Below, piece after piece: positions 1-64,000 of a DNA stretch of 64,000 bases (position 1 is the first letter of the stretch; each line of letters begins with the position of its first letter). Source of the stretch: an uncultured Verrucomicrobiales bacterium. Lineage in GTDB: Bacteria > Verrucomicrobiota > Verrucomicrobiia > Verrucomicrobiales > Akkermansiaceae. A program made the position numbers and the translations under genes. Location of the stretch: positions 1 through 64,000 of the forward strand of contig CAJQKQ010000068.1 of assembly GCA_905478925.1 (NCBI GenBank), read 5' to 3'. The notes beneath the pieces are model-generated. The model saw only the letters and a program-made list of their open reading frames with translations. It was not told where the DNA came from and made no database searches.

Positions 1-1347
1 CTCACAGAGGGGCTGGAAAAGGAAATCCCCAACCTGCAAAAACGCGTCGATCACATCCTCACCAAGCAGGTCTTCGGTATCGGCATCACCCGCATCACCA
101 GCCTCCTCGCCCGCCGCAGCGTCTATTGCTCGCGGCATGCCCAGGGAAAGCACTCCATCGCCAAGGGCTTCCAGAACAAGGATGGAATATCTGGTTCGAG
201 CGCATGGAACACACCTGGGCGGGAAACCGCTGCAAGTTCTGCGGTGCCGCCGAATCCGTCTTCTCACGCGGAGACGATCTAGAGACCCACGCCTACGCTT
301 TCATTCACACCGACAACATCAAGACTCGGTTCGCCGAGATATTTGGAAAAGCCATGCAATTCGACGTCATCATTGGAAACCCGCCGTATCAAATAGAGGC
401 TGATGAAGCCGGGCAGAATATTGTTCCTATTTACAATAAATTTGTTGAGCAAGCGAAGGGTCTCAGCCCCAAATATCTTTCTATGATCCTGCCTTCAAGG
501 TGGATGGCCGGAGGCAAGTGGCTAGGCGAGTTCCGTTCTACGATGCTGACAGATCGAAATATCAGAGCACTTGTTGACTATCCAAACGCTTCTGAAGCTT
601 TTCCGGGAGTCGACATTAAGGGCGGGGTCTGTTACTTCCTACGAGATCGTGATAATTCTGGTGGCTGCGCCGTTACAACAAATCGTGGGGAACAGAGCGT
701 AGGGCCGATTGATCGCCAGCTCGACGAATTTGACGTATTTGTCCGCGACAGCCGGGCTCTAGGGATTTTGCGGCGTGTCTTGAAATACGATGAGAAATCC
801 TTTTCCGAGCTAGTTTCAGCACGTGACCCTTTTGGCTCAATACTCTCATCTAATTTCACGGGGTATCATTCCAAGGCGAAAGCTGGTGACCTCCGTCTCC
901 ACATGAATCAAGCGGCTAAACGCGGAGAAACCTGGGTGTCGCCCGACGTGGTCAGTAAAAACCATCATCTTATCGAAGCTTGGAAAGTTCTAATGCCTAA
1001 GGCCGGACCCGGAAATAGCGGAGGTCATGTCATTCCTGATATGGTCCTTTCGAAGCCGCTGGTTGCTGCTCCAGGTTCTGTATGCACTCTTTCCCATGTT
1101 GTAGTTGGCCCCCTTGAATCTGAGCGGTCTGCTGAAAGCATCGAATCCTATTTAAAAACCAGATTTGTTCGTTTTCTCGTTTCACTTCGTAAAGCTAGTC
1201 AAGACGCACCACGCGGGGTTTACACATGGGTACCCCAGCAAAAATGGTCTCGCAGTTGGAATGACGAAGCGCTCTTTACGAAGTATGGGGTAACGAAAGA
1301 AGAGCAAAACTACATCTCCGAGGTCATCCGCCCGATGGCGAGTTCCA

Positions 1348-1355
<8 letters not shown>
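1..1355 (+). pseudogene. Eco57I-like N6-adenine DNA methyltransferase, 5' end outside the window, frameshifted
   Basis: This is the C-terminal part of a restriction-modification methylase. The adenine methylase motif NPPY sits in FDVIIGNPPYQ (codons near 357-390) and is followed by a long recognition-type region. Reading starts in frame 1 from base 1 and continues coherently to about base 186 (HSIAKGFQNKDG). The downstream protein (NIWFERMEHTW onward) is in frame 3. Both halves read as one conserved protein, with a Cys-rich patch after RRSVYCS, so one A appears to be missing in the A-run at 186-187. This is either a real inactivating frameshift or a sequencing error. The stop overlaps the next gene by 8 bases, so the two are coupled. 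The SAM-binding motif would lie off the left edge. From about base 400 the DNA is visibly more AT-rich than before it or in the next gene. Confidence 0.75.
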
Positions 1356-3888
<2,533 letters not shown>

Positions 3889-3947
3889 GCAATTCCGGAT
3901 ACGATTTAATGCCAAAGGCGAGGAGAAGCAAAGATGGTAGTAGTTTT

Positions 3948-5066
3948 TCAGTTCTGCTCAACAAGCTTGAATGCTCTTCCGAAGGTAGCGATGCGCCATG
4001 TATCTTCGCCGCCAATGGCGTGCCGGGCTCTGAGATGTCCTTGGGATGAAGGGGCTTCATAAACTGAAATTCCCCGATTCCGAAGCGTTCTGTCCGTCGG
4101 CTGTTCGAGACGTTTACGTTTGAGGGTCGAAGGCGCACAAGCAAAGGCGTTAACTGTGCATGATAGAATCCTTTGGACGTCTAAAGGTCGGGGAAGCGGA
4201 TTAGAAAGCCGTTGATTGGGTGCCAAAAAGGCGGGGCAGTTCGGCACTAGCAGCTTAGACCAGATTTCCGGTGTATCGCCGTTCTCGCTTCCATGATGGG
4301 CGATCTTGTAAAGGTTCGCTTCTGTGCCAGGAGGAGAGTTCTTCAGAATGGCATTCCAGCCGCTTTCCGGAGATTTTCGAACCTCCATGTCAGCACCAAG
4401 AAGTATCGTCTGCTCACCCAGTTGAAGTCGCAGCACGATGGATCCGAGGTTTGGGTGGATCGAGGGAACTGCCCGCTTGAATTCTCCGGACAAGAGTTGG
4501 TCTTTCTTCTCAGCAAACGTTCGGGCCATCCGCTTGTGGTCTGTATCGGACGGAGAAAGGGATTCGATAATGAGCCGGAAGTCATCCTTAACTTGATCCA
4601 AGATCACGGTGCCTGCGTAACAGGTTTCGAGTGCCGCAGGTTGCTGGCGTTGCCGCCGTAATTTGATTTGCTGGAAAATTTTTCCAAACTCATTTAAGCC
4701 CCCGCCGTGGGAACCTCGAATGGTTTCGCCAAGAGCGACAAGTTCTAGGAATGCGCTTTCTTTTAGTGATGTAGAGCAAACGAATCGAGCATTCGGGCAG
4801 GCGGAAAGAATGGATGATATCCCGCGGATGTGGTCGTCGTGCCAATGGGTGCAGACAACCATTTCCACGCAACTCCCCGGATCGACCCCTATTTCCTCCA
4901 AATAGACGAGAGCGGAGGCGCGACCGGTGTCCCTGTCTAGACAGGAATCCACCACCATCCAACGATTGAATCCAAGGTGGACAACCATGCTCTCACCGTA
5001 GCCGGGGCCGAATAGAGAGACCTCAAGCTCGTTTTCGGAAGGGCAGTTCCGGAGATTTTCAGCCAT
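3948..5066 (-). CDS. Metallo-beta-lactamase-fold hydrolase (ComEC-like), third gene of a cassette
   Basis: A 372-residue protein with the zinc-ligand signature HWHDDH at residues 74-79, a further ligand region GADMEV (Asp226) and HHGSENG (His257-258). This layout is like the soluble MBL domain of ComEC/Rec2-type proteins. There is no signal peptide or membrane segment, so it is probably cytoplasmic. Likely chemistry is phosphodiester hydrolysis of a nucleic acid or nucleotide, but the substrate is unknown. It is the last of three minus-strand genes: its start overlaps the stop of the upstream gene by 8 bases, and it converges on the helicase gene with a 59-base gap. Base composition is lower in GC than the core genome, in keeping with an acquired module. 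A defence role is inferred only from location and coupling. Confidence 0.7.
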   Translation of the reverse strand: MAENLRNCPSENELEVSLFGPGYGESMVVHLGFNRWMVVDSCLDRDTGRASALVYLEEIGVDPGSCVEMVVCTHWHDDHIRGISSILSACPNARFVCSTSLKESAFLELVALGETIRGSHGGGLNEFGKIFQQIKLRRQRQQPAALETCYAGTVILDQVKDDFRLIIESLSPSDTDHKRMARTFAEKKDQLLSGEFKRAVPSIHPNLGSIVLRLQLGEQTILLGADMEVRKSPESGWNAILKNSPPGTEANLYKIAHHGSENGDTPEIWSKLLVPNCPAFLAPNQRLSNPLPRPLDVQRILSCTVNAFACAPSTLKRKRLEQPTDRTLRNRGISVYEAPSSQGHLRARHAIGGEDTWRIATFGRAFKLVEQN

Positions 5067-5619
5067 TGAAGAGTGCTGCGTATTCCGCAGCCTTCGCTTT
5101 GGCTCTGGATTGTTCGCGGACCGAGAAGTTTGGGATTCGGCGAAATTCGATATGCGATACGCTCAAGCGCTGGCCGTTGGTTTCCAGATAGCCGACCTTC
5201 CAACTGAAGGGGGCCCCCTCTAGTGCGATGTCACGATCTACTTGGTCGATCTCTTGCCAAGGAATCACCGCATCCTCTGCGGGGAAGTCCTGATAGCGTC
5301 TGTTTAGCTTTGCAATAATCCCCTCTTCATTGACCTGAGTGACCACGCCCTCCCAAGAAGCAGTCTCCTGGAAGCTTCGGCGCTTGGATGCAATCTGCGG
5401 CACCGGAAAATTTGGGATTCTCTGGTGAATTCTTGGAGAGATACGATTGAATCCAAACTCCAGATCTTTGGAATCCTGCGCGGTATTCTCGGACACTCCC
5501 AAGTTATGAACAACAGCATCAGCAAAACGATCTTCACCCATAGGGAATGAAGCTGCACCAGCCGAACCGAGGTGATTCGGACAGTGTTGACGTAAAGTGG
5601 AGGCGGATGACGTGCTCAT
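5059..5619 (-). CDS. Unrecognised protein, middle gene of the MBL cassette
   Basis: A 186-residue protein with no motif that I recognise. The N-terminal third is Ser/Asn/His-rich and looks unstructured. Residues about 90-165 read as alternating short beta strands (WEGVVTQVNEEGIIAKL, IPWQEIDQVDRDIAL, FSWKVGYLE), which could form a small OB- or SH3-like barrel. The tail is a charged helix (REQSRAKAKAAEYAALF). The start overlaps the preceding stop in an ATGA arrangement, and its own stop overlaps the MBL start, so the three products are probably made together. A later start at Met27 is possible. No function is assigned. Confidence 0.6.
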   Translation of the reverse strand: MSTSSASTLRQHCPNHLGSAGAASFPMGEDRFADAVVHNLGVSENTAQDSKDLEFGFNRISPRIHQRIPNFPVPQIASKRRSFQETASWEGVVTQVNEEGIIAKLNRRYQDFPAEDAVIPWQEIDQVDRDIALEGAPFSWKVGYLETNGQRLSVSHIEFRRIPNFSVREQSRAKAKAAEYAALFNG

Positions 5620-6344
5620 TGCTGAGGTTTGCGAAGGTTTTCGAAAAGCTTTTTGCTTAAATTCCGACCGAAATCAAGCGCAACATCCCACTGCGTTGCC
5701 ACAAAATCCGAAGCTAGTTCTGCCTGACTGGCCTGACTGGCCTGATCGGGCGGGTTTTGAGGGATGTCTGTATGCCAGTTCGTATCAATAGAAATGCGGT
5801 AGGGTGGTTGGGGTTCTCGAACCGGTGCCACCGTGGCCCAAACCCTTACTTTAGGCGGGCCGGGTCGGATTTCTTGAACCCGAAGGATGGACAGCCCTGG
5901 CCGACCCTCCATGACTTCTGACCAAATTTTATCTTTGGGCACCAGCAGATCACCGACCCGATGCCACTCGTCTTCGTTTCGGGTATCGAATACTTGGGAG
6001 CGGTTGATACCAACAGCCGTGATCGGCGTGTGGGGAAGTTTCGCGAGAACCGCCGTCGCAAGCGAACGGAGACGCTCTTCACCCAGTGTTGTGGCCGCGC
6101 TGATCAACAAGCGATCGGTCAGGCACTCGATGGAGATTTCTGGACCAATATCACAGCGGCTCAAATCCGGTGTAATCAGAGGTCCATCCGATTTCGTTTC
6201 AGATAGGCTTGCCGCTTCTTCCTCAGGAAAAGCCAACCCCTCACGTACGAACCAGGTCGGATGAAAAATCCGAGGATTGAAGGAGCCCACAAAAACGACT
6301 GATAACGTCTGTTTAACAGGGCTTGGAGTTTGAAGTTCTGCCAT
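5616..6344 (-). CDS. Conserved hypothetical protein, first gene of the MBL cassette
   Basis: A 242-residue protein beginning MAELQTPSPVKQ, with recognisable blocks FVGSFNPRIFHPTWF, a central HTPITAVGINR and a later beta-rich half (RISIDTNWHTD). I recall this pattern (F-N-P-x-I-F-x-P-x-W-F near the start, HTP-x-x-x-x-G-I-N-R in the middle) from unnamed proteins of similar size in mobile regions, but I can give no family name. It has no signal peptide or catalytic signature. It heads the operon, so the promoter should lie in 6345-6470. Short tandem sequence near the C terminus (QASQASQA) reflects a 9-base DNA repeat (GGCCTGACT-like) at about 5724-5748. Confidence 0.6.
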   Translation of the reverse strand: MAELQTPSPVKQTLSVVFVGSFNPRIFHPTWFVREGLAFPEEEAASLSETKSDGPLITPDLSRCDIGPEISIECLTDRLLISAATTLGEERLRSLATAVLAKLPHTPITAVGINRSQVFDTRNEDEWHRVGDLLVPKDKIWSEVMEGRPGLSILRVQEIRPGPPKVRVWATVAPVREPQPPYRISIDTNWHTDIPQNPPDQASQASQAELASDFVATQWDVALDFGRNLSKKLFENLRKPQQ

Positions 6345-6472
6345 TTCGGAGATTCGAGCTGCCAGATCAATAGAGGCCGAACGTCTCCCTGTCGAGAGGT
6401 AGATTACCTCGATTCCCGATCTTCAAGACCTGTTGATGCAAAAGTCCTACGCCGTGAATTTAGACGGAGAGA

Positions 6473-6622
6473 ATCACCAACAACGAGTCGATCCGCGAGC
6501 GGTTCGGAATCGAAAAGCAGAACTCCGCCCAAGCCACCCGCATCCTCAACGAGGCCGTTGCCAAAAACCTGATCCGCCTCGCCGATCCGGACGCCGCCAA
6601 CAAAATCAAACTATTGGGCGTG
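6473..6622 (+). pseudogene. Remnant: C-terminal end of a RecG/AlbA_2-type regulator
   Basis: The + strand frame from 6473 reads ITNNESIRERFGIEKQNSAQ and continues ATRILNEAVAKNLIRLADPD. This is the C-terminal winged-helix segment typical of Schlafen/AlbA_2-domain ATP-dependent helicase-like regulators (T-N-x-x-x-R-E-R-F-G-I, then a D-P-D tail). An in-frame stop lies just upstream at 6461-6463 and nothing of the N-terminal domains is present, so only about 50 codons survive. The similarity fades after residue K of NKIKLL. It is debris inside the accessory region. Confidence 0.55.
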
Positions 6623-6989
6623 ATTTCTTTGATTCTTACCCTCTACAAACGGGATGTGATCCCGCAAACCCTTTGGAATCAAAGGTTTTTTGTTTGATGG
6701 GTATTTGATTCAGTCGCTAAAAAGCCATCCGCTATGCCCACAGGCCAATCAAAGGCGCGGAACTTGGCAAAGGAAAGGGAATACCCGGCCAGATCTTCAC
6801 CAAGACGCAGACACTCAGGAGCAAATGTCTCCTGATCCAACAGAGTTATTTTGCTGTCACCCCTGGTATCACCCCTGACCTCAAAAACGGCCTGTTTCAG
6901 GGTGTGTCACCCCGTCTCGGAGAGTGATAATCCTCCTCTTGATCCCTTTTAAAAGAACACATTGCGACACTATGCGCAAACCGATAACC
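6623..6989. other. Non-coding junk between island remnants
   Basis: No gene is visible in these 367 bases. Two small perfect hairpins can be seen: CGGGAT/ATCCCG at 6650-6664 with a 3-base loop, and TCAGGAG/CTCCTGA at 6815-6835. There is also a CACCCCTG direct repeat near 6858-6881. The stretch ends at the broken tRNA. It may be the decayed end of an integrated element, but no integrase or attachment site can be named. Confidence 0.4.
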
Positions 6990-7031
6990 GGATTATGAGT
7001 CCTCTGCTCTAACCAACTGAGCTACAGCCCC
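6990..7031 (-). pseudogene. 5' half of a tRNA-Met(CAT)
   Basis: The reverse complement from 7031 begins GGGGCTGTAGCTCAGTTGG. It carries a proper acceptor 5' strand, T8, a D arm (GCTC/GAGC) and an anticodon stem-loop GGACTCATAATCC with anticodon CAT. The homology stops in the 3' side of the anticodon stem. The next bases (GGTTATCGG) cannot build the stem, the variable loop or a T arm with TTCRA. The gene is therefore truncated at about tRNA position 41 and non-functional. The break coincides with the edge of the accessory region, and tRNA genes are classic integration targets. Confidence 0.7.
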
Positions 7032-7110
7032 ATTTCTGATTCCGTGGTTAGCGGAACGGCAGTGAGTTTTGAACGCTGGGGAGCGGGGAGGCAAGGATAA
7101 GATGAGGCGG

Positions 7111-7303
7111 CTATCCGTCGCCGTGAGTTTCCGCGTCCTTTTTCCCGAACGGGGAGATGATCCAGTCGCGGATGTCGACCACCGCGGCTTCGCTCCGGAG
7201 CACCCTAGGGTGGGGCTGGCCGTTCCAGCCTTTGTTGACGAGCTTGCCGTTGACCAAGTTGGTGATGGTGTCGCCGTCACAGGTGACTTCGAGGCGAGGG
7301 CGT
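7111..7303 (-). pseudogene. C-terminal remnant of a DUF1080 (3-keto-disaccharide hydrolase-like) protein
   Basis: Minus strand reading from about 7303 gives RPRLEVTCDGDTITNLVNGK followed by LVNKGWNGQPHPRVLRSE, then a stop at 7111-7113. The D-G-D-T-I-x-x-x-V-N-G-K-L-V-N block followed by an R-S-E segment matches the end of the DUF1080 concanavalin-like fold, common in Verrucomicrobia and Planctomycetes. The usual 150 or more upstream residues and the start are missing, so it is a broken copy. The assignment rests on one motif only. Confidence 0.4.
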
Positions 7304-7464
7304 TGATAAGGTCTTCGGTGCCGGCCTATCGCATGAGTAGCCGAAGCTCACCGATTTTGAGGCTTTCTATCTTGGCTTCAGGACATAAAGCTCAGAGAAA
7401 TTAACCATTGTGTGATCGATGGGCATGAAATCTCATGTTGGCGTCTCGTCGCCCAATATCATCC

Positions 7465-9591
7465 ATGGAAAAAATCGAATCGACACCCCGTAGCTCGGAA
7501 TCCGTTAGTCGCTGGCGGCAGGTGCGGATCAACGCATTGATCTGCTTGGCGGTTGCCTCAGTTGTAGCAGGATTAAGTGCTCTCGATTTTGGGCGGCTTC
7601 AGCGTTTCGAGCTGTGGTTGGGTGATGGACTGACCGACCATCGCGGTGGCGGAACAGTGGACGAACGGCTCGTGTTGGTTGGTATTGATGATGCCTCTCT
7701 CAATGTCCTCGACCACGTCTGGGACGAACAGGAGGTTCTGGATTCTCCGGAACTTGATGCCATGAGCTTTGGGTATCCCTTCCCACGCTCGGTTTGGGCG
7801 GCTTTGACGCAAAAATTAATCGATGCCGGTGCTGCGCTTGTCGTCTACGACGTGGTTTTCAGCGGTGAGGGAGAGGGTGATGCTGCATTCAAGGCGGTCA
7901 TCGAGGCAAACCCACGGAAGGTCGTGGTCGCCAGTGATTTGGTCTATCCGGAGCATGCCGGGCAGGAGTCAGAAACTCTGAAACCCTTCGTGATGTTGCC
8001 GTCGCCGAGCGTGATCGAGTCGGATGACCCCATGGATCCTCGCATAGGATTGGCGAAGTTTTTCCCGGACGTTGACTCGACGGTTCGGGCGATGAAGGGG
8101 GCGATGCGTATTTTTGAGCACGAAGCTGATCCTTACAGGCTTTCCTTGGCCATGGCTGCGCTGAAACAGATCGATCCGGATACCGAGATCGAGCATTTCG
8201 GCGTGCAACAGCCGATACGATTCCCCGATTTTTCAGACGGGAACGGGACCTATGCGCCGATCTCCCTCCATACCCTGTTCCTCGATGAGTTCTGGGAAAA
8301 GAACTATGCCGGGGGCGAATATTTTCGAGATAAGATCGTTTACGTGGGGGGAGTTTCTACCACGCAGTTTCATGACGTTGCAGAAATTCCCGTTAGCACG
8401 ATCCTAGGTGTGCAGTTGCAGATGTCAGCTTTAGCTGCCGCCAGTAGTGGTGAATACTACTCAATTGTAGGAAAAGGCGGGCAAATCCTTGCGGTGTTCC
8501 TGATGGCGCTGGTGGTATTCGGGATCGCCTTCATGTTGCGCCGCCCCTTGCTTGGTTTGCTGATTCTATGCGGATGTGGCGCCGCATACCTGGCTCTGGT
8601 GCCCTGGCTGTATTTCAACCATTCGCTTCTACTGCCTTCCGCGTCTCCGATGCTGACCATGGGGCTGGCGGGTCTTGGTGTTTACGGTAGCCGATATGCC
8701 ATGGAGCGGCTGGAGAAAGCGAAATTGCGGCGAGTCCTTGAACGGCAGATGTCAAAGGAACTTGCCGACCATATTCTCAGTTTGCCCGAGGGTTATTTCC
8801 GGTCCCTTCCCGGTGTCCGTAAACCGGTTACCATCTTGTTTTCAGACATCCGCTCGTTCACAAAACGCTCGGAGAAGGATGATCCGGTGGAGCTGGTCAC
8901 GCAGCTGAAGGAGTACATGAATGCGATGGGGAAAATCGTCTTCGAACACAACGGGGTGGTGGATAAGTTCATTGGTGACGCGGTGATGGCGGTGTGGGGG
9001 CTCATGCAAAGCGAGGGCAAGGAGGCGGATGCTCGCTCGGCGGTTGCTGCGGCTGTGGCGATGCAGGTCCGCCTGCGTGAACTCAACGCGAAGTGGGCTG
9101 AGGAGGGGCGGGAGCCGTTTAAGATCGGGATTGGCCTGAACCACGGTGATGTGATCTTCGGCATGATGGGTTCGGAGGAGAAGGAGGAGATGACTGTGAT
9201 TGGAGATGCGGTGAATCAGGCAGCACGGCTCGAGGGGCTGACGAAGAAATTTGCTCAAGACATCGTCATTGGACACCGTGTTGTGGACTTGATGGATGGA
9301 CAGTTTCCGTTGCGGCCGCTGGGCAAGATTCGCACCCTTGGTAAGGATCAGGCGGAAGAATTGTCCTCCGTCCTTTGGGATCCCGCTAATGATGGATCGG
9401 GAGATCAGGATGACTGGTTGAAAAGATGCAATCGCGGGTTAGAGGCTTTTCGCGTGGGTGATCTCGAGGTGGCTCGAAAGCATTTTAAAGCCTGCTTCGA
9501 CGAAAGACCCGACGACCTCACCTGCTCAAACTACCTGGAAGCGATTGAACGGGGGGATGACCATGGAGACCTGGTGCTGACCGGCAAGTAG
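7465..9591 (+). CDS. CHASE2 sensor-class III adenylate/guanylate cyclase
   Basis: A membrane receptor cyclase of 708 residues from this start; an ATG 30 bases upstream is possible but adds only non-conserved residues. There is an N-terminal membrane helix near residues 18-38, an extracytoplasmic CHASE2 domain (about 50-330), then three close membrane helices (about 340-415) and the cyclase domain. Metal-binding aspartates are visible in FSDIRSFT (Asp461) and GDAVMAVWG (Asp505), and the transition-state Asn/Arg pair in GDAVNQAARLEG. It would make cAMP or cGMP in response to an envelope signal. The C terminus (after about 640) is a short helical, TPR-like tail. It faces the Calx-beta gene; FecR proteins, often found near CHASE2 cyclases, are encoded on the opposite strand close by. 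Confidence 0.9.
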   Translation: MEKIESTPRSSESVSRWRQVRINALICLAVASVVAGLSALDFGRLQRFELWLGDGLTDHRGGGTVDERLVLVGIDDASLNVLDHVWDEQEVLDSPELDAMSFGYPFPRSVWAALTQKLIDAGAALVVYDVVFSGEGEGDAAFKAVIEANPRKVVVASDLVYPEHAGQESETLKPFVMLPSPSVIESDDPMDPRIGLAKFFPDVDSTVRAMKGAMRIFEHEADPYRLSLAMAALKQIDPDTEIEHFGVQQPIRFPDFSDGNGTYAPISLHTLFLDEFWEKNYAGGEYFRDKIVYVGGVSTTQFHDVAEIPVSTILGVQLQMSALAAASSGEYYSIVGKGGQILAVFLMALVVFGIAFMLRRPLLGLLILCGCGAAYLALVPWLYFNHSLLLPSASPMLTMGLAGLGVYGSRYAMERLEKAKLRRVLERQMSKELADHILSLPEGYFRSLPGVRKPVTILFSDIRSFTKRSEKDDPVELVTQLKEYMNAMGKIVFEHNGVVDKFIGDAVMAVWGLMQSEGKEADARSAVAAAVAMQVRLRELNAKWAEEGREPFKIGIGLNHGDVIFGMMGSEEKEEMTVIGDAVNQAARLEGLTKKFAQDIVIGHRVVDLMDGQFPLRPLGKIRTLGKDQAEELSSVLWDPANDGSGDQDDWLKRCNRGLEAFRVGDLEVARKHFKACFDERPDDLTCSNYLEAIERGDDHGDLVLTGK

Positions 9592-9603
9592 TGTTCCCAA
9601 GCT

Positions 9604-9619
9604 GTCTCGGATTCGAGAC
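9604..9619. terminator. Small hairpin between convergent genes
   Basis: GTCTCG-GATT-CGAGAC is a perfect 6-bp stem with a tetraloop, lying in the 39 bases between the convergent cyclase and Calx-beta genes. No T-run follows on either strand, so it is only a candidate bidirectional terminator. Confidence 0.3.
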
Positions 9620-9630
9620 CATCGGTGCCT

Positions 9631-12600
9631 CTACTCGGCAGTGCTGTAGCGGACGATGTAGAAGGCTCGATCAAGTGGTGGATCGTTATCTGTCCAACTG
9701 GTAAGGCCGCTCATTGCAGTGACCCCGTTCGCTACCGTCGTCCAAGTGCTGAGATCGGTGCTGCGCAGGACATCATAACTGACCCCGGCTTCGGATGTCC
9801 AAATTATGGTGACTGATACACCGGGGTTTGCGTCGACGGAGACGATGGATATCGGATTTTCAGACACTTCGAAGGCACCGATGTCATTCGTGCCGAAGGT
9901 GAAACGAGGGAAACCTCTTTGGTCGGTGGTGAGCGGCAGACCCTCGGAATCGAGGGCGAAGGCCGGATTCCCGGCGTTGATGACGAGGCTGCCGGGAAGC
10001 AGTGAGTGGGTTGCGGTTGATCCCCCATTGTCCGCGAGTGGTCTATAAACGTTGGTGGCTCCGGTTCCGACAATATTTCCGTTGATCCCGTTACTAAGCC
10101 CACCCGCCGAATTACTATCGCCGATCAGGTTATTCGAGCTGAGCTCATTGACGTCTGCGAAAGAAGGATTGTCAGTCGACAGGTCAGAGGGACTATCTGA
10201 TTCGGTATTACCAGCGACGATGGTGTTGTGGAGCGTGGTTGATACGGGCATCGTTCCGCTGGTGAGGATGCCACCCACCGAAGTGAGAGCGATATTTTCG
10301 ACAATAGTGGATTGCCAGATACTCACCGCACTCCGTTCATTAAAGATGCCGCCACCGAAGCCCGCCTGATTCCCAGATATCGTGGTATTGCTGATGTTGG
10401 TTATCGCGTCGAAGGAGTCGATTGCGCCACCGCTTGCCCCGGCGCTGTTCAGGAAAAAGGTGGAGGAGTCCACCCAGAGTTCGCTTCCTGAACTATTCTC
10501 GATCCCTCCGCCGAACTCCGCATGGTTCTCGGCAAGTGTGCAGTCGCGGAGTGATAGCAGGCCAAAGAAGTTGTCGACTGCTCCACCGTATACAATCGCT
10601 GCATTTTTGGACAAGGTGCAGCTATCGAGTTCCAAGCTACCTTCGTTTGCAATCGCCCCACCGATATTTGCGGCACATTCGCTCAGGACGCAGTCGCTGA
10701 GGAATAGAGATTCAGTATTGAAAATAGCGCCGCCGTTGGTCGTACTAAATCCGTCGGTCATGGTCAGGCCTGAGATGCTATAGGTGAGATCTTGCGCCGG
10801 ATCGCTGACGAAGAAGATTCTTGAAGCACCTTCTCCGCTGATACTGACCTGCTGGCTTCCCGGCCCGATGATTGAGAAACTCGATTGATCGAGCTGGAAT
10901 GCTCCCGCCATGAGTTTGATTTCACCAAGCAAATCGGGCTGAAAGATGATCACCGGGTCTGAGGGCGGGACATCAGCGATTGTTAAACCTGCCTTGGCAT
11001 TGGTAATGGCCTGCCGAAGTGTTCCTTCTCCCCCGTTTGGATCGGCGGAAGAATCGAAATCTTCCAAGGATATGACGCCGTAATCGTTCTGTGCGATTGA
11101 GACTGACACGCTGGTATTCCCGGAGACAAACGATCCAGGGAGCAGTAGGACAACGAAGGTTTCATCGACTTCGGCCGCGATGTCGTCGATCGCTTGGACT
11201 GGAATGGCAACTTCAGATTCACCATCAGGAATCGTGACTTGGAAGGTTGAGGAGGTTGAGGAGGTTGAGGAGGTTGAGGAGGTTGCTCCGTTGATCGTGA
11301 AATCATTCCCGATTTCTGCCTGAGAACCGGGAGCGATCCCGATGTTGACGACAACATTACCGAAGGTGCCATTGCGTTGCAGGACTAGATCGATCGCTGA
11401 GGGGGAAAGCGGAGACCTGGAGAAACTGTCGGGCTCACTCAGGGTGCCACCGCCGATTAGAGTGATCTGAAGGACGTCATCACTGGTGACGTTCAATTGG
11501 CCGGAGTCGCCGGTGAAATTGGTGGCGTCGGCGGAGATCGTGACGGTCTGGGGGCCGTCGAAGATTGCGTCGTCGACCGCGGTGAGAGTGACCGAGGCGG
11601 AAACTTGTCCGATGGGGATGATGAGCGTGGCGGGAACGGTGGCCTCGGAGGTGTCGTTACTCAAGAGGTTGACGGTGAGTGCGCTGGTCGTGTTGGTGTT
11701 GCGTGAGACGGTCACCGAAGAACTGCCGCCGTTCTCGGAGATGCTCGGGTCTGCAATCGAGAGGATCAGGGTGGGGACGTCGTCATCCGTAACATCCAGC
11801 TGCTCTGAGTCGCCGGTGAATCCGTCGGCGTCGGCGGAAATGGTGACGGTCTGGGTGCCGTCGACAATGGCATCATCGACGGCTGTCAGGGTGACCGTGG
11901 CGGAGACGTCACCAGCCGGGATAGCAAGAGTGGTCGGCAGGGTCGATTCGGAAGTGTCATCACTTGAGAGGCTAACGGTGAGGGCGTTGGTTGTGTCGGT
12001 ATTGCGTGAAACGGTGACGATCGTGCTGCCGCCGTTTTCCGAAATGCTTGAGGCAAGAAACGAGAGGGTCAGGGTGGGCGCTTCATCATCGAGGATGTCC
12101 AGGGTGTCGGCACCGTCGACGAATCCGGAAGAGGTTGCGGTGGCGGTGACCGTCTGGGTGTCGTCAAGAATGGCATCATCCACTGCTGTCAGCGTGAAGG
12201 TGGCCGAGGCTTGTCCTGCAAGGATGGTGACAATAGCCGGAACGGTCGCTGCGGTTTCGTCATCACTGGAAAGGCCGACGGTGAGGTCGACCTCCGTGTC
12301 GGTGTTGCGGGTGACGGTGACGGTGGTGGTGCCGCCGTTCTCCGAAATACTAGGATCCGCGATCGAAAGGGCGAGGGTGGGGACGTCGTCATCGGTGACG
12401 TCCACTGTGCCGGAGCCGCCGGTGAATCCGGAAACCGTTGCGGAGATGGTGACAGTCTGGGGGCCGTCGACGATGGCATCACCGACCGCTGTCAGGGTGA
12501 CTGTGGCGGAGACGCCACCAGCTGGGATGGTAAGAGTGGTCGGCAGGGTCGCTTCGGATACGTCATCGCTTGAGAGGTTTACGGTGAGGGCGTTGGTCGT

Positions 12601-13809
12601 GTCAGTATTGCGTGAAACGGTGACGGAGGTGCTGCCGCCGTCTTCCGAAATGCTCAGATCAGCGATCGAGAGGGTCAGGGTGGGAGCAAGAACTTCAAAG
12701 GCCCCGATATCGACTGTTCCTTGGGAGATTCGTGGGAACCCCGAGCCTCGTTGGTCATTTGCGAGGGGATTGTTGTCCGCATCTACGGCATCGGCATTTG
12801 TCCCCGCATCGATCGCCACGGAATTTGCCGCTAGTTTATGGGTAGCCGTCGCGCCGCCGTTGTCGGAGAGGACGATGTCGATCAGATCTGAAGGGATGGA
12901 GGCCGTTGTGTTGCTATAGGACAGATCGCCAGTCGTGATTGGACCGTCAGCTAGGAAATTGGTGCCGTTGCTGGTAGCCGGCGGTAGTGGGGCATTGAAA
13001 CTATCGAGCACGAGCGAGTTGTTGAGCGTAACGCTAGACCCTGCAGCTACATCCGGTTCATCCGAGGCGTCGAAGGCACCGGACGGATTATTGTAAAAAG
13101 TACATTGTGTCAGGGTGAGCGTGCCGGCAAGCGACCGAATGGCGAGACCTTGGTTGGAGGAAAATGTCGTGTTGGAAATGATGAGATCGCTGCTTTCCAG
13201 GCCATCGCCTTCATGGTAAGTGCAGCTAGGGTTGCCTTCCACAGAAGCATTGTTGCTGAAGAGGCATCCCTCGATCCTCACTACATGCGGGACGCTCGGG
13301 ACTTCCTCTGTAAACAACACGGCGAGCGCGAGTGAATTGTTGAGAAAGTGGATATTACTGAGGTTCAGTTCCGGTCCAATGCTTGAGATGCCGCCCGCGC
13401 CGAATGAGCCCGAGCCATTTTGAATGGTGAGATCGGCGATCGTGCTCGAACTGGAGAGCGCAAACAAGGAGTGGCTTTCGTTACCGTCGAGGATGGTAAG
13501 TCCGGGGCCATCACCCTTGAAATTCAAGGCTACCATAGGACTGATCTCACTGCCCTCCGCATAGATGCCTGATGCAATGAAGACGGTATCTCCCGCGCCG
13601 GCCGCCGAGGAAGCGTCGATGATCGAGGTGAATGCGTTGATACCGAAGGTCAGGCCTATGACGGCATCTGGAGTTCCGGGCTTCCATGTGACGGGATCGC
13701 TAATCATCGGGTTTGGCGGAGAGAAATCGCCGGGCTTGGCAACATAGGTATCTGCTGCGTGCGCAATCGCGGATACGGTGATTAGGCAGGTGATGATGAA
13801 TCTTATCAT
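9631..13809 (-). CDS. Giant secreted Calx-beta / parallel beta-helix surface protein
   Basis: 1392 residues from the chosen ATG, which starts a clear signal peptide (MIRFIITCLITVSAIAHAA, cut before DTYVAK). The frame is open 28 codons further upstream, but those residues are not signal-like. Order: a right-handed beta-helix region (about 30-365) ending in a choice-of-anchor-like ADNNPLANDQRGSGFPR block; four tandem Calx-beta repeats of 101 residues (about 375-775), each starting LxLSxxxxSISExGG; a fifth, diverged Calx-beta; a second beta-helix with the same DQRGFPR ending; and a final Ig-like domain (YDVLRSTDLSTWT). It is probably a cell-surface or extracellular adhesin-like protein that binds calcium through the Calx-beta units. 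A Ser/Thr tract (SSTSSTSSTSSTF) is encoded by a 9-base microsatellite. No Shine-Dalgarno is visible. Confidence 0.85.
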   Translation of the reverse strand: MIRFIITCLITVSAIAHAADTYVAKPGDFSPPNPMISDPVTWKPGTPDAVIGLTFGINAFTSIIDASSAAGAGDTVFIASGIYAEGSEISPMVALNFKGDGPGLTILDGNESHSLFALSSSSTIADLTIQNGSGSFGAGGISSIGPELNLSNIHFLNNSLALAVLFTEEVPSVPHVVRIEGCLFSNNASVEGNPSCTYHEGDGLESSDLIISNTTFSSNQGLAIRSLAGTLTLTQCTFYNNPSGAFDASDEPDVAAGSSVTLNNSLVLDSFNAPLPPATSNGTNFLADGPITTGDLSYSNTTASIPSDLIDIVLSDNGGATATHKLAANSVAIDAGTNADAVDADNNPLANDQRGSGFPRISQGTVDIGAFEVLAPTLTLSIADLSISEDGGSTSVTVSRNTDTTNALTVNLSSDDVSEATLPTTLTIPAGGVSATVTLTAVGDAIVDGPQTVTISATVSGFTGGSGTVDVTDDDVPTLALSIADPSISENGGTTTVTVTRNTDTEVDLTVGLSSDDETAATVPAIVTILAGQASATFTLTAVDDAILDDTQTVTATATSSGFVDGADTLDILDDEAPTLTLSFLASSISENGGSTIVTVSRNTDTTNALTVSLSSDDTSESTLPTTLAIPAGDVSATVTLTAVDDAIVDGTQTVTISADADGFTGDSEQLDVTDDDVPTLILSIADPSISENGGSSSVTVSRNTNTTSALTVNLLSNDTSEATVPATLIIPIGQVSASVTLTAVDDAIFDGPQTVTISADATNFTGDSGQLNVTSDDVLQITLIGGGTLSEPDSFSRSPLSPSAIDLVLQRNGTFGNVVVNIGIAPGSQAEIGNDFTINGATSSTSSTSSTSSTFQVTIPDGESEVAIPVQAIDDIAAEVDETFVVLLLPGSFVSGNTSVSVSIAQNDYGVISLEDFDSSADPNGGEGTLRQAITNAKAGLTIADVPPSDPVIIFQPDLLGEIKLMAGAFQLDQSSFSIIGPGSQQVSISGEGASRIFFVSDPAQDLTYSISGLTMTDGFSTTNGGAIFNTESLFLSDCVLSECAANIGGAIANEGSLELDSCTLSKNAAIVYGGAVDNFFGLLSLRDCTLAENHAEFGGGIENSSGSELWVDSSTFFLNSAGASGGAIDSFDAITNISNTTISGNQAGFGGGIFNERSAVSIWQSTIVENIALTSVGGILTSGTMPVSTTLHNTIVAGNTESDSPSDLSTDNPSFADVNELSSNNLIGDSNSAGGLSNGINGNIVGTGATNVYRPLADNGGSTATHSLLPGSLVINAGNPAFALDSEGLPLTTDQRGFPRFTFGTNDIGAFEVSENPISIVSVDANPGVSVTIIWTSEAGVSYDVLRSTDLSTWTTVANGVTAMSGLTSWTDNDPPLDRAFYIVRYSTAE
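11244..11285 (-). repeat. 9-bp microsatellite GAGGAGGTT, about 4.5 units
   Basis: On the + strand GGTTGAGGA repeats with 9-base period through 42 bases without interruption. In the minus-strand gene it encodes a Ser-Ser-Thr tract. Because the unit is a multiple of three, slippage would change linker length without shifting frame. Confidence 0.85.
11480..12690 (-). repeat. Four tandem 303-bp repeats encoding Calx-beta domains
   Basis: The landmark TGACNGTCT recurs at 11541, 11844, 12147 and 12450, an exact spacing of 303 bases (101 codons). Flanking blocks such as the Glu/Asn-rich SISENGG segment recur with it. The copies are similar but not identical at DNA level, so the array is moderately old and could still recombine in whole units. 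Confidence 0.85.
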
Positions 13810-13993
13810 TAGTTGAAGGAGGACGTTGGGTGAAGGTGGTAGAGGAGCTTGGAGCCCGGGTTCATCATCACGACCCTGGCGATGACGCGCCATGACATCA
13901 GCACCTGTCTGTGGTCATGAGGGTTTCTGTAACGGTCAGCTGGTCTTGATCGGATAAACCTTCGGAGAACCAGAGATATTGTTTGTGAGGAAG

Positions 13994-14851
13994 CTAAGGG
14001 CGGTCAGGCCGCTCAGGTAGTTGGACGGGAGGGTTCGGTGGACGGGCATTGTTGATGTCGTCTTTTGGTAGGGGGGTCAAATTTTCGGGGTTCCGATTGG
14101 CGCTGACTTCAACCAGCCGACCTTCCTTTTTCTGTTCGTTTTGATTCTGCACCTCGCGAATCATGATGGGCTTATTAGGGAGCGGCCCCATATCGCCTTC
14201 GATGAGGTTTGATGTCTTGATCAGTCGTCCGAGATCGATAACGAATTTCTTGGGCAGCACTTTGATGTCGGTTGGGAAGGCTGCCATTTCCCCAGCCGTC
14301 AGAATGAGGGTTTGACCCGGCAGATTCTTCAACTCGAGTTCAAGGGAGCCTTCGATCACGATGGCTTTAAACGTGCCCGGCGTGATGATTTCTCCAGCGT
14401 CATTTGTGATGGGTGGAACATACTCGATCAGAATGGTAGTGCCGGTGATGGCCGCTGAAATGGAAGAGGTTCGGATTTTTGTTCGTCCGAGAGACTTGGG
14501 CACCTGCATGAGGATGGTTCCCTTTTCGAGATCAACATCTCGCTGGCTCTGGATGAAGCTGAAGACACTGTTTGCGCCCAGGCGTACGATCGACGCGTCG
14601 GGGAAGTCCATCTGGGCGCGTGATTTCAGTCCGGTTCGAACAGCCATTTTCCCGCTGACGACGGATCCTTTCGAGGCAGGCCGGGACGTCTTGGTGCCGG
14701 TGAGCAACCTGACGTCGTTGATGACTTTGGTCACTTTCGCTCTGTTGAATTTCTCGGCGTAGCTCGTGGCCGGGACGAGAAACATGAGCAATATCGTGGC
14801 CATGCCCGGCAAGATTTTGGTTTGATTATACTGCATGTTCACTGGGGTCAT
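13994..14851 (-). CDS. FecR-domain secreted protein
   Basis: A 285-residue protein with an N-terminal signal peptide (hydrophobic GMATILLMFLVPATSYA) and a FecR domain at about residues 60-190. The signature runs RTGLKSRAQMDFPDASIVRLG, FSF and then SAAITGTTILIEY. FecR-like periplasmic domains of this stand-alone kind lack the anti-sigma N terminus and often travel with CHASE2 cyclases or surface proteins. The C-terminal 80 residues are charged and Pro/Asn-rich (linker-like). An alternative start is Met6 at 14836. It lies between the Calx-beta gene and the beta-barrel gene on the same strand (45-base gap to the latter). A sensory or assembly role at the envelope is inferred. Confidence 0.8.
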   Translation of the reverse strand: MTPVNMQYNQTKILPGMATILLMFLVPATSYAEKFNRAKVTKVINDVRLLTGTKTSRPASKGSVVSGKMAVRTGLKSRAQMDFPDASIVRLGANSVFSFIQSQRDVDLEKGTILMQVPKSLGRTKIRTSSISAAITGTTILIEYVPPITNDAGEIITPGTFKAIVIEGSLELELKNLPGQTLILTAGEMAAFPTDIKVLPKKFVIDLGRLIKTSNLIEGDMGPLPNKPIMIREVQNQNEQKKEGRLVEVSANRNPENLTPLPKDDINNARPPNPPVQLPERPDRP

Positions 14852-14896
14852 TGCCGGATTTCATTAAAATCTATCGTTTGGTTCCTGATCGTTACT

Positions 14897-15841
14897 TCAA
14901 AATTTCATGGTAAGGCCTAATTTTGCGCCAATATCGGCAACCTCGTAGTCGAACCCGGTGGTGTTTGAATCGTTCCATGAGTAATTCGCCGAGATGACGG
15001 CATCGATTCGGTCTGTGAGATGGGTGGTCAGAGCGAGTCCCAGGTCGTAAAGCAGGTCAGTACGGCCGCTCTCCACGTAATCATACACATGGAGACCACC
15101 GTAGGCTGAAATCTTGAATCGGTCGCTCGGCGTATAGGTGTAACCTCCGCTGATCCAATGCTGGTGACGGCGTAAGCTGCCAGGATCGGCGTCGAGACTG
15201 AACTTCGAACTATAGCTGCCGAAAGCCTTGTGCCGCGAGCTGAGAGGTATTGGGTAGTAGAGACCCAGCTCCAAACTGTAATCGGTAAAGAGATCGTCGT
15301 GGCCTGATGAGTCCAATAGGCGGTAGTAATTAAAGCGCGTCCAGCCTATCAGGTTGTTCAAATCTCGAAAGTTGTGGACCAGACCCACCGAGGTTTCAAA
15401 GCGATCAAAGTTGAGCGAACTATAATCCATGTAGCGATAGATCGCGTAACCAGTGCTGAATTCGAAGTAGCTGTTATCTCCGATCTGAGGGAAGTAACTG
15501 AAACGTAAGTCTGTGGCAGAGTAAATATCTTCCAATTCAGTGCGGACATCCAGATCGGAGAGTCCTGCGTTGCTGGTCCAATGTACCGTCTCGGTGAGTT
15601 CCAAGCTGAAAGGAAGATATTCCTGCGCTGGCATCAGCACGAGCTGCTCGCCGAGATCTGAGTCGCCCGGGGAGGCTGGTGCGTAATCATTGCTTGCTGG
15701 ATCGGCCCATGGATCGAATCTTTTCCCCCATATTGAGGCTGAATTTTGGTTGCGGTCATTATCCAGCAACTGGGCAGAGCTTTCATGCGGAAAAGCGATG
15801 CATACCAGAAAGACGGCAAACGGGCAAAATTGTATTTTCAC
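14897..15841 (-). CDS. Predicted outer-membrane beta-barrel protein
   Basis: A 314-residue protein from a GTG chosen because it directly precedes a good signal peptide (KIQFCPFAVFLVCIAFPHESSA, cleavage before QLLDND). The longer frame to 15964 adds 41 residues without signal character. The mature protein is a series of amphipathic aromatic strands (LRFSYFPQIGDNSYFEFS, WTRFNYYRLLD, HWISGGYTYTPSDRFKIS) and ends in a terminal Phe after LGLTMKF, the usual end of outer-membrane barrels. It shows no homology I can name. It sits upstream of the FecR and Calx-beta genes on the same strand, so it may serve export or anchoring of those proteins; that is inference. Confidence 0.65.
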   Translation of the reverse strand: MKIQFCPFAVFLVCIAFPHESSAQLLDNDRNQNSASIWGKRFDPWADPASNDYAPASPGDSDLGEQLVLMPAQEYLPFSLELTETVHWTSNAGLSDLDVRTELEDIYSATDLRFSYFPQIGDNSYFEFSTGYAIYRYMDYSSLNFDRFETSVGLVHNFRDLNNLIGWTRFNYYRLLDSSGHDDLFTDYSLELGLYYPIPLSSRHKAFGSYSSKFSLDADPGSLRRHQHWISGGYTYTPSDRFKISAYGGLHVYDYVESGRTDLLYDLGLALTTHLTDRIDAVISANYSWNDSNTTGFDYEVADIGAKLGLTMKF

Positions 15842-16086
15842 AGTGACTATACTAGGAATTTTCTTGTAGCACGAGGGCTTCAGGACGCGGTTAGGAAGAA
15901 GAAAAGGGAGCGGGAAGCAGAAATAGAGAGAGTATGTGGTAAAAGGCGGTCGATTCTTGCCCACTCGACGTTTTCTAAGCGTATCTTAACCCATCCGCGA
16001 TTCAAGCATAGTTTGCAACGCGATGCCCGAGGGAGCCTACACTAGGGAGATCCCGGCAAGGAAAGCAGAACCGGATATGGGAATTG
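15842..16086. other. Intergenic region, no gene seen
   Basis: Upstream region of the minus-strand beta-barrel gene. It is A/G-rich (AGAAGAAAAGGGAG near 15895) with no open frame that looks coding. Promoter elements for the barrel gene should lie here, but no convincing -35/-10 pair stands out. Confidence 0.4.
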
Positions 16087-16216
16087 AACCGCCAAGTAAG
16101 AAAAGTTCGCCAAGCTTTCCAAAACTAAACGCTTTCTGAACAGGAATCTTCAGCCAAAAAGACTCTTTTGAGATCTTTGTTCTTTTGGACTTGGTGGACT
16201 CTTGTTACTTGGCGTT
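16087..16216. repeat. Imperfect 38-base inverted repeat with GCCAAG core
   Basis: The left arm at 16087-16125 (AACCGCCAAGTAAGAAAAG onward) matches the reverse complement of the right arm at 16179-16216 (AACGCCAAGTAACAAGAG onward) over about 38 positions with several mismatches. The arms are 53 bases apart. The repeated CGCCAAG words resemble dispersed REP-like sequences seen in this phylum. It could also form a long RNA hairpin downstream of the isomerase promoter region. Confidence 0.6.
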
Positions 16217-16255
16217 TCAATCTCTTGAAAAATCCCTGACGTAGGTGCCCTGGGG

Positions 16256-17098
16256 CTACTTCGGGTGGGATTTGACGAAATCGATGTTGGCTTTTACCTG
16301 GGGGACGCTGTCGTTCCAGTCGTTCTCGTGCTCAATGGAAATATGGCCGTCGAATTTCTGTTTCTTCAGCTCCTCGAGGCAGCCCGCAATATCGGCGACG
16401 CCCTTGCCCGCGACGACGACTGCGGCTTTTCCGGTTGTGGCCTTGTCCTTGAGGTGGACGCTGATGACGCGGCCGTTGAGGATGCGGAGGCACTCGACGG
16501 GGACGAGCTCCGAGGTGCACCAGTGGCCGAGATCGGCGCAGGCGCCGACGCGCTTGTCGCGGCTTTCGACGACTCCGAGGATGTAGAGCGGGTTCCAGAC
16601 CTTGTATTTCGGGTTGCTCATGGAGCCGCCGTGCTCGTGGAAAGCGACCTTGATGTCGGTGCGAATGGCGGCGGCCTCCCATGCGACGATCTGCTCGGTG
16701 GACTCGGTGCAGACGGCGTAGAGCCCCATTTTTTTGGCGAAATCCATGATGGAGTTCACCTCATCGGCGTTGTTTGCTTTGATGACACCGTAGTTGACGG
16801 CGTGAACCTCCTGGCGTTTGCACTCGGCGAGGAGTTCCTTCATGGCTTCCTCCGGCATGGTGTGGTGGATCTTCACCTTGGAGTCCGGCTTCATTTTCTG
16901 GCCGGGGTAGAACTCGATCATCTTGCCGCCCGCCTGCTTGGTCTTGGCAATTGCCTCGAAAGCGGTGAAATTCTTAAAAGTGTATGCCTGTGCGCCGATG
17001 AACCAGCCTTCCTGGCGGAGGTTCTCCGGGATGGGATCCGCGTGGAGGGTTGCGGAAAGGGCGATGGCTGCGATTGCGATGGTGCGGATGCGTTTCAT
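16256..17098 (-). CDS. Secreted sugar phosphate isomerase/epimerase-like TIM barrel protein
   Basis: A 280-residue protein with a Sec signal peptide (MKRIRTIAIAAIALSATLHA) and a xylose isomerase-like TIM barrel. Metal-ligand positions of the family are visible: VAFHEHGGS, ADLGHWCTSE, ISVHLKD and HISIEHEND (the closing Glu). The substrate is probably a sugar or sugar derivative in the periplasm. Secreted members of this family are common in Verrucomicrobia and Planctomycetes and are often linked to polysaccharide or DUF1080 genes; none is intact nearby. It is transcribed alone, with the Gph gene 57 bases upstream on the same strand. Confidence 0.85.
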   Translation of the reverse strand: MKRIRTIAIAAIALSATLHADPIPENLRQEGWFIGAQAYTFKNFTAFEAIAKTKQAGGKMIEFYPGQKMKPDSKVKIHHTMPEEAMKELLAECKRQEVHAVNYGVIKANNADEVNSIMDFAKKMGLYAVCTESTEQIVAWEAAAIRTDIKVAFHEHGGSMSNPKYKVWNPLYILGVVESRDKRVGACADLGHWCTSELVPVECLRILNGRVISVHLKDKATTGKAAVVVAGKGVADIAGCLEELKKQKFDGHISIEHENDWNDSVPQVKANIDFVKSHPK

Positions 17099-17155
17099 GG
17101 GGTTCTGGTATTGGATGTGTTCTTCGGCAAAGCTACTTGCCGGATTACGATGGCT

Positions 17156-17809
17156 TCAACTATTGTTTTCCTGGGAAATGAGCACGCTGAGCGCCTGCAC
17201 GCTGTCGGCGATCCCATCCGCTGCGCCGAGGCGTTCGCGGTCGTGGTAGCCCCAGGTGACGGCGATGGATTTCATTTTGGCGTTTTTTGCGGTGTCCAGA
17301 TCCATGGTCGAGTCGCCGATGAGGGTGCATTTTTCCGGGGAAACTCCCAAGCAGGAGGCGATTTCGAGGGCGCCGGAAGGGTCGGGCTTGTGGGGCAGGC
17401 CTTCGCGGTTTCCTAGGGTTGCCGTGAAGGTGTTTTCCGGGAAAAGTCTTTCGACGATCTCGGCGGTGAAGGGGTGGGGCTTGTTGGAGAGCACGGCGAG
17501 GGGGATGCCGCGCGCCTTGAGATCGACCAAGAGCGGCAGGATGCCGGGATAGACAGCGGTGCCGGAAGGCCAGGAGATCGCATAATCCTCGGCGAAGGAT
17601 TTGAGGACGCTTTCGAGCAGATCCAGCCGCGAGACTCCTGTGAGGGCGCGCTCGACGAGCACTTTCGCGCCGTCGCCGATGAAGCTGCGAACGGCGGCGT
17701 GGCTGTGACCCGGGAGGCCGTGGAGGGTAAGGGCGCGGTTGAGCGAGGCGGCGATGCCGGGAAGGGACTCCACCAGGGTGCCGTCGAGATCGAAGATGAT
17801 GGCTTTCAC
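17156..17809 (-). CDS. gph: HAD-family phosphatase, phosphoglycolate phosphatase-like
   Basis: 217 residues from a GTG start, chosen because the protein then begins (M)KAIIFDLDGTLVES, as in most Gph proteins; the open frame continues to an ATG at 17875. HAD motif I is DLDGT, motif II SNKPH and motif III/IV GDSTMDLDTAKNA. A helical cap of the PGP type (about residues 15-85) lies between motifs I and II. The reaction would be removal of phosphate from 2-phosphoglycolate or a similar small phosphoester, in the cytoplasm. It is divergent from the permease gene, 79 bases apart with this start. Confidence 0.8.
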   Translation of the reverse strand: MKAIIFDLDGTLVESLPGIAASLNRALTLHGLPGHSHAAVRSFIGDGAKVLVERALTGVSRLDLLESVLKSFAEDYAISWPSGTAVYPGILPLLVDLKARGIPLAVLSNKPHPFTAEIVERLFPENTFTATLGNREGLPHKPDPSGALEIASCLGVSPEKCTLIGDSTMDLDTAKNAKMKSIAVTWGYHDRERLGAADGIADSVQALSVLISQENNS

Positions 17810-17888
17810 TTGGGGGATGGAAACATGGATTTGGCGGCTTGGGAAAAATCTTCTCTGCATTCCGCGCCGATGCATTTAGCTTCCCGGC

Positions 17889-18836
17889 GTGGCAAGTGAA
17901 GCAGTGAAATCGCAAGGTAGTTCTCTGTGGCAGGATGCGTGGCATCGGCTTTCCCGGAACAGGCCGGCGCTCGTCAGCCTGGCCGTGTTGATCGTGATCC
18001 TGGTCGCCTGTTTTATCGGGCCATTCCTGTGGTTTATGAAAAGCCCCACGGAGATTAATCTCGCGAATGCGGTGGCGGCTCCGAGTCCGGAACATTGGTT
18101 CGGGACAGACCAGCTCGGGCGCGATCTCTTTTCCCGGGTGCTCTATGGTGGGCGGGTCTCGCTGCTTGTCGGTCTGGTGGCAACGGGGGTGGCTGTCATC
18201 ATCGGGGTAATCTACGGCGCGATCTCCGGCTATGTCGGCGGGATCGTGGATTCGGTGCTGATGCGTCTGGTGGATATCCTTTTCGCCCTGCCGTTCCTTG
18301 TTCTGGTGATCCTCTTTGCCTTGGTGGTGGACGAGCCATCTTCCGAGTTCACCACCTGGGTGATCGTTTCCACTGGCTGGGCCCGCGACAGCGTGGCCCC
18401 AATCACGACGCTGATCCCGCTGTTCATCGCGATTGGTGCGATCGGTTGGCTGACGATTGCCCGCATTGTGCGTGCACAGGTGATGAGCGTGAAAAACCTT
18501 GAGTTCGTTGAGGCTGCGGTATCGCTGGGGCTGAGTCGCACGCGTATTCTTTTCCGCCACATCCTTCCGAATGTGATCGGTCCTGTGATCATTTACACCA
18601 CGCTCGCCGTGCCGGGGATTATGCTGCTGGAAAGCGTGCTGTCGTTCCTCGGCCTCGGGGTGAAACCGCCGAATTCCTCGTGGGGCATACTGATCAAGGA
18701 AGGTGCGGACCGGATGGAGATCACACCCTATCTCCTGCTGTTCCCCTCGCTGTTCTTCGCTAGCACGCTGTTTGCCCTGAACTTCCTCGGCGACGGTTTG
18801 CGGGATGCGCTTGATCCGAAGTCGTCAAAGGACTGA
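17889..18836 (+). CDS. ABC transporter permease, OppC/DppC type
   Basis: A 315-residue inner-membrane protein with about six membrane helices. It starts with a GTG. The N-terminal OppC segment is LSRNRPALVSLAVLIVILVA, followed by HWFGTDQLGRDLFSRVLYGG, the hallmark of the peptide/nickel permease C subunit. The EAA loop is EAAVSLGLSRTRILFRHILP. It would pair with an OppB-type permease and two ATPases for oligopeptide import. None of these is in the window: its upstream neighbour is divergent and a palindromic repeat follows it. It is therefore an orphan subunit whose partners must be encoded elsewhere. Confidence 0.88.
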   Translation: MASEAVKSQGSSLWQDAWHRLSRNRPALVSLAVLIVILVACFIGPFLWFMKSPTEINLANAVAAPSPEHWFGTDQLGRDLFSRVLYGGRVSLLVGLVATGVAVIIGVIYGAISGYVGGIVDSVLMRLVDILFALPFLVLVILFALVVDEPSSEFTTWVIVSTGWARDSVAPITTLIPLFIAIGAIGWLTIARIVRAQVMSVKNLEFVEAAVSLGLSRTRILFRHILPNVIGPVIIYTTLAVPGIMLLESVLSFLGLGVKPPNSSWGILIKEGADRMEITPYLLLFPSLFFASTLFALNFLGDGLRDALDPKSSKD

Positions 18837-18839
18837 TTT

Positions 18840-18867
18840 GGAGCGCGGCTTTGCAAAGCTATGCTCC
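18840..18867. repeat. Palindromic repeat, copy 1 (GGAGCGCGGCTTTG/CAAAGC..GCTCC)
   Basis: GGAGC-GC-GGCTTTG pairs with CAAAGC-TAT-GCTCC to form a near-perfect hairpin just after the permease stop. Related copies lie at 26736-26763 and, inverted, at 26840-26873. It may also work as a 3' stabiliser or weak terminator. Confidence 0.6.
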
Positions 18868-18892
18868 ATAGCGGATTGCAAATGGGTTGACG

Positions 18893-19933
18893 ATGTGGGA
18901 GAAGTATCCCGTGCGAGTTTCCGCAGTCGGCGATGTGATCAAGGTATGGGTGTGGGCTGTCGGCTCGCTCGTCGTCGGACTTTGGCTGACGCCGGTCGCC
19001 TACAACGGCGGCAAGGCGCTCTCCGAGCTTTCTGCGACGAAGGATTTCAACGGGGTGGTGAACAAGTTCGCGGCGTGGAGCGGTGCGGCGAGGCTGGAGG
19101 ATTTTTTCAGGATCTGCTGGCCGCTGGCGGCTCTGGTGTCGCTTTTTCCGCTGATCGAGTGGCTGCGGCTGGGCGGTAGTGGCGGGGGAAGAGGTCCATG
19201 GGGTGTGCGACTGCCTCATGTAGCTTCGCTTGGCAAGGAGGCCGGGCAGCCGCTCAAACCGAACCGCTGGGGGCTGCTTCAGGCGTTGACTGGTTTCCTG
19301 CTGACCTTCGGGGTCTTTGTGCTGATCGGATATGCGATGGTCAAGGTGGGTTCCTTCCGCTGGGAGGCGGACGCTGCGTCATGGCGCAGGGATCTTCTGT
19401 TCGACATCGGCTGGACCTTCGCCCTCGCCGCCGTGATCGAGGTGTTTTTCCGCTGTGTGGTGCTGGGTGTTTTCCTGCGGGCGATGAGGGTTAGCATGGC
19501 GATTGCGCTGGCGGCATTGATGTTTGGCGGCATCCGTTTTATTCTCGGCGGATTTAGCAACGCGGAGACGTTCGACGGCGAGACCCTGACTGGGGTTCAT
19601 CTCGCCGGCGTCATTTTCGGAGGAGGGAACCTTGCGGAGCGCATTGTCGTCATTTTCCTGCCGTGGTTTGCCTTTGGTTGCGTGCTTGGCTGGGCGCGCT
19701 GGCGCACGGCTTCGGTGTGGTTCCCTTCGGGGTTGCTGATGGGCTGGCTGCTGGCGGACAGGCTTTTTTCGAAGGCGACTCAGTCTGCCGAAATTCCGGA
19801 CAGGATCGCGGGATATCTCGCTTCCGACTCGGTGCAGACCGGGCTCATCCCCTTGTTAGGCGTTCTCGCTGTAGGGGGGTTGGTGCATCTCATCACCCAC
19901 GGATACCGCCATGGCCGAAATGCCTGCGATTGA
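18893..19933 (+). CDS. CPBP-like integral membrane protein with degenerate catalytic motif
   Basis: A 346-residue polytopic membrane protein. Topology and sequence match the CPBP (CAAX-protease and bacteriocin-processing) protein encoded at 20727-21722: an N-terminal helix followed by TPVAYNGGKALSE (paralogue: MPYLYDAGKTLAHN), a second block FFRICWPLAALVSL and a core of several helices. In the catalytic core the paired Glu of EExxFRG is IEVFFRC (first Glu lost, Glu183 kept), and the His of the second motif is Arg (FGGIRFI). It is therefore probably not an active protease. The first ATG was preferred to a TTG two codons upstream. It overlaps comF by 23 bases. Confidence 0.65.
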   Translation: MWEKYPVRVSAVGDVIKVWVWAVGSLVVGLWLTPVAYNGGKALSELSATKDFNGVVNKFAAWSGAARLEDFFRICWPLAALVSLFPLIEWLRLGGSGGGRGPWGVRLPHVASLGKEAGQPLKPNRWGLLQALTGFLLTFGVFVLIGYAMVKVGSFRWEADAASWRRDLLFDIGWTFALAAVIEVFFRCVVLGVFLRAMRVSMAIALAALMFGGIRFILGGFSNAETFDGETLTGVHLAGVIFGGGNLAERIVVIFLPWFAFGCVLGWARWRTASVWFPSGLLMGWLLADRLFSKATQSAEIPDRIAGYLASDSVQTGLIPLLGVLAVGGLVHLITHGYRHGRNACD

Positions 19934-20648
19934 TTTCCTGGATTGGGTCTATCCGCCTATCTGTGCGCTCTGCGGTTGCGGGCTTTCACAGGGAAAGGCG
20001 CTTTGCGAGAGCTGTTCTGGCGACATGCCGCGCATCGCAGTGCCGTTCTGCGACGTCTGCGGAGAGCATTTCCTCGGGCAGATCGATGGAGCATTCGAAT
20101 GTCCGAACTGCAATGGGCTGTCGTTCCACTTCGAGTTCGCGCGGGCAGCGATGGATCGTTCGGACGGCATTTCGGAGCTGATCCACCGGCTGAAATACGG
20201 CCGGGAGATTCACCTCGCGGGAGATCTCGGCAGGCTGGCCTGCGGAGCGTTTTCCTCAGACAGGAGGCTGGGCGTGGCGCTTGAGGAACGGTGGCCGCTT
20301 GTGCCGGTGCCGCTTCATCGACTGCGGCAAATGGACCGGCAGTTCAACCAGGCGGAGGAAATCTCGCGAGCCATCGCCCTAGAGACGAGCCTCCCGGTGT
20401 TGAGCATGCTGAAGCGGGTGCGGCGGACGGAGACCCAGACACGGCTGAGCCGCAGGCAGCGGCTGGAAAACCTCAAGGGTGCTTTCGCGATCAGGAAGAG
20501 GTGGGGAATGAAAAAAACGGTTGCCCCGCGGGGCGTGATCCTCGTTGACGATGTTTTCACTACAGGATCCACCGTAAATGAATGCGCGAAGGTGCTTCGA
20601 AAGGCGGGAGTGGGGCGTGTCGCGGTGCTTACGGTGATGCGAGGGTGA
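19911..20648 (+). CDS. comF: ComF family phosphoribosyltransferase-like protein
   Basis: A 245-residue cytoplasmic protein. The N-terminal double zinc ribbon has CALCG and CESC, then CDVCG and CPNC (residues about 19-70). The C-terminal type I phosphoribosyltransferase domain has the PRPP loop VILVDDVFTTGST near residue 215 and the flexible-loop RTETQTRLSRRQRLEN typical of ComF. Relatives act in DNA uptake during natural transformation, although many bacteria keep comF without known competence. It overlaps the upstream CPBP-like gene and converges on the second CPBP gene, so the three form a compact unit. Confidence 0.9.
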   Translation: MAEMPAIDFLDWVYPPICALCGCGLSQGKALCESCSGDMPRIAVPFCDVCGEHFLGQIDGAFECPNCNGLSFHFEFARAAMDRSDGISELIHRLKYGREIHLAGDLGRLACGAFSSDRRLGVALEERWPLVPVPLHRLRQMDRQFNQAEEISRAIALETSLPVLSMLKRVRRTETQTRLSRRQRLENLKGAFAIRKRWGMKKTVAPRGVILVDDVFTTGSTVNECAKVLRKAGVGRVAVLTVMRG

Positions 20649-20707
20649 TCCTGTTTACAGATGGGTCACAAAAGGCACAAAGGAAGAGCGTGGCTCGGGT
20701 GCTGATT

Positions 20708-20726
20708 GCGGAAACCGAGGTTCCGC
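20708..20726. terminator. Hairpin between convergent comF and CPBP genes
   Basis: GCGGAA at 20708-20713 pairs with TTCCGC at 20721-20726 (6 bp, 7-base loop). It sits between the convergent stops, directly next to the CPBP stop. The T-run is poor (TTAT), so it is a weak candidate for a shared terminator. The same gap holds a short CACAAAAGGCACAAAGG repeat-like tract. Confidence 0.3.
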
Positions 20727-21722
20727 TTATGAGCCGCTTGGATGCGAGGGGGTTGTTTCACCGCTTTTTCGGTTGAGCGTGCGGGTGATTGCGATGCATG
20801 CGGCGAAGCAGACGCCGAGTGCGACGAGCGGAAGGATGCCGGATTTCAGGTCACCGCCGATGAACCATGGGTTGAGTGCCGACTCCGGATCGAGGTGGCG
20901 TGTCATCGAGAACGTTTTCAGCGCGAACACCAGCCCGGCATGAATACCGATGGGCAGCCACAGGGAGAGCGTGCGGGTGCGGCAGTAGGCGAGCAGCAGG
21001 CCGAGCAGGGTGAGGGTTGCGAACTCGGTGACAAAAAAGGTAGGGTTGGTGAAATGGCCGAGGGTGGAGCTGAGGATCTCGAAGCCCGCGCTCCAGGAGC
21101 GCGGATCGGCGATTTCCATGCCGTCGGGCGGGCTGAGGAAATGCATGAACGAAAACACCAGTGCGCTGCCGACCCACGCCGTTCGCAGTGAGCATGCCCG
21201 CAGCCACAGGCCGAGCAAGAGACCACGGAAAACGAGTTCCTCGATGACCCCTGCGCCGAGTGAGGGGAGAAATGCTTTCGAGAAAAATTTCCCGGCGGAA
21301 AGCGAAACATCCTTGGGCACGGCGGCGCCCGTCACGTCCAAGACGACGGCGAGTGCGCCGAGGGAAAGTGCGCCGACTAGGAGTCCGCTGGAGAGGTGAG
21401 TGAGGCGTTGCCGCCAGCTGAGCTTGCGGAGTGCGAATCGATCCGCGCCTTCGCGTTTGGGGGTTTTTTTCACGCGCCGGATGAGTGCAGGCAGCAGAGC
21501 GAGCGCGGAGATCAGCAGCGCGCGGCTGAAGAAGCGATCCGGCTTGGCGCGGCCTGCGGACGCGGCGATTCCTTCGATGATAGACGGGTAGTCCGCCGTC
21601 TCGGCGTTGTGGGCGAGGGTTTTCCCCGCATCGTAGAGATAGGGCATCAGCAGCGCGGCGGCGAACAGCGATGCCGCCAGCCACAGGATGCTCGCTCCCG
21701 CTTCTGATTTCAGAAAACGCAT
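20727..21722 (-). CDS. CPBP family intramembrane metalloprotease
   Basis: A 331-residue membrane protein with an intact CPBP (Abi/Rce1) catalytic core: VIEELVFRG with Glu161-Glu162 and Arg166, FSFMHF with His194, and a third motif IGIHAG. The expected activity is intramembrane cleavage of small peptides or membrane proteins; the substrate is unknown. It has about eight hydrophobic segments. Its start overlaps the stop of the esterase gene by one base (TGATG), so the two are translationally coupled. It is a paralogue of the degenerate protein on the other side of comF. Confidence 0.8.
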   Translation of the reverse strand: MRFLKSEAGASILWLAASLFAAALLMPYLYDAGKTLAHNAETADYPSIIEGIAASAGRAKPDRFFSRALLISALALLPALIRRVKKTPKREGADRFALRKLSWRQRLTHLSSGLLVGALSLGALAVVLDVTGAAVPKDVSLSAGKFFSKAFLPSLGAGVIEELVFRGLLLGLWLRACSLRTAWVGSALVFSFMHFLSPPDGMEIADPRSWSAGFEILSSTLGHFTNPTFFVTEFATLTLLGLLLAYCRTRTLSLWLPIGIHAGLVFALKTFSMTRHLDPESALNPWFIGGDLKSGILPLVALGVCFAACIAITRTLNRKSGETTPSHPSGS

Positions 21723-22471
21723 CAGTCGGATTTAGTTTGGGCGAGGAGCCAACGGACGACTTCCACATCCTCGTATGTCTGGGTCCAGGAATCGTGACCG
21801 ACTCCCGGATAGATCGTGAGCTTCGCTTCAGATCCGGCTTCCTTCAGCGCATCGAACATTCGCTGGCTGCCCGTGAGCGGGACGACTTTGTCGTCATCTC
21901 CGTGAAAGATTCGGATCGGCAGGTTTTTGAAACGGTCGACCGTTCTTGGATCGCCAGCGCCACAAATTGGGATCGCGGCAGCGAAGGTTTTTGGCTGACT
22001 TTCGATCGCGTCCCAAGTTCCGAAGCCTCCCATCGAAAGCCCGGTGATGTAGATCCGGTCACGGTCGACGGGTTGCTTGGAAGCGGTTTCCTCAATCAAC
22101 GCCAACACCGCATTGAGCAGTGGATTTTTAGGTTTTTCGTCGGCAGGGATTTTGAAATCGATCCGATACGGAGCCCAAGTTTTGTCAGCCGGGCATTGAG
22201 GGGCGATCACGAACATGGGTTGCCCCAGCTTCTCTGCATTTTGGAGAATGGCCTTTGCTCCGTGCTTGAGCTGAGCTTTGTTGTCGCTGCCACGTTGGCC
22301 CGAACCATGTAGAAAAAGAACCAGCGGATACTTTTTCTCCTCCTCTATTTTGGCAGGAACGGCGAAACGATAGAGCACCTCCGTCCCGTTCGACGCCTCG
22401 AAGGTCTTTGGTTCAAGTTCGATTGCGGCAGCATTTACCATAGTCAAAAGGACGGTGAGTAGGGGTTTCAT
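21722..22471 (-). CDS. Secreted alpha/beta-hydrolase (PHB depolymerase/esterase-like)
   Basis: A 249-residue protein with a short signal peptide (MKPLLTVLLTMVNAAA). The alpha/beta-hydrolase triad is readable: nucleophile Ser146 in GLSMGG, an Asp in HGDDDKVVP (near 193) and His226 in GVGHDSW. The oxyanion region is FLHGSGQRG. It fits the family of secreted prolyl-oligopeptidase-like or carbohydrate-ester esterases annotated as phospholipase/carboxylesterase. It is placed 10 bases after serS on the same strand and coupled to the CPBP gene. Confidence 0.82.
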   Translation of the reverse strand: MKPLLTVLLTMVNAAAIELEPKTFEASNGTEVLYRFAVPAKIEEEKKYPLVLFLHGSGQRGSDNKAQLKHGAKAILQNAEKLGQPMFVIAPQCPADKTWAPYRIDFKIPADEKPKNPLLNAVLALIEETASKQPVDRDRIYITGLSMGGFGTWDAIESQPKTFAAAIPICGAGDPRTVDRFKNLPIRIFHGDDDKVVPLTGSQRMFDALKEAGSEAKLTIYPGVGHDSWTQTYEDVEVVRWLLAQTKSD

Positions 22472-22481
22472 TCGAGGAAAT

Positions 22482-23762
22482 TTAGATCGTTTCCGAGCCG
22501 AAATACGGCACCAGCGCAGCGGGGATTCTGATCGATCCGTCAGGCTGCTGGCATTGTTCGAGGAGCGCGACGTAGAGACGTGGCAAAGCCGTGCCGGAGC
22601 CGTTGAGGGTGTGCGGGAAACGGTTTTTCCCCTCCTTGTCTTTAAAACGCAGCTTCATCCGGCGCGCCTGGTAGTCGCCGAAGCAGGAGCAACTCGAAAC
22701 CTCCAGATACTTCCCGTGGCCCGGTGCCCAGACTTCGATGTCGTATGTCTTCGCGGATGACTGGCCAACGTCCCCAGTGCAGAGCTCGATCACGCGGTAA
22801 TGCAGACCGAGCTTTTGCAGGATGCTTTCTGCATGGGCGGTGAGTTCCTCAAGGACCTCGAAACCGGTGTCCGGATCGACGACTTGCACCAGCTCCACTT
22901 TGTCGAACTGGTGCATGCGGATGATACCCTTGTTGTCGCGGCCCGCGGAGCCCGCTTCGCGGCGGAAACACGGGGTGTAGGCGACGAGTTTGATCGGAAG
23001 ATCCGCTTCCGGGACGATGGTATCTCGGTAAAGATTCGTCACCGGCACCTCGCCGGTGGGGGCGAGGAAAAGGGTGTCGCGACCGTCACTTTCCGCCGGC
23101 TCGGTGCCATACATGTCGTCCTCGAACTTCGGAAGCTGGCCGGTGCCCTCCATGCACTCGCGCAGGACGAGATGGGGGACGTTGACCTCCTCGTAGCCGT
23201 TGTCCGACTGGGTATCCAAAAGGAAATTGATCAGTGCCCGCTCCAACCGCGCACCCTTGCCGCGATAGACCGCGAAGCCGGAGCCGGAAATGCGGATCGC
23301 ATCGTCCCACGAGATCAGGCCGTGCTGCGCCGCGAGATCGACGTGGTCTTTCGGTTCCGAGAGCTGCGGCTGCTCGCCCCACTCGCGGACGACGGGGTTC
23401 GCGTCCTCGCTGTCGCCGACCGGGCAGTTTTCGTGCGGGAGGTTGGGCATGTTGAGGAGCAGGTCGCTCTGCTTCGTGGTGGACTCCTCGGCGAGGGCGT
23501 CGAACTTGGAAATCTTTTCATTGATCGCGCGCACCTCCGCCTCGATGGCCGAGCTGTCCTCGCCCTTGGATTTCATCATTCCGATCTGCTTCGAGGTGGT
23601 CTTGCGTTTGCTCTGGAGCTCCTGTTTGGAGGTTTCGGCGGCGCGCCGAGATTCGTCACAGGCCAGGACATCGTCGATGAGTTTCCAATGCTCCCCGCCG
23701 CGCGCTTTCAAACGCTCCCGCACTTCTTCCGCCTTTTCCCTGATGATCCGTATGTCCAGCAT
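22482..23762 (-). CDS. serS: Seryl-tRNA synthetase
   Basis: Charges tRNA-Ser with serine in the cytoplasm. 426 residues from MLDIRIIREKAEEVRERL, the usual start of the family; the open frame extends 32 codons further, but those residues are unlike SerS. The N-terminal long coiled-coil arm (about 1-110) is followed by the class II catalytic core, with motif 2 FRREAGSAGRDNKGIIRMHQ (ending in the F/DKVE block) and motif 3 in GSGTALPRLYVALLEQ. Length and order are normal. It diverges from dinB, with a 102-base gap holding both promoters. Confidence 0.95.
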   Translation of the reverse strand: MLDIRIIREKAEEVRERLKARGGEHWKLIDDVLACDESRRAAETSKQELQSKRKTTSKQIGMMKSKGEDSSAIEAEVRAINEKISKFDALAEESTTKQSDLLLNMPNLPHENCPVGDSEDANPVVREWGEQPQLSEPKDHVDLAAQHGLISWDDAIRISGSGFAVYRGKGARLERALINFLLDTQSDNGYEEVNVPHLVLRECMEGTGQLPKFEDDMYGTEPAESDGRDTLFLAPTGEVPVTNLYRDTIVPEADLPIKLVAYTPCFRREAGSAGRDNKGIIRMHQFDKVELVQVVDPDTGFEVLEELTAHAESILQKLGLHYRVIELCTGDVGQSSAKTYDIEVWAPGHGKYLEVSSCSCFGDYQARRMKLRFKDKEGKNRFPHTLNGSGTALPRLYVALLEQCQQPDGSIRIPAALVPYFGSETI

Positions 23763-23864
23763 TGCGGGCGGAGTTTCATGGATGAGGCGAGAAGAAAGCA
23801 AGGGAAACCCGGCGGGCGAGATGCGCCAGCTTGCACCGTCCGCCCACGCGCGCGACACTTCGTC

Positions 23865-24917
23865 ATGCCAGCCGAGCTACAACGGAAGATCATCCATATC
23901 GATATGGATTGCTTCTATGCAGCGATCGAGGAGCGGGACGATCCGACACTGAGGGGTAAACCGGTGGGGGTCGGCGGGAGCAGCCGGCGGGGTGTGCTGA
24001 CGACGGCGAACTACGAGGCTCGGAAGTTCGGCTGCCGCTCGGCGATGCCTGTTTTCATGGCGCTGGAGAAATGTCCGGAGCTCATCATCGTGCCGATACG
24101 CTTCGATGTGTACAAGCGCGACAGCCTGCGGATACGCGAAATTTTCTCGCGTTTCACAGCGCTGGTTGAGCCGCTTTCGCTGGACGAAGCGTTTCTCGAT
24201 GTGTCCCACAATCCCGAGCCGGGAACCATTATCGCCTCGCGCATCCGCCAGCTCATCCGCGAGGAAACGGGGCTGAACGCCTCGGCGGGGATCGCGCCGA
24301 ACAAGCTGATCGCAAAAATCGCCAGCGATTGGAAAAAGCCCGACGGGCAGTTCACTGTTTCCCCGGCGGATGCGGCGAAGTTCATGCGCGAGCTGCCGCT
24401 GCGGAAGATCCCCGGGGTCGGCGGGAAGACGGCGGAGCGGCTGTCCGCGATGGGGATGGAGACCTGCGGCGAATACCGGAAAATCGATAAATTCGAGTGG
24501 GCGCGGCGGCTGGGTGGTTACGGTTCGGAGCTTTACGAGCGCTGCTGGGGCCGCGACGAACGTCCGGTCAATCCAGACAGTCCGAGGAAATCCCTGAGCA
24601 TCGAGAACACCTTTTCTGAAAATCTCCACAGCCTCGGGATGCTGGAGAGAGAGATGGGGGCGATGCTCGACGAATTGGAGGAAAAGCTCTCCAGTCGGCA
24701 TTCCGAGCGGAAGGTGCGCTCGCTGGTGGTGAAGCTGAAGTTTTCCGATTTCCGCCGGACCACTGCGGAGCGCGCGCATCCGGAGATCGAGCGGGGGATT
24801 TTCCGGGAACTGCTGGAGGAAGCGGATTCGCGATCCGAAGGGAAGCCGAGCAGGCTGCTGGGCGTGGGCGTGCGTTTCCATGATATACCGGAAGTGGAGC
24901 AGATGGAGCTTTTCTGA
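23865..24917 (+). CDS. dinB: DNA polymerase IV (Y family)
   Basis: A 350-residue translesion polymerase. Palm catalytic residues are seen in IIHIDMDCFYAAIE (Asp13) and SLDEAFLD (Asp107-Glu108). The thumb helix-hairpin-helix RKIPGVGGKTAERL and the little finger follow. The C terminus ends EQMELF, a typical beta-clamp binding peptide (Q-x-x-L-F). The start was placed at the ATG before PAELQRKIIHIDMD; the open frame runs about 1 kb further upstream only because it is antisense to serS. No LexA-type box is evident in the short gap to serS. Confidence 0.93.
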   Translation: MPAELQRKIIHIDMDCFYAAIEERDDPTLRGKPVGVGGSSRRGVLTTANYEARKFGCRSAMPVFMALEKCPELIIVPIRFDVYKRDSLRIREIFSRFTALVEPLSLDEAFLDVSHNPEPGTIIASRIRQLIREETGLNASAGIAPNKLIAKIASDWKKPDGQFTVSPADAAKFMRELPLRKIPGVGGKTAERLSAMGMETCGEYRKIDKFEWARRLGGYGSELYERCWGRDERPVNPDSPRKSLSIENTFSENLHSLGMLEREMGAMLDELEEKLSSRHSERKVRSLVVKLKFSDFRRTTAERAHPEIERGIFRELLEEADSRSEGKPSRLLGVGVRFHDIPEVEQMELF

Positions 24918-24957
24918 AACGTGTTTTGCGCAGCCCGCGATCGGTGTATCCTCCGCC

Positions 24958-25848
24958 ATGGGAAAACGGGCAGTCATCTATGGGGCGAGCGGATTCATCG
25001 GCGGCGGTCTGGCGAGCATGCTCGCCGGGGAGGGCTACGAGGTCACCGGCGTGAGCCGGAAAGGGGAGGGGGATGTCGCTGGCGTTTCGCACTGGCTGAA
25101 GCCCGGTGATGTGGATTTCAAGGGCTGCGATGTCGTTGTGAACCTCGCCGGTGCGCCCATCGACCAGCGCTGGACGGATGCGAAAAAAAAGGAATTTCAC
25201 GAAAGCCGCGTCGGGGTCACAAAGGACATCGTGGCAAGGATTTCTGAATTGCCCGAGGATGAAAGGCCGGAGCTTTTGCTCAACGGTTCCGCAGTGGGTA
25301 TCTATGGCGACCGGGGCGACGAGCGGCTCGACGAAAGCACGTCACGTGGCGCAGGATACCTTGCCGATCTCTGCGCGGAGTGGGAGGCGGCGGCCAGCAA
25401 GGCGGAGGCGCTCGGCGTGCGTGTGATCATGTTCAGGATCGGGGTGGTGCTGGGGAGAGGTGGCTCGGCGTATGAGAAGCTGCAAAAAGTTTTCAAGGCC
25501 GGCATCGGCGGCAGGCTCGGTGACGGCAGGCAGTGGATGCCGTGGATTCATGTCGATGATCTCCGCAGCGCAATGATATTTGCGATCAACAGTGAGACGA
25601 TGTTCGGGCCGGTCAACGGCACTGCACCCGAGCCGGAACGGAACGCGGATCTCTCCCGCAAGCTCGCCAAGGCGGTCGGGCGGTGGGTGTTCTTGCCGGT
25701 GCCGGGCATTGCCCTGAAGCTCGTGCTGGGCGATTTCGCCAGTGTCCTACTCGCCGGCCAGCGCGCCGTTCCGAAAAAACTCGAACAAGCCGGTTTCCGC
25801 TTCCGTTTCCGCAAGCTCGAGGACGCGCTTGATGATTTAACGGCATGA
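24958..25848 (+). CDS. TIGR01777-type NAD(P)-dependent epimerase
   Basis: A 296-residue extended short-chain dehydrogenase/reductase-like protein. The N-terminal nucleotide-binding motif is YGASGFIGGGLASML. VVNLAGAPIDQRWT and the family-specific ELLLNGSAVGIYGDRGDE follow, then DLCAEWEAAA. The C-terminal DUF1731-like end (LLAGQRAVPKKLEQAGFRFRF) is the usual one. Relatives (YfcH, SulA in cyanobacteria) have no settled reaction. It follows dinB at 40 bases and may share its transcript. Confidence 0.88.
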   Translation: MGKRAVIYGASGFIGGGLASMLAGEGYEVTGVSRKGEGDVAGVSHWLKPGDVDFKGCDVVVNLAGAPIDQRWTDAKKKEFHESRVGVTKDIVARISELPEDERPELLLNGSAVGIYGDRGDERLDESTSRGAGYLADLCAEWEAAASKAEALGVRVIMFRIGVVLGRGGSAYEKLQKVFKAGIGGRLGDGRQWMPWIHVDDLRSAMIFAINSETMFGPVNGTAPEPERNADLSRKLAKAVGRWVFLPVPGIALKLVLGDFASVLLAGQRAVPKKLEQAGFRFRFRKLEDALDDLTA

Positions 25849-25882
25849 TCCGATTTTTCCCTTCCCAATACGGCGTGACTGT

Positions 25883-25900
25883 TATAAGCCTCCCGCCCCC
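25883..25900 (+). promoter_or_regulatory. -10 region and GC-rich discriminator of the tRNA-His gene
   Basis: TATAAG at 25883-25888 lies 17 bases before the tRNA 5' end and is followed by TCCCGCCCCC at 25891-25900. The same ten bases follow the -10 of the ribosomal promoter at 29864-29891. A clear -35 is not seen. GC-rich discriminators are typical of stringently controlled promoters. Confidence 0.5.
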
Positions 25901-25905
25901 TGAAT

Positions 25906-25982
25906 GGTGGTCGTAGCTCAGTTGGTAGAGCCCCAGATTGTGATTCTGGTTGTCGCGGGTTCGAGCCCCGTCGATCACCCCA
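25906..25982 (+). tRNA. tRNA-His(GTG)
   Basis: A complete cloverleaf. The acceptor GTGGTCG pairs with CGATCAC and the extra G-1 opposite discriminator C73 is the tRNA-His identity pair. The D arm is GCTC/GAGC, the anticodon stem CCAGA/TCTGG with loop TTGTGAT (anticodon GTG), and the T arm GCGGG-TTCGAGC-CCCGT. The CCA end is encoded. Span counted from G-1 to the final A. Confidence 0.97.
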
Positions 25983-25986
25983 CCTT

Positions 25987-26024
25987 TTTCCCCGCCTCCG
26001 GTACGGTTACCGGAAGCGGGGAAA
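25987..26024 (+). promoter_or_regulatory. Strong hairpin between tRNA-His and rnc
   Basis: TTTCCCCGC-C-TCCGGTA, loop CGGT, TACCGGA-A-GCGGGGAAA makes a 16-bp stem with one C/A mismatch. There is no T-run after it, so it is not a standard terminator. It ends 24 bases before the rnc ATG. It could be a processing site for the tRNA precursor or an RNase III target in the rnc leader. Confidence 0.65.
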
Positions 26025-26048
26025 GAGGTGATAACCGGGAAACCGCCG

Positions 26049-26732
26049 ATGCAACCGCTGGAAAGCCGTATCCAATACAAGTTTCGCAACTCGCTCCTTT
26101 TGGCCGAGGCGCTGACTCATCCCAGTCTCGCATACGAGTCTCAGCAACCGCACTTTGACAACCAGAGGCTCGAGTTTCTCGGCGATGCGGTGCTGCAACT
26201 GGTCGTGACCGAGGCGCTGTACAAGCTCTTCCCTGACTCCAGCGAAGGGCACCTGACGAAGCTCCGGTCTAGGGTCGTTTCGCGCAGGGCGTTGGCGAGG
26301 TTTGCGATGATGATCTATTTGGGAGATTACGTGCTGCTCGGGAAAGGCGAGGAGGCGACGGGCGGGCGGCGCAGGCTTTCCACCCTCGCAGACGCCTTCG
26401 AATCCCTCATCGGCGCTGTCTATTTGGATTCCGGGCAACCGGCGGCCAAGGAGTTGATCCTGCGACTGTTCGAGGCCGAGATCGAAGGGATGGTGGAAAG
26501 CCCGGATGAAAAGAACCCCAAGGGAGAGCTCCAGGAATGCTTGCAGGCGATTCATCCTGTCGCGCCGATCTACCAGATTCTCAACCAGAGTGGGCCGGAT
26601 CATCGGCGGGTTTTCCAAGCGGAAGTGATCTGGCAGGAAAAGCTCCTCGCCACTGGCAAGGGCAAGAGCAAGAAAGAGGCCGAGGCTCGCGCCGCCGCTG
26701 AGGCGCTGCGGGTGCGAAGCTGGGAAAGCTGA
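26049..26732 (+). CDS. rnc: Ribonuclease III
   Basis: A 227-residue dsRNA endonuclease that matures rRNA and cuts structured mRNAs. The RNase III domain carries the signature NQRLEFLGDAVLQLVV and the second acidic set in LADAFESLIGAVYLD. The C-terminal dsRNA-binding domain (about residues 158-227) has the GKGKSKKEAEARAAAEAL helix. The start MQPLESRIQ was chosen over longer frames that would run into the tRNA. The upstream hairpin (25987-26024) may be a self-regulatory target, as known for rnc of Escherichia coli. Confidence 0.95.
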   Translation: MQPLESRIQYKFRNSLLLAEALTHPSLAYESQQPHFDNQRLEFLGDAVLQLVVTEALYKLFPDSSEGHLTKLRSRVVSRRALARFAMMIYLGDYVLLGKGEEATGGRRRLSTLADAFESLIGAVYLDSGQPAAKELILRLFEAEIEGMVESPDEKNPKGELQECLQAIHPVAPIYQILNQSGPDHRRVFQAEVIWQEKLLATGKGKSKKEAEARAAAEALRVRSWES

Positions 26733-26735
26733 TAG

Positions 26736-26763
26736 GGAGCGCGGCTTTTTAAGCCGCTTTCTC
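26736..26763 (+). terminator. rnc terminator built from palindromic repeat copy 2
   Basis: GCGGCTT-TTT-AAGCCGC at 26741-26757, followed by TTTCTC, sits 8 bases after the rnc stop. The sequence GGGAGCGCGGCTTTTTAAGC is related to the palindromic repeats at 18840 and 26840. Confidence 0.55.
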
Positions 26764-26839
26764 ACGGCCCGCATCAAGCCCATGTTCTCGAACAACCCCT
26801 CTTCCGATTTTTTCGGAACGAAAGGCGTGGTTGTGCGCG

Positions 26840-26873
26840 TAGGGAAGTGGCTTGCAAAGCCGCGCTCCATACA
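26840..26873. repeat. Palindromic repeat, copy 3 (inverted)
   Basis: The reverse complement reads GTATGGAGCGCGGCTTTGCA followed by AGCCACTTCCC, matching copy 1 (GGAGCGCGGCTTTGCAAAGC) except for one missing base and a diverged outer arm. It lies between rnc and the SRP RNA gene. Confidence 0.6.
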
Positions 26874-26924
26874 CACCTCACATTTTTCCTTGCGGGTCTG
26901 CCGCCGCCGGGTTTCCTTTCCCTC

Positions 26925-27029
26925 GCTGTCAGGAGCCGTGGAGGTATGGCAGGCGAACCCCGCCAGGCCTTGATCGGAGCAACGGTAGTTTGTCCACATT
27001 TGCCGCGGTTTCCTGGCGGCACTTTTTTT
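26925..27029 (+). ncRNA. ffs: Signal recognition particle RNA (4.5S type)
   Basis: The core GGCGAACCCCGCCAGGCC plus GGAGCAACGGTAG is the conserved domain IV of bacterial SRP RNA, which binds Ffh. The two flanks pair as one long hairpin: GCTGTCAGGA at 26925-26934 with TCCTGGCGGC at 27011-27020 (10 bp including G-U), then GCCGTGG with CCGCGG and further interrupted pairs. A T-run at 27023-27029 makes an intrinsic terminator of the same helix. The RNA is about 100 bases. The apical six bases are TTGATC where CGGAAG (a GGAA tetraloop) is usual. No protein frame here is credible. The receptor gene ftsY lies at 63085. Confidence 0.85.
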
Positions 27030-27089
27030 GCCCGGGATCGGATTTGCGTGATTCTTTGACATGCGGAGGCCAACAAATAATCTCATGCT

Positions 27090-27395
27090 TTGGAGCTTAG
27101 GGATTTTATCGGTGGCGTGTCACTTGCCGCACTGGGGATGCTACCGATTGGGAAAACCATTGCTGCGGAGTCGAAAACCGGCCGCGAGATCGCCGTTTTC
27201 ACCAAGTATTTCGAGAAGCTGAGTTACCACCAGCTCGCGGAAACGATCGCTCCTCTCGAGGTTGCGGGTCTTGAGGTGCAGCTTCGCAAGGGCAGCCATA
27301 ATATCGAGCCGCAGGAACTCGCGGAGAAGCTGCCGGCGTTTGTCGCGGCATTGGCCAAGAAGGATCTGGCCACGGTCAGGAAATTGCTAGCTTGA
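27090..27395 (+). pseudogene. Truncated Tat-type sugar phosphate isomerase/epimerase
   Basis: About 100 codons resembling the N terminus of a secreted xylose isomerase-like protein. There is a Tat-like leader (LRDFIGGVSLAALGMLPIG), then IAVFTKYFEKLSYHQLAETI and VAGLEVQLRKGSHNIEP, the first beta-alpha units of the barrel. It stops after VRKLLA, whereas the family needs about 280-300 residues. The only in-frame start is TTG, and the first Arg of the twin-arginine pair is missing. This looks like a decayed paralogue of the type encoded at 16256-17098. Confidence 0.55.
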
Positions 27396-27478
27396 AGGTC
27401 GATCCTCGGATTTCGTTTTGGCGTCTCATGCCGCTTGCTTCGGGAGCGATTTCGCAGGTAATTTCCCTGCCCTGAATC

Positions 27479-29791
27479 ATGTCCGAAGCCACTCCCGAAA
27501 AATCCTCCCAAGCCCATCTCGAACTCATCGCCCGCGAGACCGGCATCAAGCTCTGCTCCGTCGCCGCCACCGCCAAGCTCCTAGCAGAGGGCGCGACCAT
27601 TCCATTCATCTCCCGCTACCGGAAAGAGGTCACCGGCATGCTCGACGAGGTGCAGATCCAGGCGATCCGCGATCGCATGGTGCAGCTCGCGGAGCTGGAT
27701 TCTCGCCGCGCCACCATCCTGAAATCCCTCGATGAGCGCAAACTCCTGACCGATGAGCTGAGGAAAAAGGTCTTGGCCGCCCTCACCATCACCGCCCTTG
27801 AGGACGTCTTCGCTCCCTTCCGGCCGAAGCGCCAGACCCGCGCCACGAAAGCCCTTGATCGCGGCCTTGAGCCTCTCGCCGACTTCCTTTTCGAAAACCA
27901 AAACGCCGACCCCGCCGAAGAGGCTGCGAAATATATTGACCCAGAAAAGGAGGTTACCACCGCCGAGGACGCCCTTGCCGGCGCCCGCGACATCATCGCC
28001 GAGCGCGTCGCGGACGATGCCACTCTGCGCGGGCAGGTGCGCAAGGTTTACGAGGAGGAGGCCAGCGTCTCCTCGAAGATCATGTATGGGAAGGAAGAGG
28101 AGACGGACGCTGCGAAATACCGCGACTACTTTGAGTGGTCCGAGTCGTTCAAATCCATCCCCTCTCACCGCATGCTCGCCATCCGTCGCGGCGAGAAGGA
28201 GGCCTTCCTGTTCATGCGCATCGAGGTGCCGCTGGAGCGCGTTTCACACATCGCCGTCCCAATCTGGATGACCGGAAAAGGGGAGTGCGCAGAGCAGATT
28301 CGGCTTGCCACCGAAGATGGCTGCAAGCGCCTGCTCATGCCCTCCATGGAAACGGAAATGCGCCTGCTCGGGAGAAAACGCGCCGATGAGACGGCCATCC
28401 AAGTCTTTGCCGACAACCTCCGCGAACTCATGCTCGCTTCGCCCCTCGGCCGCAAGCGCACCCTTGCTATCGACCCCGGCTTCCGCACCGGCTGCAAGAC
28501 CGTCGTCCTCGACGCTCAGGGCAACCTCCTCCACCACACCGTCTTGCACTGCACCGCCGGCTCTAACAGCCAGGCCTACGAGGCTGCCGTCGAAGTCGCC
28601 GGGCTCATCAAGAAGCACGACATTCAGGTCATTGCCATTGGCAACGGTACGGCCTCCCGCGAGACCGAGACCTTTGTAAAAAAACTCAAGCTCCCCGCCT
28701 CTATCCAGGTCGTCATGGTCAATGAGAGCGGAGCCTCGATCTATTCCGCCTCCGAGGCCGCCCGCGAGGAGTTCCCCAATGAGGACGTCACCGTGCGCGG
28801 AGCCATTTCCATCGGCCGCCGTCTGATGGATCCCCTTGCTGAGCTGGTGAAAATCGACCCGAAAGCCATCGGCGTCGGCCAGTACCAGCACGATGTCGAC
28901 CAGCGAGCCCTCAAAACCTCCCTCGATGACACGGTTGTGAGCTGCGTCAACGGCGTCGGGGTCGAGCTCAATACCGCCTCCAAGCACCTGCTCGCCTATG
29001 TTTCCGGTCTCAGCAATTCCCTTGCGGAAAACATTATCTCCTACCGCACTGCGAACGGCGGCTTCACCTCCCGCGCCCAGTTGAGGGAAGTTCCGCGCCT
29101 CGGAGACATGGCCTTCGAGCAGGCGGCGGGTTTCCTCCGCATTCGCGATGCAGCCCATCCGCTTGATGCCTCCGCGGTCCACCCGGAGCGCTACACCCTG
29201 GTCGAAAAAATGGCAGCAGACCTTGGCTGTTCCGTTCCGGATCTCGTGCGCGACGACTCTCTGCGTAAAAAAATCAGGCTCCAGGAATACATTTCCGAAG
29301 GAGTCGGCCTGCCCACCCTGCAGGACATACTCTCGGAGCTTTCCAAGCCCGGCCGCGACCCCCGCAAGGCCTTCGAGGCCTTCAATTTCGCCGAAGGTAT
29401 CGCAAAACCCGCCGATCTCACTGTGGGCATGAAGCTTCCCGGGATCGTCACCAATGTCACCGCATTCGGCGCCTTCGTCGATGTTGGCGTCCATCAGGAC
29501 GGCCTCGTCCACGTGAGCCAGCTTGACGACCAGTTCGTCCGCGATGCCTCGGAGATCGTCAAAGTTGGCCAGAAAGTCCACGTCACCGTCATGGAGGTGG
29601 ATCTGAAGCGGAGCCGCATCGCCCTTTCGATGAAATCCAAGCCTGAATTCGAGCCCCGCCAAGCCAGGGGCAGTAACTCTCCCTCCGTCAACGACCGCCG
29701 CCCCCAGTCGCGCCGCGACAGCCGCCCTCAGCAGCAAGCTGCCGGAAACGACTGGTTCAGCCAGGCTATGAGCCAGGCGAAGCGGAAATAA
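27479..29791 (+). CDS. tex: Tex-family transcription accessory / RNA-binding protein
   Basis: A 770-residue cytoplasmic protein with the full Tex order: N-terminal helical region (KLLAEGATIPFISRYRKEVT), YqgF-like RNase H fold (RTLAIDPGFRTGCKTVVLD-type block near 325), helix-hairpin-helix region (SKHLLAYVSGLSNSLAENII, TNGGF-like block) and a C-terminal S1 domain (GIVTNVTAFGAFVDVGVHQD, about 650-720). The last 45 residues are a Gln/Arg/Ser-rich tail. Tex proteins act in transcription and RNA turnover. It is a single gene ended by the hairpin at 29790-29820. Confidence 0.93.
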   Translation: MSEATPEKSSQAHLELIARETGIKLCSVAATAKLLAEGATIPFISRYRKEVTGMLDEVQIQAIRDRMVQLAELDSRRATILKSLDERKLLTDELRKKVLAALTITALEDVFAPFRPKRQTRATKALDRGLEPLADFLFENQNADPAEEAAKYIDPEKEVTTAEDALAGARDIIAERVADDATLRGQVRKVYEEEASVSSKIMYGKEEETDAAKYRDYFEWSESFKSIPSHRMLAIRRGEKEAFLFMRIEVPLERVSHIAVPIWMTGKGECAEQIRLATEDGCKRLLMPSMETEMRLLGRKRADETAIQVFADNLRELMLASPLGRKRTLAIDPGFRTGCKTVVLDAQGNLLHHTVLHCTAGSNSQAYEAAVEVAGLIKKHDIQVIAIGNGTASRETETFVKKLKLPASIQVVMVNESGASIYSASEAAREEFPNEDVTVRGAISIGRRLMDPLAELVKIDPKAIGVGQYQHDVDQRALKTSLDDTVVSCVNGVGVELNTASKHLLAYVSGLSNSLAENIISYRTANGGFTSRAQLREVPRLGDMAFEQAAGFLRIRDAAHPLDASAVHPERYTLVEKMAADLGCSVPDLVRDDSLRKKIRLQEYISEGVGLPTLQDILSELSKPGRDPRKAFEAFNFAEGIAKPADLTVGMKLPGIVTNVTAFGAFVDVGVHQDGLVHVSQLDDQFVRDASEIVKVGQKVHVTVMEVDLKRSRIALSMKSKPEFEPRQARGSNSPSVNDRRPQSRRDSRPQQQAAGNDWFSQAMSQAKRK

Positions 29792-29820
29792 TCCCCTGAA
29801 CCCAAGGAATTCGGGGGATT
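29790..29820 (+). terminator. Hairpin directly after tex
   Basis: AATCCCCTGAA pairs with TTCGGGGGATT over 11 positions (one G-U), loop CCCAAGGAA. It begins inside the tex stop codon. A T-rich tract (ACTTTTTTTC) follows about 15 bases later, so termination may be imperfect or rely on both elements. Confidence 0.5.
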
Positions 29821-29863
29821 ACGCAGTTCGAAAAACTTTTTTTCAAAAAAGGTCAAAAAGGTC

Positions 29864-29891
29864 TTGTCAGATCGGCACCGAAGAATAAAGT
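29864..29891 (+). promoter_or_regulatory. Promoter of the ribosomal protein operon
   Basis: TTGTCA (29864-29869), a 16-base spacer and TAAAGT (29886-29891) form a good sigma-70-type promoter about 180 bases before rpsL. It is preceded by an A/T-rich UP-like tract (29829-29859) and followed at once by TCCCGCCCCC, shared with the tRNA-His promoter. A GC-rich discriminator suggests growth-rate (ppGpp) control. Confidence 0.65.
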
Positions 29892-29912
29892 CCCGCCCCC
29901 CACAGCGAGGCT

Positions 29913-29940
29913 TAGTCACCCCGAAAAACAGCGGTGACTA
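29913..29940 (+). promoter_or_regulatory. Leader hairpin upstream of rpsL
   Basis: TAGTCACC at 29913-29920 pairs perfectly with GGTGACTA at 29933-29940 around a 12-base A-rich loop. It lies at the start of the roughly 165-base untranslated leader and could be a target for autogenous control by a ribosomal protein or an mRNA-stability element. Confidence 0.45.
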
Positions 29941-30067
29941 CCACGAAACAGGGGAAATTATCGGGTGCAGCTCCGGAAAAAAGCGATCACGGGTTTTCAA
30001 AGCCCCGTCTTCGTGCCGGATTGTCCCAAAAACTTTTCAAGACAACTCCAGAAACACGAAGGAAATC

Positions 30068-30460
30068 ATGCCGACCATTAATCAACTAGTTCGCAAAGGA
30101 CGTCACGTCCCGGTCGAGAAGTCGAAATCTCCCGCTCTCGTCAACTGCCCGCAACGCCGCGGTGTTTGTCTCCAGGTCATGACCCGGACGCCGAAGAAGC
30201 CGAACTCCGCGCTCCGTAAGGTCGCCAAGGTGCGCCTCACCAACGGATTCGAAGTCATCGCCTACATCGGTGGTGAAGGTCACAACCTCCAAGAGCACTC
30301 CATCGTCCTCGTTCGCGGCGGTCGGGTGAAAGACCTTCCGGGTGTTCGTTACCACATCGTCCGCGGTTCGCTCGACACCCTCGGTGTCGACAAGCGCCGT
30401 CAGGCTCGCTCCAAGTATGGTGCGAAGAAGCCGAAAGCAGGCGCCGCCAAGAAGAAGTAA
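30068..30460 (+). CDS. rpsL: 30S ribosomal protein S12
   Basis: 130 residues. The decoding-centre loops are intact: [12 protein letters not shown] and [15 protein letters not shown], both with the Lys that is changed in streptomycin-resistant mutants, so the wild-type state is predicted. The start [11 protein letters not shown] is canonical and has one of the few Shine-Dalgarno sequences in the operon (AAGGA). The open frame upstream to 29864 is leader, not protein. First gene of the run. Confidence 0.97.
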
Positions 30461-30488
30461 TTTCCGCAACCCTTTACCCTAAAAAGTC

Positions 30489-30962
30489 ATGCCACGCCGC
30501 AAGAGAATCTTCACCAAGCCGGATCGCCGCGATCCACGTTACGACAGCCCTGTCGTCGGCCACCTCATCACCAAGGTCATGCAGGACGGCAAGCGCTCGC
30601 TCGCCCAACGCATCGTCTACGACGCCATCGAGCGCGCCAACGAAGGTACCGACACCGTCGATCCACTGGAAGTCATCACCCGTGCGGTGGAAAACTCCAA
30701 GCCGCGCGTTGAGGTCAAGTCTCGCCGTGTTGGTGGTGCGACCTACCAGGTGCCGCTTGAGGTTGACGCCGACCGCTCCGAGTCCCTCGCCATGCGTTGG
30801 CTCGTCGGATACGCCCGCAACCGCAAGGGCACTCCGATGCACGTCGCACTCTCCAACGAGATCAAGGACGCTGCCAACAATCAGGGTGCAACCGTCCGCA
30901 AGCGCGACGACGTCCACAAGATGGCACAGGCAAACCGCGCCTTCGCCCATTTCCGTTTCTAA
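30489..30962 (+). CDS. rpsG: 30S ribosomal protein S7
   Basis: 157 residues, normal length. It opens MPRRKRIFTKPDRRDPRYDS and contains VGGATYQVPLEV and the C-terminal AFAHFRF. It organises the 3' domain of 16S rRNA. It follows rpsL at 28 bases without a recognisable Shine-Dalgarno. Confidence 0.97.
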   Translation: MPRRKRIFTKPDRRDPRYDSPVVGHLITKVMQDGKRSLAQRIVYDAIERANEGTDTVDPLEVITRAVENSKPRVEVKSRRVGGATYQVPLEVDADRSESLAMRWLVGYARNRKGTPMHVALSNEIKDAANNQGATVRKRDDVHKMAQANRAFAHFRF

Positions 30963-30992
30963 GAATTTTCCTCTCACTGAGACTAAAAGCTT

Positions 30993-33134
30993 TTGAGCCA
31001 AAACCATCCAGATCGTCGTTATACGCTTGAGCGAACCCGCAATATCGGGATCGCTGCGCATATCGACGCAGGAAAGACCACTCTTACCGAGCGGATCCTT
31101 TTCTATACTGGGATGATCCACAAGATCGGCGAGGTGCACGACGGCGCGGCCACCACCGACTGGATGGAGCAGGAGCGCGAACGCGGCATCACCATCACTT
31201 CCGCTGCCGTCACCACTGAGTGGTGGCAACATGATGATGAAAACGTCACCAAGCTTTTCAACGAAGAGAAACAGCGTATCAATATCATCGACACCCCTGG
31301 GCACGTCGATTTCACCGCAGAGGTGGAGCGCTCCCTCCGTGTCCTAGATGGCGCAGTCGTCGTTTTCTGCGGTGTCGCCGGTGTCCAACCCCAGACAGAG
31401 ACCGTCTGGCGCCAAGCCACCAAATACGACGTCCCGCGTATCGTCTTCGTCAACAAGATGGATCGCACCGGAGCCGATTTCGACAACGTTGTATCCGAGA
31501 TCAAGGAGAAACTCGGAGCGAACGCCGTCCGCATCCTCATCCCGATCGGATGCGAGGAAAATCTCAAGGGTCAGATCGACGTGGTGAACCACAAGGCGGT
31601 TTATTACTCCGACGATGACAAGTTCGGTTCCACCTACACCGTCAAGGAACTGGACGAAGATCAGAAGCTCGTCGCCAAGGCTGCTTACGACGAGCTGGTA
31701 TCCACCACCGCCGATTGTGACGAGATACTCGGCGAGAAATTCCTGATGGAAGAGGAGATCACTCTCATCGATCTCAAGCAGGCCATTCGCCGCGCCACCA
31801 TCGCCAACAAGCTTGTTCCGATCGCAGGCGGCTCCGCTTTCAAGAACAAGGGCGTCCAGTATCTCCTCGACGCTGTTATCGACTACCTTCCTTCCCCTCT
31901 CGATATCCCATTCACCACCGGCATGGATCCGGAAAACGAAGAGATTTCCATCGAAATCCCGACCACCGACGACGCCAAGTTCACCGCCCTCGTCTTCAAA
32001 CTCTGGGCTGACAAGTTCGTCGGAAAACTCGTTTTCTTCCGCGTCTATTCCGGCGTCATCCGCAAGGGCGACACGGTATATAATCCCCGCACCCGCAAAT
32101 CGGAACGCGTCGGCCGCCTCATCCGCATCCAGGCAGACGAGCACAAGGATATCGATGCATGTTTCGCCGGTGATATCGCTGCAATGGTGGGCCTGAAAAA
32201 CGCCACCACTGGTGACACACTCGCCGCAGAAGGCCACGATGTGGTTCTCGAGCCCCCAACTTTCCCCGAGCCCGTCATTTCCATGGCAGTCGAGCCGCGC
32301 ACCAAGGCCGACCAGGAAAAACTCGCCCTCGCTCTCGCCCGCCTCTCCGACGAGGATCCGACTTTCATGGTCAAGACCGACGAGGAAACCGGCCAGACGA
32401 TCATTTCCGGAATGGGTGAACTCCACTTGGAGATCATCGTTGACCGCATCAAGCGTGAATTCAAAGTGGACGCCAACACCGGCGCGCCTCAGATCACCTA
32501 CCGCGAAACGATCACCAAAGCTGCCAAGGGTGAAGGCAAGCTGGTCAAGCAATCTGGCGGTCGCGGCCAATACGGTCACGTCATCCTCTCCGTCCACCCA
32601 AATGAGGCTGGCAAGGGAATCTCGGTCGAGAATAAGACCGTCGGCGGCTCCATCCCCAAAGAATTCATCAACGCCGTCCTCAAGGGCTGCCGCGAGGCAA
32701 CCATGAACGGCGTCATCGCCGGATATCCAGTCATCGACACTCACGTTGATGTCCTCGACGGTTCCTTCCACGACGTCGATTCCAACGAAAACGCTTTTGC
32801 AATGGCCGCCATTTTCGCAATGCGTGACGCTTTCAAGAATGCCGGATCGATCCTTCTCGAGCCCATCATGGCAGTGGAAGTCAACACCCCCGACGATTAT
32901 CAGGGCGATGTCATGGGCGATCTCAACCGCCGCCGCGGCCAGATTCAACACATGGAATCGAAGGGCACTTTCTCCGTCGTTTCCGCAAACGTCCCTCTCA
33001 AGGAAATGTTCGGCTACTCCACTGCCGTTCGCACACTCTCTTCTGGTCGCGCGTCCTATGCGATGACCCCCTCCCATTTCGAACAGGTCCCCACCAACAT
33101 CGTCGAGCAAATTGCCGTCGACCGAGTAGCCTGA
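30993..33134 (+). CDS. fusA: Elongation factor G
   Basis: A 713-residue translocation GTPase. G motifs: [16 protein letters not shown] (G1), the [11 protein letters not shown] switch, DTPGHVDF (G3) and NKMD (G4). Domains II-V follow, ending in the usual [10 protein letters not shown] region. The only start giving the normal N terminus is a TTG ([18 protein letters not shown]), since no ATG occurs before codon 36 or so. In many bacteria tuf follows fusA; here rpsJ follows after 39 bases. Confidence 0.96.
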
Positions 33135-33173
33135 TCTTCCAACAAATCTCCGAACCAACCACCACCACATTCT

Positions 33174-33482
33174 ATGTCAGCTCAGAAAATCCGCATCCGC
33201 CTGCGCGCCTTCGATCACCGCGCCATCGACCGCTCGGCCCTCGAAATTGTGGAGACAGCAAAGCGCACCGGCGCCCGTGTTGCTGGTCCTATCCCGCTTC
33301 CAACCCGCATCGAGAAGTTCAGCGTCAACCGTTCCGTCCACGTGAACAAGAAGTCCGCCGAACAGTTCGAGATACGCACTCACAAGCGCCTTCTCGACAT
33401 CGTTGATCCTACGGCCCGCACCGTCGATGAGCTCAAGAAGCTCAACCTTCCCGCCGGTGTCGATATCACCATCCGTATCTGA
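33174..33482 (+). CDS. rpsJ: 30S ribosomal protein S10
   Basis: 102 residues with [39 protein letters not shown] and DITIRI, the normal S10 (NusE) sequence. Besides its ribosomal role, S10 works with NusB in antitermination. It is joined directly to the str genes, since tuf is missing. Confidence 0.97.
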
Positions 33483-33496
33483 GTTGATTCGTCTTT

Positions 33497-33535
33497 CTCA
33501 ATCTCCTATTTTTAATCTCAAATCTCTTTTAAGTT
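33497..33535 (+). repeat. Heptad-like AT-rich leader before rplC (inverted orientation)
   Basis: The reverse complement reads AGATTTGAGATTAAAAATAG plus GAGATTGAG, the same 7-base style (AGATTTG/AGATTAA/AGATTGA) as the leaders of secY, map and asnS, but on the opposite strand. Confidence 0.4.
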
Positions 33536-34165
33536 ATGTCACTCGGACTACTCGGTAAAAAACTCGGCATGACCCGCATCTTCGATAAGGAAGCGGGCTC
33601 CAGCATCCCCGTCACCGTTATCAACGTTGCGGGCAATACGCTCCTCCAGACCAAAACCCTTGAAAAGGACGGCTACAGCGCAGTCCAGGTCGGCTTTGAC
33701 GATCAGAAGGAATTCCGCGTCAACAAGCCGGATCTCGCACGCTTCAAAAAGGCGGGTTCCACCCCGAAACGCCGCGTCCAGGAGTTCCGTTTCGAAAACG
33801 GCGCAGAGGTTCCGACCGAACATCCCGGCTTAGCACTTTTCGAAGCCGGTCAATACGTGGATGTCATCGGCAACACGATTGGTCGCGGCTTCCAGGGTGC
33901 GGTCAAGCGCCACGGCTTCCACGGTCAGCCACAGGCACACGGCCACATGATGCACCGCCGGACGGGAGCCATTGGTCCGGGATCCACTCCCGGTCGCGTT
34001 TGGAAAAACCAGCCGATGCCCGGCCACATGGGCACCACCAAGTCCACCACCCAGAATCTCAAGGTTATCGCTGTCCGAGAAGACGATGGTGTCATCCTCG
34101 TTTCCGGTTCCGTCCCGGGTGCCAAAGGCGCCTACCTCACGATCAGCCCTGCGAATAAGAAATAA
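33536..34165 (+). CDS. rplC: 50S ribosomal protein L3
   Basis: 209 residues, starting MSLGLLGKKLGMTRIFD. The central finger GHMMHRRTGAIGPGSTPGRV, which reaches toward the peptidyl-transferase centre, is intact, as is MPGHMGTTKSTTQNL. It is separated from rpsJ by 53 bases that hold an AT-rich heptad-type leader. Confidence 0.97.
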   Translation: MSLGLLGKKLGMTRIFDKEAGSSIPVTVINVAGNTLLQTKTLEKDGYSAVQVGFDDQKEFRVNKPDLARFKKAGSTPKRRVQEFRFENGAEVPTEHPGLALFEAGQYVDVIGNTIGRGFQGAVKRHGFHGQPQAHGHMMHRRTGAIGPGSTPGRVWKNQPMPGHMGTTKSTTQNLKVIAVREDDGVILVSGSVPGAKGAYLTISPANKK

Positions 34166-34208
34166 GCAGCGCTCCGCCCTCTCCAGAATCCCCAAGTAAC
34201 TTTCCGCC

Positions 34209-34817
34209 ATGTCCGCAAAAGCTTTCACAGCAGCAGATGCCGAAGCAGCCAACCTTGTCCTAGTAGGCGAGGAAAAAGGCCGCCAAGCCGTCCACGATCT
34301 CATCACCGCATACCGTGCGAACCGCCGTTCCGGCACCGCGCATACCAAGACCCGTGGCGAAGTCCGTGGCACCGGTAAAAAGATGTATAAACAGAAGGGA
34401 ACCGGCAACGCCCGTCACGGCGACAGGAAGGCTCCTATCTTTGTCGGTGGTGGTGTCGTCTTCGGACCGCGCAACCGCTCCTACGCAAAAAACGTCCCCA
34501 AGGCCGTCCGCAAGCTTGCCCTGCGCCGCGTCCTCGGTGACCTCACCCGCGCCGAGAAAATCGTCACCGTTGACACCTTCGCAATCGCCGACGGCAAGAC
34601 CAAATCTTTCCTCTCCGGGTTGAAAAACGTCACTGATGCTGAGCGCAAGGTTCTCCTCGTCGGCAACTTCGACGACTCCACCAAGCTCGCAGCGCGCAAC
34701 GTCGCCTGGACACAGCTCGTCACTCCTTCCGAACTCAACGTCGAGGAATTGCTCCTCTCACGAGTTATCATCCTCGTCGGCGACGCCGTCGAGACCATCG
34801 CCCAACGCACAGCCTAA
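34209..34817 (+). CDS. rplD: 50S ribosomal protein L4
   Basis: 202 residues. The exit-tunnel loop is intact: TKTRGEVRGTGKKMYKQKGT then GNARHGDRKAP. L4 is the classical autogenous regulator of the S10 operon in Escherichia coli; no matching leader structure was recognised here. Confidence 0.96.
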   Translation: MSAKAFTAADAEAANLVLVGEEKGRQAVHDLITAYRANRRSGTAHTKTRGEVRGTGKKMYKQKGTGNARHGDRKAPIFVGGGVVFGPRNRSYAKNVPKAVRKLALRRVLGDLTRAEKIVTVDTFAIADGKTKSFLSGLKNVTDAERKVLLVGNFDDSTKLAARNVAWTQLVTPSELNVEELLLSRVIILVGDAVETIAQRTA

Positions 34818-34837
34818 TTTCCCAGAAAACTACGACC

Positions 34838-35122
34838 ATGAAAGACATCTACCAGGTCATCAAGAACGTCCGCCTCAGCGAAAAAGCCTCCCTGCTCCAA
34901 GAGCAGAACAACGAGGTTGTGTTCGAGGTCGACAAGTTCGCCAACAAGCTCGAGATCAAGCAAGCAGTTGAGACCATCTTCGACAAGAAGGTCGTCAAGG
35001 TTCGCACCGCGAATTACGACGGAAAAGTCCGCCGCAAGCGCCGCGCCGACGAAGGCCGCACCGCTAGCTACAAGAAAGCCATCGTTCGCCTCGCGGCCGG
35101 TGAATCCATCGACCTCATCTAA
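34838..35122 (+). CDS. rplW: 50S ribosomal protein L23
   Basis: 94 residues; MKDIYQVIKNVRLSEKASLL, then FEVDKFANKLEIKQAVE and the Lys-rich KVRTANYDGKVRRK loop. L23 sits at the tunnel exit and docks SRP and trigger factor. Normal length and position between L4 and L2. Confidence 0.96.
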   Translation: MKDIYQVIKNVRLSEKASLLQEQNNEVVFEVDKFANKLEIKQAVETIFDKKVVKVRTANYDGKVRRKRRADEGRTASYKKAIVRLAAGESIDLI

Positions 35123-35185
35123 GCCCGCATATTGGGCGTCGGCCGAAAGCCGGACATCCAAAACCTTTTTAACGAAACGCGAGTC

Positions 35186-36034
35186 ATGCCACTTAAAACT
35201 TTTAAGCCCCTCACACCATCCCAGCGCTACAAGGAGCTCCCTTCATTCGAAGAGATCACCAAGAGCAAGCCGGAGAAGTCCCTGCTCACCCCGCTCAAGC
35301 GCTCGGGTGGTCGGAACAATACCGGACGCATCACCACCCGCCACATCGGCGGTGGGCACAAGCGCCACTATCGCCTGGTTGATTTTAAACGCAACAAGCG
35401 CGAAATCGAAGCAACCGTGGTTGGAATCGAGTACGATCCGAACCGCACCTGCCGCATCGCCCTACTCCAATACAAGGACGGCGTAAAATCCTACATCCTC
35501 GCACCCGCCGGCCTCACCGACGGAGCGAAGGTAATCTCCGGCGAAAATGTCGCCCCGAAGGTTGGCAACGCGATGCCTCTCGGCAAAGTGCCCCTCGGAA
35601 CGGAAGTTCACAACATCGAGCTGCTTCCGGGTGGCGGTGGCAAAGTCGCCCGTTCGGCCGGCCAAAGCGCTGTCCTTTCCAACCGCGATGGCGGATGGGC
35701 TCTCCTGAAAATGCGTTCCGGTGAAATCCGCCGCTTCCACGAAGCCTGCTACTGCACGATCGGTGCCGTCGGCAACCGCGACCACATGAACGAAGTTTCC
35801 GGAAAAGCCGGTCGCTCACGCTGGCAGGGCATCCGCCCGACCGTCCGCGGCATGTGCATGAACCCCGTCGATCACCCGAACGGTGGTGGCGAAGGTAAAT
35901 CCAAGTCCGGTGGTGGACGTCAGCACCTTCTCTCCCCATGGGGTCACGCCAAGGGCCAGAAGACCCGCAAGAAGAAGAAGACCACAAGCGTCTTCATCGT
36001 CGAGTCGCGCCACGACAACAAGAAGAAGAAATAA
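35186..36034 (+). CDS. rplB: 50S ribosomal protein L2
   Basis: 282 residues from [18 protein letters not shown]; the frame is open 18 codons upstream, but these are not L2-like. [19 protein letters not shown] and [20 protein letters not shown] are present. The usual HPHGGGEG near the catalytic centre is HPNGGGEG here, keeping the conserved first His. The C terminus is very basic ([11 protein letters not shown], then HDNKKKK). Confidence 0.97.
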
Positions 36035-36065
36035 CCCTTTCCCGAAACCTTACTCCATTTAACTT

Positions 36066-36338
36066 ATGCCACGTTCCCTCAAGAAAGGCCCGTTCGTCGA
36101 TCAGAAGCTTCTCGCTAAGATCGACGCCGTCGCCGAAGCAGGCTCCGACCGCAAGCCCATCAAGACATGGTCCCGCAATTCCATGATCACTCCGGACTTC
36201 GTCGGCCATAACTTCTCCGTCCACAACGGCAAGACCTTTATCCCTGTCTACGTCACTGAGAACATGGTCGGCCACAAGCTCGGCGAATTCTCCCCGACCC
36301 GCATCTTCCGTGCCCACGGCGGCATCGGTAAGAAGTAA
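36066..36338 (+). CDS. rpsS: 30S ribosomal protein S19
   Basis: 90 residues: [20 protein letters not shown], then [20 protein letters not shown] and GEFSPTRIF. Normal S19. The next ribosomal gene, rplV, is delayed by an inserted secreted-protein gene. Confidence 0.97.
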
Positions 36339-36365
36339 TCAGTTTTTCAACCGCACCTCATCGAA

Positions 36366-37082
36366 ATGCCTGCCATCTGTCATCCGCGCAACCTCGCCGC
36401 CGCCCTCGGGCTGCTGGTCATGGTCGCGCCGTGCCATGGGCAGGCGGTCTCCAACGAGCAGCTCCAGGAACTCATTTCCGACCTCCAGGGGCAAAACCGC
36501 AACCTGCGGTTCTCACTCGTCGAGGCGAACAAGGCCGAGAAGAAATCAACCGAGCAGCTCAATCAGGTCCGCGAACGCCTCGAGGCGCTCGGCAAGAACC
36601 TGCTCGATGGCGGCGACGACCGCCTGATACAGGCTGCCGCCGATCTCGAACTTGCCAACGAACGCATCAACCGCCTGGAAACCGCAGCGATGCGGTTCTC
36701 CGCTTCGGTGCAGGACTGCCTCCGTCAGGCGGTTGTTTCCGATCCCGATGCAAGACTCAGAGTGGAAACGGCAATGAGAGAGCTTGACTCTGCCAGTGGT
36801 CTCCGCCAGAAACCCCTCCCCGATGTCCGGACGGGCAACCTCCAGCAGGCGAATATCGTCAGCATGGATCAGTCCACCGGCATGCTTGTATTCAATCTGG
36901 GCGAATCCCAAGGTGCAAGGATCGGAATGACATTCCGCCTCCTTCACGGCCAACAGGCTTACGGAAAAGCCATCCTTGCGGATGTCCGCCGTTCGGTCTC
37001 GGGGGCTTTCGTAGAACAGATCGATTCCAACGACCACACACCCCGTCTCGGCGACACCGCCGTCCTCCTTACCCAAAACTAA
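36366..37082 (+). CDS. Secreted coiled-coil protein embedded between rpsS and rplV
   Basis: A 238-residue non-ribosomal protein. It has a signal peptide (NLAAALGLLVMVAPCHG, cut before QAVSN) and a long coiled coil from about 28 to 130 (LQELISDLQGQNRNLRFSLV onward, with Glu/Lys/Gln heptads). A C-terminal beta domain (about 150-235) has the pattern IVSMDQSTGMLVFNLGESQG followed by RIGMTFRLLH and AFVEQ. That pattern resembles domains of the FlgT C-terminal type common in secreted proteins of this phylum. It lies 27 bases after rpsS and 31 before rplV, spacing like the rest of the operon, so it should be co-transcribed with ribosomal genes. The function is unknown; a periplasmic or envelope structural role is likely from its architecture. 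Confidence 0.75.
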   Translation: MPAICHPRNLAAALGLLVMVAPCHGQAVSNEQLQELISDLQGQNRNLRFSLVEANKAEKKSTEQLNQVRERLEALGKNLLDGGDDRLIQAAADLELANERINRLETAAMRFSASVQDCLRQAVVSDPDARLRVETAMRELDSASGLRQKPLPDVRTGNLQQANIVSMDQSTGMLVFNLGESQGARIGMTFRLLHGQQAYGKAILADVRRSVSGAFVEQIDSNDHTPRLGDTAVLLTQN

Positions 37083-37113
37083 GTTTCCCTATAATCTTAA
37101 CACACCGACGATC

Positions 37114-37545
37114 ATGGAAGTCACCAGCATCACCAAATTTGTCCGCCTCTCGCCAAAGAAAGCGCGTGACGTAGCCCGCGAAATCCAGGGTCTCCCTGTT
37201 TCAAACGCCCTCGACATCCTTACCTTCACCCCGAAGAAGGCCGCCCAGTTGATCAGCAAGACGCTGAAAACAGCGATCGCCGATGCGGAGAACAACTTCT
37301 CCCTCGACACCAACTCGCTGGTCATCAAGGAAGCTGTCATCGGTGCAGGTCCAACAATGCGTCGCTTCAAGCCGCGTGCCAAAGGATCCGCCGGTGCCAT
37401 CATCAAACGCACTTCCCACATTTCCATCACCCTTGTTGGTGCCGCTCCTGAAAAGAAAAAGCGCGCCCCCAAGAAGACCGCTGCAAAGAAAGCCGACAAG
37501 GCTCCTGTAACCGAAGTCGCGGCCGCCGAAGAAGCAACCGCGTAA
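37114..37545 (+). CDS. rplV: 50S ribosomal protein L22
   Basis: 143 residues. The L22 core has KFVRLSPKKARDVAREIQGL and the tunnel loop PTMRRFKPRAKGSAGAI. After residue about 110 there is a Lys/Ala-rich tail of some 30 residues (KKKRAPKKTAAKKADK) not found in short L22 proteins. Confidence 0.96.
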   Translation: MEVTSITKFVRLSPKKARDVAREIQGLPVSNALDILTFTPKKAAQLISKTLKTAIADAENNFSLDTNSLVIKEAVIGAGPTMRRFKPRAKGSAGAIIKRTSHISITLVGAAPEKKKRAPKKTAAKKADKAPVTEVAAAEEATA

Positions 37546-37576
37546 CTCATCCCGATAACACTCTCTACTTAACACC

Positions 37577-38386
37577 ATGGGCCAAAAAGTAAATCCGATC
37601 GCCTTCCGCCTCGCCGTCAACAAAGACTGGCGTTCCAAATGGTATGCCAGCGGCAAAGACTATACCAACAAGCTCCACGAGGATCTTGCCATCCGCGCAT
37701 ATTTCAAGAACAAGCTCATCAACGCCGGCCTCGCCCGCGTCGTTATTGAGCGTGCTTGGAACAGTGTCCGCGTTACCCTCCACTCTTCCCGCCCCGGTCT
37801 CATCATCGGCCGCCAGGGCAAGGAGATCGAGATCATGACCAATGAGGTCCAGAAGATCTGCAAGGAATCCCAGGTAAAACTCGACATTCTCGAAATTCGC
37901 AAGCCGGAACTCGATGCTCAGCTCGTTGCCGAGCAGATCGCAATCCAGCTTGAGCGCCGGATTTCCTTCCGCCGCGCCATGAAGCGCTCGCTCCAGACCG
38001 CCATGGAATTCGGTGCCGAAGGCATCCGCGTCCGTTGTGGTGGACGCCTCGGTGGCGCTGATATCGCCCGTGCAGAGAGCTACCGCGAAGGCAAAGTGCC
38101 TCTCCAGACGCTGCGTGTCCCACTCGACTACGGTTTCGCAGAAGCCCGCACCGTTTACGGGATTATCGGCGTCAAATGCTGGATCAACAAAAAAGAGGAC
38201 GACGGCAAGCCCGGTCCTGACCGTGGACGCGGCGAGCGCGGTGGACGCGGCGGTGATCGTCGCCAAGGTGGCGGCGGACGTCCCGACAACCGCCCGCAAG
38301 GTGGTGATGCTCCGGCTCCCGCACCTGCACCAACTTCGGCTCCTGCACCTGCTCCAGCCCCTACTGCTCCAGCCCCTACCGCTTGA
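37577..38386 (+). CDS. rpsC: 30S ribosomal protein S3 with low-complexity C-terminal extension
   Basis: 269 residues. The normal S3 (about 1-210) contains the KH motif GLIIGRQGKEIE and the C-terminal domain IRVRCGGRLGGADIAR. It is followed by an added tail: an Arg/Gly-rich stretch (GRGERGGRGGDRRQGGGG) and an Ala/Pro stretch (APAPAPTSAPAPAPAP). S5 in the same operon carries a similar tail at its N terminus. The tail is likely disordered and RNA-binding (RGG-like). Confidence 0.96.
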   Translation: MGQKVNPIAFRLAVNKDWRSKWYASGKDYTNKLHEDLAIRAYFKNKLINAGLARVVIERAWNSVRVTLHSSRPGLIIGRQGKEIEIMTNEVQKICKESQVKLDILEIRKPELDAQLVAEQIAIQLERRISFRRAMKRSLQTAMEFGAEGIRVRCGGRLGGADIARAESYREGKVPLQTLRVPLDYGFAEARTVYGIIGVKCWINKKEDDGKPGPDRGRGERGGRGGDRRQGGGGRPDNRPQGGDAPAPAPAPTSAPAPAPAPTAPAPTA

Positions 38387-38441
38387 TTTCCTCAAGCCTG
38401 ATAGCCACAACATTCAACCACTCAACAAGGAGAAATAAGTC

Positions 38442-38861
38442 ATGCCTTTGATGCCCAAAAGAACAAAGTTCCGGAAGAGCCACCGCGGATCACGCGCCGG
38501 TAACGCCCAGCGCGGAACCACCGTCGCCTTCGGTGACTTCGGCCTCCAGACCCTAGAGCGCGCCTGGTTGACCACGCGCCAGATCGAAGCCTGCCGTGTT
38601 GCGATCAACCGCTCCCTGAAAAGGAAGGGCAAGGTCTTCATCCGCGTCTTCCCTCACAAGTCCATCACACGCCGTCCTCCTGAAACCCGAATGGGTAAAG
38701 GCAAAGGCGCCGTTGACACCTGGGTCGCCGTCATCCGCCCCGGGAACATGCTTTTCGAAGTAGCCGGTGTTTCTGAAACCGCCGCACGCGAAGCGATGCG
38801 CCTTGCTTCCTACAAGCTTGGTTTTCGCACCCGCCTCGTGACCCGCAATCCGCACCAATAA
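38442..38861 (+). CDS. rplP: 50S ribosomal protein L16
   Basis: 139 residues: [20 protein letters not shown], then [18 protein letters not shown] and [19 protein letters not shown]. Start at MPLMPKRT or three codons later. It has a real Shine-Dalgarno (AAGGAG), rare in this operon. Confidence 0.96.
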
Positions 38862-38880
38862 TCCAAGACAACTTACGACC

Positions 38881-39075
38881 ATGGCACTTTCCAAAGCCAA
38901 AGACATCCGCGAACTCTCCGCAGACGAGCGCCTCCGCCGCCTCCGCGACCTCAAGCAGGAATCCATGAACTTGCGCCTCCAGCGCTCGGCTGGAACTCTT
39001 GAAAACCCCGCCCGCTTCAAGCAGGTGCGCCTTGAGATCGCCCAAATTCTAACCATCAACAACGAAACGGCCTGA
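38881..39075 (+). CDS. rpmC: 50S ribosomal protein L29
   Basis: 64 residues in two helices: LSKAKDIRELSADERLRRL and NPARFKQVRLEIAQILTI. Normal L29, an exit-site protein close to L23. Confidence 0.95.
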   Translation: MALSKAKDIRELSADERLRRLRDLKQESMNLRLQRSAGTLENPARFKQVRLEIAQILTINNETA

Positions 39076-39118
39076 GTCCGATTGGCCGTTCCCGGCCGAT
39101 ATTTATCGATCCAATATC

Positions 39119-39394
39119 ATGAGCGAATCATCACAGGAAGCCGCCCCGGCGGTTCACAAGCGCAAGACCCGTGTCGGCGTCGTCGTCTCCAACAAGATGG
39201 AGAAGACTATCGTCGTCGAGCACATCGCCCGCGTCCCGCACCCCAAGTTCAACAAGATCGTCAAGCGCTCGAAGAAATACTACGTGCACGACGAGAAGAG
39301 CGAGGCCGCCATCGGCGATCGCGTCCGCATCATCGAAACCAAGCCTGTTTCCAAGCTTAAGCGCTGGGCACTTGCCGAGGTTCTCTCCCACTAA
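39119..39394 (+). CDS. rpsQ: 30S ribosomal protein S17
   Basis: 91 residues; [20 protein letters not shown] and [20 protein letters not shown] are the S17 OB-fold motifs. A short Ser/Glu/Ala N-terminal extension (about 12 residues) precedes the core. Confidence 0.95.
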
Positions 39395-39428
39395 TCAATT
39401 TTTCCAAACCCTCTACGACACCACTGCC

Positions 39429-39794
39429 ATGATCCAAATGGAAACCAAGCTCGCTGTTGCCGACAACACCGGCGCCCGCACCGCAAAAATGATCGGCGTT
39501 CTCGGCAAGCGTACACGCTCCGCACGCGTCGGTGACGTGATCACCGCGCACATCCGCGATTCGATCCCCACCGCCTCCGTGAAGAAAGGCAGCGTTGTGA
39601 AAGCCGTTGTCGTCCGCACGGCATTCCCCGTCCGCCGTCCCGATGGCTCCATCCTCCGCTTCGATTCGAACGCGATCGTCCTTATCGATAAGGACAACAA
39701 CCCACGCGGCACCCGTATCTTCGGACCCGTCGCCCGCGAACTACGTGAAAAGCAATTCATGAAGATCGTGTCCCTCGCACCAGAGGTTCTCTAA
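39429..39794 (+). CDS. rplN: 50S ribosomal protein L14
   Basis: 121 residues from [20 protein letters not shown]. The core [14 protein letters not shown] and the end [16 protein letters not shown] are typical. The open frame upstream belongs to the rpsQ shadow. Confidence 0.97.
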
Positions 39795-39813
39795 CTCCTG
39801 AACAATTTCTAAA

Positions 39814-40047
39814 ATGAGCACCATCAAGACACACGTCAAAAAAGGCGACCAGGTCGAAATTATCGCCGGTAACCACAAGGGCAAGCAAGGCACCGTCCTC
39901 AGCATCAATGCCGTCAAAGGCTTGGTTGTCGTCGAAGGTGGCCGCACCGTCCAGAAGGCTGTCCGCCAATCCGAAGCCGATCCGGAAGGCGGCATCAAGA
40001 CCGTCGACGCCCCCGTCCATATTTCCAATGTGAAAAAATTGGGCTAA
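39814..40047 (+). CDS. rplX: 50S ribosomal protein L24 (short form)
   Basis: 77 residues: [20 protein letters not shown] is the KOW motif and [18 protein letters not shown] the family end. It is shorter than the usual 100-105 residues and lacks the C-terminal part, as in some other phyla. Confidence 0.94.
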
Positions 40048-40111
40048 GCCTTTCACGAGGCCGCCCGCGCTTAAGCGTTAACAAAAACCACGCGCTGACC
40101 CGCTAAAATAA

Positions 40112-40693
40112 ATGAGTACACCAGCACTACTGCAAGAATACAAAGACAAGGTTGTGCCGACTTTGACCAAGAAGCTCGGCTACACCAATCCGCATCAAGT
40201 CCCACGGCTTGAGAAAATCGTCGTCACGTCCTGCATGGGCAAGGCACCGGATCGCAAGGTCGCGGTCGATGACGCCGTCGCCGAGATTTCCAAGATCACC
40301 GGCCAGAAGCCTTCCATCACCTTCTCGAAGAAGGCGGTTGCTAACTTCAAGCTCCGCGAAGGCGAGCCCCTCGGCGCCCGAGTGACCCTGCGAGGCGAAC
40401 AGATGTGGGATTTCCTGCACCGCTTCATCAACATCACTGCTCCGAATATCCGAGATTTCCGCGGGATTTCTCCGAAATCCTTCGACGGACGCGGCAATTA
40501 CGCCTGCGGCTTCTCGGATCAGACCATCTTTCCGGAAGTCGAACTCGACCAGGTCAAGCGCCAGATCGGATTCGACCTGATCTTCGTGACCACCGCACGT
40601 ACCGACAACGAAGGCCGTGAGCTCCTCACCGAGCTCGGAATGCCCTTCCGCGATATCAAGAAGGCTGACGAAGCCGAACTAGCCAACGCATAA
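40112..40693 (+). CDS. rplE: 50S ribosomal protein L5
   Basis: 193 residues with LQEYKDKVVPTLTKKLGYTN, then FDGRGNYACGFSDQTIFPE and an extended C terminus (KKADEAELANA). It contacts 5S rRNA. The gene usually found next, rpsN, is not here; rpsH follows after 28 bases. Confidence 0.96.
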   Translation: MSTPALLQEYKDKVVPTLTKKLGYTNPHQVPRLEKIVVTSCMGKAPDRKVAVDDAVAEISKITGQKPSITFSKKAVANFKLREGEPLGARVTLRGEQMWDFLHRFINITAPNIRDFRGISPKSFDGRGNYACGFSDQTIFPEVELDQVKRQIGFDLIFVTTARTDNEGRELLTELGMPFRDIKKADEAELANA

Positions 40694-40721
40694 CCCCATA
40701 GAATTTAAGGAAACCACCATT

Positions 40722-41117
40722 ATGGCAGTTCTCACAGACCCGATCTCAGACTTCCTCACCCGTTTCAAAAACGCAGCACGCGCCGGAAACGAGGAATTCA
40801 CCGCACCCTACTCCAAGATCAAGGCGGACATCGCCGAGATCCTCAAGCAAGAGGGATACCTTTGGAAATACGAAGTCGTCACCGGCGAACGCACCGAGCT
40901 GAAAGTCAGCCCGAAATTCGTCGACGGCCGCCCTGTTCTCACTGATCTCAAGCGCGTTTCCAAGCCTGGCCGCCGCCAATATGTCGGTTCCCAGGAAATC
41001 CCACGCGTCCTGTCCGGCCTCGGCATCGCCATCCTTTCGACCTCGAAGGGTGTGATGTCCGGATCATCCGCCAAGCGCCAGAAACTTGGCGGCGAAATTC
41101 TCGCCAACATCTGGTAA
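40722..41117 (+). CDS. rpsH: 30S ribosomal protein S8
   Basis: 131 residues: DPISDFLTRFKNAARAGNEE, then GVMSGSSAKRQKLGGEIL. In Escherichia coli S8 represses the spc operon. It has an AAGGA at a rather long distance (14 bases) from the ATG. Confidence 0.96.
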   Translation: MAVLTDPISDFLTRFKNAARAGNEEFTAPYSKIKADIAEILKQEGYLWKYEVVTGERTELKVSPKFVDGRPVLTDLKRVSKPGRRQYVGSQEIPRVLSGLGIAILSTSKGVMSGSSAKRQKLGGEILANIW

Positions 41118-41143
41118 ACCCAAAACTCGAACAAACCAACATT

Positions 41144-41683
41144 ATGTCACGAGTCGGACTCAAACCAATCTCCCTGCCCGAAAAGGTCGACGTTAAGGTC
41201 GAGGGCAACACCGTCAAAGTCGAAGGCCCGAAGGGCAAACTCGACTTCTCGGTTCCTGCTGGAATCTCGCTTACAAGCGAAGACGGCAGTGTCGTCGTCA
41301 CCCGCGCCACCGAGCAACGCGAGCACCGCGCCCTACACGGCACGGTTCGCAGCATCGTCAATAATATGATCATCGGCGTCTCAACTGGCTTCGCCAAGGA
41401 TCTTGAAATCCACGGCGTCGGTCTCCGCGCAGCCGTCAAGGGCAAGGATCTCGATCTTTCCCTCGGCCGTTCGCACCCGCTCCTCCACCCGATCCCATCC
41501 GGCCTCACGGTCACGGTGAACGAAAACACCAAGATCAAGGTTGAGGGTATCGATAAACAGCTTGTCGGCCAATTCGCCGCCGAAGTCCGCGCTTTCTACA
41601 AACCGGAGCCTTACAAAGGCAAGGGTGTCCGCTACGTCGGCGAGAAAGTCCGCCGCAAGGAAGGCAAGAGCGTCGGTAAATAA
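41144..41683 (+). CDS. rplF: 50S ribosomal protein L6
   Basis: 179 residues; [20 protein letters not shown], two L6 repeats, and the C-terminal signature [20 protein letters not shown]. Normal length. Confidence 0.97.
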
Positions 41684-41703
41684 CCATAAAATATCTCCGT
41701 TAC

Positions 41704-42060
41704 ATGAGCACCATTCAACGCAAATCCATCCGCCAGCGGATCCACAGTCGTATCCGCCGCAAGGTGACCGGCACTCCGGAGCGTCCGCGCCTGGCCGTCT
41801 ATTTCTCGAACCAGCACGTCTACGCACAGCTGATCGACGATACAGTAGGCCGTACGCTCGCATCCGCTTCAACCATGGACAAGAGCTTCGAGGGCAACGC
41901 CTCGAACATCGCATCCGCCGAGAAGGTCGGCCAGCAACTGGCAGACCGCGCAAAGGCGGCAAATATTTCCGACGTGGTCTTCGACCGCGGCGGCCATCTC
42001 TATCATGGTAAGGTGAAAGCCCTTGCCGACGCAGCCCGCGAAGCCGGTCTCAAATTCTAA
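41704..42060 (+). CDS. rplR: 50S ribosomal protein L18
   Basis: 118 residues; [20 protein letters not shown], then [20 protein letters not shown]. Binds 5S rRNA. It is 12 bases from rpsE. Confidence 0.97.
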
Positions 42061-42072
42061 TTCCCCAATCAC

Positions 42073-42816
42073 ATGGCTAATACTCCTGAAAATGAAACCG
42101 CTGCGGCGGCTCCGGCAACTCCAGCGGTTCCCGCGGCTCCGGCAACCGCCGCTGCACCGAATGTTTCTCCTGCGGCGGCTGCCGCACCTCAACAATCCGG
42201 ACCTCCGCAACGCGGCGGCTATCAAGGTGGCGGCGGCCAAGGCCGTGGCGGCTTTGGCGGCGGTGGCGGTGGTGGTCGTGGTCGTGGCCGTGGAGGCCCG
42301 CGCCGTGAAGAGCGCGCACCGATCACCGACGAGGATGGCAACGAACTCTCCGAAAAGGTTGTGTTCATCAACCGCTGTGCGAAAGTCGTGAAAGGTGGCC
42401 GTCGTTTCAGTTTCTCCGCCCTCGTGGTTTGTGGAAACAAGAAAGGCAAAGTCGGTCTCGGCTTCGGCAAGGCGAACGAAGTGGCTGACTGCATCAAGAA
42501 AGCCAGTGAGTCTGCCCGCAAGGTTCTCAAACCGATGAGCATTGTGGACGGAACCATTCCCCACGAAATCTACGCTGAATTCGGCGGTGGCAAGGTTCTC
42601 CTTAAACCGGCATCCCCGGGAACAGGAATTATCGCCGGTGGCGGTGTCCGCGCCGTCTGCGAAGCTGTCGGCATCCGCGATATCCTCGCGAAGTCCATGG
42701 GTTCCTCTAACCACGCCAACGTCGTCAAAGCGACTCTCAAGGCGCTTTCCTCCGTCCGCACCCGCGAGCAGATCCTCGGATCCCGCGGCAAGAAGCAGAA
42801 GGAAAAGTCCATCTAA
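42073..42816 (+). CDS. rpsE: 30S ribosomal protein S5 with low-complexity N-terminal extension
   Basis: 247 residues against about 165 in most bacteria. The S5 fold begins near residue 95 ([20 protein letters not shown]) and has the normal [17 protein letters not shown] and [13 protein letters not shown] blocks. Before it lies an Ala/Pro-rich tract ([18 protein letters not shown]) and a Gly/Arg tract ([20 protein letters not shown]). The extension is likely disordered and projects from the ribosome near the mRNA entry, close to the S3 tail. Usually rpmD follows; it is absent. Confidence 0.96.
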
Positions 42817-42821
42817 TGTAG

Positions 42822-42840
42822 CGGCGATCACTGGTCGCCG
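42822..42840 (+). promoter_or_regulatory. Hairpin between rpsE and rplO
   Basis: CGGCGA-TCACTGG-TCGCCG, a perfect 6-bp stem, in the place where rpmD is normally found. No T-run follows, so it is more likely a dispersed hairpin or processing site than a terminator. Confidence 0.4.
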
Positions 42841-42873
42841 TCACCAAACTGCAAACTATAGACATCCGAAATC

Positions 42874-43371
42874 ATGGAACTACACAATCTTAAGCCAAAT
42901 CCCGGTGCCAAGCATCGCGTGAAACGTCTTGGCGCGGGCGAAAGCTCAGGCCTCGGCAAAACCTCCGGCAAGGGCAACAAGGGTCAGAAAGCCCGGTCCG
43001 GCAGCGGTGTCCGCGTCGGTTTCGAAGGCGGCCAGATGCCCATTCACCGTCGCCTCCCGAAGCGCGGCTTCAACAACTTCGACTTCCGCGACAAGTGGAA
43101 CGTCGTCAATGTCGGTGATCTCGACAGTCGCTACGAAGCGGGTGATACCGTCGACGAAGCTTCGCTGCGTGCCTGCGGCCTGGTCAACGGACCTTCCGAC
43201 AAGATTAAACTCCTCGGCGACGGCGAAGTGGAAAAGTCCTTCAAGGTCGTTTTCCACAAGGTCAGCAAGACCGCCCGTGAAAAAATCGAGAAAGCGGGTG
43301 GCAGTTTTGCCGATCCCGCACCGAAGACCCGGACACCGGTCAAGCCCGAGGACGCCGCACCAGAAGCTTGA
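42874..43371 (+). CDS. rplO: 50S ribosomal protein L15
   Basis: 165 residues: MELHNLKPNPGAKHRVKRLG and GKGNKGQKARSGSGVRVGFE, then GGQMPIHRRLPKRGFNN. The C terminus adds a Pro/Lys/Glu-rich tail (KTRTPVKPEDAAPEA). It is followed by a 175-base gap containing a large hairpin. Confidence 0.96.
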   Translation: MELHNLKPNPGAKHRVKRLGAGESSGLGKTSGKGNKGQKARSGSGVRVGFEGGQMPIHRRLPKRGFNNFDFRDKWNVVNVGDLDSRYEAGDTVDEASLRACGLVNGPSDKIKLLGDGEVEKSFKVVFHKVSKTAREKIEKAGGSFADPAPKTRTPVKPEDAAPEA

Positions 43372-43391
43372 TCTTCGTTGCCGACATTATT

Positions 43392-43443
43392 TGATCTGAG
43401 GGGAGGAAGCACTTGAACGCTTCCTCTCCGTGCTATCAGATCA
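43392..43443 (+). promoter_or_regulatory. Large two-part hairpin between rplO and secY
   Basis: TGATCTGA (43392-43399) pairs perfectly with TCAGATCA (43436-43443). Inside, GGGGAGGAAGC (43400-43410) pairs with GCTTCCTCTCC (43419-43429, one G-U) around the loop ACTTGAAC, with GTGCTA bulged on the 3' side. There is no T-run after it. It is the strongest RNA structure in the ribosomal run and could be a regulatory, processing or stability element. Confidence 0.65.
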
Positions 43444-43513
43444 CGGCCTGCAAAGAATCGCTTCGGATTGCCGGAGAAAGATCGATTTTTGCGGGCAAAG
43501 ACAGCTACCTGTT

Positions 43514-43541
43514 TGAAATTTAGAGTTTAAAATTTTCCCAA
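43514..43541 (+). repeat. TTTRARR heptad leader before secY
   Basis: Four consecutive heptads TTTGAAA, TTTAGAG, TTTAAAA, TTTTCCC end 5 bases before the secY ATG. Similar arrays precede map and asnS. Confidence 0.55.
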
Positions 43542-43546
43542 CCATC

Positions 43547-45043
43547 ATGATCTCCGCCTTTGCGAATACCTGGAAAATCCCCGAACTGCGGGATCGGATC
43601 CTCTTTACTCTCGCCCTCATCGTCATCGTCCGTCTCGGCGTGCATATCACCCTACCGGGTGTCGATGCCACGGTGATCAAGGCTTGGCTGGATAGCGTTG
43701 CGAAACAGGATGCATCCAACCCCAGCGGAGGCATGACGGCATTGCTGACGGTCTTCTCCGGCGGCGGGCTAACCCAGTGCGGAGTTTTTGCGCTCGGCAT
43801 CATGCCTTACATATCAGCATCGATCATGGTGCAGCTCATGACGGCGATTGTGCCGAAGTTCTCACGGCTTGCTCGTGAGGACGGCGGCCGCCAGAAGATC
43901 ACCCAGTATACACGCTACATCACGATTGTGATCGCACTTGTACAGGGCTACTTCGTGGCACAGTCCCTGACAAAGCCTGGGAGCATTCCCTATATGGCGG
44001 GGGTCGAAAAATTCGGCAAGCTTGTCCCGGATCCCTCGGTATCTTGGTTGGTCCTCACCGTCCTTACGATTGTTGCTGGCACCATCTTATTGATGTGGCT
44101 CGGTGACCAGATCACCGAAAAGGGCATTGGCAACGGCATCTCTATCATCATCACGGTGAATATCATCTCGGCTCTCCCGGGTGCGCTGATCCAGGCATGG
44201 AGCTATTTCACCTCAGGGGATCCGTTCCGCGCCATCATGATGGTTGTGATGGTAGTCCTGCTCCTGGTAGTCATCGCCGGCACGATCGCCATTACCCAGG
44301 CGCAGCGAAAAATTGCCGTGCAATATGCCAAGCGCGTGGTCGGTCGCAAGCAGTTCGGCGGGCAGACTCAATACCTGCCTCTCAAGGTTAACTATGCTGG
44401 TGTGATGCCGATCATTTTCGCATCCGCAGTGCTGTCCCTGCCTCCGATGATGCTGCAGTGGTTCTTCGCCGGCCAGCCATGGGCAACGAAACTCTACGGC
44501 GAACTCGTCGGCGGCGGCATGTGGTATTACATCCTCGGTGGTGTCGGCATCTTCCTTTTCTCCTACTTCTGGGTTGCAATGATGTTCCAGCCCTCGCAGA
44601 TCGCAGAGGATCTGAAGCGCAACGGTGGCTACATTCCCGGCCAGCGCCCGGGCAAACCAACGGCAGACTTCCTCGATTTCACGATGACCCGCCTCACCTT
44701 TGCAGGTGCCCTCTTCCTCGCATCGTTATTTTTCCTCCCCGCACTGATAGGTAAACTCGTCGGCCTTCCTCCGGGATCGCTTGTCCTCCACTTCTTCGGC
44801 GGCACCTCGCTCCTGATCATGGTCGGCGTGGTTCTCGATGTGATGAAACAGGTCGAAACCCATCTCCTCCAGAAGCACTACGACGGCTTCCTGCGTAAGG
44901 GTAAGCTCAAGGGTCGATATGACCGCCTTGGTAACCAGAGCAACGCCGCCCCGCGTAACGCCATCGTTTATCTCTGGGTTATCATCGCCATACTGATCGT
45001 TCTCGGAATCACCGCCTACATCTACAAAGGCACACAGGCCTGA
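43547..45043 (+). CDS. secY: Preprotein translocase subunit SecY
   Basis: 498 residues, ten membrane helices, the channel of the Sec translocon. Signature segments: RLGVHITLPGVDATVIKAW, ALGIMPYISASIMVQLMTA, the LGDQITEKGIGNGISIIIT block and the cytoplasmic loop QRKIAVQYAKRVVGRKQFGG. It is longer than the usual 430-440 residues, mainly in periplasmic loops (for example AGQPWATKLYGELVGG) and the C terminus. It lies after the 175-base gap, so it may have its own control. Confidence 0.96.
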   Translation: MISAFANTWKIPELRDRILFTLALIVIVRLGVHITLPGVDATVIKAWLDSVAKQDASNPSGGMTALLTVFSGGGLTQCGVFALGIMPYISASIMVQLMTAIVPKFSRLAREDGGRQKITQYTRYITIVIALVQGYFVAQSLTKPGSIPYMAGVEKFGKLVPDPSVSWLVLTVLTIVAGTILLMWLGDQITEKGIGNGISIIITVNIISALPGALIQAWSYFTSGDPFRAIMMVVMVVLLLVVIAGTIAITQAQRKIAVQYAKRVVGRKQFGGQTQYLPLKVNYAGVMPIIFASAVLSLPPMMLQWFFAGQPWATKLYGELVGGGMWYYILGGVGIFLFSYFWVAMMFQPSQIAEDLKRNGGYIPGQRPGKPTADFLDFTMTRLTFAGALFLASLFFLPALIGKLVGLPPGSLVLHFFGGTSLLIMVGVVLDVMKQVETHLLQKHYDGFLRKGKLKGRYDRLGNQSNAAPRNAIVYLWVIIAILIVLGITAYIYKGTQA

Positions 45044-45079
45044 TTTCCCCTGCGGGGAAACGTCAGCCCCTATCCCGCG

Positions 45080-45715
45080 ATGCGAATCGTCCTCCTCGGC
45101 TCCCCCGCATCGGGAAAAGGAACCCAAGGGCGGCGTATTGCTGCAAGCCTCGGCCTGGGCTATCTCAGTACCGGCGTATTGCTCCGCGAGAATATCATCG
45201 GGCGCACCGAACTCGGCCTTGCCGCCGAGCCCATTCTAGCCCGCGGCGGATATCTTCCGGATGATCTTATGTGCCCCATCCTTGCGGATTGGCTGGCAGC
45301 CAACGACTCATCTTCCGGGTGGGTCCTTGACGGTTTCCCTCGAAGCCTTCCACAGGCGGAATTTCTCGATGGGTGGCTTGCTGAACATGGCTCAGCTCTT
45401 GATGCTGCTGTCGTGCTCGAAGCTCCCTTCGATGTGTTGCTCCGCCGCATCCGGGATCGCGTCGAGTGCTTCGATTGTCGTTGGTCCGGCCAACGCAGTG
45501 AGCTTTCGGAAATCGGCAATTGCCCCAAGTGCGGCGGATCCGCAGCGCCCCGGGCCGACGACTGCGAAGCGAATTTCCGCAACCGCTACGCGGAATTTGT
45601 TTCCCTCACCATCCCCGTTATCGACTTTTATCGGAAAGGCGGCAGGCTCACATCCGTCCCCGCAACCGGTTCCAAGAACGAAACTGCGGCCATCATCCTC
45701 GGCCTCTTGGCTTAA
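45080..45715 (+). CDS. adk: Adenylate kinase
   Basis: 211 residues; interconverts AMP, ADP and ATP. The P-loop is LLGSPASGKGTQGR; the AMP-binding part has STGVLLRENI and VLDGFPRSLPQAEF. The LID carries a Cys4 zinc site (CFDC and CPKC). The C-terminal helix ends AAIILGLLA. The position between secY and map is the common bacterial order. Confidence 0.93.
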   Translation: MRIVLLGSPASGKGTQGRRIAASLGLGYLSTGVLLRENIIGRTELGLAAEPILARGGYLPDDLMCPILADWLAANDSSSGWVLDGFPRSLPQAEFLDGWLAEHGSALDAAVVLEAPFDVLLRRIRDRVECFDCRWSGQRSELSEIGNCPKCGGSAAPRADDCEANFRNRYAEFVSLTIPVIDFYRKGGRLTSVPATGSKNETAAIILGLLA

Positions 45716-45738
45716 AATTTAAGATTTAGAATTTCAGT
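45711..45738 (+). repeat. TTTRARR heptad leader before map
   Basis: CTTAAAA, TTTAAGA, TTTAGAA, TTTCAGT are four successive heptads. They overlap the adk stop codon and end 3 bases before the map ATG, so they fill the whole gap. Confidence 0.55.
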
Positions 45739-45741
45739 ATT

Positions 45742-46548
45742 ATGCGCACCCGTATCCCAATCAAGTCTCCGAAAGAAATCGAACGTATGCGCGAGTCCGG
45801 CAGGATAGCTGCCGGGATACTCCAGCAGCTTGCTGCTACAGTCGCCCCCGGGGTCACAACCGGTGAGATCGACAAGCTCGCTGCGGATCTCATGGAAAAG
45901 CAGGACTGCAAGAGCGCCTTCCTCAACTATCGTGGCTTCTCCGGCCAGATCTGCATCTCCGTCAATGAAGAGGTGGTGCACGGCATCGGTGGCCCGCGCC
46001 GCATCCAGCCGGGGGATATCGTAAAAATCGACGTCGGCATCATCAAAAGCGGCTTTATCGGCGACAACGCCACCACTGTTGCCTGCGGGGAAATTCCGCT
46101 GGAGACCAAGCGCCTCCTGGCCGTCACCGAACAATCCCTTTACGAGGCCATCGCGAAGGCACGCCCCGGCAGGAAACTCGCCGACCTCTGCGGCGCGGTG
46201 GAGGAATACGCAGCGCCCTTCGGCTTCACCATCGTGCGCGAATTCGTCGGTCACGGCGTTGGCAGAAAACTACACGAGGAACCACAGGTTCCCAACTACC
46301 GGCCGCGCGGTAAATCTCCCACACTCATGCCCGGCATGTGCCTCGCCATTGAGCCGATGATCAACGAGGGAGTCTCTGGAGTCCGCATCCTTGAAGACGG
46401 GTGGACTGTCATTACCGAGGACAGGAAACCCTCCGCTCACTTCGAGCACACCGTGCTGGTCACCCACGGAGATCCCGAGATTCTGACCGACAGGCCACGT
46501 CTCGCACTGCCTGAGCAGCTCGGCATACCGCCTCTGGAAGTACACTGA
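45742..46548 (+). CDS. map: Methionine aminopeptidase, type I
   Basis: 268 residues; removes the initiator methionine from new proteins. Metal ligands are readable in KIDVGIIKSGFIGDNATT (two Asp), GHGVGRKLHEEP (His), CLAIEPMI (Glu) and HFEHTVLVT (Glu). It closes the ribosomal run: infA, rpmJ, rpsM, rpsK, rpoA and rplQ, which often follow, are not in the window. Confidence 0.95.
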   Translation: MRTRIPIKSPKEIERMRESGRIAAGILQQLAATVAPGVTTGEIDKLAADLMEKQDCKSAFLNYRGFSGQICISVNEEVVHGIGGPRRIQPGDIVKIDVGIIKSGFIGDNATTVACGEIPLETKRLLAVTEQSLYEAIAKARPGRKLADLCGAVEEYAAPFGFTIVREFVGHGVGRKLHEEPQVPNYRPRGKSPTLMPGMCLAIEPMINEGVSGVRILEDGWTVITEDRKPSAHFEHTVLVTHGDPEILTDRPRLALPEQLGIPPLEVH

Positions 46549-46641
46549 GCGTGGGTTATCGCCGAAATGTCTCGCGAGTGAACTTCCATTTTTTGCTGTA
46601 ATTCGCGCGATTCCGTGCAATCCATCTGCCGTCCCGTTCCC

Positions 46642-48441
46642 ATGCCCACCGAGTTTACCCGCAACTTCTCCATCATCGCCCATATCGATCACGGCAAGAC
46701 CACGCTTTCGGACCGGCTGATGGAAATGACCAGCACCGTGACGATGAGGGAGACATCGGCGCAGCAGCTCGACTCGATGGATCTGGAGCGGGAGAAGGGG
46801 ATCACGATCAAGGCCCATCCGGTGACGATGAGCTACAAGGCGAAGGACGGAAATACCTACAAGCTGAATCTGCTCGATACGCCAGGACATGTGGATTTTT
46901 CCTACGAGGTTTCCCGTGCGCTCGCTGCCTGTGAAGGGGCGATCCTGATGGTGGATGCCGCGCAGGGCGTGGAGGCGCAAACCGTCGCGAACCTCCACCT
47001 CGCCGAGGAGCAGAATCTCAAGATCATCCCGGTGCTCAACAAGATCGATCTGCCAGCCGCCGATGTGCCGAAGTGCAAGAAGCAGCTTGAGGATATCCTT
47101 TGTATCCCGGCGGAGGATTGCATCCCTGCCTCGGCGAAGTCCGGCATCGGCATCGAGGAAATCTTGGAGGCTATTGTCGAGCGGGTACCCGCCCCGGTCG
47201 AGAATCCTGACAAGCTGCTGCGGGCGACAGTTTTCGACTCTCTCTACGACACCTACCGCGGCGTGGTTTCCTACGTGCGTGTGTTTTCAGGGACTCTGAA
47301 GAGGGGGCAGCGGGTGAAACTTTTCGCGACATCCAAGACCTACGAGGTCAAGGAAGTCGGGGTGTTCACCCCAAAGATGGAGGCTAGGGATATACTGGTT
47401 CCCGGAGATGTGGGCTACGTCATCGCGAACATGAAATCCGCCAGTGAGGTGAAGATCGGCGACACGATGACCGACTCAACCCACCCGTGCCCCGAGGCGC
47501 TGCCGGGATACAAGGAGATCCAGCCGATGGTTTTCTCGGGGATCTACCCCGTCGATTCATCAGATTACGAACAGCTCAAGACGGCGATGGGTAAACTACA
47601 GATCAACGATCCCGCGTTCACTTTTTCTCAAGAGAGCTCGACCGCGCTGGGCTTCGGTTTCCGCTGCGGTTTCCTCGGCCTTCTGCACATGGAGATCATC
47701 CAGGAGCGGCTGCGGCGAGAGTTCGATATGGATGTGATCTCCACCTACCCTTCGGTGATCTACCATGTGGATCTGACGGATGGAACGGAAGTCATCGTCG
47801 ACAACCCGGCGCTGTTCCCTGAGGCGCAGGTGATCCAGGAAATCCGCGAGCCGGTGGTGAATGTTTACATCATGGTGCCGGGCGAATACATCGGCGACAT
47901 GATGCAGCTGGTGCTGGAGAAACGCGGTGAGGTGACCAATACGGAAACGATCGACGACCTACGGGTGATGCTCTCGTGCGTGTTGCCGCTTGCCGAGATT
48001 CTGGTCGATTTCAACGACCGCCTAAAATCCTCTACCAAGGGCTACGGCTCGATGGACTACGAGCACGCCGGCTACCGTTCGGCGAAGATGGTCAAGATGG
48101 ACATGCTTATCGCCGGCGACCCGGTGGAGGCTTTCTCGACCATTGTCCACCGCGACAAGGCGGAGGGCTACGGCCGGAAGCTCGCGGAGCGCTTGAAAGA
48201 AGTGATCCCATCGCACCTTTTCGTGGTCTCCATCCAAGCGGCGGTTGGTGGCAAGATCGTTGCGCGTGAATCCATTTCCGCGATGCGGAAAAACGTGACC
48301 GCGAAGTGCTACGGCGGCGACATCTCCCGGAAGCGCAAGCTGTTGGAGAAGCAGAAAGAAGGCAAAAAGAAGATGAAGATGTTCGGCAAGGTGAATGTCC
48401 CCCAGGACGCTTTTATCAAGGTTCTGAAGAGCGGAGACTAA
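46642..48441 (+). CDS. lepA: Elongation factor 4 (LepA)
   Basis: 599 residues from MPTEFTRNFSIIAHIDHGKT. The back-translocase GTPase has G3 [16 protein letters not shown] and G4 NKIDLP, lacks EF-G domain IV, and has the unique C-terminal domain (VGGKIVARESISAMRKNVTA and the KLLEKQKEGKKKMK block). The open frame adds 9 codons upstream that are not family-like. It meets the TPR gene tail to tail with a 12-base gap. Confidence 0.96.
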   Translation: MPTEFTRNFSIIAHIDHGKTTLSDRLMEMTSTVTMRETSAQQLDSMDLEREKGITIKAHPVTMSYKAKDGNTYKLNLLDTPGHVDFSYEVSRALAACEGAILMVDAAQGVEAQTVANLHLAEEQNLKIIPVLNKIDLPAADVPKCKKQLEDILCIPAEDCIPASAKSGIGIEEILEAIVERVPAPVENPDKLLRATVFDSLYDTYRGVVSYVRVFSGTLKRGQRVKLFATSKTYEVKEVGVFTPKMEARDILVPGDVGYVIANMKSASEVKIGDTMTDSTHPCPEALPGYKEIQPMVFSGIYPVDSSDYEQLKTAMGKLQINDPAFTFSQESSTALGFGFRCGFLGLLHMEIIQERLRREFDMDVISTYPSVIYHVDLTDGTEVIVDNPALFPEAQVIQEIREPVVNVYIMVPGEYIGDMMQLVLEKRGEVTNTETIDDLRVMLSCVLPLAEILVDFNDRLKSSTKGYGSMDYEHAGYRSAKMVKMDMLIAGDPVEAFSTIVHRDKAEGYGRKLAERLKEVIPSHLFVVSIQAAVGGKIVARESISAMRKNVTAKCYGGDISRKRKLLEKQKEGKKKMKMFGKVNVPQDAFIKVLKSGD

Positions 48442-48453
48442 TCGTCCTCCGGT

Positions 48454-50829
48454 TCAAGGTGCCTTCCATTTCGGGAAATCCTTGGCAAGCTGCAGCTTGA
48501 ATTTTGCAGCCTCGTCGGCCTTGCCCTGCGTTTCAAGGACGGCGATGTATTTGTGGATGGCGAGAGGCTTGAGATCGGCATCATCGTGGAAGTTGATCAC
48601 GTAGAGGTAATCGGCGGCGGCTTGGCCGATATTTTCCTCCTGGATGTGGAGGTTGCCCGAGACGATGCGAAGATAGGCGGAGGTGCGTCCTTGGGGCTGG
48701 AGTGCGAGGGCTTCGTCGGCGGTTTTGCGGGACTCTCCGAAGCGCTTGAGGTCGTAGAGTGCGCGAGCGCGGTCGAGAAGGGCATCGGCTTTCCAGGCGG
48801 GGTTTTCTTCGACATCGAGGACGTTCGCCAGGGCGGGCAGAGCGTCTTCCGGTTTTCCGGTTTCGATCAGGGATTTCGCTAGGTAGCGCCAGATTTCCTT
48901 GGGAGTGACGCGCGGTTCGTCGGGGTTGGCGACGATTTTCATGAAGCGGGCAGTATTCGAGAAATCGCCTGCGTTGTAGGCCTGCATGCCGGACCACTGG
49001 ATGGCTTGGTTCGGGACGTCGTCGATGTATTCGCCCTTAATGGCGAGGCCGATTTCTGTAGCGAGGTTGTTGGGATCCTGTGCCGCAAAGTGGGAGAGCG
49101 CGAGCAGCAGGCCTGCGTGCTTCGCGTAGGCCTCGGGGCGGAGGTCGCGAGCGGCGTTGAGGTATGTGGCGGATTCCTTCGGTTGGTTGGTCTTCACCAT
49201 GCCCCAGCCGATCCAGTAGTTCGCCTCCGCCTTGAGGTTGTCGGTGAGGTCGTCGACGTTCTCAAGCAGGCCCTTGTAGCGGACGACCATGTTTTTCACG
49301 TTGCCCTCCTTGCGGCGGGTGCGGGCTGACTCGAGCCAGGCGAGCGAGGCGAGGTCGGAAGGAGCGGCACCATCGATGGTGAGGCGGTCGAAATCCGCGA
49401 CGGCTTTGGCGGATTCGCCGATTTCGGCATAGGCCTTGGCGCGTTTCACGAGGGCAGGGTAGATTCGCTTGTCGTCCGGGTATTTCGCGATGAAATCCGT
49501 GAGGGAACGGATTGCGCCCTGGGAGTCGCCTGCCTCGGCGAGGCACCATCCGCGCTGGTAGAGGAATCCGGGGCGGTTCGTATCACTGAGGAGAGTGGGA
49601 TCGATCCGGGAATATGTTTTTGCTGCCTCTGCGGCGCTGCTTTCGGAAAACTGCGTCTCCGCTTTCATCAGCATCGCCGTGTGGATGCGGGTGTCGTTGG
49701 GGTGAAATTTCTCGTAGATCTGGAGGAAGGCATCGACCTGGTCGACAACATGCCGACCCTCAATTTGGAAGAAGCAGTTGAGTCGGTAGTAGGATGCCTG
49801 GAAGGCGAGGTCGTTGCCGGGTTTCACGATGCGCTCGACCTCACGGAAGAGCTCACTGGCATCGGCGGGGCGCTTGAGTTTCATCATCGCGCGTGCGGCG
49901 ATCATCAAGCGCAGGGCTTCTTTCTCGCCCTCGGACTTGAGGGGACTTTTTCGGAAGAGGTCGACTACGGTCTGGTACTCTTTGCGTGCGTAGAAATTCT
50001 CCATCAGCGCGGTTTGCGCGTCGGGGCGGAATTTATCCATGCCCGGGCTGTCGAGTATGATGCGTAGGTATTTCTCCGAGAGATCGGTCTTCTCCAGCTT
50101 GGTGGCCGCGATGGCTGCGTTGAGAGCCGCCTCGCCTCTGTGTTTCGGGACGGCGTTGGAGCCGGCGACAGCTTCGAAGATATCGAGAGACTCCTGCAAT
50201 TTTCCGGCCTTCAGTGTGAGCTTGCCCACCTCGATCTGTGCCTGAGCCTTGAAGAGGGCTCCTTCGGGATCCACGATAACGCGTTTGTAGGCGGTGATCG
50301 CCTCGCGGTTGCGGCCGAGGAGGCGGTAGCAGTTGCCTGCGAAGAGGTTGCCCTTCGGCTTGTCGGCTGGGCGTATGGCGTTGGCGGCGAAGCGCTCGAA
50401 GAGAGGTGCCGCGAAGGCGAACTCGCCCTTGTTGTAGTGGTCGGCGGCGAGGGTGTATGCAGCGGCGGCAGCGTATTTCCCTTGGCCGAAGCGGTTGAGT
50501 AGAGTTGCAAAGCAGCGTTTGGCGTCATCCAGCATCCCGGACTGGTAGTAGCTTCTGCCGAGATACCACCACGCGGCCTCTGTGTTCTTATGGTTCGGGA
50601 ATTCGTTGATGTATGCGGAGAGAATATCGGCGGCGCGGAGGTAGAGCCTGCGGCGCGTTTCGAGATCGACACTGGCTTGGGCGCTGTCGAATAGGTTTTT
50701 TCCGCGTGCGAAGAAATCGTTGCCGGCATCGGCGCGGAGATCCTCGCCGACGACCCCGGCTCGAAGCGGTTGCTGTCCGTGGGCGGGATAGGCGAGGAGA
50801 AAAAGGAGGATTGGCAGGAAAGCTTTCAA
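48454..50829 (-). CDS. Secreted tetratricopeptide-repeat protein of an ExbBD operon
   Basis: 791 residues from a TTG placed 10 bases after the exbD-like stop and directly before a signal peptide (KAFLPILLFLLAYPAHG, cut before QQPLRAG). The longer open frame overlaps exbD in another phase and is Ser/Pro-rich nonsense. The mature part is a long solenoid of TPR/Sel1-like helical pairs (AAWWYLGRSYYQSGMLDDAK, GNLFAGNCYRLLGRNREAIT and more). It probably acts in the periplasm with the ExbB/ExbD motor, like CpoB in Tol-Pal systems; that link is by operon only. Confidence 0.82.
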   Translation of the reverse strand: MKAFLPILLFLLAYPAHGQQPLRAGVVGEDLRADAGNDFFARGKNLFDSAQASVDLETRRRLYLRAADILSAYINEFPNHKNTEAAWWYLGRSYYQSGMLDDAKRCFATLLNRFGQGKYAAAAAYTLAADHYNKGEFAFAAPLFERFAANAIRPADKPKGNLFAGNCYRLLGRNREAITAYKRVIVDPEGALFKAQAQIEVGKLTLKAGKLQESLDIFEAVAGSNAVPKHRGEAALNAAIAATKLEKTDLSEKYLRIILDSPGMDKFRPDAQTALMENFYARKEYQTVVDLFRKSPLKSEGEKEALRLMIAARAMMKLKRPADASELFREVERIVKPGNDLAFQASYYRLNCFFQIEGRHVVDQVDAFLQIYEKFHPNDTRIHTAMLMKAETQFSESSAAEAAKTYSRIDPTLLSDTNRPGFLYQRGWCLAEAGDSQGAIRSLTDFIAKYPDDKRIYPALVKRAKAYAEIGESAKAVADFDRLTIDGAAPSDLASLAWLESARTRRKEGNVKNMVVRYKGLLENVDDLTDNLKAEANYWIGWGMVKTNQPKESATYLNAARDLRPEAYAKHAGLLLALSHFAAQDPNNLATEIGLAIKGEYIDDVPNQAIQWSGMQAYNAGDFSNTARFMKIVANPDEPRVTPKEIWRYLAKSLIETGKPEDALPALANVLDVEENPAWKADALLDRARALYDLKRFGESRKTADEALALQPQGRTSAYLRIVSGNLHIQEENIGQAAADYLYVINFHDDADLKPLAIHKYIAVLETQGKADEAAKFKLQLAKDFPKWKAP

Positions 50830-50839
50830 CGGGCGGCGG

Positions 50840-51259
50840 TCAGTTGGATGGTGCGGGCTTCTGGGTGGCGAAGGAGATGTTCCAGATGCCGGCTTTCTGG
50901 CAGGTATCGATGACCTCGACGATGCGCTGGTATGCGACCCCGCCGTCGCCGCGGATGCGGACAGGCTGGTTCTCATACTGGGCGGCGATGGATGCTAACT
51001 TTTTAAGTAGCTGAGGGAGATCCACCGAGGTGCCCTCGATTTTGATCATGCCGTTGGCGAGGATGTTGATTACGATTTCTCCTCGTTGGCGTTCCGGATC
51101 AGCGCCTTCCTGGGCGGTGGGGACGGAGACCGAAAGTTCCGTTTCCGACTTTGTGAACTGCCAGGTGACGATGAAGAATATGAGCAGCAGGAAAACGATG
51201 TCGATCATCGGTGCCAACTGCATGTTGGCGGGTTCCGGTTGCCTGCTGGAGAATTTCAT
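50840..51259 (-). CDS. ExbD/TolR family biopolymer transport protein
   Basis: 139 residues. One N-terminal membrane helix (LAPMIDIVFLLLIFFIVTW) contains the Asp needed for proton-driven motors. A periplasmic domain follows (VRIRGDGGVAYQRIVEVIDT). It forms the energy-transducing motor with the ExbB/TolQ-like protein encoded 12 bases upstream. Confidence 0.92.
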   Translation of the reverse strand: MKFSSRQPEPANMQLAPMIDIVFLLLIFFIVTWQFTKSETELSVSVPTAQEGADPERQRGEIVINILANGMIKIEGTSVDLPQLLKKLASIAAQYENQPVRIRGDGGVAYQRIVEVIDTCQKAGIWNISFATQKPAPSN

Positions 51260-51271
51260 GGTGGCGGGGCC

Positions 51272-52072
51272 TTAGATGCCGTGGAGATCCGGGCGCTCGC
51301 CGCCGAGTTGGGAAGGGGTGTAGGACTCGCGTTCGGCGGGCTTCTGGTGCTCCACCTGGGTGTGGAGCAGCGCCATCAGGTGGGTGGATGCGGCCTCAAG
51401 TTCGGCGATGTATTTTTGCACGCGGCCACGGAAGAGGGAGTAGAAAACGAGCGCCGGGATGCCGATGACAAGCCCGGCTGCGGTGGTAATGAGGGCTTCG
51501 GAAACGCCCTCGGCGAGGCCCATCTGGCGGACGCCCTGGATGTCACCCCCGGCGATTTCCATGAACGACTTGATCATACCGAGCACAGTGCCGAGCAGGC
51601 CGACCATGGGAGCGATTGAGCCGATGTCGGCGAGGTAGGTGATGCGTGATGAGAGCAGGCCGGCCTGGCGGGAGCCTTCAGCCTCGGCGACCTCGCGCAC
51701 ATCGCCGAAGGACGATGAGGGGTATTTTGTAAAGAAGTCCAGGGTCTTCTGGGTGACGCGTGCCATGGATTCGTTCTGGCGGTGGCAATAGGCGGCGAGG
51801 CCGAGGTAGTCACGCTTGCGGATCATTGCCTCGGCGGCGTTCATGAACCTGTCGCTGACCACCGCGTTGCGGCGTATCGTGAGCAGGTAGAGGAGGACGA
51901 GAACCCCGCCGATCACCGAAATGAGTGCCAGCGGGAACATCATCACGCCCCCGGCCTGGATGATCTCTAGAAATTTCGTCTGCATGACAGGCTCAGCCCC
52001 CGAGGTTTCCTGAGCGATGGCAGCGGTAGCGCCGCAAAACATTGCGGCGGTTGTGAAGGAGAAGCACTTCAT
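51272..52072 (-). CDS. MotA/TolQ/ExbB proton channel family protein
   Basis: 266 residues with a cleavable signal-like segment (MKCFSFTTAAMFCGATAAIA) and three further membrane helices. Family signature: LADIGSIAPMVGLLGTVLGM and GVSEALITTAAGLVIGIPAL. First gene of a three-gene minus-strand operon (ExbB, ExbD, TPR). Extra N-terminal signal sequences are seen in other ExbB proteins of this kind. Confidence 0.92.
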   Translation of the reverse strand: MKCFSFTTAAMFCGATAAIAQETSGAEPVMQTKFLEIIQAGGVMMFPLALISVIGGVLVLLYLLTIRRNAVVSDRFMNAAEAMIRKRDYLGLAAYCHRQNESMARVTQKTLDFFTKYPSSSFGDVREVAEAEGSRQAGLLSSRITYLADIGSIAPMVGLLGTVLGMIKSFMEIAGGDIQGVRQMGLAEGVSEALITTAAGLVIGIPALVFYSLFRGRVQKYIAELEAASTHLMALLHTQVEHQKPAERESYTPSQLGGERPDLHGI

Positions 52073-52310
52073 TGGATGTGGATGAGTCTAGTGTCTGGCA
52101 ATGGCTTTGCAAGCACGGCCTCGGTGTCCGGGATTATACGGGGTTATCGCGGAATCCTATCGTTTCCGGGAGACTTGAAGGAATAGGTCGCGCCGCTGAT
52201 CTTTTTCAAGACAGAACCGCGGAGCTCGCGGAGGAAGCGCAGAAAAAGGTTTGCCAGAGGAATAAGTGGTAATCTCGCGCGAAGCGCCATGCCAGTCATC
52301 TGCCTTGAGC

Positions 52311-52331
52311 TTTGAGATTTGAAACTTAGAG
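52311..52331 (+). repeat. TTTRARR heptad leader before asnS
   Basis: TTTGAGA, TTTGAAA, CTTAGAG in direct succession, ending 8 bases before the asnS ATG. The rest of the divergent gap (52073-52310) shows no gene. Confidence 0.5.
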
Positions 52332-52339
52332 TTCCGCCC

Positions 52340-53695
52340 ATGCGCACTCTTATCAAGCATGTCCTTGCCAGCAAGCAAGCCACGGATTCCCTCGAAGTCG
52401 CCGGTTGGGTGCGGACGCGCAGGGACTCGAAGGTGTTTTCGTTCATCGAAGTGAACGACGGCTCCTGCCTCGGCAACATACAGATCATCGCGGATGCGAA
52501 CATCCCCGGATATGACCAGATCCATAAGATGACCACGGGCGCTTCCGTGACGGTGTCGGGAAAGCTGACCGCGTCCCCCGCCAAGGGCCAGGACTGGGAA
52601 ATGCATGCCTCGGAAATCCGGCTGCTCGGCACGGCACCGGAGGATTACCCGCTGCAGAAAAAAGGCCACTCGCCGGAGTTTCTGCGCTCCATTGCCCACC
52701 TCCGCCCCCGCACAAACCTCTACGGCGCGGCCTTTCGGATCCGTTCCCGGATGGCCTACGCGATCCACCGATTTTTCCAGGAAAGGGATTTTATCTGCGT
52801 CCACACGCCGATTATCACCGCCAGCGATTGCGAGGGAGCCGGGGAGATGTTCCGTGTCACCACCCTACCGGACGAGAAGGCGGCGAAGGTCGCGGAGGAT
52901 TTCTTCGAAAAGCGTGCCTACCTCACCGTCTCCGGTCAGCTTGAGGGGGAAACCTTCGCCTGCGCGCTATCAAATATCTACACCTTCGGCCCGACCTTCC
53001 GGGCGGAGAATTCGAATACCTCCCGCCATGCTGCGGAGTTCTGGATGGTCGAGCCGGAGATGGCTTTCTGCGACCTCGCGGGAGACATGGATGTCGCCGA
53101 GGAGATGATCCGTTTCCTCGTCACCGAGGCACTCGCCGACCCGGATCTCGCGATCTTTGAGAGATTTGTCGACAAGGGGCTGCGCGCCCGGCTGGAGCAT
53201 GTGGTTGAAAAGCCGTTCCAGCGCATCACCTACACCGATGCCGTAAAGCTGCTTGAGGCCTCCGGAAAGGATTTTAAATATCCCGTGAAATACGGCCTGA
53301 ACCTCCAGTCGGAGCACGAGCGCTGGCTCACCGAGGAGTATTTTAAGCAGCCGACCACGGTTTACAACTACCCCAAGGAGATTAAACCCTTCTACATGCG
53401 CCTCAACGATGACGGGAAAACCGTCACCGCCATGGATCTTCTCGTCCCCGGCATCGGCGAGATCATCGGCGGCTCGCAGCGGGAGGAGCGCTATGATGTC
53501 TTATTGGAAAATTTCAAACAGCACGGCATCGATGCGGAGGCTTACGGCTGGTATGCGGATTTGCGGAAATACGGCACAGTGCCCCACGCGGGGTTCGGCC
53601 TCGGTTTCGAGCGCCTGCTGATGTTCGTGACAGGAATCCAGAATATCCGCGACGTGATCCCGTTTCCTAGGACGCCGGGGAACTGCGAGTTCTGA
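52340..53695 (+). CDS. asnS: Asparaginyl-tRNA synthetase
   Basis: 451 residues. An OB-fold anticodon domain ([20 protein letters not shown]) and the class IIb catalytic core with motif 2 [20 protein letters not shown] and motif 3 [18 protein letters not shown]. The ending [13 protein letters not shown] separates it from AspS. Start at MRTLIKHVL. It diverges from the exbB-like gene. Confidence 0.95.
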
Positions 53696-53800
53696 GCGAG
53701 ATTTTAGCCCTCACGAAACCATGCGAGCAGGTGGTTTGTCGGGGCGGCCGGACTGGCATACCGAGAAAGAGCGCATAGGAAAGGGACGTAACAGGCACAG

Positions 53801-55708
53801 ATGAAGATCAAATGTCTCGTTCTCGGCGTCGTAATTGCGCATGGCACCGCCATTCTTTCGTGGGCTGAGACAGCGGAAGCGGTCGTTGCCGGATTCGACC
53901 AGCGGGCGGACGCGATGTTCCGCGCAGACTCCGGCAAGCCGCTGAAACGCGCAAAGAAGCAGAAACCACTGGAACCCGGGCGGGGCAATTACGTGCGTGC
54001 CTATTCCTATTCGATGGTGGGTTTCGCCGCGCGCTGCCTCTACCTGGGTGAAATGCTCGACGAGGCAAATGCCGCGCTCGCAGAGAATGCCCAGCACTAC
54101 CTCGACAACCCTCTGGACATCAACGACCGCGACAGTTTCCACTGGCATGCGGGAATTGTTATGCGCCTCATCGAGATGTACGGGACTCATGGTAGCAAGC
54201 ACGCCGGTCGGATTTCCAAGGAGACCGAAACCCTCGCTCTCAAGCCGATCTGGGAGTATGTGAAAAAGGTTTCTTCGCTTGCGAAGGCGGACCACAAAAA
54301 ATCCAAAACATGGCACATCTACCTATCGGAAAATCATCATGCCATGAGCTTCACGGTTTGCTGGCAGTTTTCCAAAATCGCGAAGGATAAATCCGAATAC
54401 AAGGAGCTCAAATATGATGACGGCGGCACGGCGGCCCAGCACTACAAGGCATGGAACGACTACTTCGTGACCTATTGCTTGGAACGGGCGCGCAAAAGCC
54501 CGTGTATCGAGATGATGAGTGATGGCTACAACAGCACGCTGATCAAAGGTTTCTACAACTTCTATGACTTCGGCGACCCGCAGGTTAAGCGCTCGGCAGG
54601 AATGTTGCTCGATCTATATTTTGCCTATTGGGCGCAGGAGCAGATCAACGGGGTTTCCGGCGGAGGAAAGTCACGGGTCTATTTCTTAAAAGGTTTAAAG
54701 CAGGATCGGAGCCACGGCAACGCACCGCTTGCCTGGCTCTACTTCGGCATTGGAAATCAGCCGCCTGTCTATGGCCACGATATGAATGCTGCCCTCAGCG
54801 ACTACCGCCCACCCGCAGTGGTGGCCGATATCGCGCTCGATGTGAAAGGGCGCGGCCGTTACGAGGTGCGTCAACGTCCGCAAGGACTAGGGGCAACCGG
54901 TCGCCCTTTGAAAACCGCTGTCACGAAAGTTCCGAGTATGATGCGAACCGACGGAGGCGGTATACTGCGTTACAGTTACTGTGATCCTGCATTCATCATC
55001 GGCACGCCGATGACGGAGGCCCGCCCCCTGAAGGATTGGGCTGCAATCAGTTCACAGAACCGCTGGCAGGGCGTGGTTTTTTCCGGCGAGGGCGATGCGC
55101 GTATCGTTCCCATCGTCCGCCCGAAAGACAACCGAGTGGCTTTGAACGCCCAGTGGTCAGTCCAGAGCAAGGGGAGCCTGATTACCCAAAAACTGAAACA
55201 CAACAAGGGCGGTGCCGAGATGATTGTCTGGATCTCAAGCGAGGGACTGACGGCTCCGGCCGAAGAGGAAGGCGTGGTCTTCGTGGAGGCCGAAGGTGCC
55301 TATGCGGCGATTCGCGTGGCCAAAGGCGGCTTCAAATGGATGAAGGGCGAGTACAAGACCGACCGATTTATTCCCGATAACGCGACGATGATTCCCAATG
55401 ATCAATACGCCCCTGTAATTCTGGAAGTCATGGCCAAAACCGACGTCGCAGACTTCGACGCCTTCAAGGCAAAGGTCAAAGCATGCGAGGTCAGGGTGGA
55501 CGGGGCACTACTGAGCTACAAAACCATTTACGGCGATCAGCTGAGCTTTGACACCAGCGGCAAGAAGGCACCCAAGATCAACGGCAAGACCGTGAATTAC
55601 GCTCCGGAAAATGTATTTGAAAGCCCCTTTCTCAATGCTGACTATGACCGCGGCGTGGTGACCATCAGCAAAGGGGAACGAAAGAAGGTGCTCGATTTTA
55701 GGAAGTGA
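53801..55708 (+). CDS. Secreted protein, possibly heparinase/lyase-like
   Basis: 635 residues with a signal peptide (MKIKCLVLGVVIAHGTAILS, cut near WAETAEA). The N-terminal 350 residues are helical with aromatic and His-rich blocks (RDSFHWHAGIVMRLIEMYG, YLSENHHAMSFTVCWQFSKI, SDGYNSTLIKGFYNFYDFGD). The C-terminal part is beta-rich. This two-part layout recalls (alpha/alpha) toroid plus beta-sandwich polysaccharide lyases, and the NHH and YNS segments could be active-site positions. No exact family is recognised, so the lyase idea is tentative. It is a single gene with no polysaccharide-use neighbours. Confidence 0.6.
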   Translation: MKIKCLVLGVVIAHGTAILSWAETAEAVVAGFDQRADAMFRADSGKPLKRAKKQKPLEPGRGNYVRAYSYSMVGFAARCLYLGEMLDEANAALAENAQHYLDNPLDINDRDSFHWHAGIVMRLIEMYGTHGSKHAGRISKETETLALKPIWEYVKKVSSLAKADHKKSKTWHIYLSENHHAMSFTVCWQFSKIAKDKSEYKELKYDDGGTAAQHYKAWNDYFVTYCLERARKSPCIEMMSDGYNSTLIKGFYNFYDFGDPQVKRSAGMLLDLYFAYWAQEQINGVSGGGKSRVYFLKGLKQDRSHGNAPLAWLYFGIGNQPPVYGHDMNAALSDYRPPAVVADIALDVKGRGRYEVRQRPQGLGATGRPLKTAVTKVPSMMRTDGGGILRYSYCDPAFIIGTPMTEARPLKDWAAISSQNRWQGVVFSGEGDARIVPIVRPKDNRVALNAQWSVQSKGSLITQKLKHNKGGAEMIVWISSEGLTAPAEEEGVVFVEAEGAYAAIRVAKGGFKWMKGEYKTDRFIPDNATMIPNDQYAPVILEVMAKTDVADFDAFKAKVKACEVRVDGALLSYKTIYGDQLSFDTSGKKAPKINGKTVNYAPENVFESPFLNADYDRGVVTISKGERKKVLDFRK

Positions 55709-55740
55709 GGATGCGGCCGGCTGTTGTGAGCTCCGGCATG

Positions 55741-57291
55741 TCACTCCGCCAGTGTCACCTTCACCCGCACGAATATTCTTTCAGGTGGAGCGGTTGGGAT
55801 GGTGACGATGACCTGCTCGAAGCCCGCGATATCGGGATCGAAGGGTGTGGAGGAAACCGTAGCTTGGGGAGGAAGGGTTGTGCTCCATGAGGCGCCTTCC
55901 AGGCTGTCGGAAAACTCGGTTTCGTAGGTCAGGTCGCGTTGTGCTGAGTCAGACCGGCGTGCGAACGTGAATGTTAGCCCGTTTTCACCGGAGCTTTGCG
56001 GGGCGAGGGGGTAGCCGCCTTCGGCGAGGTTGGAGTTGATACCGGGGATTCCTCCAAAAGCGTATTCGAGGAGATTTCCGATGCCATCGAGATCCGGATC
56101 ATCGAGTTCGCCTTTGAGCGGGAGTGCGGAGACGAAACCGCCAAAGGTTTCCACGACGGGGAGGCTGAAGGTTTCCGTGATCGAGGGGCTTCCGTCCGAG
56201 CTGTGGGTCGCTTGAATGGCGATTTCATCCACGCTTGGCACAGAGCTGTAGGTGATGGTCGCTGTCGCTGCGGAGTTTTTGCCAAGCGCGGCGCTGCGGA
56301 GCCGGTAGTCGCCGGGGGAGGGGTTTTCGCTGATCCAGCCGGGCGTGGAGATGCCGATTGGGATGGCTTCTGTTGGGAAAACGAGGGTTAGGCGGGGGTT
56401 GGTCGCGGTGTTTCCGGAGGAGTTGGTGAGGGTGATTTTTAGGGTGGAGAGGTCGGCCTGGCGGAGGGGGGCGTTGGTGATTTCCGCCGCGAGGTTGACG
56501 GCGTCGGGATTGGCGGGGATGAGCTGGTAGCCCTCCGGTGCGAGCAAGGTATTGATCGCGTCCGCATAGCGGGGGACGAAGGTATCGGTGTTGATCTGGG
56601 AATTCGGAGTCGTTCCGGCGGCAAGGTGGAGGCCGACCAGGGCGGGGCGGTCGTTCACCAGCGCAAAGCTGGGGCTGCCGGAGTCTCCGGTGACGAAATA
56701 GGCGTCGTCCTGGTTTCCGGCGAGCGTGTTGTAGGTGAAGGTGTAGGTGCGGGTGGTGTCGATGGCTTCGTCGGAGAAGTCGGAAAAACTGGAGATGCGC
56801 CCTCTTCCGGCGCGGCGAGATTGGCCGAAGGTGGTGAGGTCTATGTTGTAGTATTGCCTCTCGCGGGAAAGATTTAGGTAGGGGAAAGGGGTTATGCCCT
56901 GATCGGTGGGCAGCGGTGAGTTGAGTTTCAGGATGATCGCGTCCGCCACGCCGCCCGAGCCATTGGGGACGTCGGTCGATGAGATCGTGGTGCGGTTGAA
57001 TTCCTGTCCGGAGGCATTGAGGAACCGGATGTTTGTGCCGAGTCCAAGGACGAAGTGTTTCGCGAACAGCACGTGCTGGGGGGTGACGAGCGTATACTGG
57101 CGGGCGTCGGCTCCCTGGGTGGCGTAGCCGATACCGGTGTAGCGGCTGGAAACGTAATAGGCGTCGGGGTTGAGTTGGGTGCCGTTTGTGCCGGTGACGA
57201 ATCGGTCGTGCTGGGCGGGCGAGTAATTCCGGATCTCAATGGCCTCGGCGGAGGCTAACGACAGGATTAGGATGGTGAGCGGCCGGAGCAT
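55741..57291 (-). CDS. Secreted trypsin-like serine protease with C-terminal LEYA-type domain
   Basis: 516 residues from MLRPLTILILSLASAEA (signal peptide). An upstream ATG at 57339 (MKSVRNPK) would add 16 residues and is also possible. Triad: His in VTPQHVLFAKH (residue 73 or 79), Asp117 in GVADAIILKL and Ser204 in TGDSGSPSF. A middle Ig-like region is followed by NLLEYAFGGIPG and LTYETEFSDSLEGASW, a C-terminal module frequent in secreted proteins of this phylum. It probably acts extracellularly or at the envelope. Confidence 0.8.
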   Translation of the reverse strand: MLRPLTILILSLASAEAIEIRNYSPAQHDRFVTGTNGTQLNPDAYYVSSRYTGIGYATQGADARQYTLVTPQHVLFAKHFVLGLGTNIRFLNASGQEFNRTTISSTDVPNGSGGVADAIILKLNSPLPTDQGITPFPYLNLSRERQYYNIDLTTFGQSRRAGRGRISSFSDFSDEAIDTTRTYTFTYNTLAGNQDDAYFVTGDSGSPSFALVNDRPALVGLHLAAGTTPNSQINTDTFVPRYADAINTLLAPEGYQLIPANPDAVNLAAEITNAPLRQADLSTLKITLTNSSGNTATNPRLTLVFPTEAIPIGISTPGWISENPSPGDYRLRSAALGKNSAATATITYSSVPSVDEIAIQATHSSDGSPSITETFSLPVVETFGGFVSALPLKGELDDPDLDGIGNLLEYAFGGIPGINSNLAEGGYPLAPQSSGENGLTFTFARRSDSAQRDLTYETEFSDSLEGASWSTTLPPQATVSSTPFDPDIAGFEQVIVTIPTAPPERIFVRVKVTLAE

Positions 57292-57417
57292 GGGTTGCTG
57301 GGAAGCTAGCGTGGATTTCGGATTTCGCACCGATTTCATTGGGACGATTTCGCACAGTCCCGTGCCAGTGCACGCGGGTTGACACAGTTGGGTGGATCGG
57401 TGAGTCTGCGCGCCGTA

Positions 57418-58779
57418 ATGGTTTTCAAAAGCATCTGCAGGGACGTCGGTATCGGGGCAAATTCGTATGTGCTGGATTCCGGCGGGGTGAGGGTGGTCCT
57501 GGATGCGGGCATGCACCCGAAGGAGGAAGGGCTCACCGCGCAGCCGCGCTACGAGATGATCGAGAACGATTCCGCCGATGCAATTTTCATCACCCACTCG
57601 CACCTAGATCACGTCGGGACGCTGCCCGTATGTGTCGAGCGCCAGCAGAACGCCAAGGTGTTCATCTCTCCAGAGACGGCGGAACTCGCCTGCGCGATGC
57701 TGCACAATTCGGTGAATGTGATGGAGTCCAAGCGCACCGAGCTGGGCATCACTGACTACCCGTTTTTCCGCCACGGCCAGCTGGATCGGATGAAAGGAAA
57801 ATTCGAGCGAAGGACTCCGGGCAGGAAATTCGACGTCGATGCGGCGGGGAAGGTGACCGCCGAATTTTTCGATGCGGGGCACATCATGGGCTCGGTGGGG
57901 GTGATGTTCGAGGCGGAGGGGAAAAAGGTTTTTTACACCGGAGATGTGAATTTCGAGGACAGCACGCTGCAGAAGGGCGCGGTTTTTCCGAAAGAGGAAG
58001 TCGATGTCCTGATCGTGGAGACCACCCGCGGTGAACAGGCACGGCGTGCGGATTACTCCCGAAAGGCGGAGGAGAACGAACTCGCCGAGGCCATCGACGG
58101 CGTCCTGAAACGCGGCGGCTCGGCGCTGATCCCGGTGTTCGCGATGGGGAAAACCCAAGAGGTGCTCGCGATGCTTCAGCGCTTCAAGGAAGAGGGTCGC
58201 GTCAACGCCAAGACTCCAGTTTACATCGGCGGTTTGAGCACGAAAATGACGAATATTTACGACAAGTTCAGCGATGTCTCCCGCCGCTTCCGCCGTGGCT
58301 TCAAATTCCTCACCGACATGGAGCTGGCCGGTGGAAACAAGAAGCGGGTTGGCCCCATCCCTTTCAACAACGGCTGCATCTACGCGCTCTCCAGCGGCAT
58401 GATGACGGAGAAAACCGTCTCCAATAATTTTGCCCGTCAGGGTCTCCTCGAAAACAAGAAGCACGGCCTGTTCTTCGTCGGCTACGCCGATTCGGCGACC
58501 CCCGGCGGAAAAATCCGCGCCTCGGAACCCGGTGACATGATCGAGCTCGATCCCGCCTACCCGCCGGTGAAGCTCAACTGCGAGGTTCGCATCTTCGATT
58601 TCTCCGGCCACTCCACACGCGACGCCATCGCTGACTTCGCGGTGAGCGTGAAGCCGAAGAAAGTTTTCCTCGTTCACGGCGACGATGGCGCGATGGCGTG
58701 GTTCAAGCAGGATCTGGAAACACGCCTGCCCGGAGTGGAGGTCATCATCCCCGCGCCGGGCGTGGAGTTCGAGATTTGA
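57418..58779 (+). CDS. Beta-CASP metallo-beta-lactamase (CPSF73-like) ribonuclease
   Basis: 453 residues. The MBL zinc motif is THSHLDHVG (residues 59-67), then DAGHIMGSVGVMFE and YTGDVNFEDS. Beta-CASP motifs A-C are seen in DVLIVETTRGE, FSGHSTRDAI and VFLVHGDDGAM, and the conserved ALIPVFAMGKTQEV block is present. These enzymes cut RNA as endo- and 5' exonucleases, and bacterial members are poorly studied. The start is the ATG before VFKSICRDVG. It diverges from the protease gene. Confidence 0.88.
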   Translation: MVFKSICRDVGIGANSYVLDSGGVRVVLDAGMHPKEEGLTAQPRYEMIENDSADAIFITHSHLDHVGTLPVCVERQQNAKVFISPETAELACAMLHNSVNVMESKRTELGITDYPFFRHGQLDRMKGKFERRTPGRKFDVDAAGKVTAEFFDAGHIMGSVGVMFEAEGKKVFYTGDVNFEDSTLQKGAVFPKEEVDVLIVETTRGEQARRADYSRKAEENELAEAIDGVLKRGGSALIPVFAMGKTQEVLAMLQRFKEEGRVNAKTPVYIGGLSTKMTNIYDKFSDVSRRFRRGFKFLTDMELAGGNKKRVGPIPFNNGCIYALSSGMMTEKTVSNNFARQGLLENKKHGLFFVGYADSATPGGKIRASEPGDMIELDPAYPPVKLNCEVRIFDFSGHSTRDAIADFAVSVKPKKVFLVHGDDGAMAWFKQDLETRLPGVEVIIPAPGVEFEI

Positions 58780-59060
58780 GCGGAGGTGGCGGCGGATTGC
58801 ATCCGCCATGCCGACCATCGTTTTTCACCGCAAAGCCGCAGAGGTGGCAAAGGGACGCAGAGCCGGGCTTGTGTTGAAGAGTTGGGAGCCTTTTTCTCGC
58901 CGGCTGGGATTGTGATAGTCCAGTCGAGCTGGCGGCGAGGGTTGACACTGGTGGCAGCTTCGAACCGGATCAGCCCTAGTGTGTGAGAAACACCGATAAA
59001 AATCACACCCGTTTCATCCTTCCTGCGGGGGGCGAGCGGATGTAGTCATGGAGCCGCACA
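58780..59060. other. Intergenic region with a dispersed-repeat-like tract
   Basis: CACCGCAAAGCCGCAGAGGT followed by GGCAAAGGGACGCAGAG (58827-58862) is of the CGCAAAG/CGCAGAG type often scattered in Planctomycetes and Verrucomicrobia genomes. TTGACA at 58942-58947 may be a -35 for the next gene, but no good -10 follows. No gene is seen. Confidence 0.4.
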
Positions 59061-60053
59061 ATGATTCCTGACGCCGCGAACAAGCACCTATTCTACACGG
59101 AGATGGCGAAACTGCTGGAGGCGGGGTTCGACATACGGAAGGCGGCGGGGGTGATGACTGACACGCGGCTGCCTGCGGCGCAGATGAAGCTGCTGGAAAC
59201 ACTCAACACGGGGCTTGAGGCGGGGGAGACGATCGCAGGGGCATTTACCCGGGATGCGAAGACGGTCGGGAAACTGGAGAAGAGTATGATTGCGGCGGGG
59301 GAGAGGGGTGGGAAACTGGCGCCGGCCTTCGGGCACCTTGCGGGATACTTCGGGATGGTTGCGGCAGCGCGGCGGGAGGCGATCAAGGGGATGATCTATC
59401 CGTTGGTGGTGCTGCACCTCGGGGTTTTTGTTGGGGCGGTGCCGATGGCGATGATGGGTGGAGAAGCTTCCGCCGGGGAGATGGCGGGGGATTTTTTCAA
59501 GGCGCTGGGGGTGATTTATGTGGGTGTGGTGATTTTGTATTTCGTGATCCGTGCGCTGCGAAAGAAGGCACCGCAGAGCGCCGTGATTGATCGGGCGATC
59601 AACCACGTTCCATGGATCGGCAATGCGCGGCGGGATATGGCGATGTCGCGGTTCTGCAAGGTCTATCATGCTTGCCTGCTGGCGGGGATTTCCATGATGG
59701 AGACAGTGCGCGTCTCGTCGGATGCGGCGCAGAGCGGGCAGCTGATGGTTGCGGGGAAACGGCTCTTGGCGGTGGCGGAAGAGGGCAATTTGCTGGGACC
59801 GCAGTTCATCGCGGAGGATGCTTTCCCGAAATCTTTCGCGAGATCCTACGCGATCGGTGAGGAGGCGGGAACTCTCGACAAGGATATGGCAACGTGGGCG
59901 CGGTTGTTCCAGGAGAACGCGGATGGCTCGATGCGGACCGCCTCGCTGATGATTCCGAAAATCCTGTATTTCGTAGTAATGGGATACGTGGCGTGGAAGA
60001 TCGTCGGATTCTTCAACGGCTACTACGGGGCGCTGGATGCGATCGGGGAGTGA
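59061..60053 (+). CDS. GspF/PilC-like type II secretion inner-membrane protein
   Basis: 330 residues with the two T2SSF repeats: first LFYTEMAKLLEAGFDIRKAA with AAGERGGKLAPAF, then second FCKVYHACLLAGISMMETVR with AIGEEAGTLDKDMATWARLF. There are three membrane helices (near 130, 155 and 305). It would be the platform protein of a type II secretion or type IV pilus-like machine. No ATPase, pilin or secretin gene is nearby, and at 330 residues it is shorter than a usual GspF (about 400). Confidence 0.8.
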   Translation: MIPDAANKHLFYTEMAKLLEAGFDIRKAAGVMTDTRLPAAQMKLLETLNTGLEAGETIAGAFTRDAKTVGKLEKSMIAAGERGGKLAPAFGHLAGYFGMVAAARREAIKGMIYPLVVLHLGVFVGAVPMAMMGGEASAGEMAGDFFKALGVIYVGVVILYFVIRALRKKAPQSAVIDRAINHVPWIGNARRDMAMSRFCKVYHACLLAGISMMETVRVSSDAAQSGQLMVAGKRLLAVAEEGNLLGPQFIAEDAFPKSFARSYAIGEEAGTLDKDMATWARLFQENADGSMRTASLMIPKILYFVVMGYVAWKIVGFFNGYYGALDAIGE

Positions 60054-60227
60054 GGGATTTCTGTTGCCCGGTGCCGGGGCGTGGCAAGAACGATAGCGGC
60101 CTTATCAGTTCGGTGGCTGTAAAATTCTGATTAGGGGACGGACGGGAGGCAGACCGGCGTCAGCCTCTCCGCCCTTGGGTCGGGGCTTGATGTTTTTCGC
60201 CGGGAGGCGAACTTTGCGGCATCGGAT

Positions 60228-61451
60228 ATGGACTATAAGGAATCGATCAAATGGCTTTTCGGAACGCAGCTGTTCGGAATCAAGCTGGGGCTGGAGGGGC
60301 CGAGGAAACTGCTCAGGGAGTTTCTGGCGTTTCCCGGTAATGGTGTGCAGGTGGCGCATGTGGCCGGGACGAACGGGAAGGGCAGTACCTGTGCGATCAT
60401 GGATCGCGTGGCGCGAGCCTGCGGGCGGCGGACTGGGCTGTTCACCTCGCCGCACTTGGTCGACTACCGGGAGCGGATGCAGGTTTCCGGAGAAATGATC
60501 ACCGAGGAGAGGTGCGCGGAGTTGCTGACCGAGGCACGGGAGGTTTGCGAGGGGCTGGATGTGCATCCGACGTTTTTTGAGATCTCGCTGGCGGTGGCGA
60601 TGAGGTGGTTCCGCGAGAGAGAGTGCGAGCTGATCATTTTGGAAACGGGGATGGGCGGCAGGCTGGATGCGACCACGGCGGTGCCGGCGGATGTGTGCGT
60701 GATTACGCCGATCGGGATGGATCATACGCAGTGGCTCGGGGATACGCTTGTCAAAGTGGCGGGTGAGAAAGCCGGAATTTTCCTGGAAGGTGTGCCCGCC
60801 GTTTCTTCGCCGCAGGAGCCGGAAGCGAAACTGGCCTTGGAAAAGGAGGCGAACGAGCGGAGGACTCCGCTTCATTTCATCGACGCGCCGCTGGAAGGGT
60901 ATGGAATTGCGTTGGCGGGGGAGCATCAGAAATGGAATGCGGCGCTGGCGCTGGCGGCGCTGCATCATCTGGGATTGCGGCTTGGATATGAAAGCGTGGT
61001 CGAGGGGCTGCGCAAGGTTTCATGGCCGGGAAGGTTCGAGCGTATCGTTTCGGACGGCATCGAAGTGATTCTAGACGGGGCGCACAACCCTCATGCGGCA
61101 AAGGTTTTGCGGGAGACATGGATTTCGGAAATCGGAGAGGGCAAAGGGACGCTGATCTTCGGTAGCGTGGAGTCGAAGGATGTTTCCGGAATCCTCCGGG
61201 AGCTGAAGGGGCTGACGGAGCGGATGATTTTTTGCAAGGTCGGGACGATGCGCGGGCTGCCGACTGATGATCTGGTCAAAGCACTATCGCAGGATGAAGC
61301 GGCCACCGTGGAATCCCATGAAAGCTTCTCGGAGGCAATGGCGGCGGCGAGGGAGCGTGGATCGCCAGTGCTTGTGGCGGGATCGCTATTCCTTGCCGGT
61401 GAGGCACGCGCGGAGCTGCTTGGCGGGGATTTTCTGGCGAGCCTGCAGTGA
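60228..61451 (+). CDS. folC: Folylpolyglutamate / dihydrofolate synthase
   Basis: 407 residues. The Mur-ligase-type ATP loop is VAHVAGTNGKGSTCAIMD, then GLFTSPHLVDYRERMQVSG (folate site), ETGMGGRLDATTAV and GMDHTQWLGDTL. The C-terminal ligase domain begins WPGRFERI and carries ILDGAHNPHAAKVL. It adds glutamate to folates, and many members also make dihydrofolate. The 174-base gap before it contains a small CGCC-GGGA-GGCG hairpin at 60200-60211. Confidence 0.93.
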   Translation: MDYKESIKWLFGTQLFGIKLGLEGPRKLLREFLAFPGNGVQVAHVAGTNGKGSTCAIMDRVARACGRRTGLFTSPHLVDYRERMQVSGEMITEERCAELLTEAREVCEGLDVHPTFFEISLAVAMRWFRERECELIILETGMGGRLDATTAVPADVCVITPIGMDHTQWLGDTLVKVAGEKAGIFLEGVPAVSSPQEPEAKLALEKEANERRTPLHFIDAPLEGYGIALAGEHQKWNAALALAALHHLGLRLGYESVVEGLRKVSWPGRFERIVSDGIEVILDGAHNPHAAKVLRETWISEIGEGKGTLIFGSVESKDVSGILRELKGLTERMIFCKVGTMRGLPTDDLVKALSQDEAATVESHESFSEAMAAARERGSPVLVAGSLFLAGEARAELLGGDFLASLQ

Positions 61452-61540
61452 CCGATCCGGGTCCCTAGATGGGGTCGAATTCCCCTATAGAGGCGTGAAC
61501 TTGCAAATTTTACTAAAGAGAACTAAATTTTCAAAAAAAC

Positions 61541-61568
61541 TTGATTAAAAGGAAAAGTTATTTAATGT
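61541..61568 (+). promoter_or_regulatory. Promoter of the PEP-CTERM gene
   Basis: TTGATT (61541-61546), a 16-base spacer and TAATGT (61563-61568) in a strongly A/T-rich stretch, about 58 bases before the ATG. Confidence 0.5.
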
Positions 61569-61626
61569 GATTCCGTTCATCTCAATTCCGAAAGCGTCCC
61601 TTGCCGAGGAATTGACACCTAGCCTC

Positions 61627-62493
61627 ATGAAATTTCACACCTTGGCGCTTGCGCTGGCGTTTGTGTCGTACACAGGCGCACATTGTGCATCCGTATCCGC
61701 TCCAAGCACCGAATGGACGGCGCTGCAGGGGGATTACGACTACCTGTCCGACCAACAAACCGGTCTCCCCGACAGTGATATCGTAGGCCAAGGCGAGGAC
61801 TACGGTCTGTTCGTGACCCACAACGATTTCGGCTCGGAGAGCGATACTGACGGCACCTTCGGTTTCCGCATCCGCCTTGATGCACCGGGCGGCAACAAGA
61901 ACGAGGCAAAGTTCACAAAGGCAGCATGGCTTGGTATCGACGCTGATTTCAACGACACCATCGATGTGTTCATCGGCGTGAATCTGTCAGGCGCCAAAAC
62001 GGATCTCGGAATTTTCGTGCCAGGTGCAGGCAACAACGATACCCCAACCAGCACCTCGGTCAGCACGACCGCTTATAAGACCTACGAAATCGGACCGTCC
62101 AACTACAACTACCGGCCCGTTGATTACAAGACGGACGGGGGCACCACCAACGATCTGAATCCCGGCACCAAGGGAGAGCCTGATTATTACCTGAGCGTCC
62201 TCGTTGATTTCTCAGATATCGTCGCATACCTCAGCGCTATGGAGATCGAGGTCACGGATCAGAGTGCGATGAGGTTTGTCTCCGCCACATCCAGGCAGGG
62301 CAACAAGCTCAATCAGGATATCGGTGGGATCCGGGGAGACGAGAACGCAGGTGTCTCGTGGAGCGCTAGCGGTGCCCTCACAGAAACGGTGACCGCAAAC
62401 GGGATTGCTGTAGTCCCTGAACCGGGAGCGGGCACCATCCTGATGCTCGGGTCGGTCATCCTGATGCTGCGCCGCAGACGGCAAGGCACCTAG
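61627..62493 (+). CDS. PEP-CTERM sorting domain protein
   Basis: 288 residues with an N-terminal signal (MKFHTLALALAFVSYTGAHC) and a C-terminal VVPEPGAGTILMLGSVILML followed by RRRRQGT: the PEP motif, hydrophobic helix and Arg cluster recognised by exosortase. The middle part is an Asp/Asn/Thr-rich beta-type extracellular domain (DADFNDTIDVFIGVNLSG). It should be delivered to the outer surface or extracellular matrix. No exosortase gene is in the window. Its stop lies exactly at the left edge of the duplicated ftsY end. Confidence 0.8.
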   Translation: MKFHTLALALAFVSYTGAHCASVSAPSTEWTALQGDYDYLSDQQTGLPDSDIVGQGEDYGLFVTHNDFGSESDTDGTFGFRIRLDAPGGNKNEAKFTKAAWLGIDADFNDTIDVFIGVNLSGAKTDLGIFVPGAGNNDTPTSTSVSTTAYKTYEIGPSNYNYRPVDYKTDGGTTNDLNPGTKGEPDYYLSVLVDFSDIVAYLSAMEIEVTDQSAMRFVSATSRQGNKLNQDIGGIRGDENAGVSWSASGALTETVTANGIAVVPEPGAGTILMLGSVILMLRRRRQGT

Positions 62494-62594
62494 AGGACCT
62501 CGGAAATGAAGCGTTCCTTTTCGAATACGGAAAAAGCCTCGGGCTCCTCGCCGGTTCCGATGAAGCGCGGGACGATGCCGAGTTGCTCGTAGAT
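62490..62594 (-). pseudogene. Displaced copy of the ftsY 3' end (last 34 codons)
   Basis: 105 bases matching 63085-63189 with 6 mismatches and no gaps. It reads IYEQLGIVPRFIGTGEEPEA then FSVFEKERFISEVL and a stop, so it encodes a complete FtsY C terminus (one Val to Ile change, the rest synonymous). Five of the six differences are in the last 22 bases. It is in direct orientation with the real ftsY end and, together with it, brackets the hicAB genes, like the attachment repeats of an element inserted in the ftsY 3' end. Confidence 0.85.
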
Positions 62595-62674
62595 GAGGAA
62601 ATCTAGATGCCCAGCGGCGCATGGAGTGAATGCTTGAACCCAAACCGGATCCATGCGAGTTTCATCCGGTGCCA

Positions 62675-62815
62675 GTGAAAGTCAGTGAACTGATCTCCCG
62701 CCTGGTGAAGGCGGGCTTTTCGGATCGGGGTGGCAAGGGTTCCCACAGAAATTTCAGCAAAGGCGCGGTGAACGTGACGGTAAGCGGCAAGACGGGCGCC
62801 GACGCAAAACACTAG
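62675..62815 (+). CDS. hicA: HicA-family toxin, cut short by an in-frame TAG
   Basis: 46 residues from a GTG (another GTG lies two codons before). VKVSELISRLVKAGFSDRGG, KGSHRNF with the catalytic His24 and VTVSGKTGADAKH are typical HicA, an mRNA-cleaving toxin. Translation meets TAG at 62813-62815. Reading past it in the same frame gives QEKQVEKAIQRSKNEK, which fits the normal HicA C terminus (family pattern DDAKxYQEKxVxxAI). A TAT or TAC codon therefore seems to have become TAG, and the toxin probably lacks its last helix. It may be inactive. Confidence 0.7.
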   Translation: MKVSELISRLVKAGFSDRGGKGSHRNFSKGAVNVTVSGKTGADAKH

Positions 62816-62827
62816 CAGGAGAAGCAA

Positions 62828-63076
62828 GTGGAGAAAGCCATCCAAAGGAGCAAAAATGAAAAGCCTGACTACTTGAAATGGGTGCGGTGGAGTGATGAGG
62901 ACGGTTGCTACATCGGCTCGATCCCCGATCTTTGCGGTGATTGCTGCCATGGCGATTCTCAGATTGAGGTTTTTAAACAGCTCCTCGAAATCCACGACGA
63001 ATGGATTTCTATCTTCGAGGCCGATTCGAAACCTCTGCCCGACCCTCGCACCCGCCCGATGATGGAGCCGGTTTAG
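62828..63076 (+). CDS. hicB: HicB-family antitoxin
   Basis: 82 residues from a GTG, but family HicB proteins begin near YLKWVRWSDEDGCYIGSIPD, so the true start may be further in (TTG at 62873) or may have been lost. DLCGDCCHGDSQIEVFKQLL and EADSKPLPDPRTRP are characteristic. It is in the same frame as hicA, so without the TAG the two would be one fusion. An ATG at 62856 (MKSLT) is in another frame and would need one extra base to reach the HicB frame. It ends 8 bases from the convergent ftsY stop. Confidence 0.7.
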   Translation: MEKAIQRSKNEKPDYLKWVRWSDEDGCYIGSIPDLCGDCCHGDSQIEVFKQLLEIHDEWISIFEADSKPLPDPRTRPMMEPV

Positions 63077-63084
63077 CCGTATCC

Positions 63085-63936
63085 CTAGAGCACCTCGCTG
63101 ACGAAGCGTTCCTTTTCGAAAACGGAAAAAGCCTCGGGCTCCTCGCCGGTTCCGATGAAGCGCGGGACGATGCCGAGTTGCTCGTAGATATTGAAGGCGA
63201 TGCCGCCTTTTCCGGAGCCGTCGAGCTTGGTGAGTATGAGGCCGTCGAGGGGGGAGGCTTTGTGAAATTCCTTGGCCTGGTTCAGGGCATTGGTGCCGGT
63301 GGAGGCATCCACGACGAGGAGTGTGAGGTGGGGCGCGCCGGGATCCTGTTTGGCGATGGTGCGGCGGATTTTCCCAAGCTCCTCCATGAGGTTGTGGCGT
63401 GTGTGGATGCGGCCGGCGGTGTCGCAGATGAGGAAATCGGCTTTTTCCTCGATGGCTCGCTGGTGGGCGTTGAAGCAGACGGAGGAGGGGTCGGACTCTG
63501 GTTTTCCGGTGACGACGGGGATATCGAGGCGGTCGCCCCAGCGCTGGAGCTGCTCGACGGCGGCGGCGCGGAAAGTGTCTGCGGCGGCGAGTAGGACGGA
63601 GTGTCCTCGGTCTTTCAGCCACATTCCAAGCTTGGCGGAGGAGGTGGTTTTGCCGGTGCCGTTGACACCGACGACGAGTATGACCGTCGGCTTGCCATCG
63701 GCGCGGGGTGCCAGAGCCGGTTTGTCATCGGGAAGGATTTTCGAAAGGCGCTTCCGGGTGACATTCACCACATCGTCGGCGGAGATTTCGCGGCCGAGGT
63801 CGTGCAGCTCGTCGGTGATACCGGTGCCGAGCTTCGCGCCGAGGTCGGCAGCGATGAGGTTCGCCTCAAGTTCGTCCCAATCGACATCCGCCCTGTCTGT
63901 GATCGCGTTGAAAAGCTTTTTGAAGAATCCTGCCAT
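63085..63936 (-). CDS. ftsY: Signal recognition particle receptor FtsY
   Basis: 283 residues: a short N domain (FKKLFNAITDRADVDWDELE) without the long acidic A domain, then the SRP GTPase: G1 VVGVNGTGKTTSSAKL, DTFRAAAVEQLQRWG, DTAGRIHTRHNLMEEL and TKLDGSGKGG. It docks the SRP-ribosome complex at SecYEG. The last 34 codons are duplicated at 62490-62594. The SRP RNA gene is at 26925-27029. Confidence 0.95.
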   Translation of the reverse strand: MAGFFKKLFNAITDRADVDWDELEANLIAADLGAKLGTGITDELHDLGREISADDVVNVTRKRLSKILPDDKPALAPRADGKPTVILVVGVNGTGKTTSSAKLGMWLKDRGHSVLLAAADTFRAAAVEQLQRWGDRLDIPVVTGKPESDPSSVCFNAHQRAIEEKADFLICDTAGRIHTRHNLMEELGKIRRTIAKQDPGAPHLTLLVVDASTGTNALNQAKEFHKASPLDGLILTKLDGSGKGGIAFNIYEQLGIVPRFIGTGEEPEAFSVFEKERFVSEVL

Positions 63937-63962
63937 GGCTGCGGGAGGCTAGCGGTGGCGGG

Positions 63963-63986
63963 GAAACTTGAAACACTAAATTTCAA
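63963..63986 (-). repeat. Heptad-type leader upstream of ftsY
   Basis: On the minus strand the sequence reads ATTGAAATTTAGTGTTTCAA then GTTTCC, with TTTAGTG and TTTCAAG heptads like those before secY, map and asnS, about 30-50 bases before the ftsY ATG. Confidence 0.4.
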
Positions 63987-64000
63987 TAAGTAGAAGGGTC

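Follow-up and report, generated by a model that had tools for sequence, protein, structure and literature searches.

A duplicated ftsY 3' end around a hicAB pair at the folC-ftsY junction of two Akkermansiaceae genomes, decayed in one of them

At the folC-ftsY junction of an uncultured Verrucomicrobiales bacterium, the 3' end of ftsY is present twice, and the two copies bracket what appears to be a dead hicAB toxin-antitoxin pair. We consider it probable that this locus is the scar of a gain of foreign DNA, with homologous recombination on one side of the incoming piece and illegitimate joining on the other. The stretch analysed, hereafter the window, comprises 64,000 nucleotides of contig CAJQKQ010000068.1 (genome G000), and the same structure is found in a relative, the Akkermansiaceae MAG G168 (locus L066, JANRFH010000030.1). 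Duplication of a gene end around a toxin-antitoxin pair is usually taken to indicate an integrated element, and the present case suggests that it can be a recombination scar instead. The kind of event is an ordinary one and already known; the value of the locus lies in its clear empty site, in a scar shared by two genomes, and in the record of a discarded gene end that continues to exchange sequence by conversion with the end of an essential gene.

The repeated ftsY end and the empty site

The repeat search returned a direct repeat of 106 nt (62489-62594 and 63084-63189; 94% identity, spacing 595), in agreement with the initial annotation, which had the last 105 bases of ftsY occurring twice in direct orientation with six mismatches. 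Counted from the stop side, the mismatches of the 105-nt span lie at offsets 6, 13, 14, 15, 17 and 36. The clustering in the final 22 bases and the nearly complete silence of the changes had also been claimed, and both were borne out: five of the six mismatches fall at most 18 bases from the stop (P = 0.0014, the chance of at least five of six in the last 22), and only one position differs between the copies in the 83 bases farther away. The conceptual proteins of both copies read IYEQLGIVPRFIGTGEEPEAFSVFEKERF[V/I]SEVL*, a single V/I difference being all that separates them. Together, the five near-stop differences replace a single V by I, an outcome with P = 0.009 if the changes were random. 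The features of the region are listed in Table 1.

Table 1. Features of the folC-ftsY region in the window
Feature	Position	Strand	Basis
folC, left conserved flank, convergent with ftsY in empty-site relatives	60228..61451	+	ORFs, relatives
PEP-CTERM-type secreted protein gene	61567..62493	+	weak PEP-CTERM match below cut-off, comparison with G168
displaced ftsY 3' end, 35 codons including stop, B-type C-terminus FISEVL	62490..62594	-	repeat search, tail comparison
GAGGAAATC, right beside the repeat; occurs once in ftsY at 63430-63438, preceded there by TCGCAGAT	62595..62603	.	repeat search
hicA pseudogene, 3' end approximate	62653..62870	+	ORFs, Pfam, alignment to G168
hicB, ATG out of frame, rest of frame open	62856..63076	+	ORFs, alignment to G168
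native copy of the repeated ftsY 3' end	63085..63189	-	repeat search
ftsY, intact, 283 aa, A-type C-terminus FVSEVL common to empty-site relatives	63085..63936	-	ORF, Pfam, relatives

The locus was compared with a set of 66 ftsY loci of the genus; 59 of the 64 loci other than those of G000 and G168 had at least 500 nt of downstream sequence, and five contigs ended sooner. In six relatives (G004, G005, G022, G139, G183 and G184) the site is empty: folC and ftsY are convergent and lie 9-200 bp apart, without the repeat, hicAB or the PEP-CTERM gene. Among the 66 loci examined only G000 and G168 were positive, and neither repeat nor hicAB was found at ftsY in the other 64. The layout in G168 follows that of the window in the order folC, PEP-CTERM gene, displaced ftsY end, hicA, hicB and ftsY. 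Since the two genomes are collinear across the whole block, we take the insertion at the folC-ftsY junction to be real, to have happened once, in an ancestor, and to be common by descent to the two species. A chimeric contig in the window is unlikely because the independent assembly of G168 has the same structure. The initial annotation had supposed a mobile unit and had suggested a search for empty sites in close relatives; these were found, without the repeat, and support insertion at this junction, while integration by the unit's own means finds no support in the survey of integrase-like sequence in the 66 loci, described below.

What looks like a third copy of the ftsY tail in L066 is most likely due to the assembly: it lies at a run of 100 N whose flanks share exactly 55 bases, as adjacent assembly-graph nodes do. 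A single displaced end is the simplest reading. An apparent insertion inside ftsY of locus L097 was rejected, the gap being a run of N.

The limits first given for the insert (62490-63189) proved too narrow, as the PEP-CTERM gene is also part of the inserted block. This gene was found only in G000 and at the same site of G168 (13 genomes searched), and although it lies outside the repeats its distribution is the same as that of hicAB. In both genomes its stop codon (TAG in the window) shares bases with the CTAG of the displaced ftsY end.

State of the inserted genes

The 490 bases between the repeats had been described as holding hicA and hicB only; both genes are there, and neither is intact in the window. 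Compared with G168, the cassette's only close relative, hicA carries one additional nucleotide near 62664, close to the gene start, and an in-frame nonsense TAG at 62813-62815 where G168 has a Tyr codon. In hicB a 1-nt deletion near 62860, just past the ATG (62856-62858), leaves this ATG out of frame. The hicA product scored 22.5 bits against PF07927, under the 27-bit cut-off, and does not contain the full toxin domain; overall, the bases between the repeats resemble HicA and a HicB-like (UPF0150) protein, each below the Pfam cut-off. In G168, hicA (L066 5327-5070) and hicB (5083-4862) are both intact and overlap, hicA preceding hicB. HicA of G168 reached 38.4 bits against PF07927, above the cut-off; its HicB, itself without a Pfam match, was assigned from its position and because it resembles HicB-like proteins in the family. 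For the hicB of G168, the best match among 260 family genomes is the hicB of the window.

Sequencing error is a poor source for three lesions that fall within about 420 bases next to intact genes, and folC, ftsY and the PEP-CTERM gene are all open in the window genome. These observations argue against error and for real lesions, and we read the window hicAB as a decayed remnant of a toxin-antitoxin pair that is now dead. The PEP-CTERM gene of G168 (L066 5671-6547) is frameshifted and the window copy is intact, so that opposite parts of the inserted block have been lost, hicAB in G000 and the PEP-CTERM gene in G168.

Known defence-system models gave no match. A search with G168 HicB returned one distant match in an Akkermansia phage and none among plasmids, and with these results no vector for hicAB could be identified. 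The insert shows no sign, in its sequence, of mobility of its own.

Two end types and exchange between the copies

The last 66 bases of the four tails were compared. The two tails differ at 6 of 66 positions within each genome, and at 15-18 of 66 between G000 and G168. Since the structure is shared by the two genomes, yet the copies within a genome are closer than those between genomes, the tails were homogenised after the two species split, by gene conversion that exchanged tracts between the direct repeats within each genome. The tracts are not the same: in G168 it is the 45 stop-proximal bases that are identical between the copies, and in G000 the 83 stop-distal bases that are converted, with their one difference.

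The same distances could be obtained if hicAB had been inserted twice, independently, at one place in G000 and G168, each time with a fresh duplication. We regard this as most improbable, because the block is collinear throughout, including the PEP-CTERM gene, the stop overlap and the orientation, and because the hicB proteins of G000 and G168 are the best match among the 260 family genomes. In addition, the displaced copy of G168 still has consensus bases of the relatives (..GC.GGT) where G168's own ftsY has lost them, and hence it is not a fresh copy.

Two types of end can be distinguished among these tails. The type V-S(AGC) is found on ftsY of G000 and in G004 and G005, and the type I-S(TCN) on the displaced copy of G000 and on both copies of G168. 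The ftsY tail of G000 is at the usual distance from those of G004 and G005, while the tail of G168 ftsY differs from G000 at 16 of 66 positions, compared with 4-7 in the preceding windows of the gene. Most simply, then, G000 would carry its resident end on ftsY, with the imported end displaced, a polarity in which we have moderate confidence as it draws on about 26-66 nt. In G168 the aberrant, imported-type end appears to be now on ftsY itself. The initial annotation had the polarity the other way round, with a replacement end on the gene and the old end displaced; it is the end on G000 ftsY that matches the relatives, and the displaced end that is divergent.

The alternative offered by the initial annotation was a simple tandem duplication that captured hicAB between its copies. 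Slippage or unequal crossing-over could have doubled the resident ftsY end in this way, and the differences would then be due to later drift and conversion. Such a history is consistent with the identity of all but one of the 83 stop-distal bases in G000, and direct repeats readily recombine. It is nevertheless quite unlikely in our estimate, as most of the codon changes that separate the end types are silent: the near-stop differences do not look random (P = 0.009) and show the same states as in G168, and a duplication alone brings neither hicAB nor the PEP-CTERM gene. Changes this nearly silent arose in 0.9% of random trials, which argues that the odd end came from a working ftsY and not by neutral drift. 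DNA of a second genome therefore probably took part.

Origin of the insertion

For the joining itself we infer the following route. The donor, another strain or species, would have supplied DNA with one ftsY 3' end and accessory genes, namely the PEP-CTERM gene, hicAB or both. This DNA could pair with the resident chromosome through core-gene homology on one side, and illegitimate joining on the other side would leave two ftsY ends bracketing hicAB; an integrase would not be required. The insertion then passed to two species, in which repeats about 595 bp apart swapped tracts by gene conversion and the passenger genes decayed, hicAB dying in G000 and the PEP-CTERM gene breaking in G168. In homology-facilitated illegitimate recombination (HFIR), homology guides the joining of one end of the incoming DNA, and the other end is joined illegitimately (PMC3240628); the same reaction has been put forward to account for genes displaced within T6SS clusters of Vibrio (PMC5361080). 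A related route is the formation of merodiploids during transformation (PMC3784515). Either could have operated here. Whether the second end came with the PEP-CTERM gene or with hicAB makes no difference to the product, since both orders would give the same one. A second-origin sequence beside the homologous stretch, as HFIR leaves it, is present in the form of the two ftsY end types. Against an HFIR scar it counts that HFIR usually deletes resident DNA too, and such loss is not visible here. No donor genome was found, nor any folC-PEP-ftsY or folC-hicAB-ftsY intermediate among the sampled loci.

At the inner edge of the displaced end, 62587-62603 is a 17-nt near-match, with one mismatch, to 63422-63438 inside ftsY. 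It is possible that this match is the join of two ftsY pieces; the ftsY copy may once have been longer and have lost an internal part here. A comparison of the flank between the displaced end and hicA with ftsY was not significant. The illegitimate junction is too eroded to read, and a search there for further ftsY pieces gave no convincing match.

The main rival is an integrase-borne element of the e14 type, which would have given ftsY a substitute 3' end by site-specific recombination and then lost everything but hicAB. The e14 prophage in icd produces the same geometry through its integrase: the element supplies the 3' end of the gene, and a duplicated pseudo-end of 163 bp stays behind (PMC6379469). 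The duplicated gene 3' end flanking the insert is present at ftsY, and another genome of the genus, G148, has an unrelated hicAB with a tRNA-Arg 3' end repeated on either side, from which it is probable that hicAB rides tRNA-site elements in the genus. We hold an e14-type origin to be unlikely all the same. With 22 integrase-locus queries (E 0.01), no integrase-like sequence was detected near ftsY in any of the 66 genus loci, over 189 kb downstream, where a very divergent one could escape; the insert itself contains none, and larger integrase-carrying elements, for which the initial annotation had suggested looking at this site, were not found in these loci. The ordinary end in G000 is, on short sequence, the one on ftsY and not the displaced one. 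The PEP-CTERM gene lies outside the repeats with the same restricted distribution as hicAB. Nothing relevant on ftsY as an integration site was found in the literature. A recombination scar thus remains the preferred reading, and both the e14-type element and the tandem duplication are weaker.

The G148 unit (L122 1092-2300; G148:C135) has its hicAB flanked by a tRNA-Arg(CCT) gene and, on the other side, by 48 nt that repeat the 3' end of that gene; it is about 1.1 kb long, holds only hicAB, and is probably a reduced tRNA-site element. Together, ftsY and the G148 tRNA-Arg could be instances of hicAB units acting as small passengers that repeatedly enter core-gene 3' ends with a substitute end and a recombinase supplied in trans, an idea that we find very unlikely. 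No second protein-gene case of repeats flanking hicAB was found among the other family hicAB loci screened: the repeat at L122 belongs to a tRNA-Arg end, those at L111 and L119 were rejected as terminator-like hairpins, and those at L129 as intergenic arrays. A G168-like hicAB in G200 (L048 734-1904; G200:C44) faces an RNA-methyltransferase-like gene in convergent orientation, its end 5 bp from that gene's stop, and the same screen found no flanking repeat there.

Other rearrangements were noticed at folC and ftsY in the clade. A second contig of G000, C59 (L032 1727-2778; C59:6726-7777), contains a folC 3' fragment of about 75 codons, a PEP-CTERM-like gene in opposite orientation and an internal ftsY fragment (aa 206-238) whose reading frame continues into the PEP-CTERM-like gene; we interpret it as the remnant of another folC-ftsY junction. 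In G181 (L106 4001-4097; C1:43500-43597) an internal ftsY fragment (aa 212-233) lies 32 bp behind folC, and an intact ftsY is present elsewhere, as would be left if ftsY had relocated and a remnant had stayed at the old place. The orientation of folC is reversed in G015, G017 and G185. The folC-ftsY junction has been rearranged more than once in the clade, and for the displaced end in the window the best reading is a further scar of this kind.

Among known systems, HicAB type II toxin-antitoxin loci are matched by the G168 pair, with its toxin gene followed by an overlapping antitoxin gene and its HicA above the cut-off, but not by the window, where hicA is interrupted and hicB is without its start frame. 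With e14 in icd (PMC6379469) the locus shares a gene 3' end, stop included, doubled around an insert with conservative differences; unlike e14, it has no integrase or phage genes, and in G000 the ancestral-looking end is on the gene. HFIR scars (PMC3240628, PMC5361080) resemble it in having a foreign block at a conserved gene, no integrase, and partly duplicated or displaced gene remains. The differences are that what has been displaced here is not an immunity gene but the 3' end of a housekeeping gene that is essential, and that the illegitimate junction is no longer readable.
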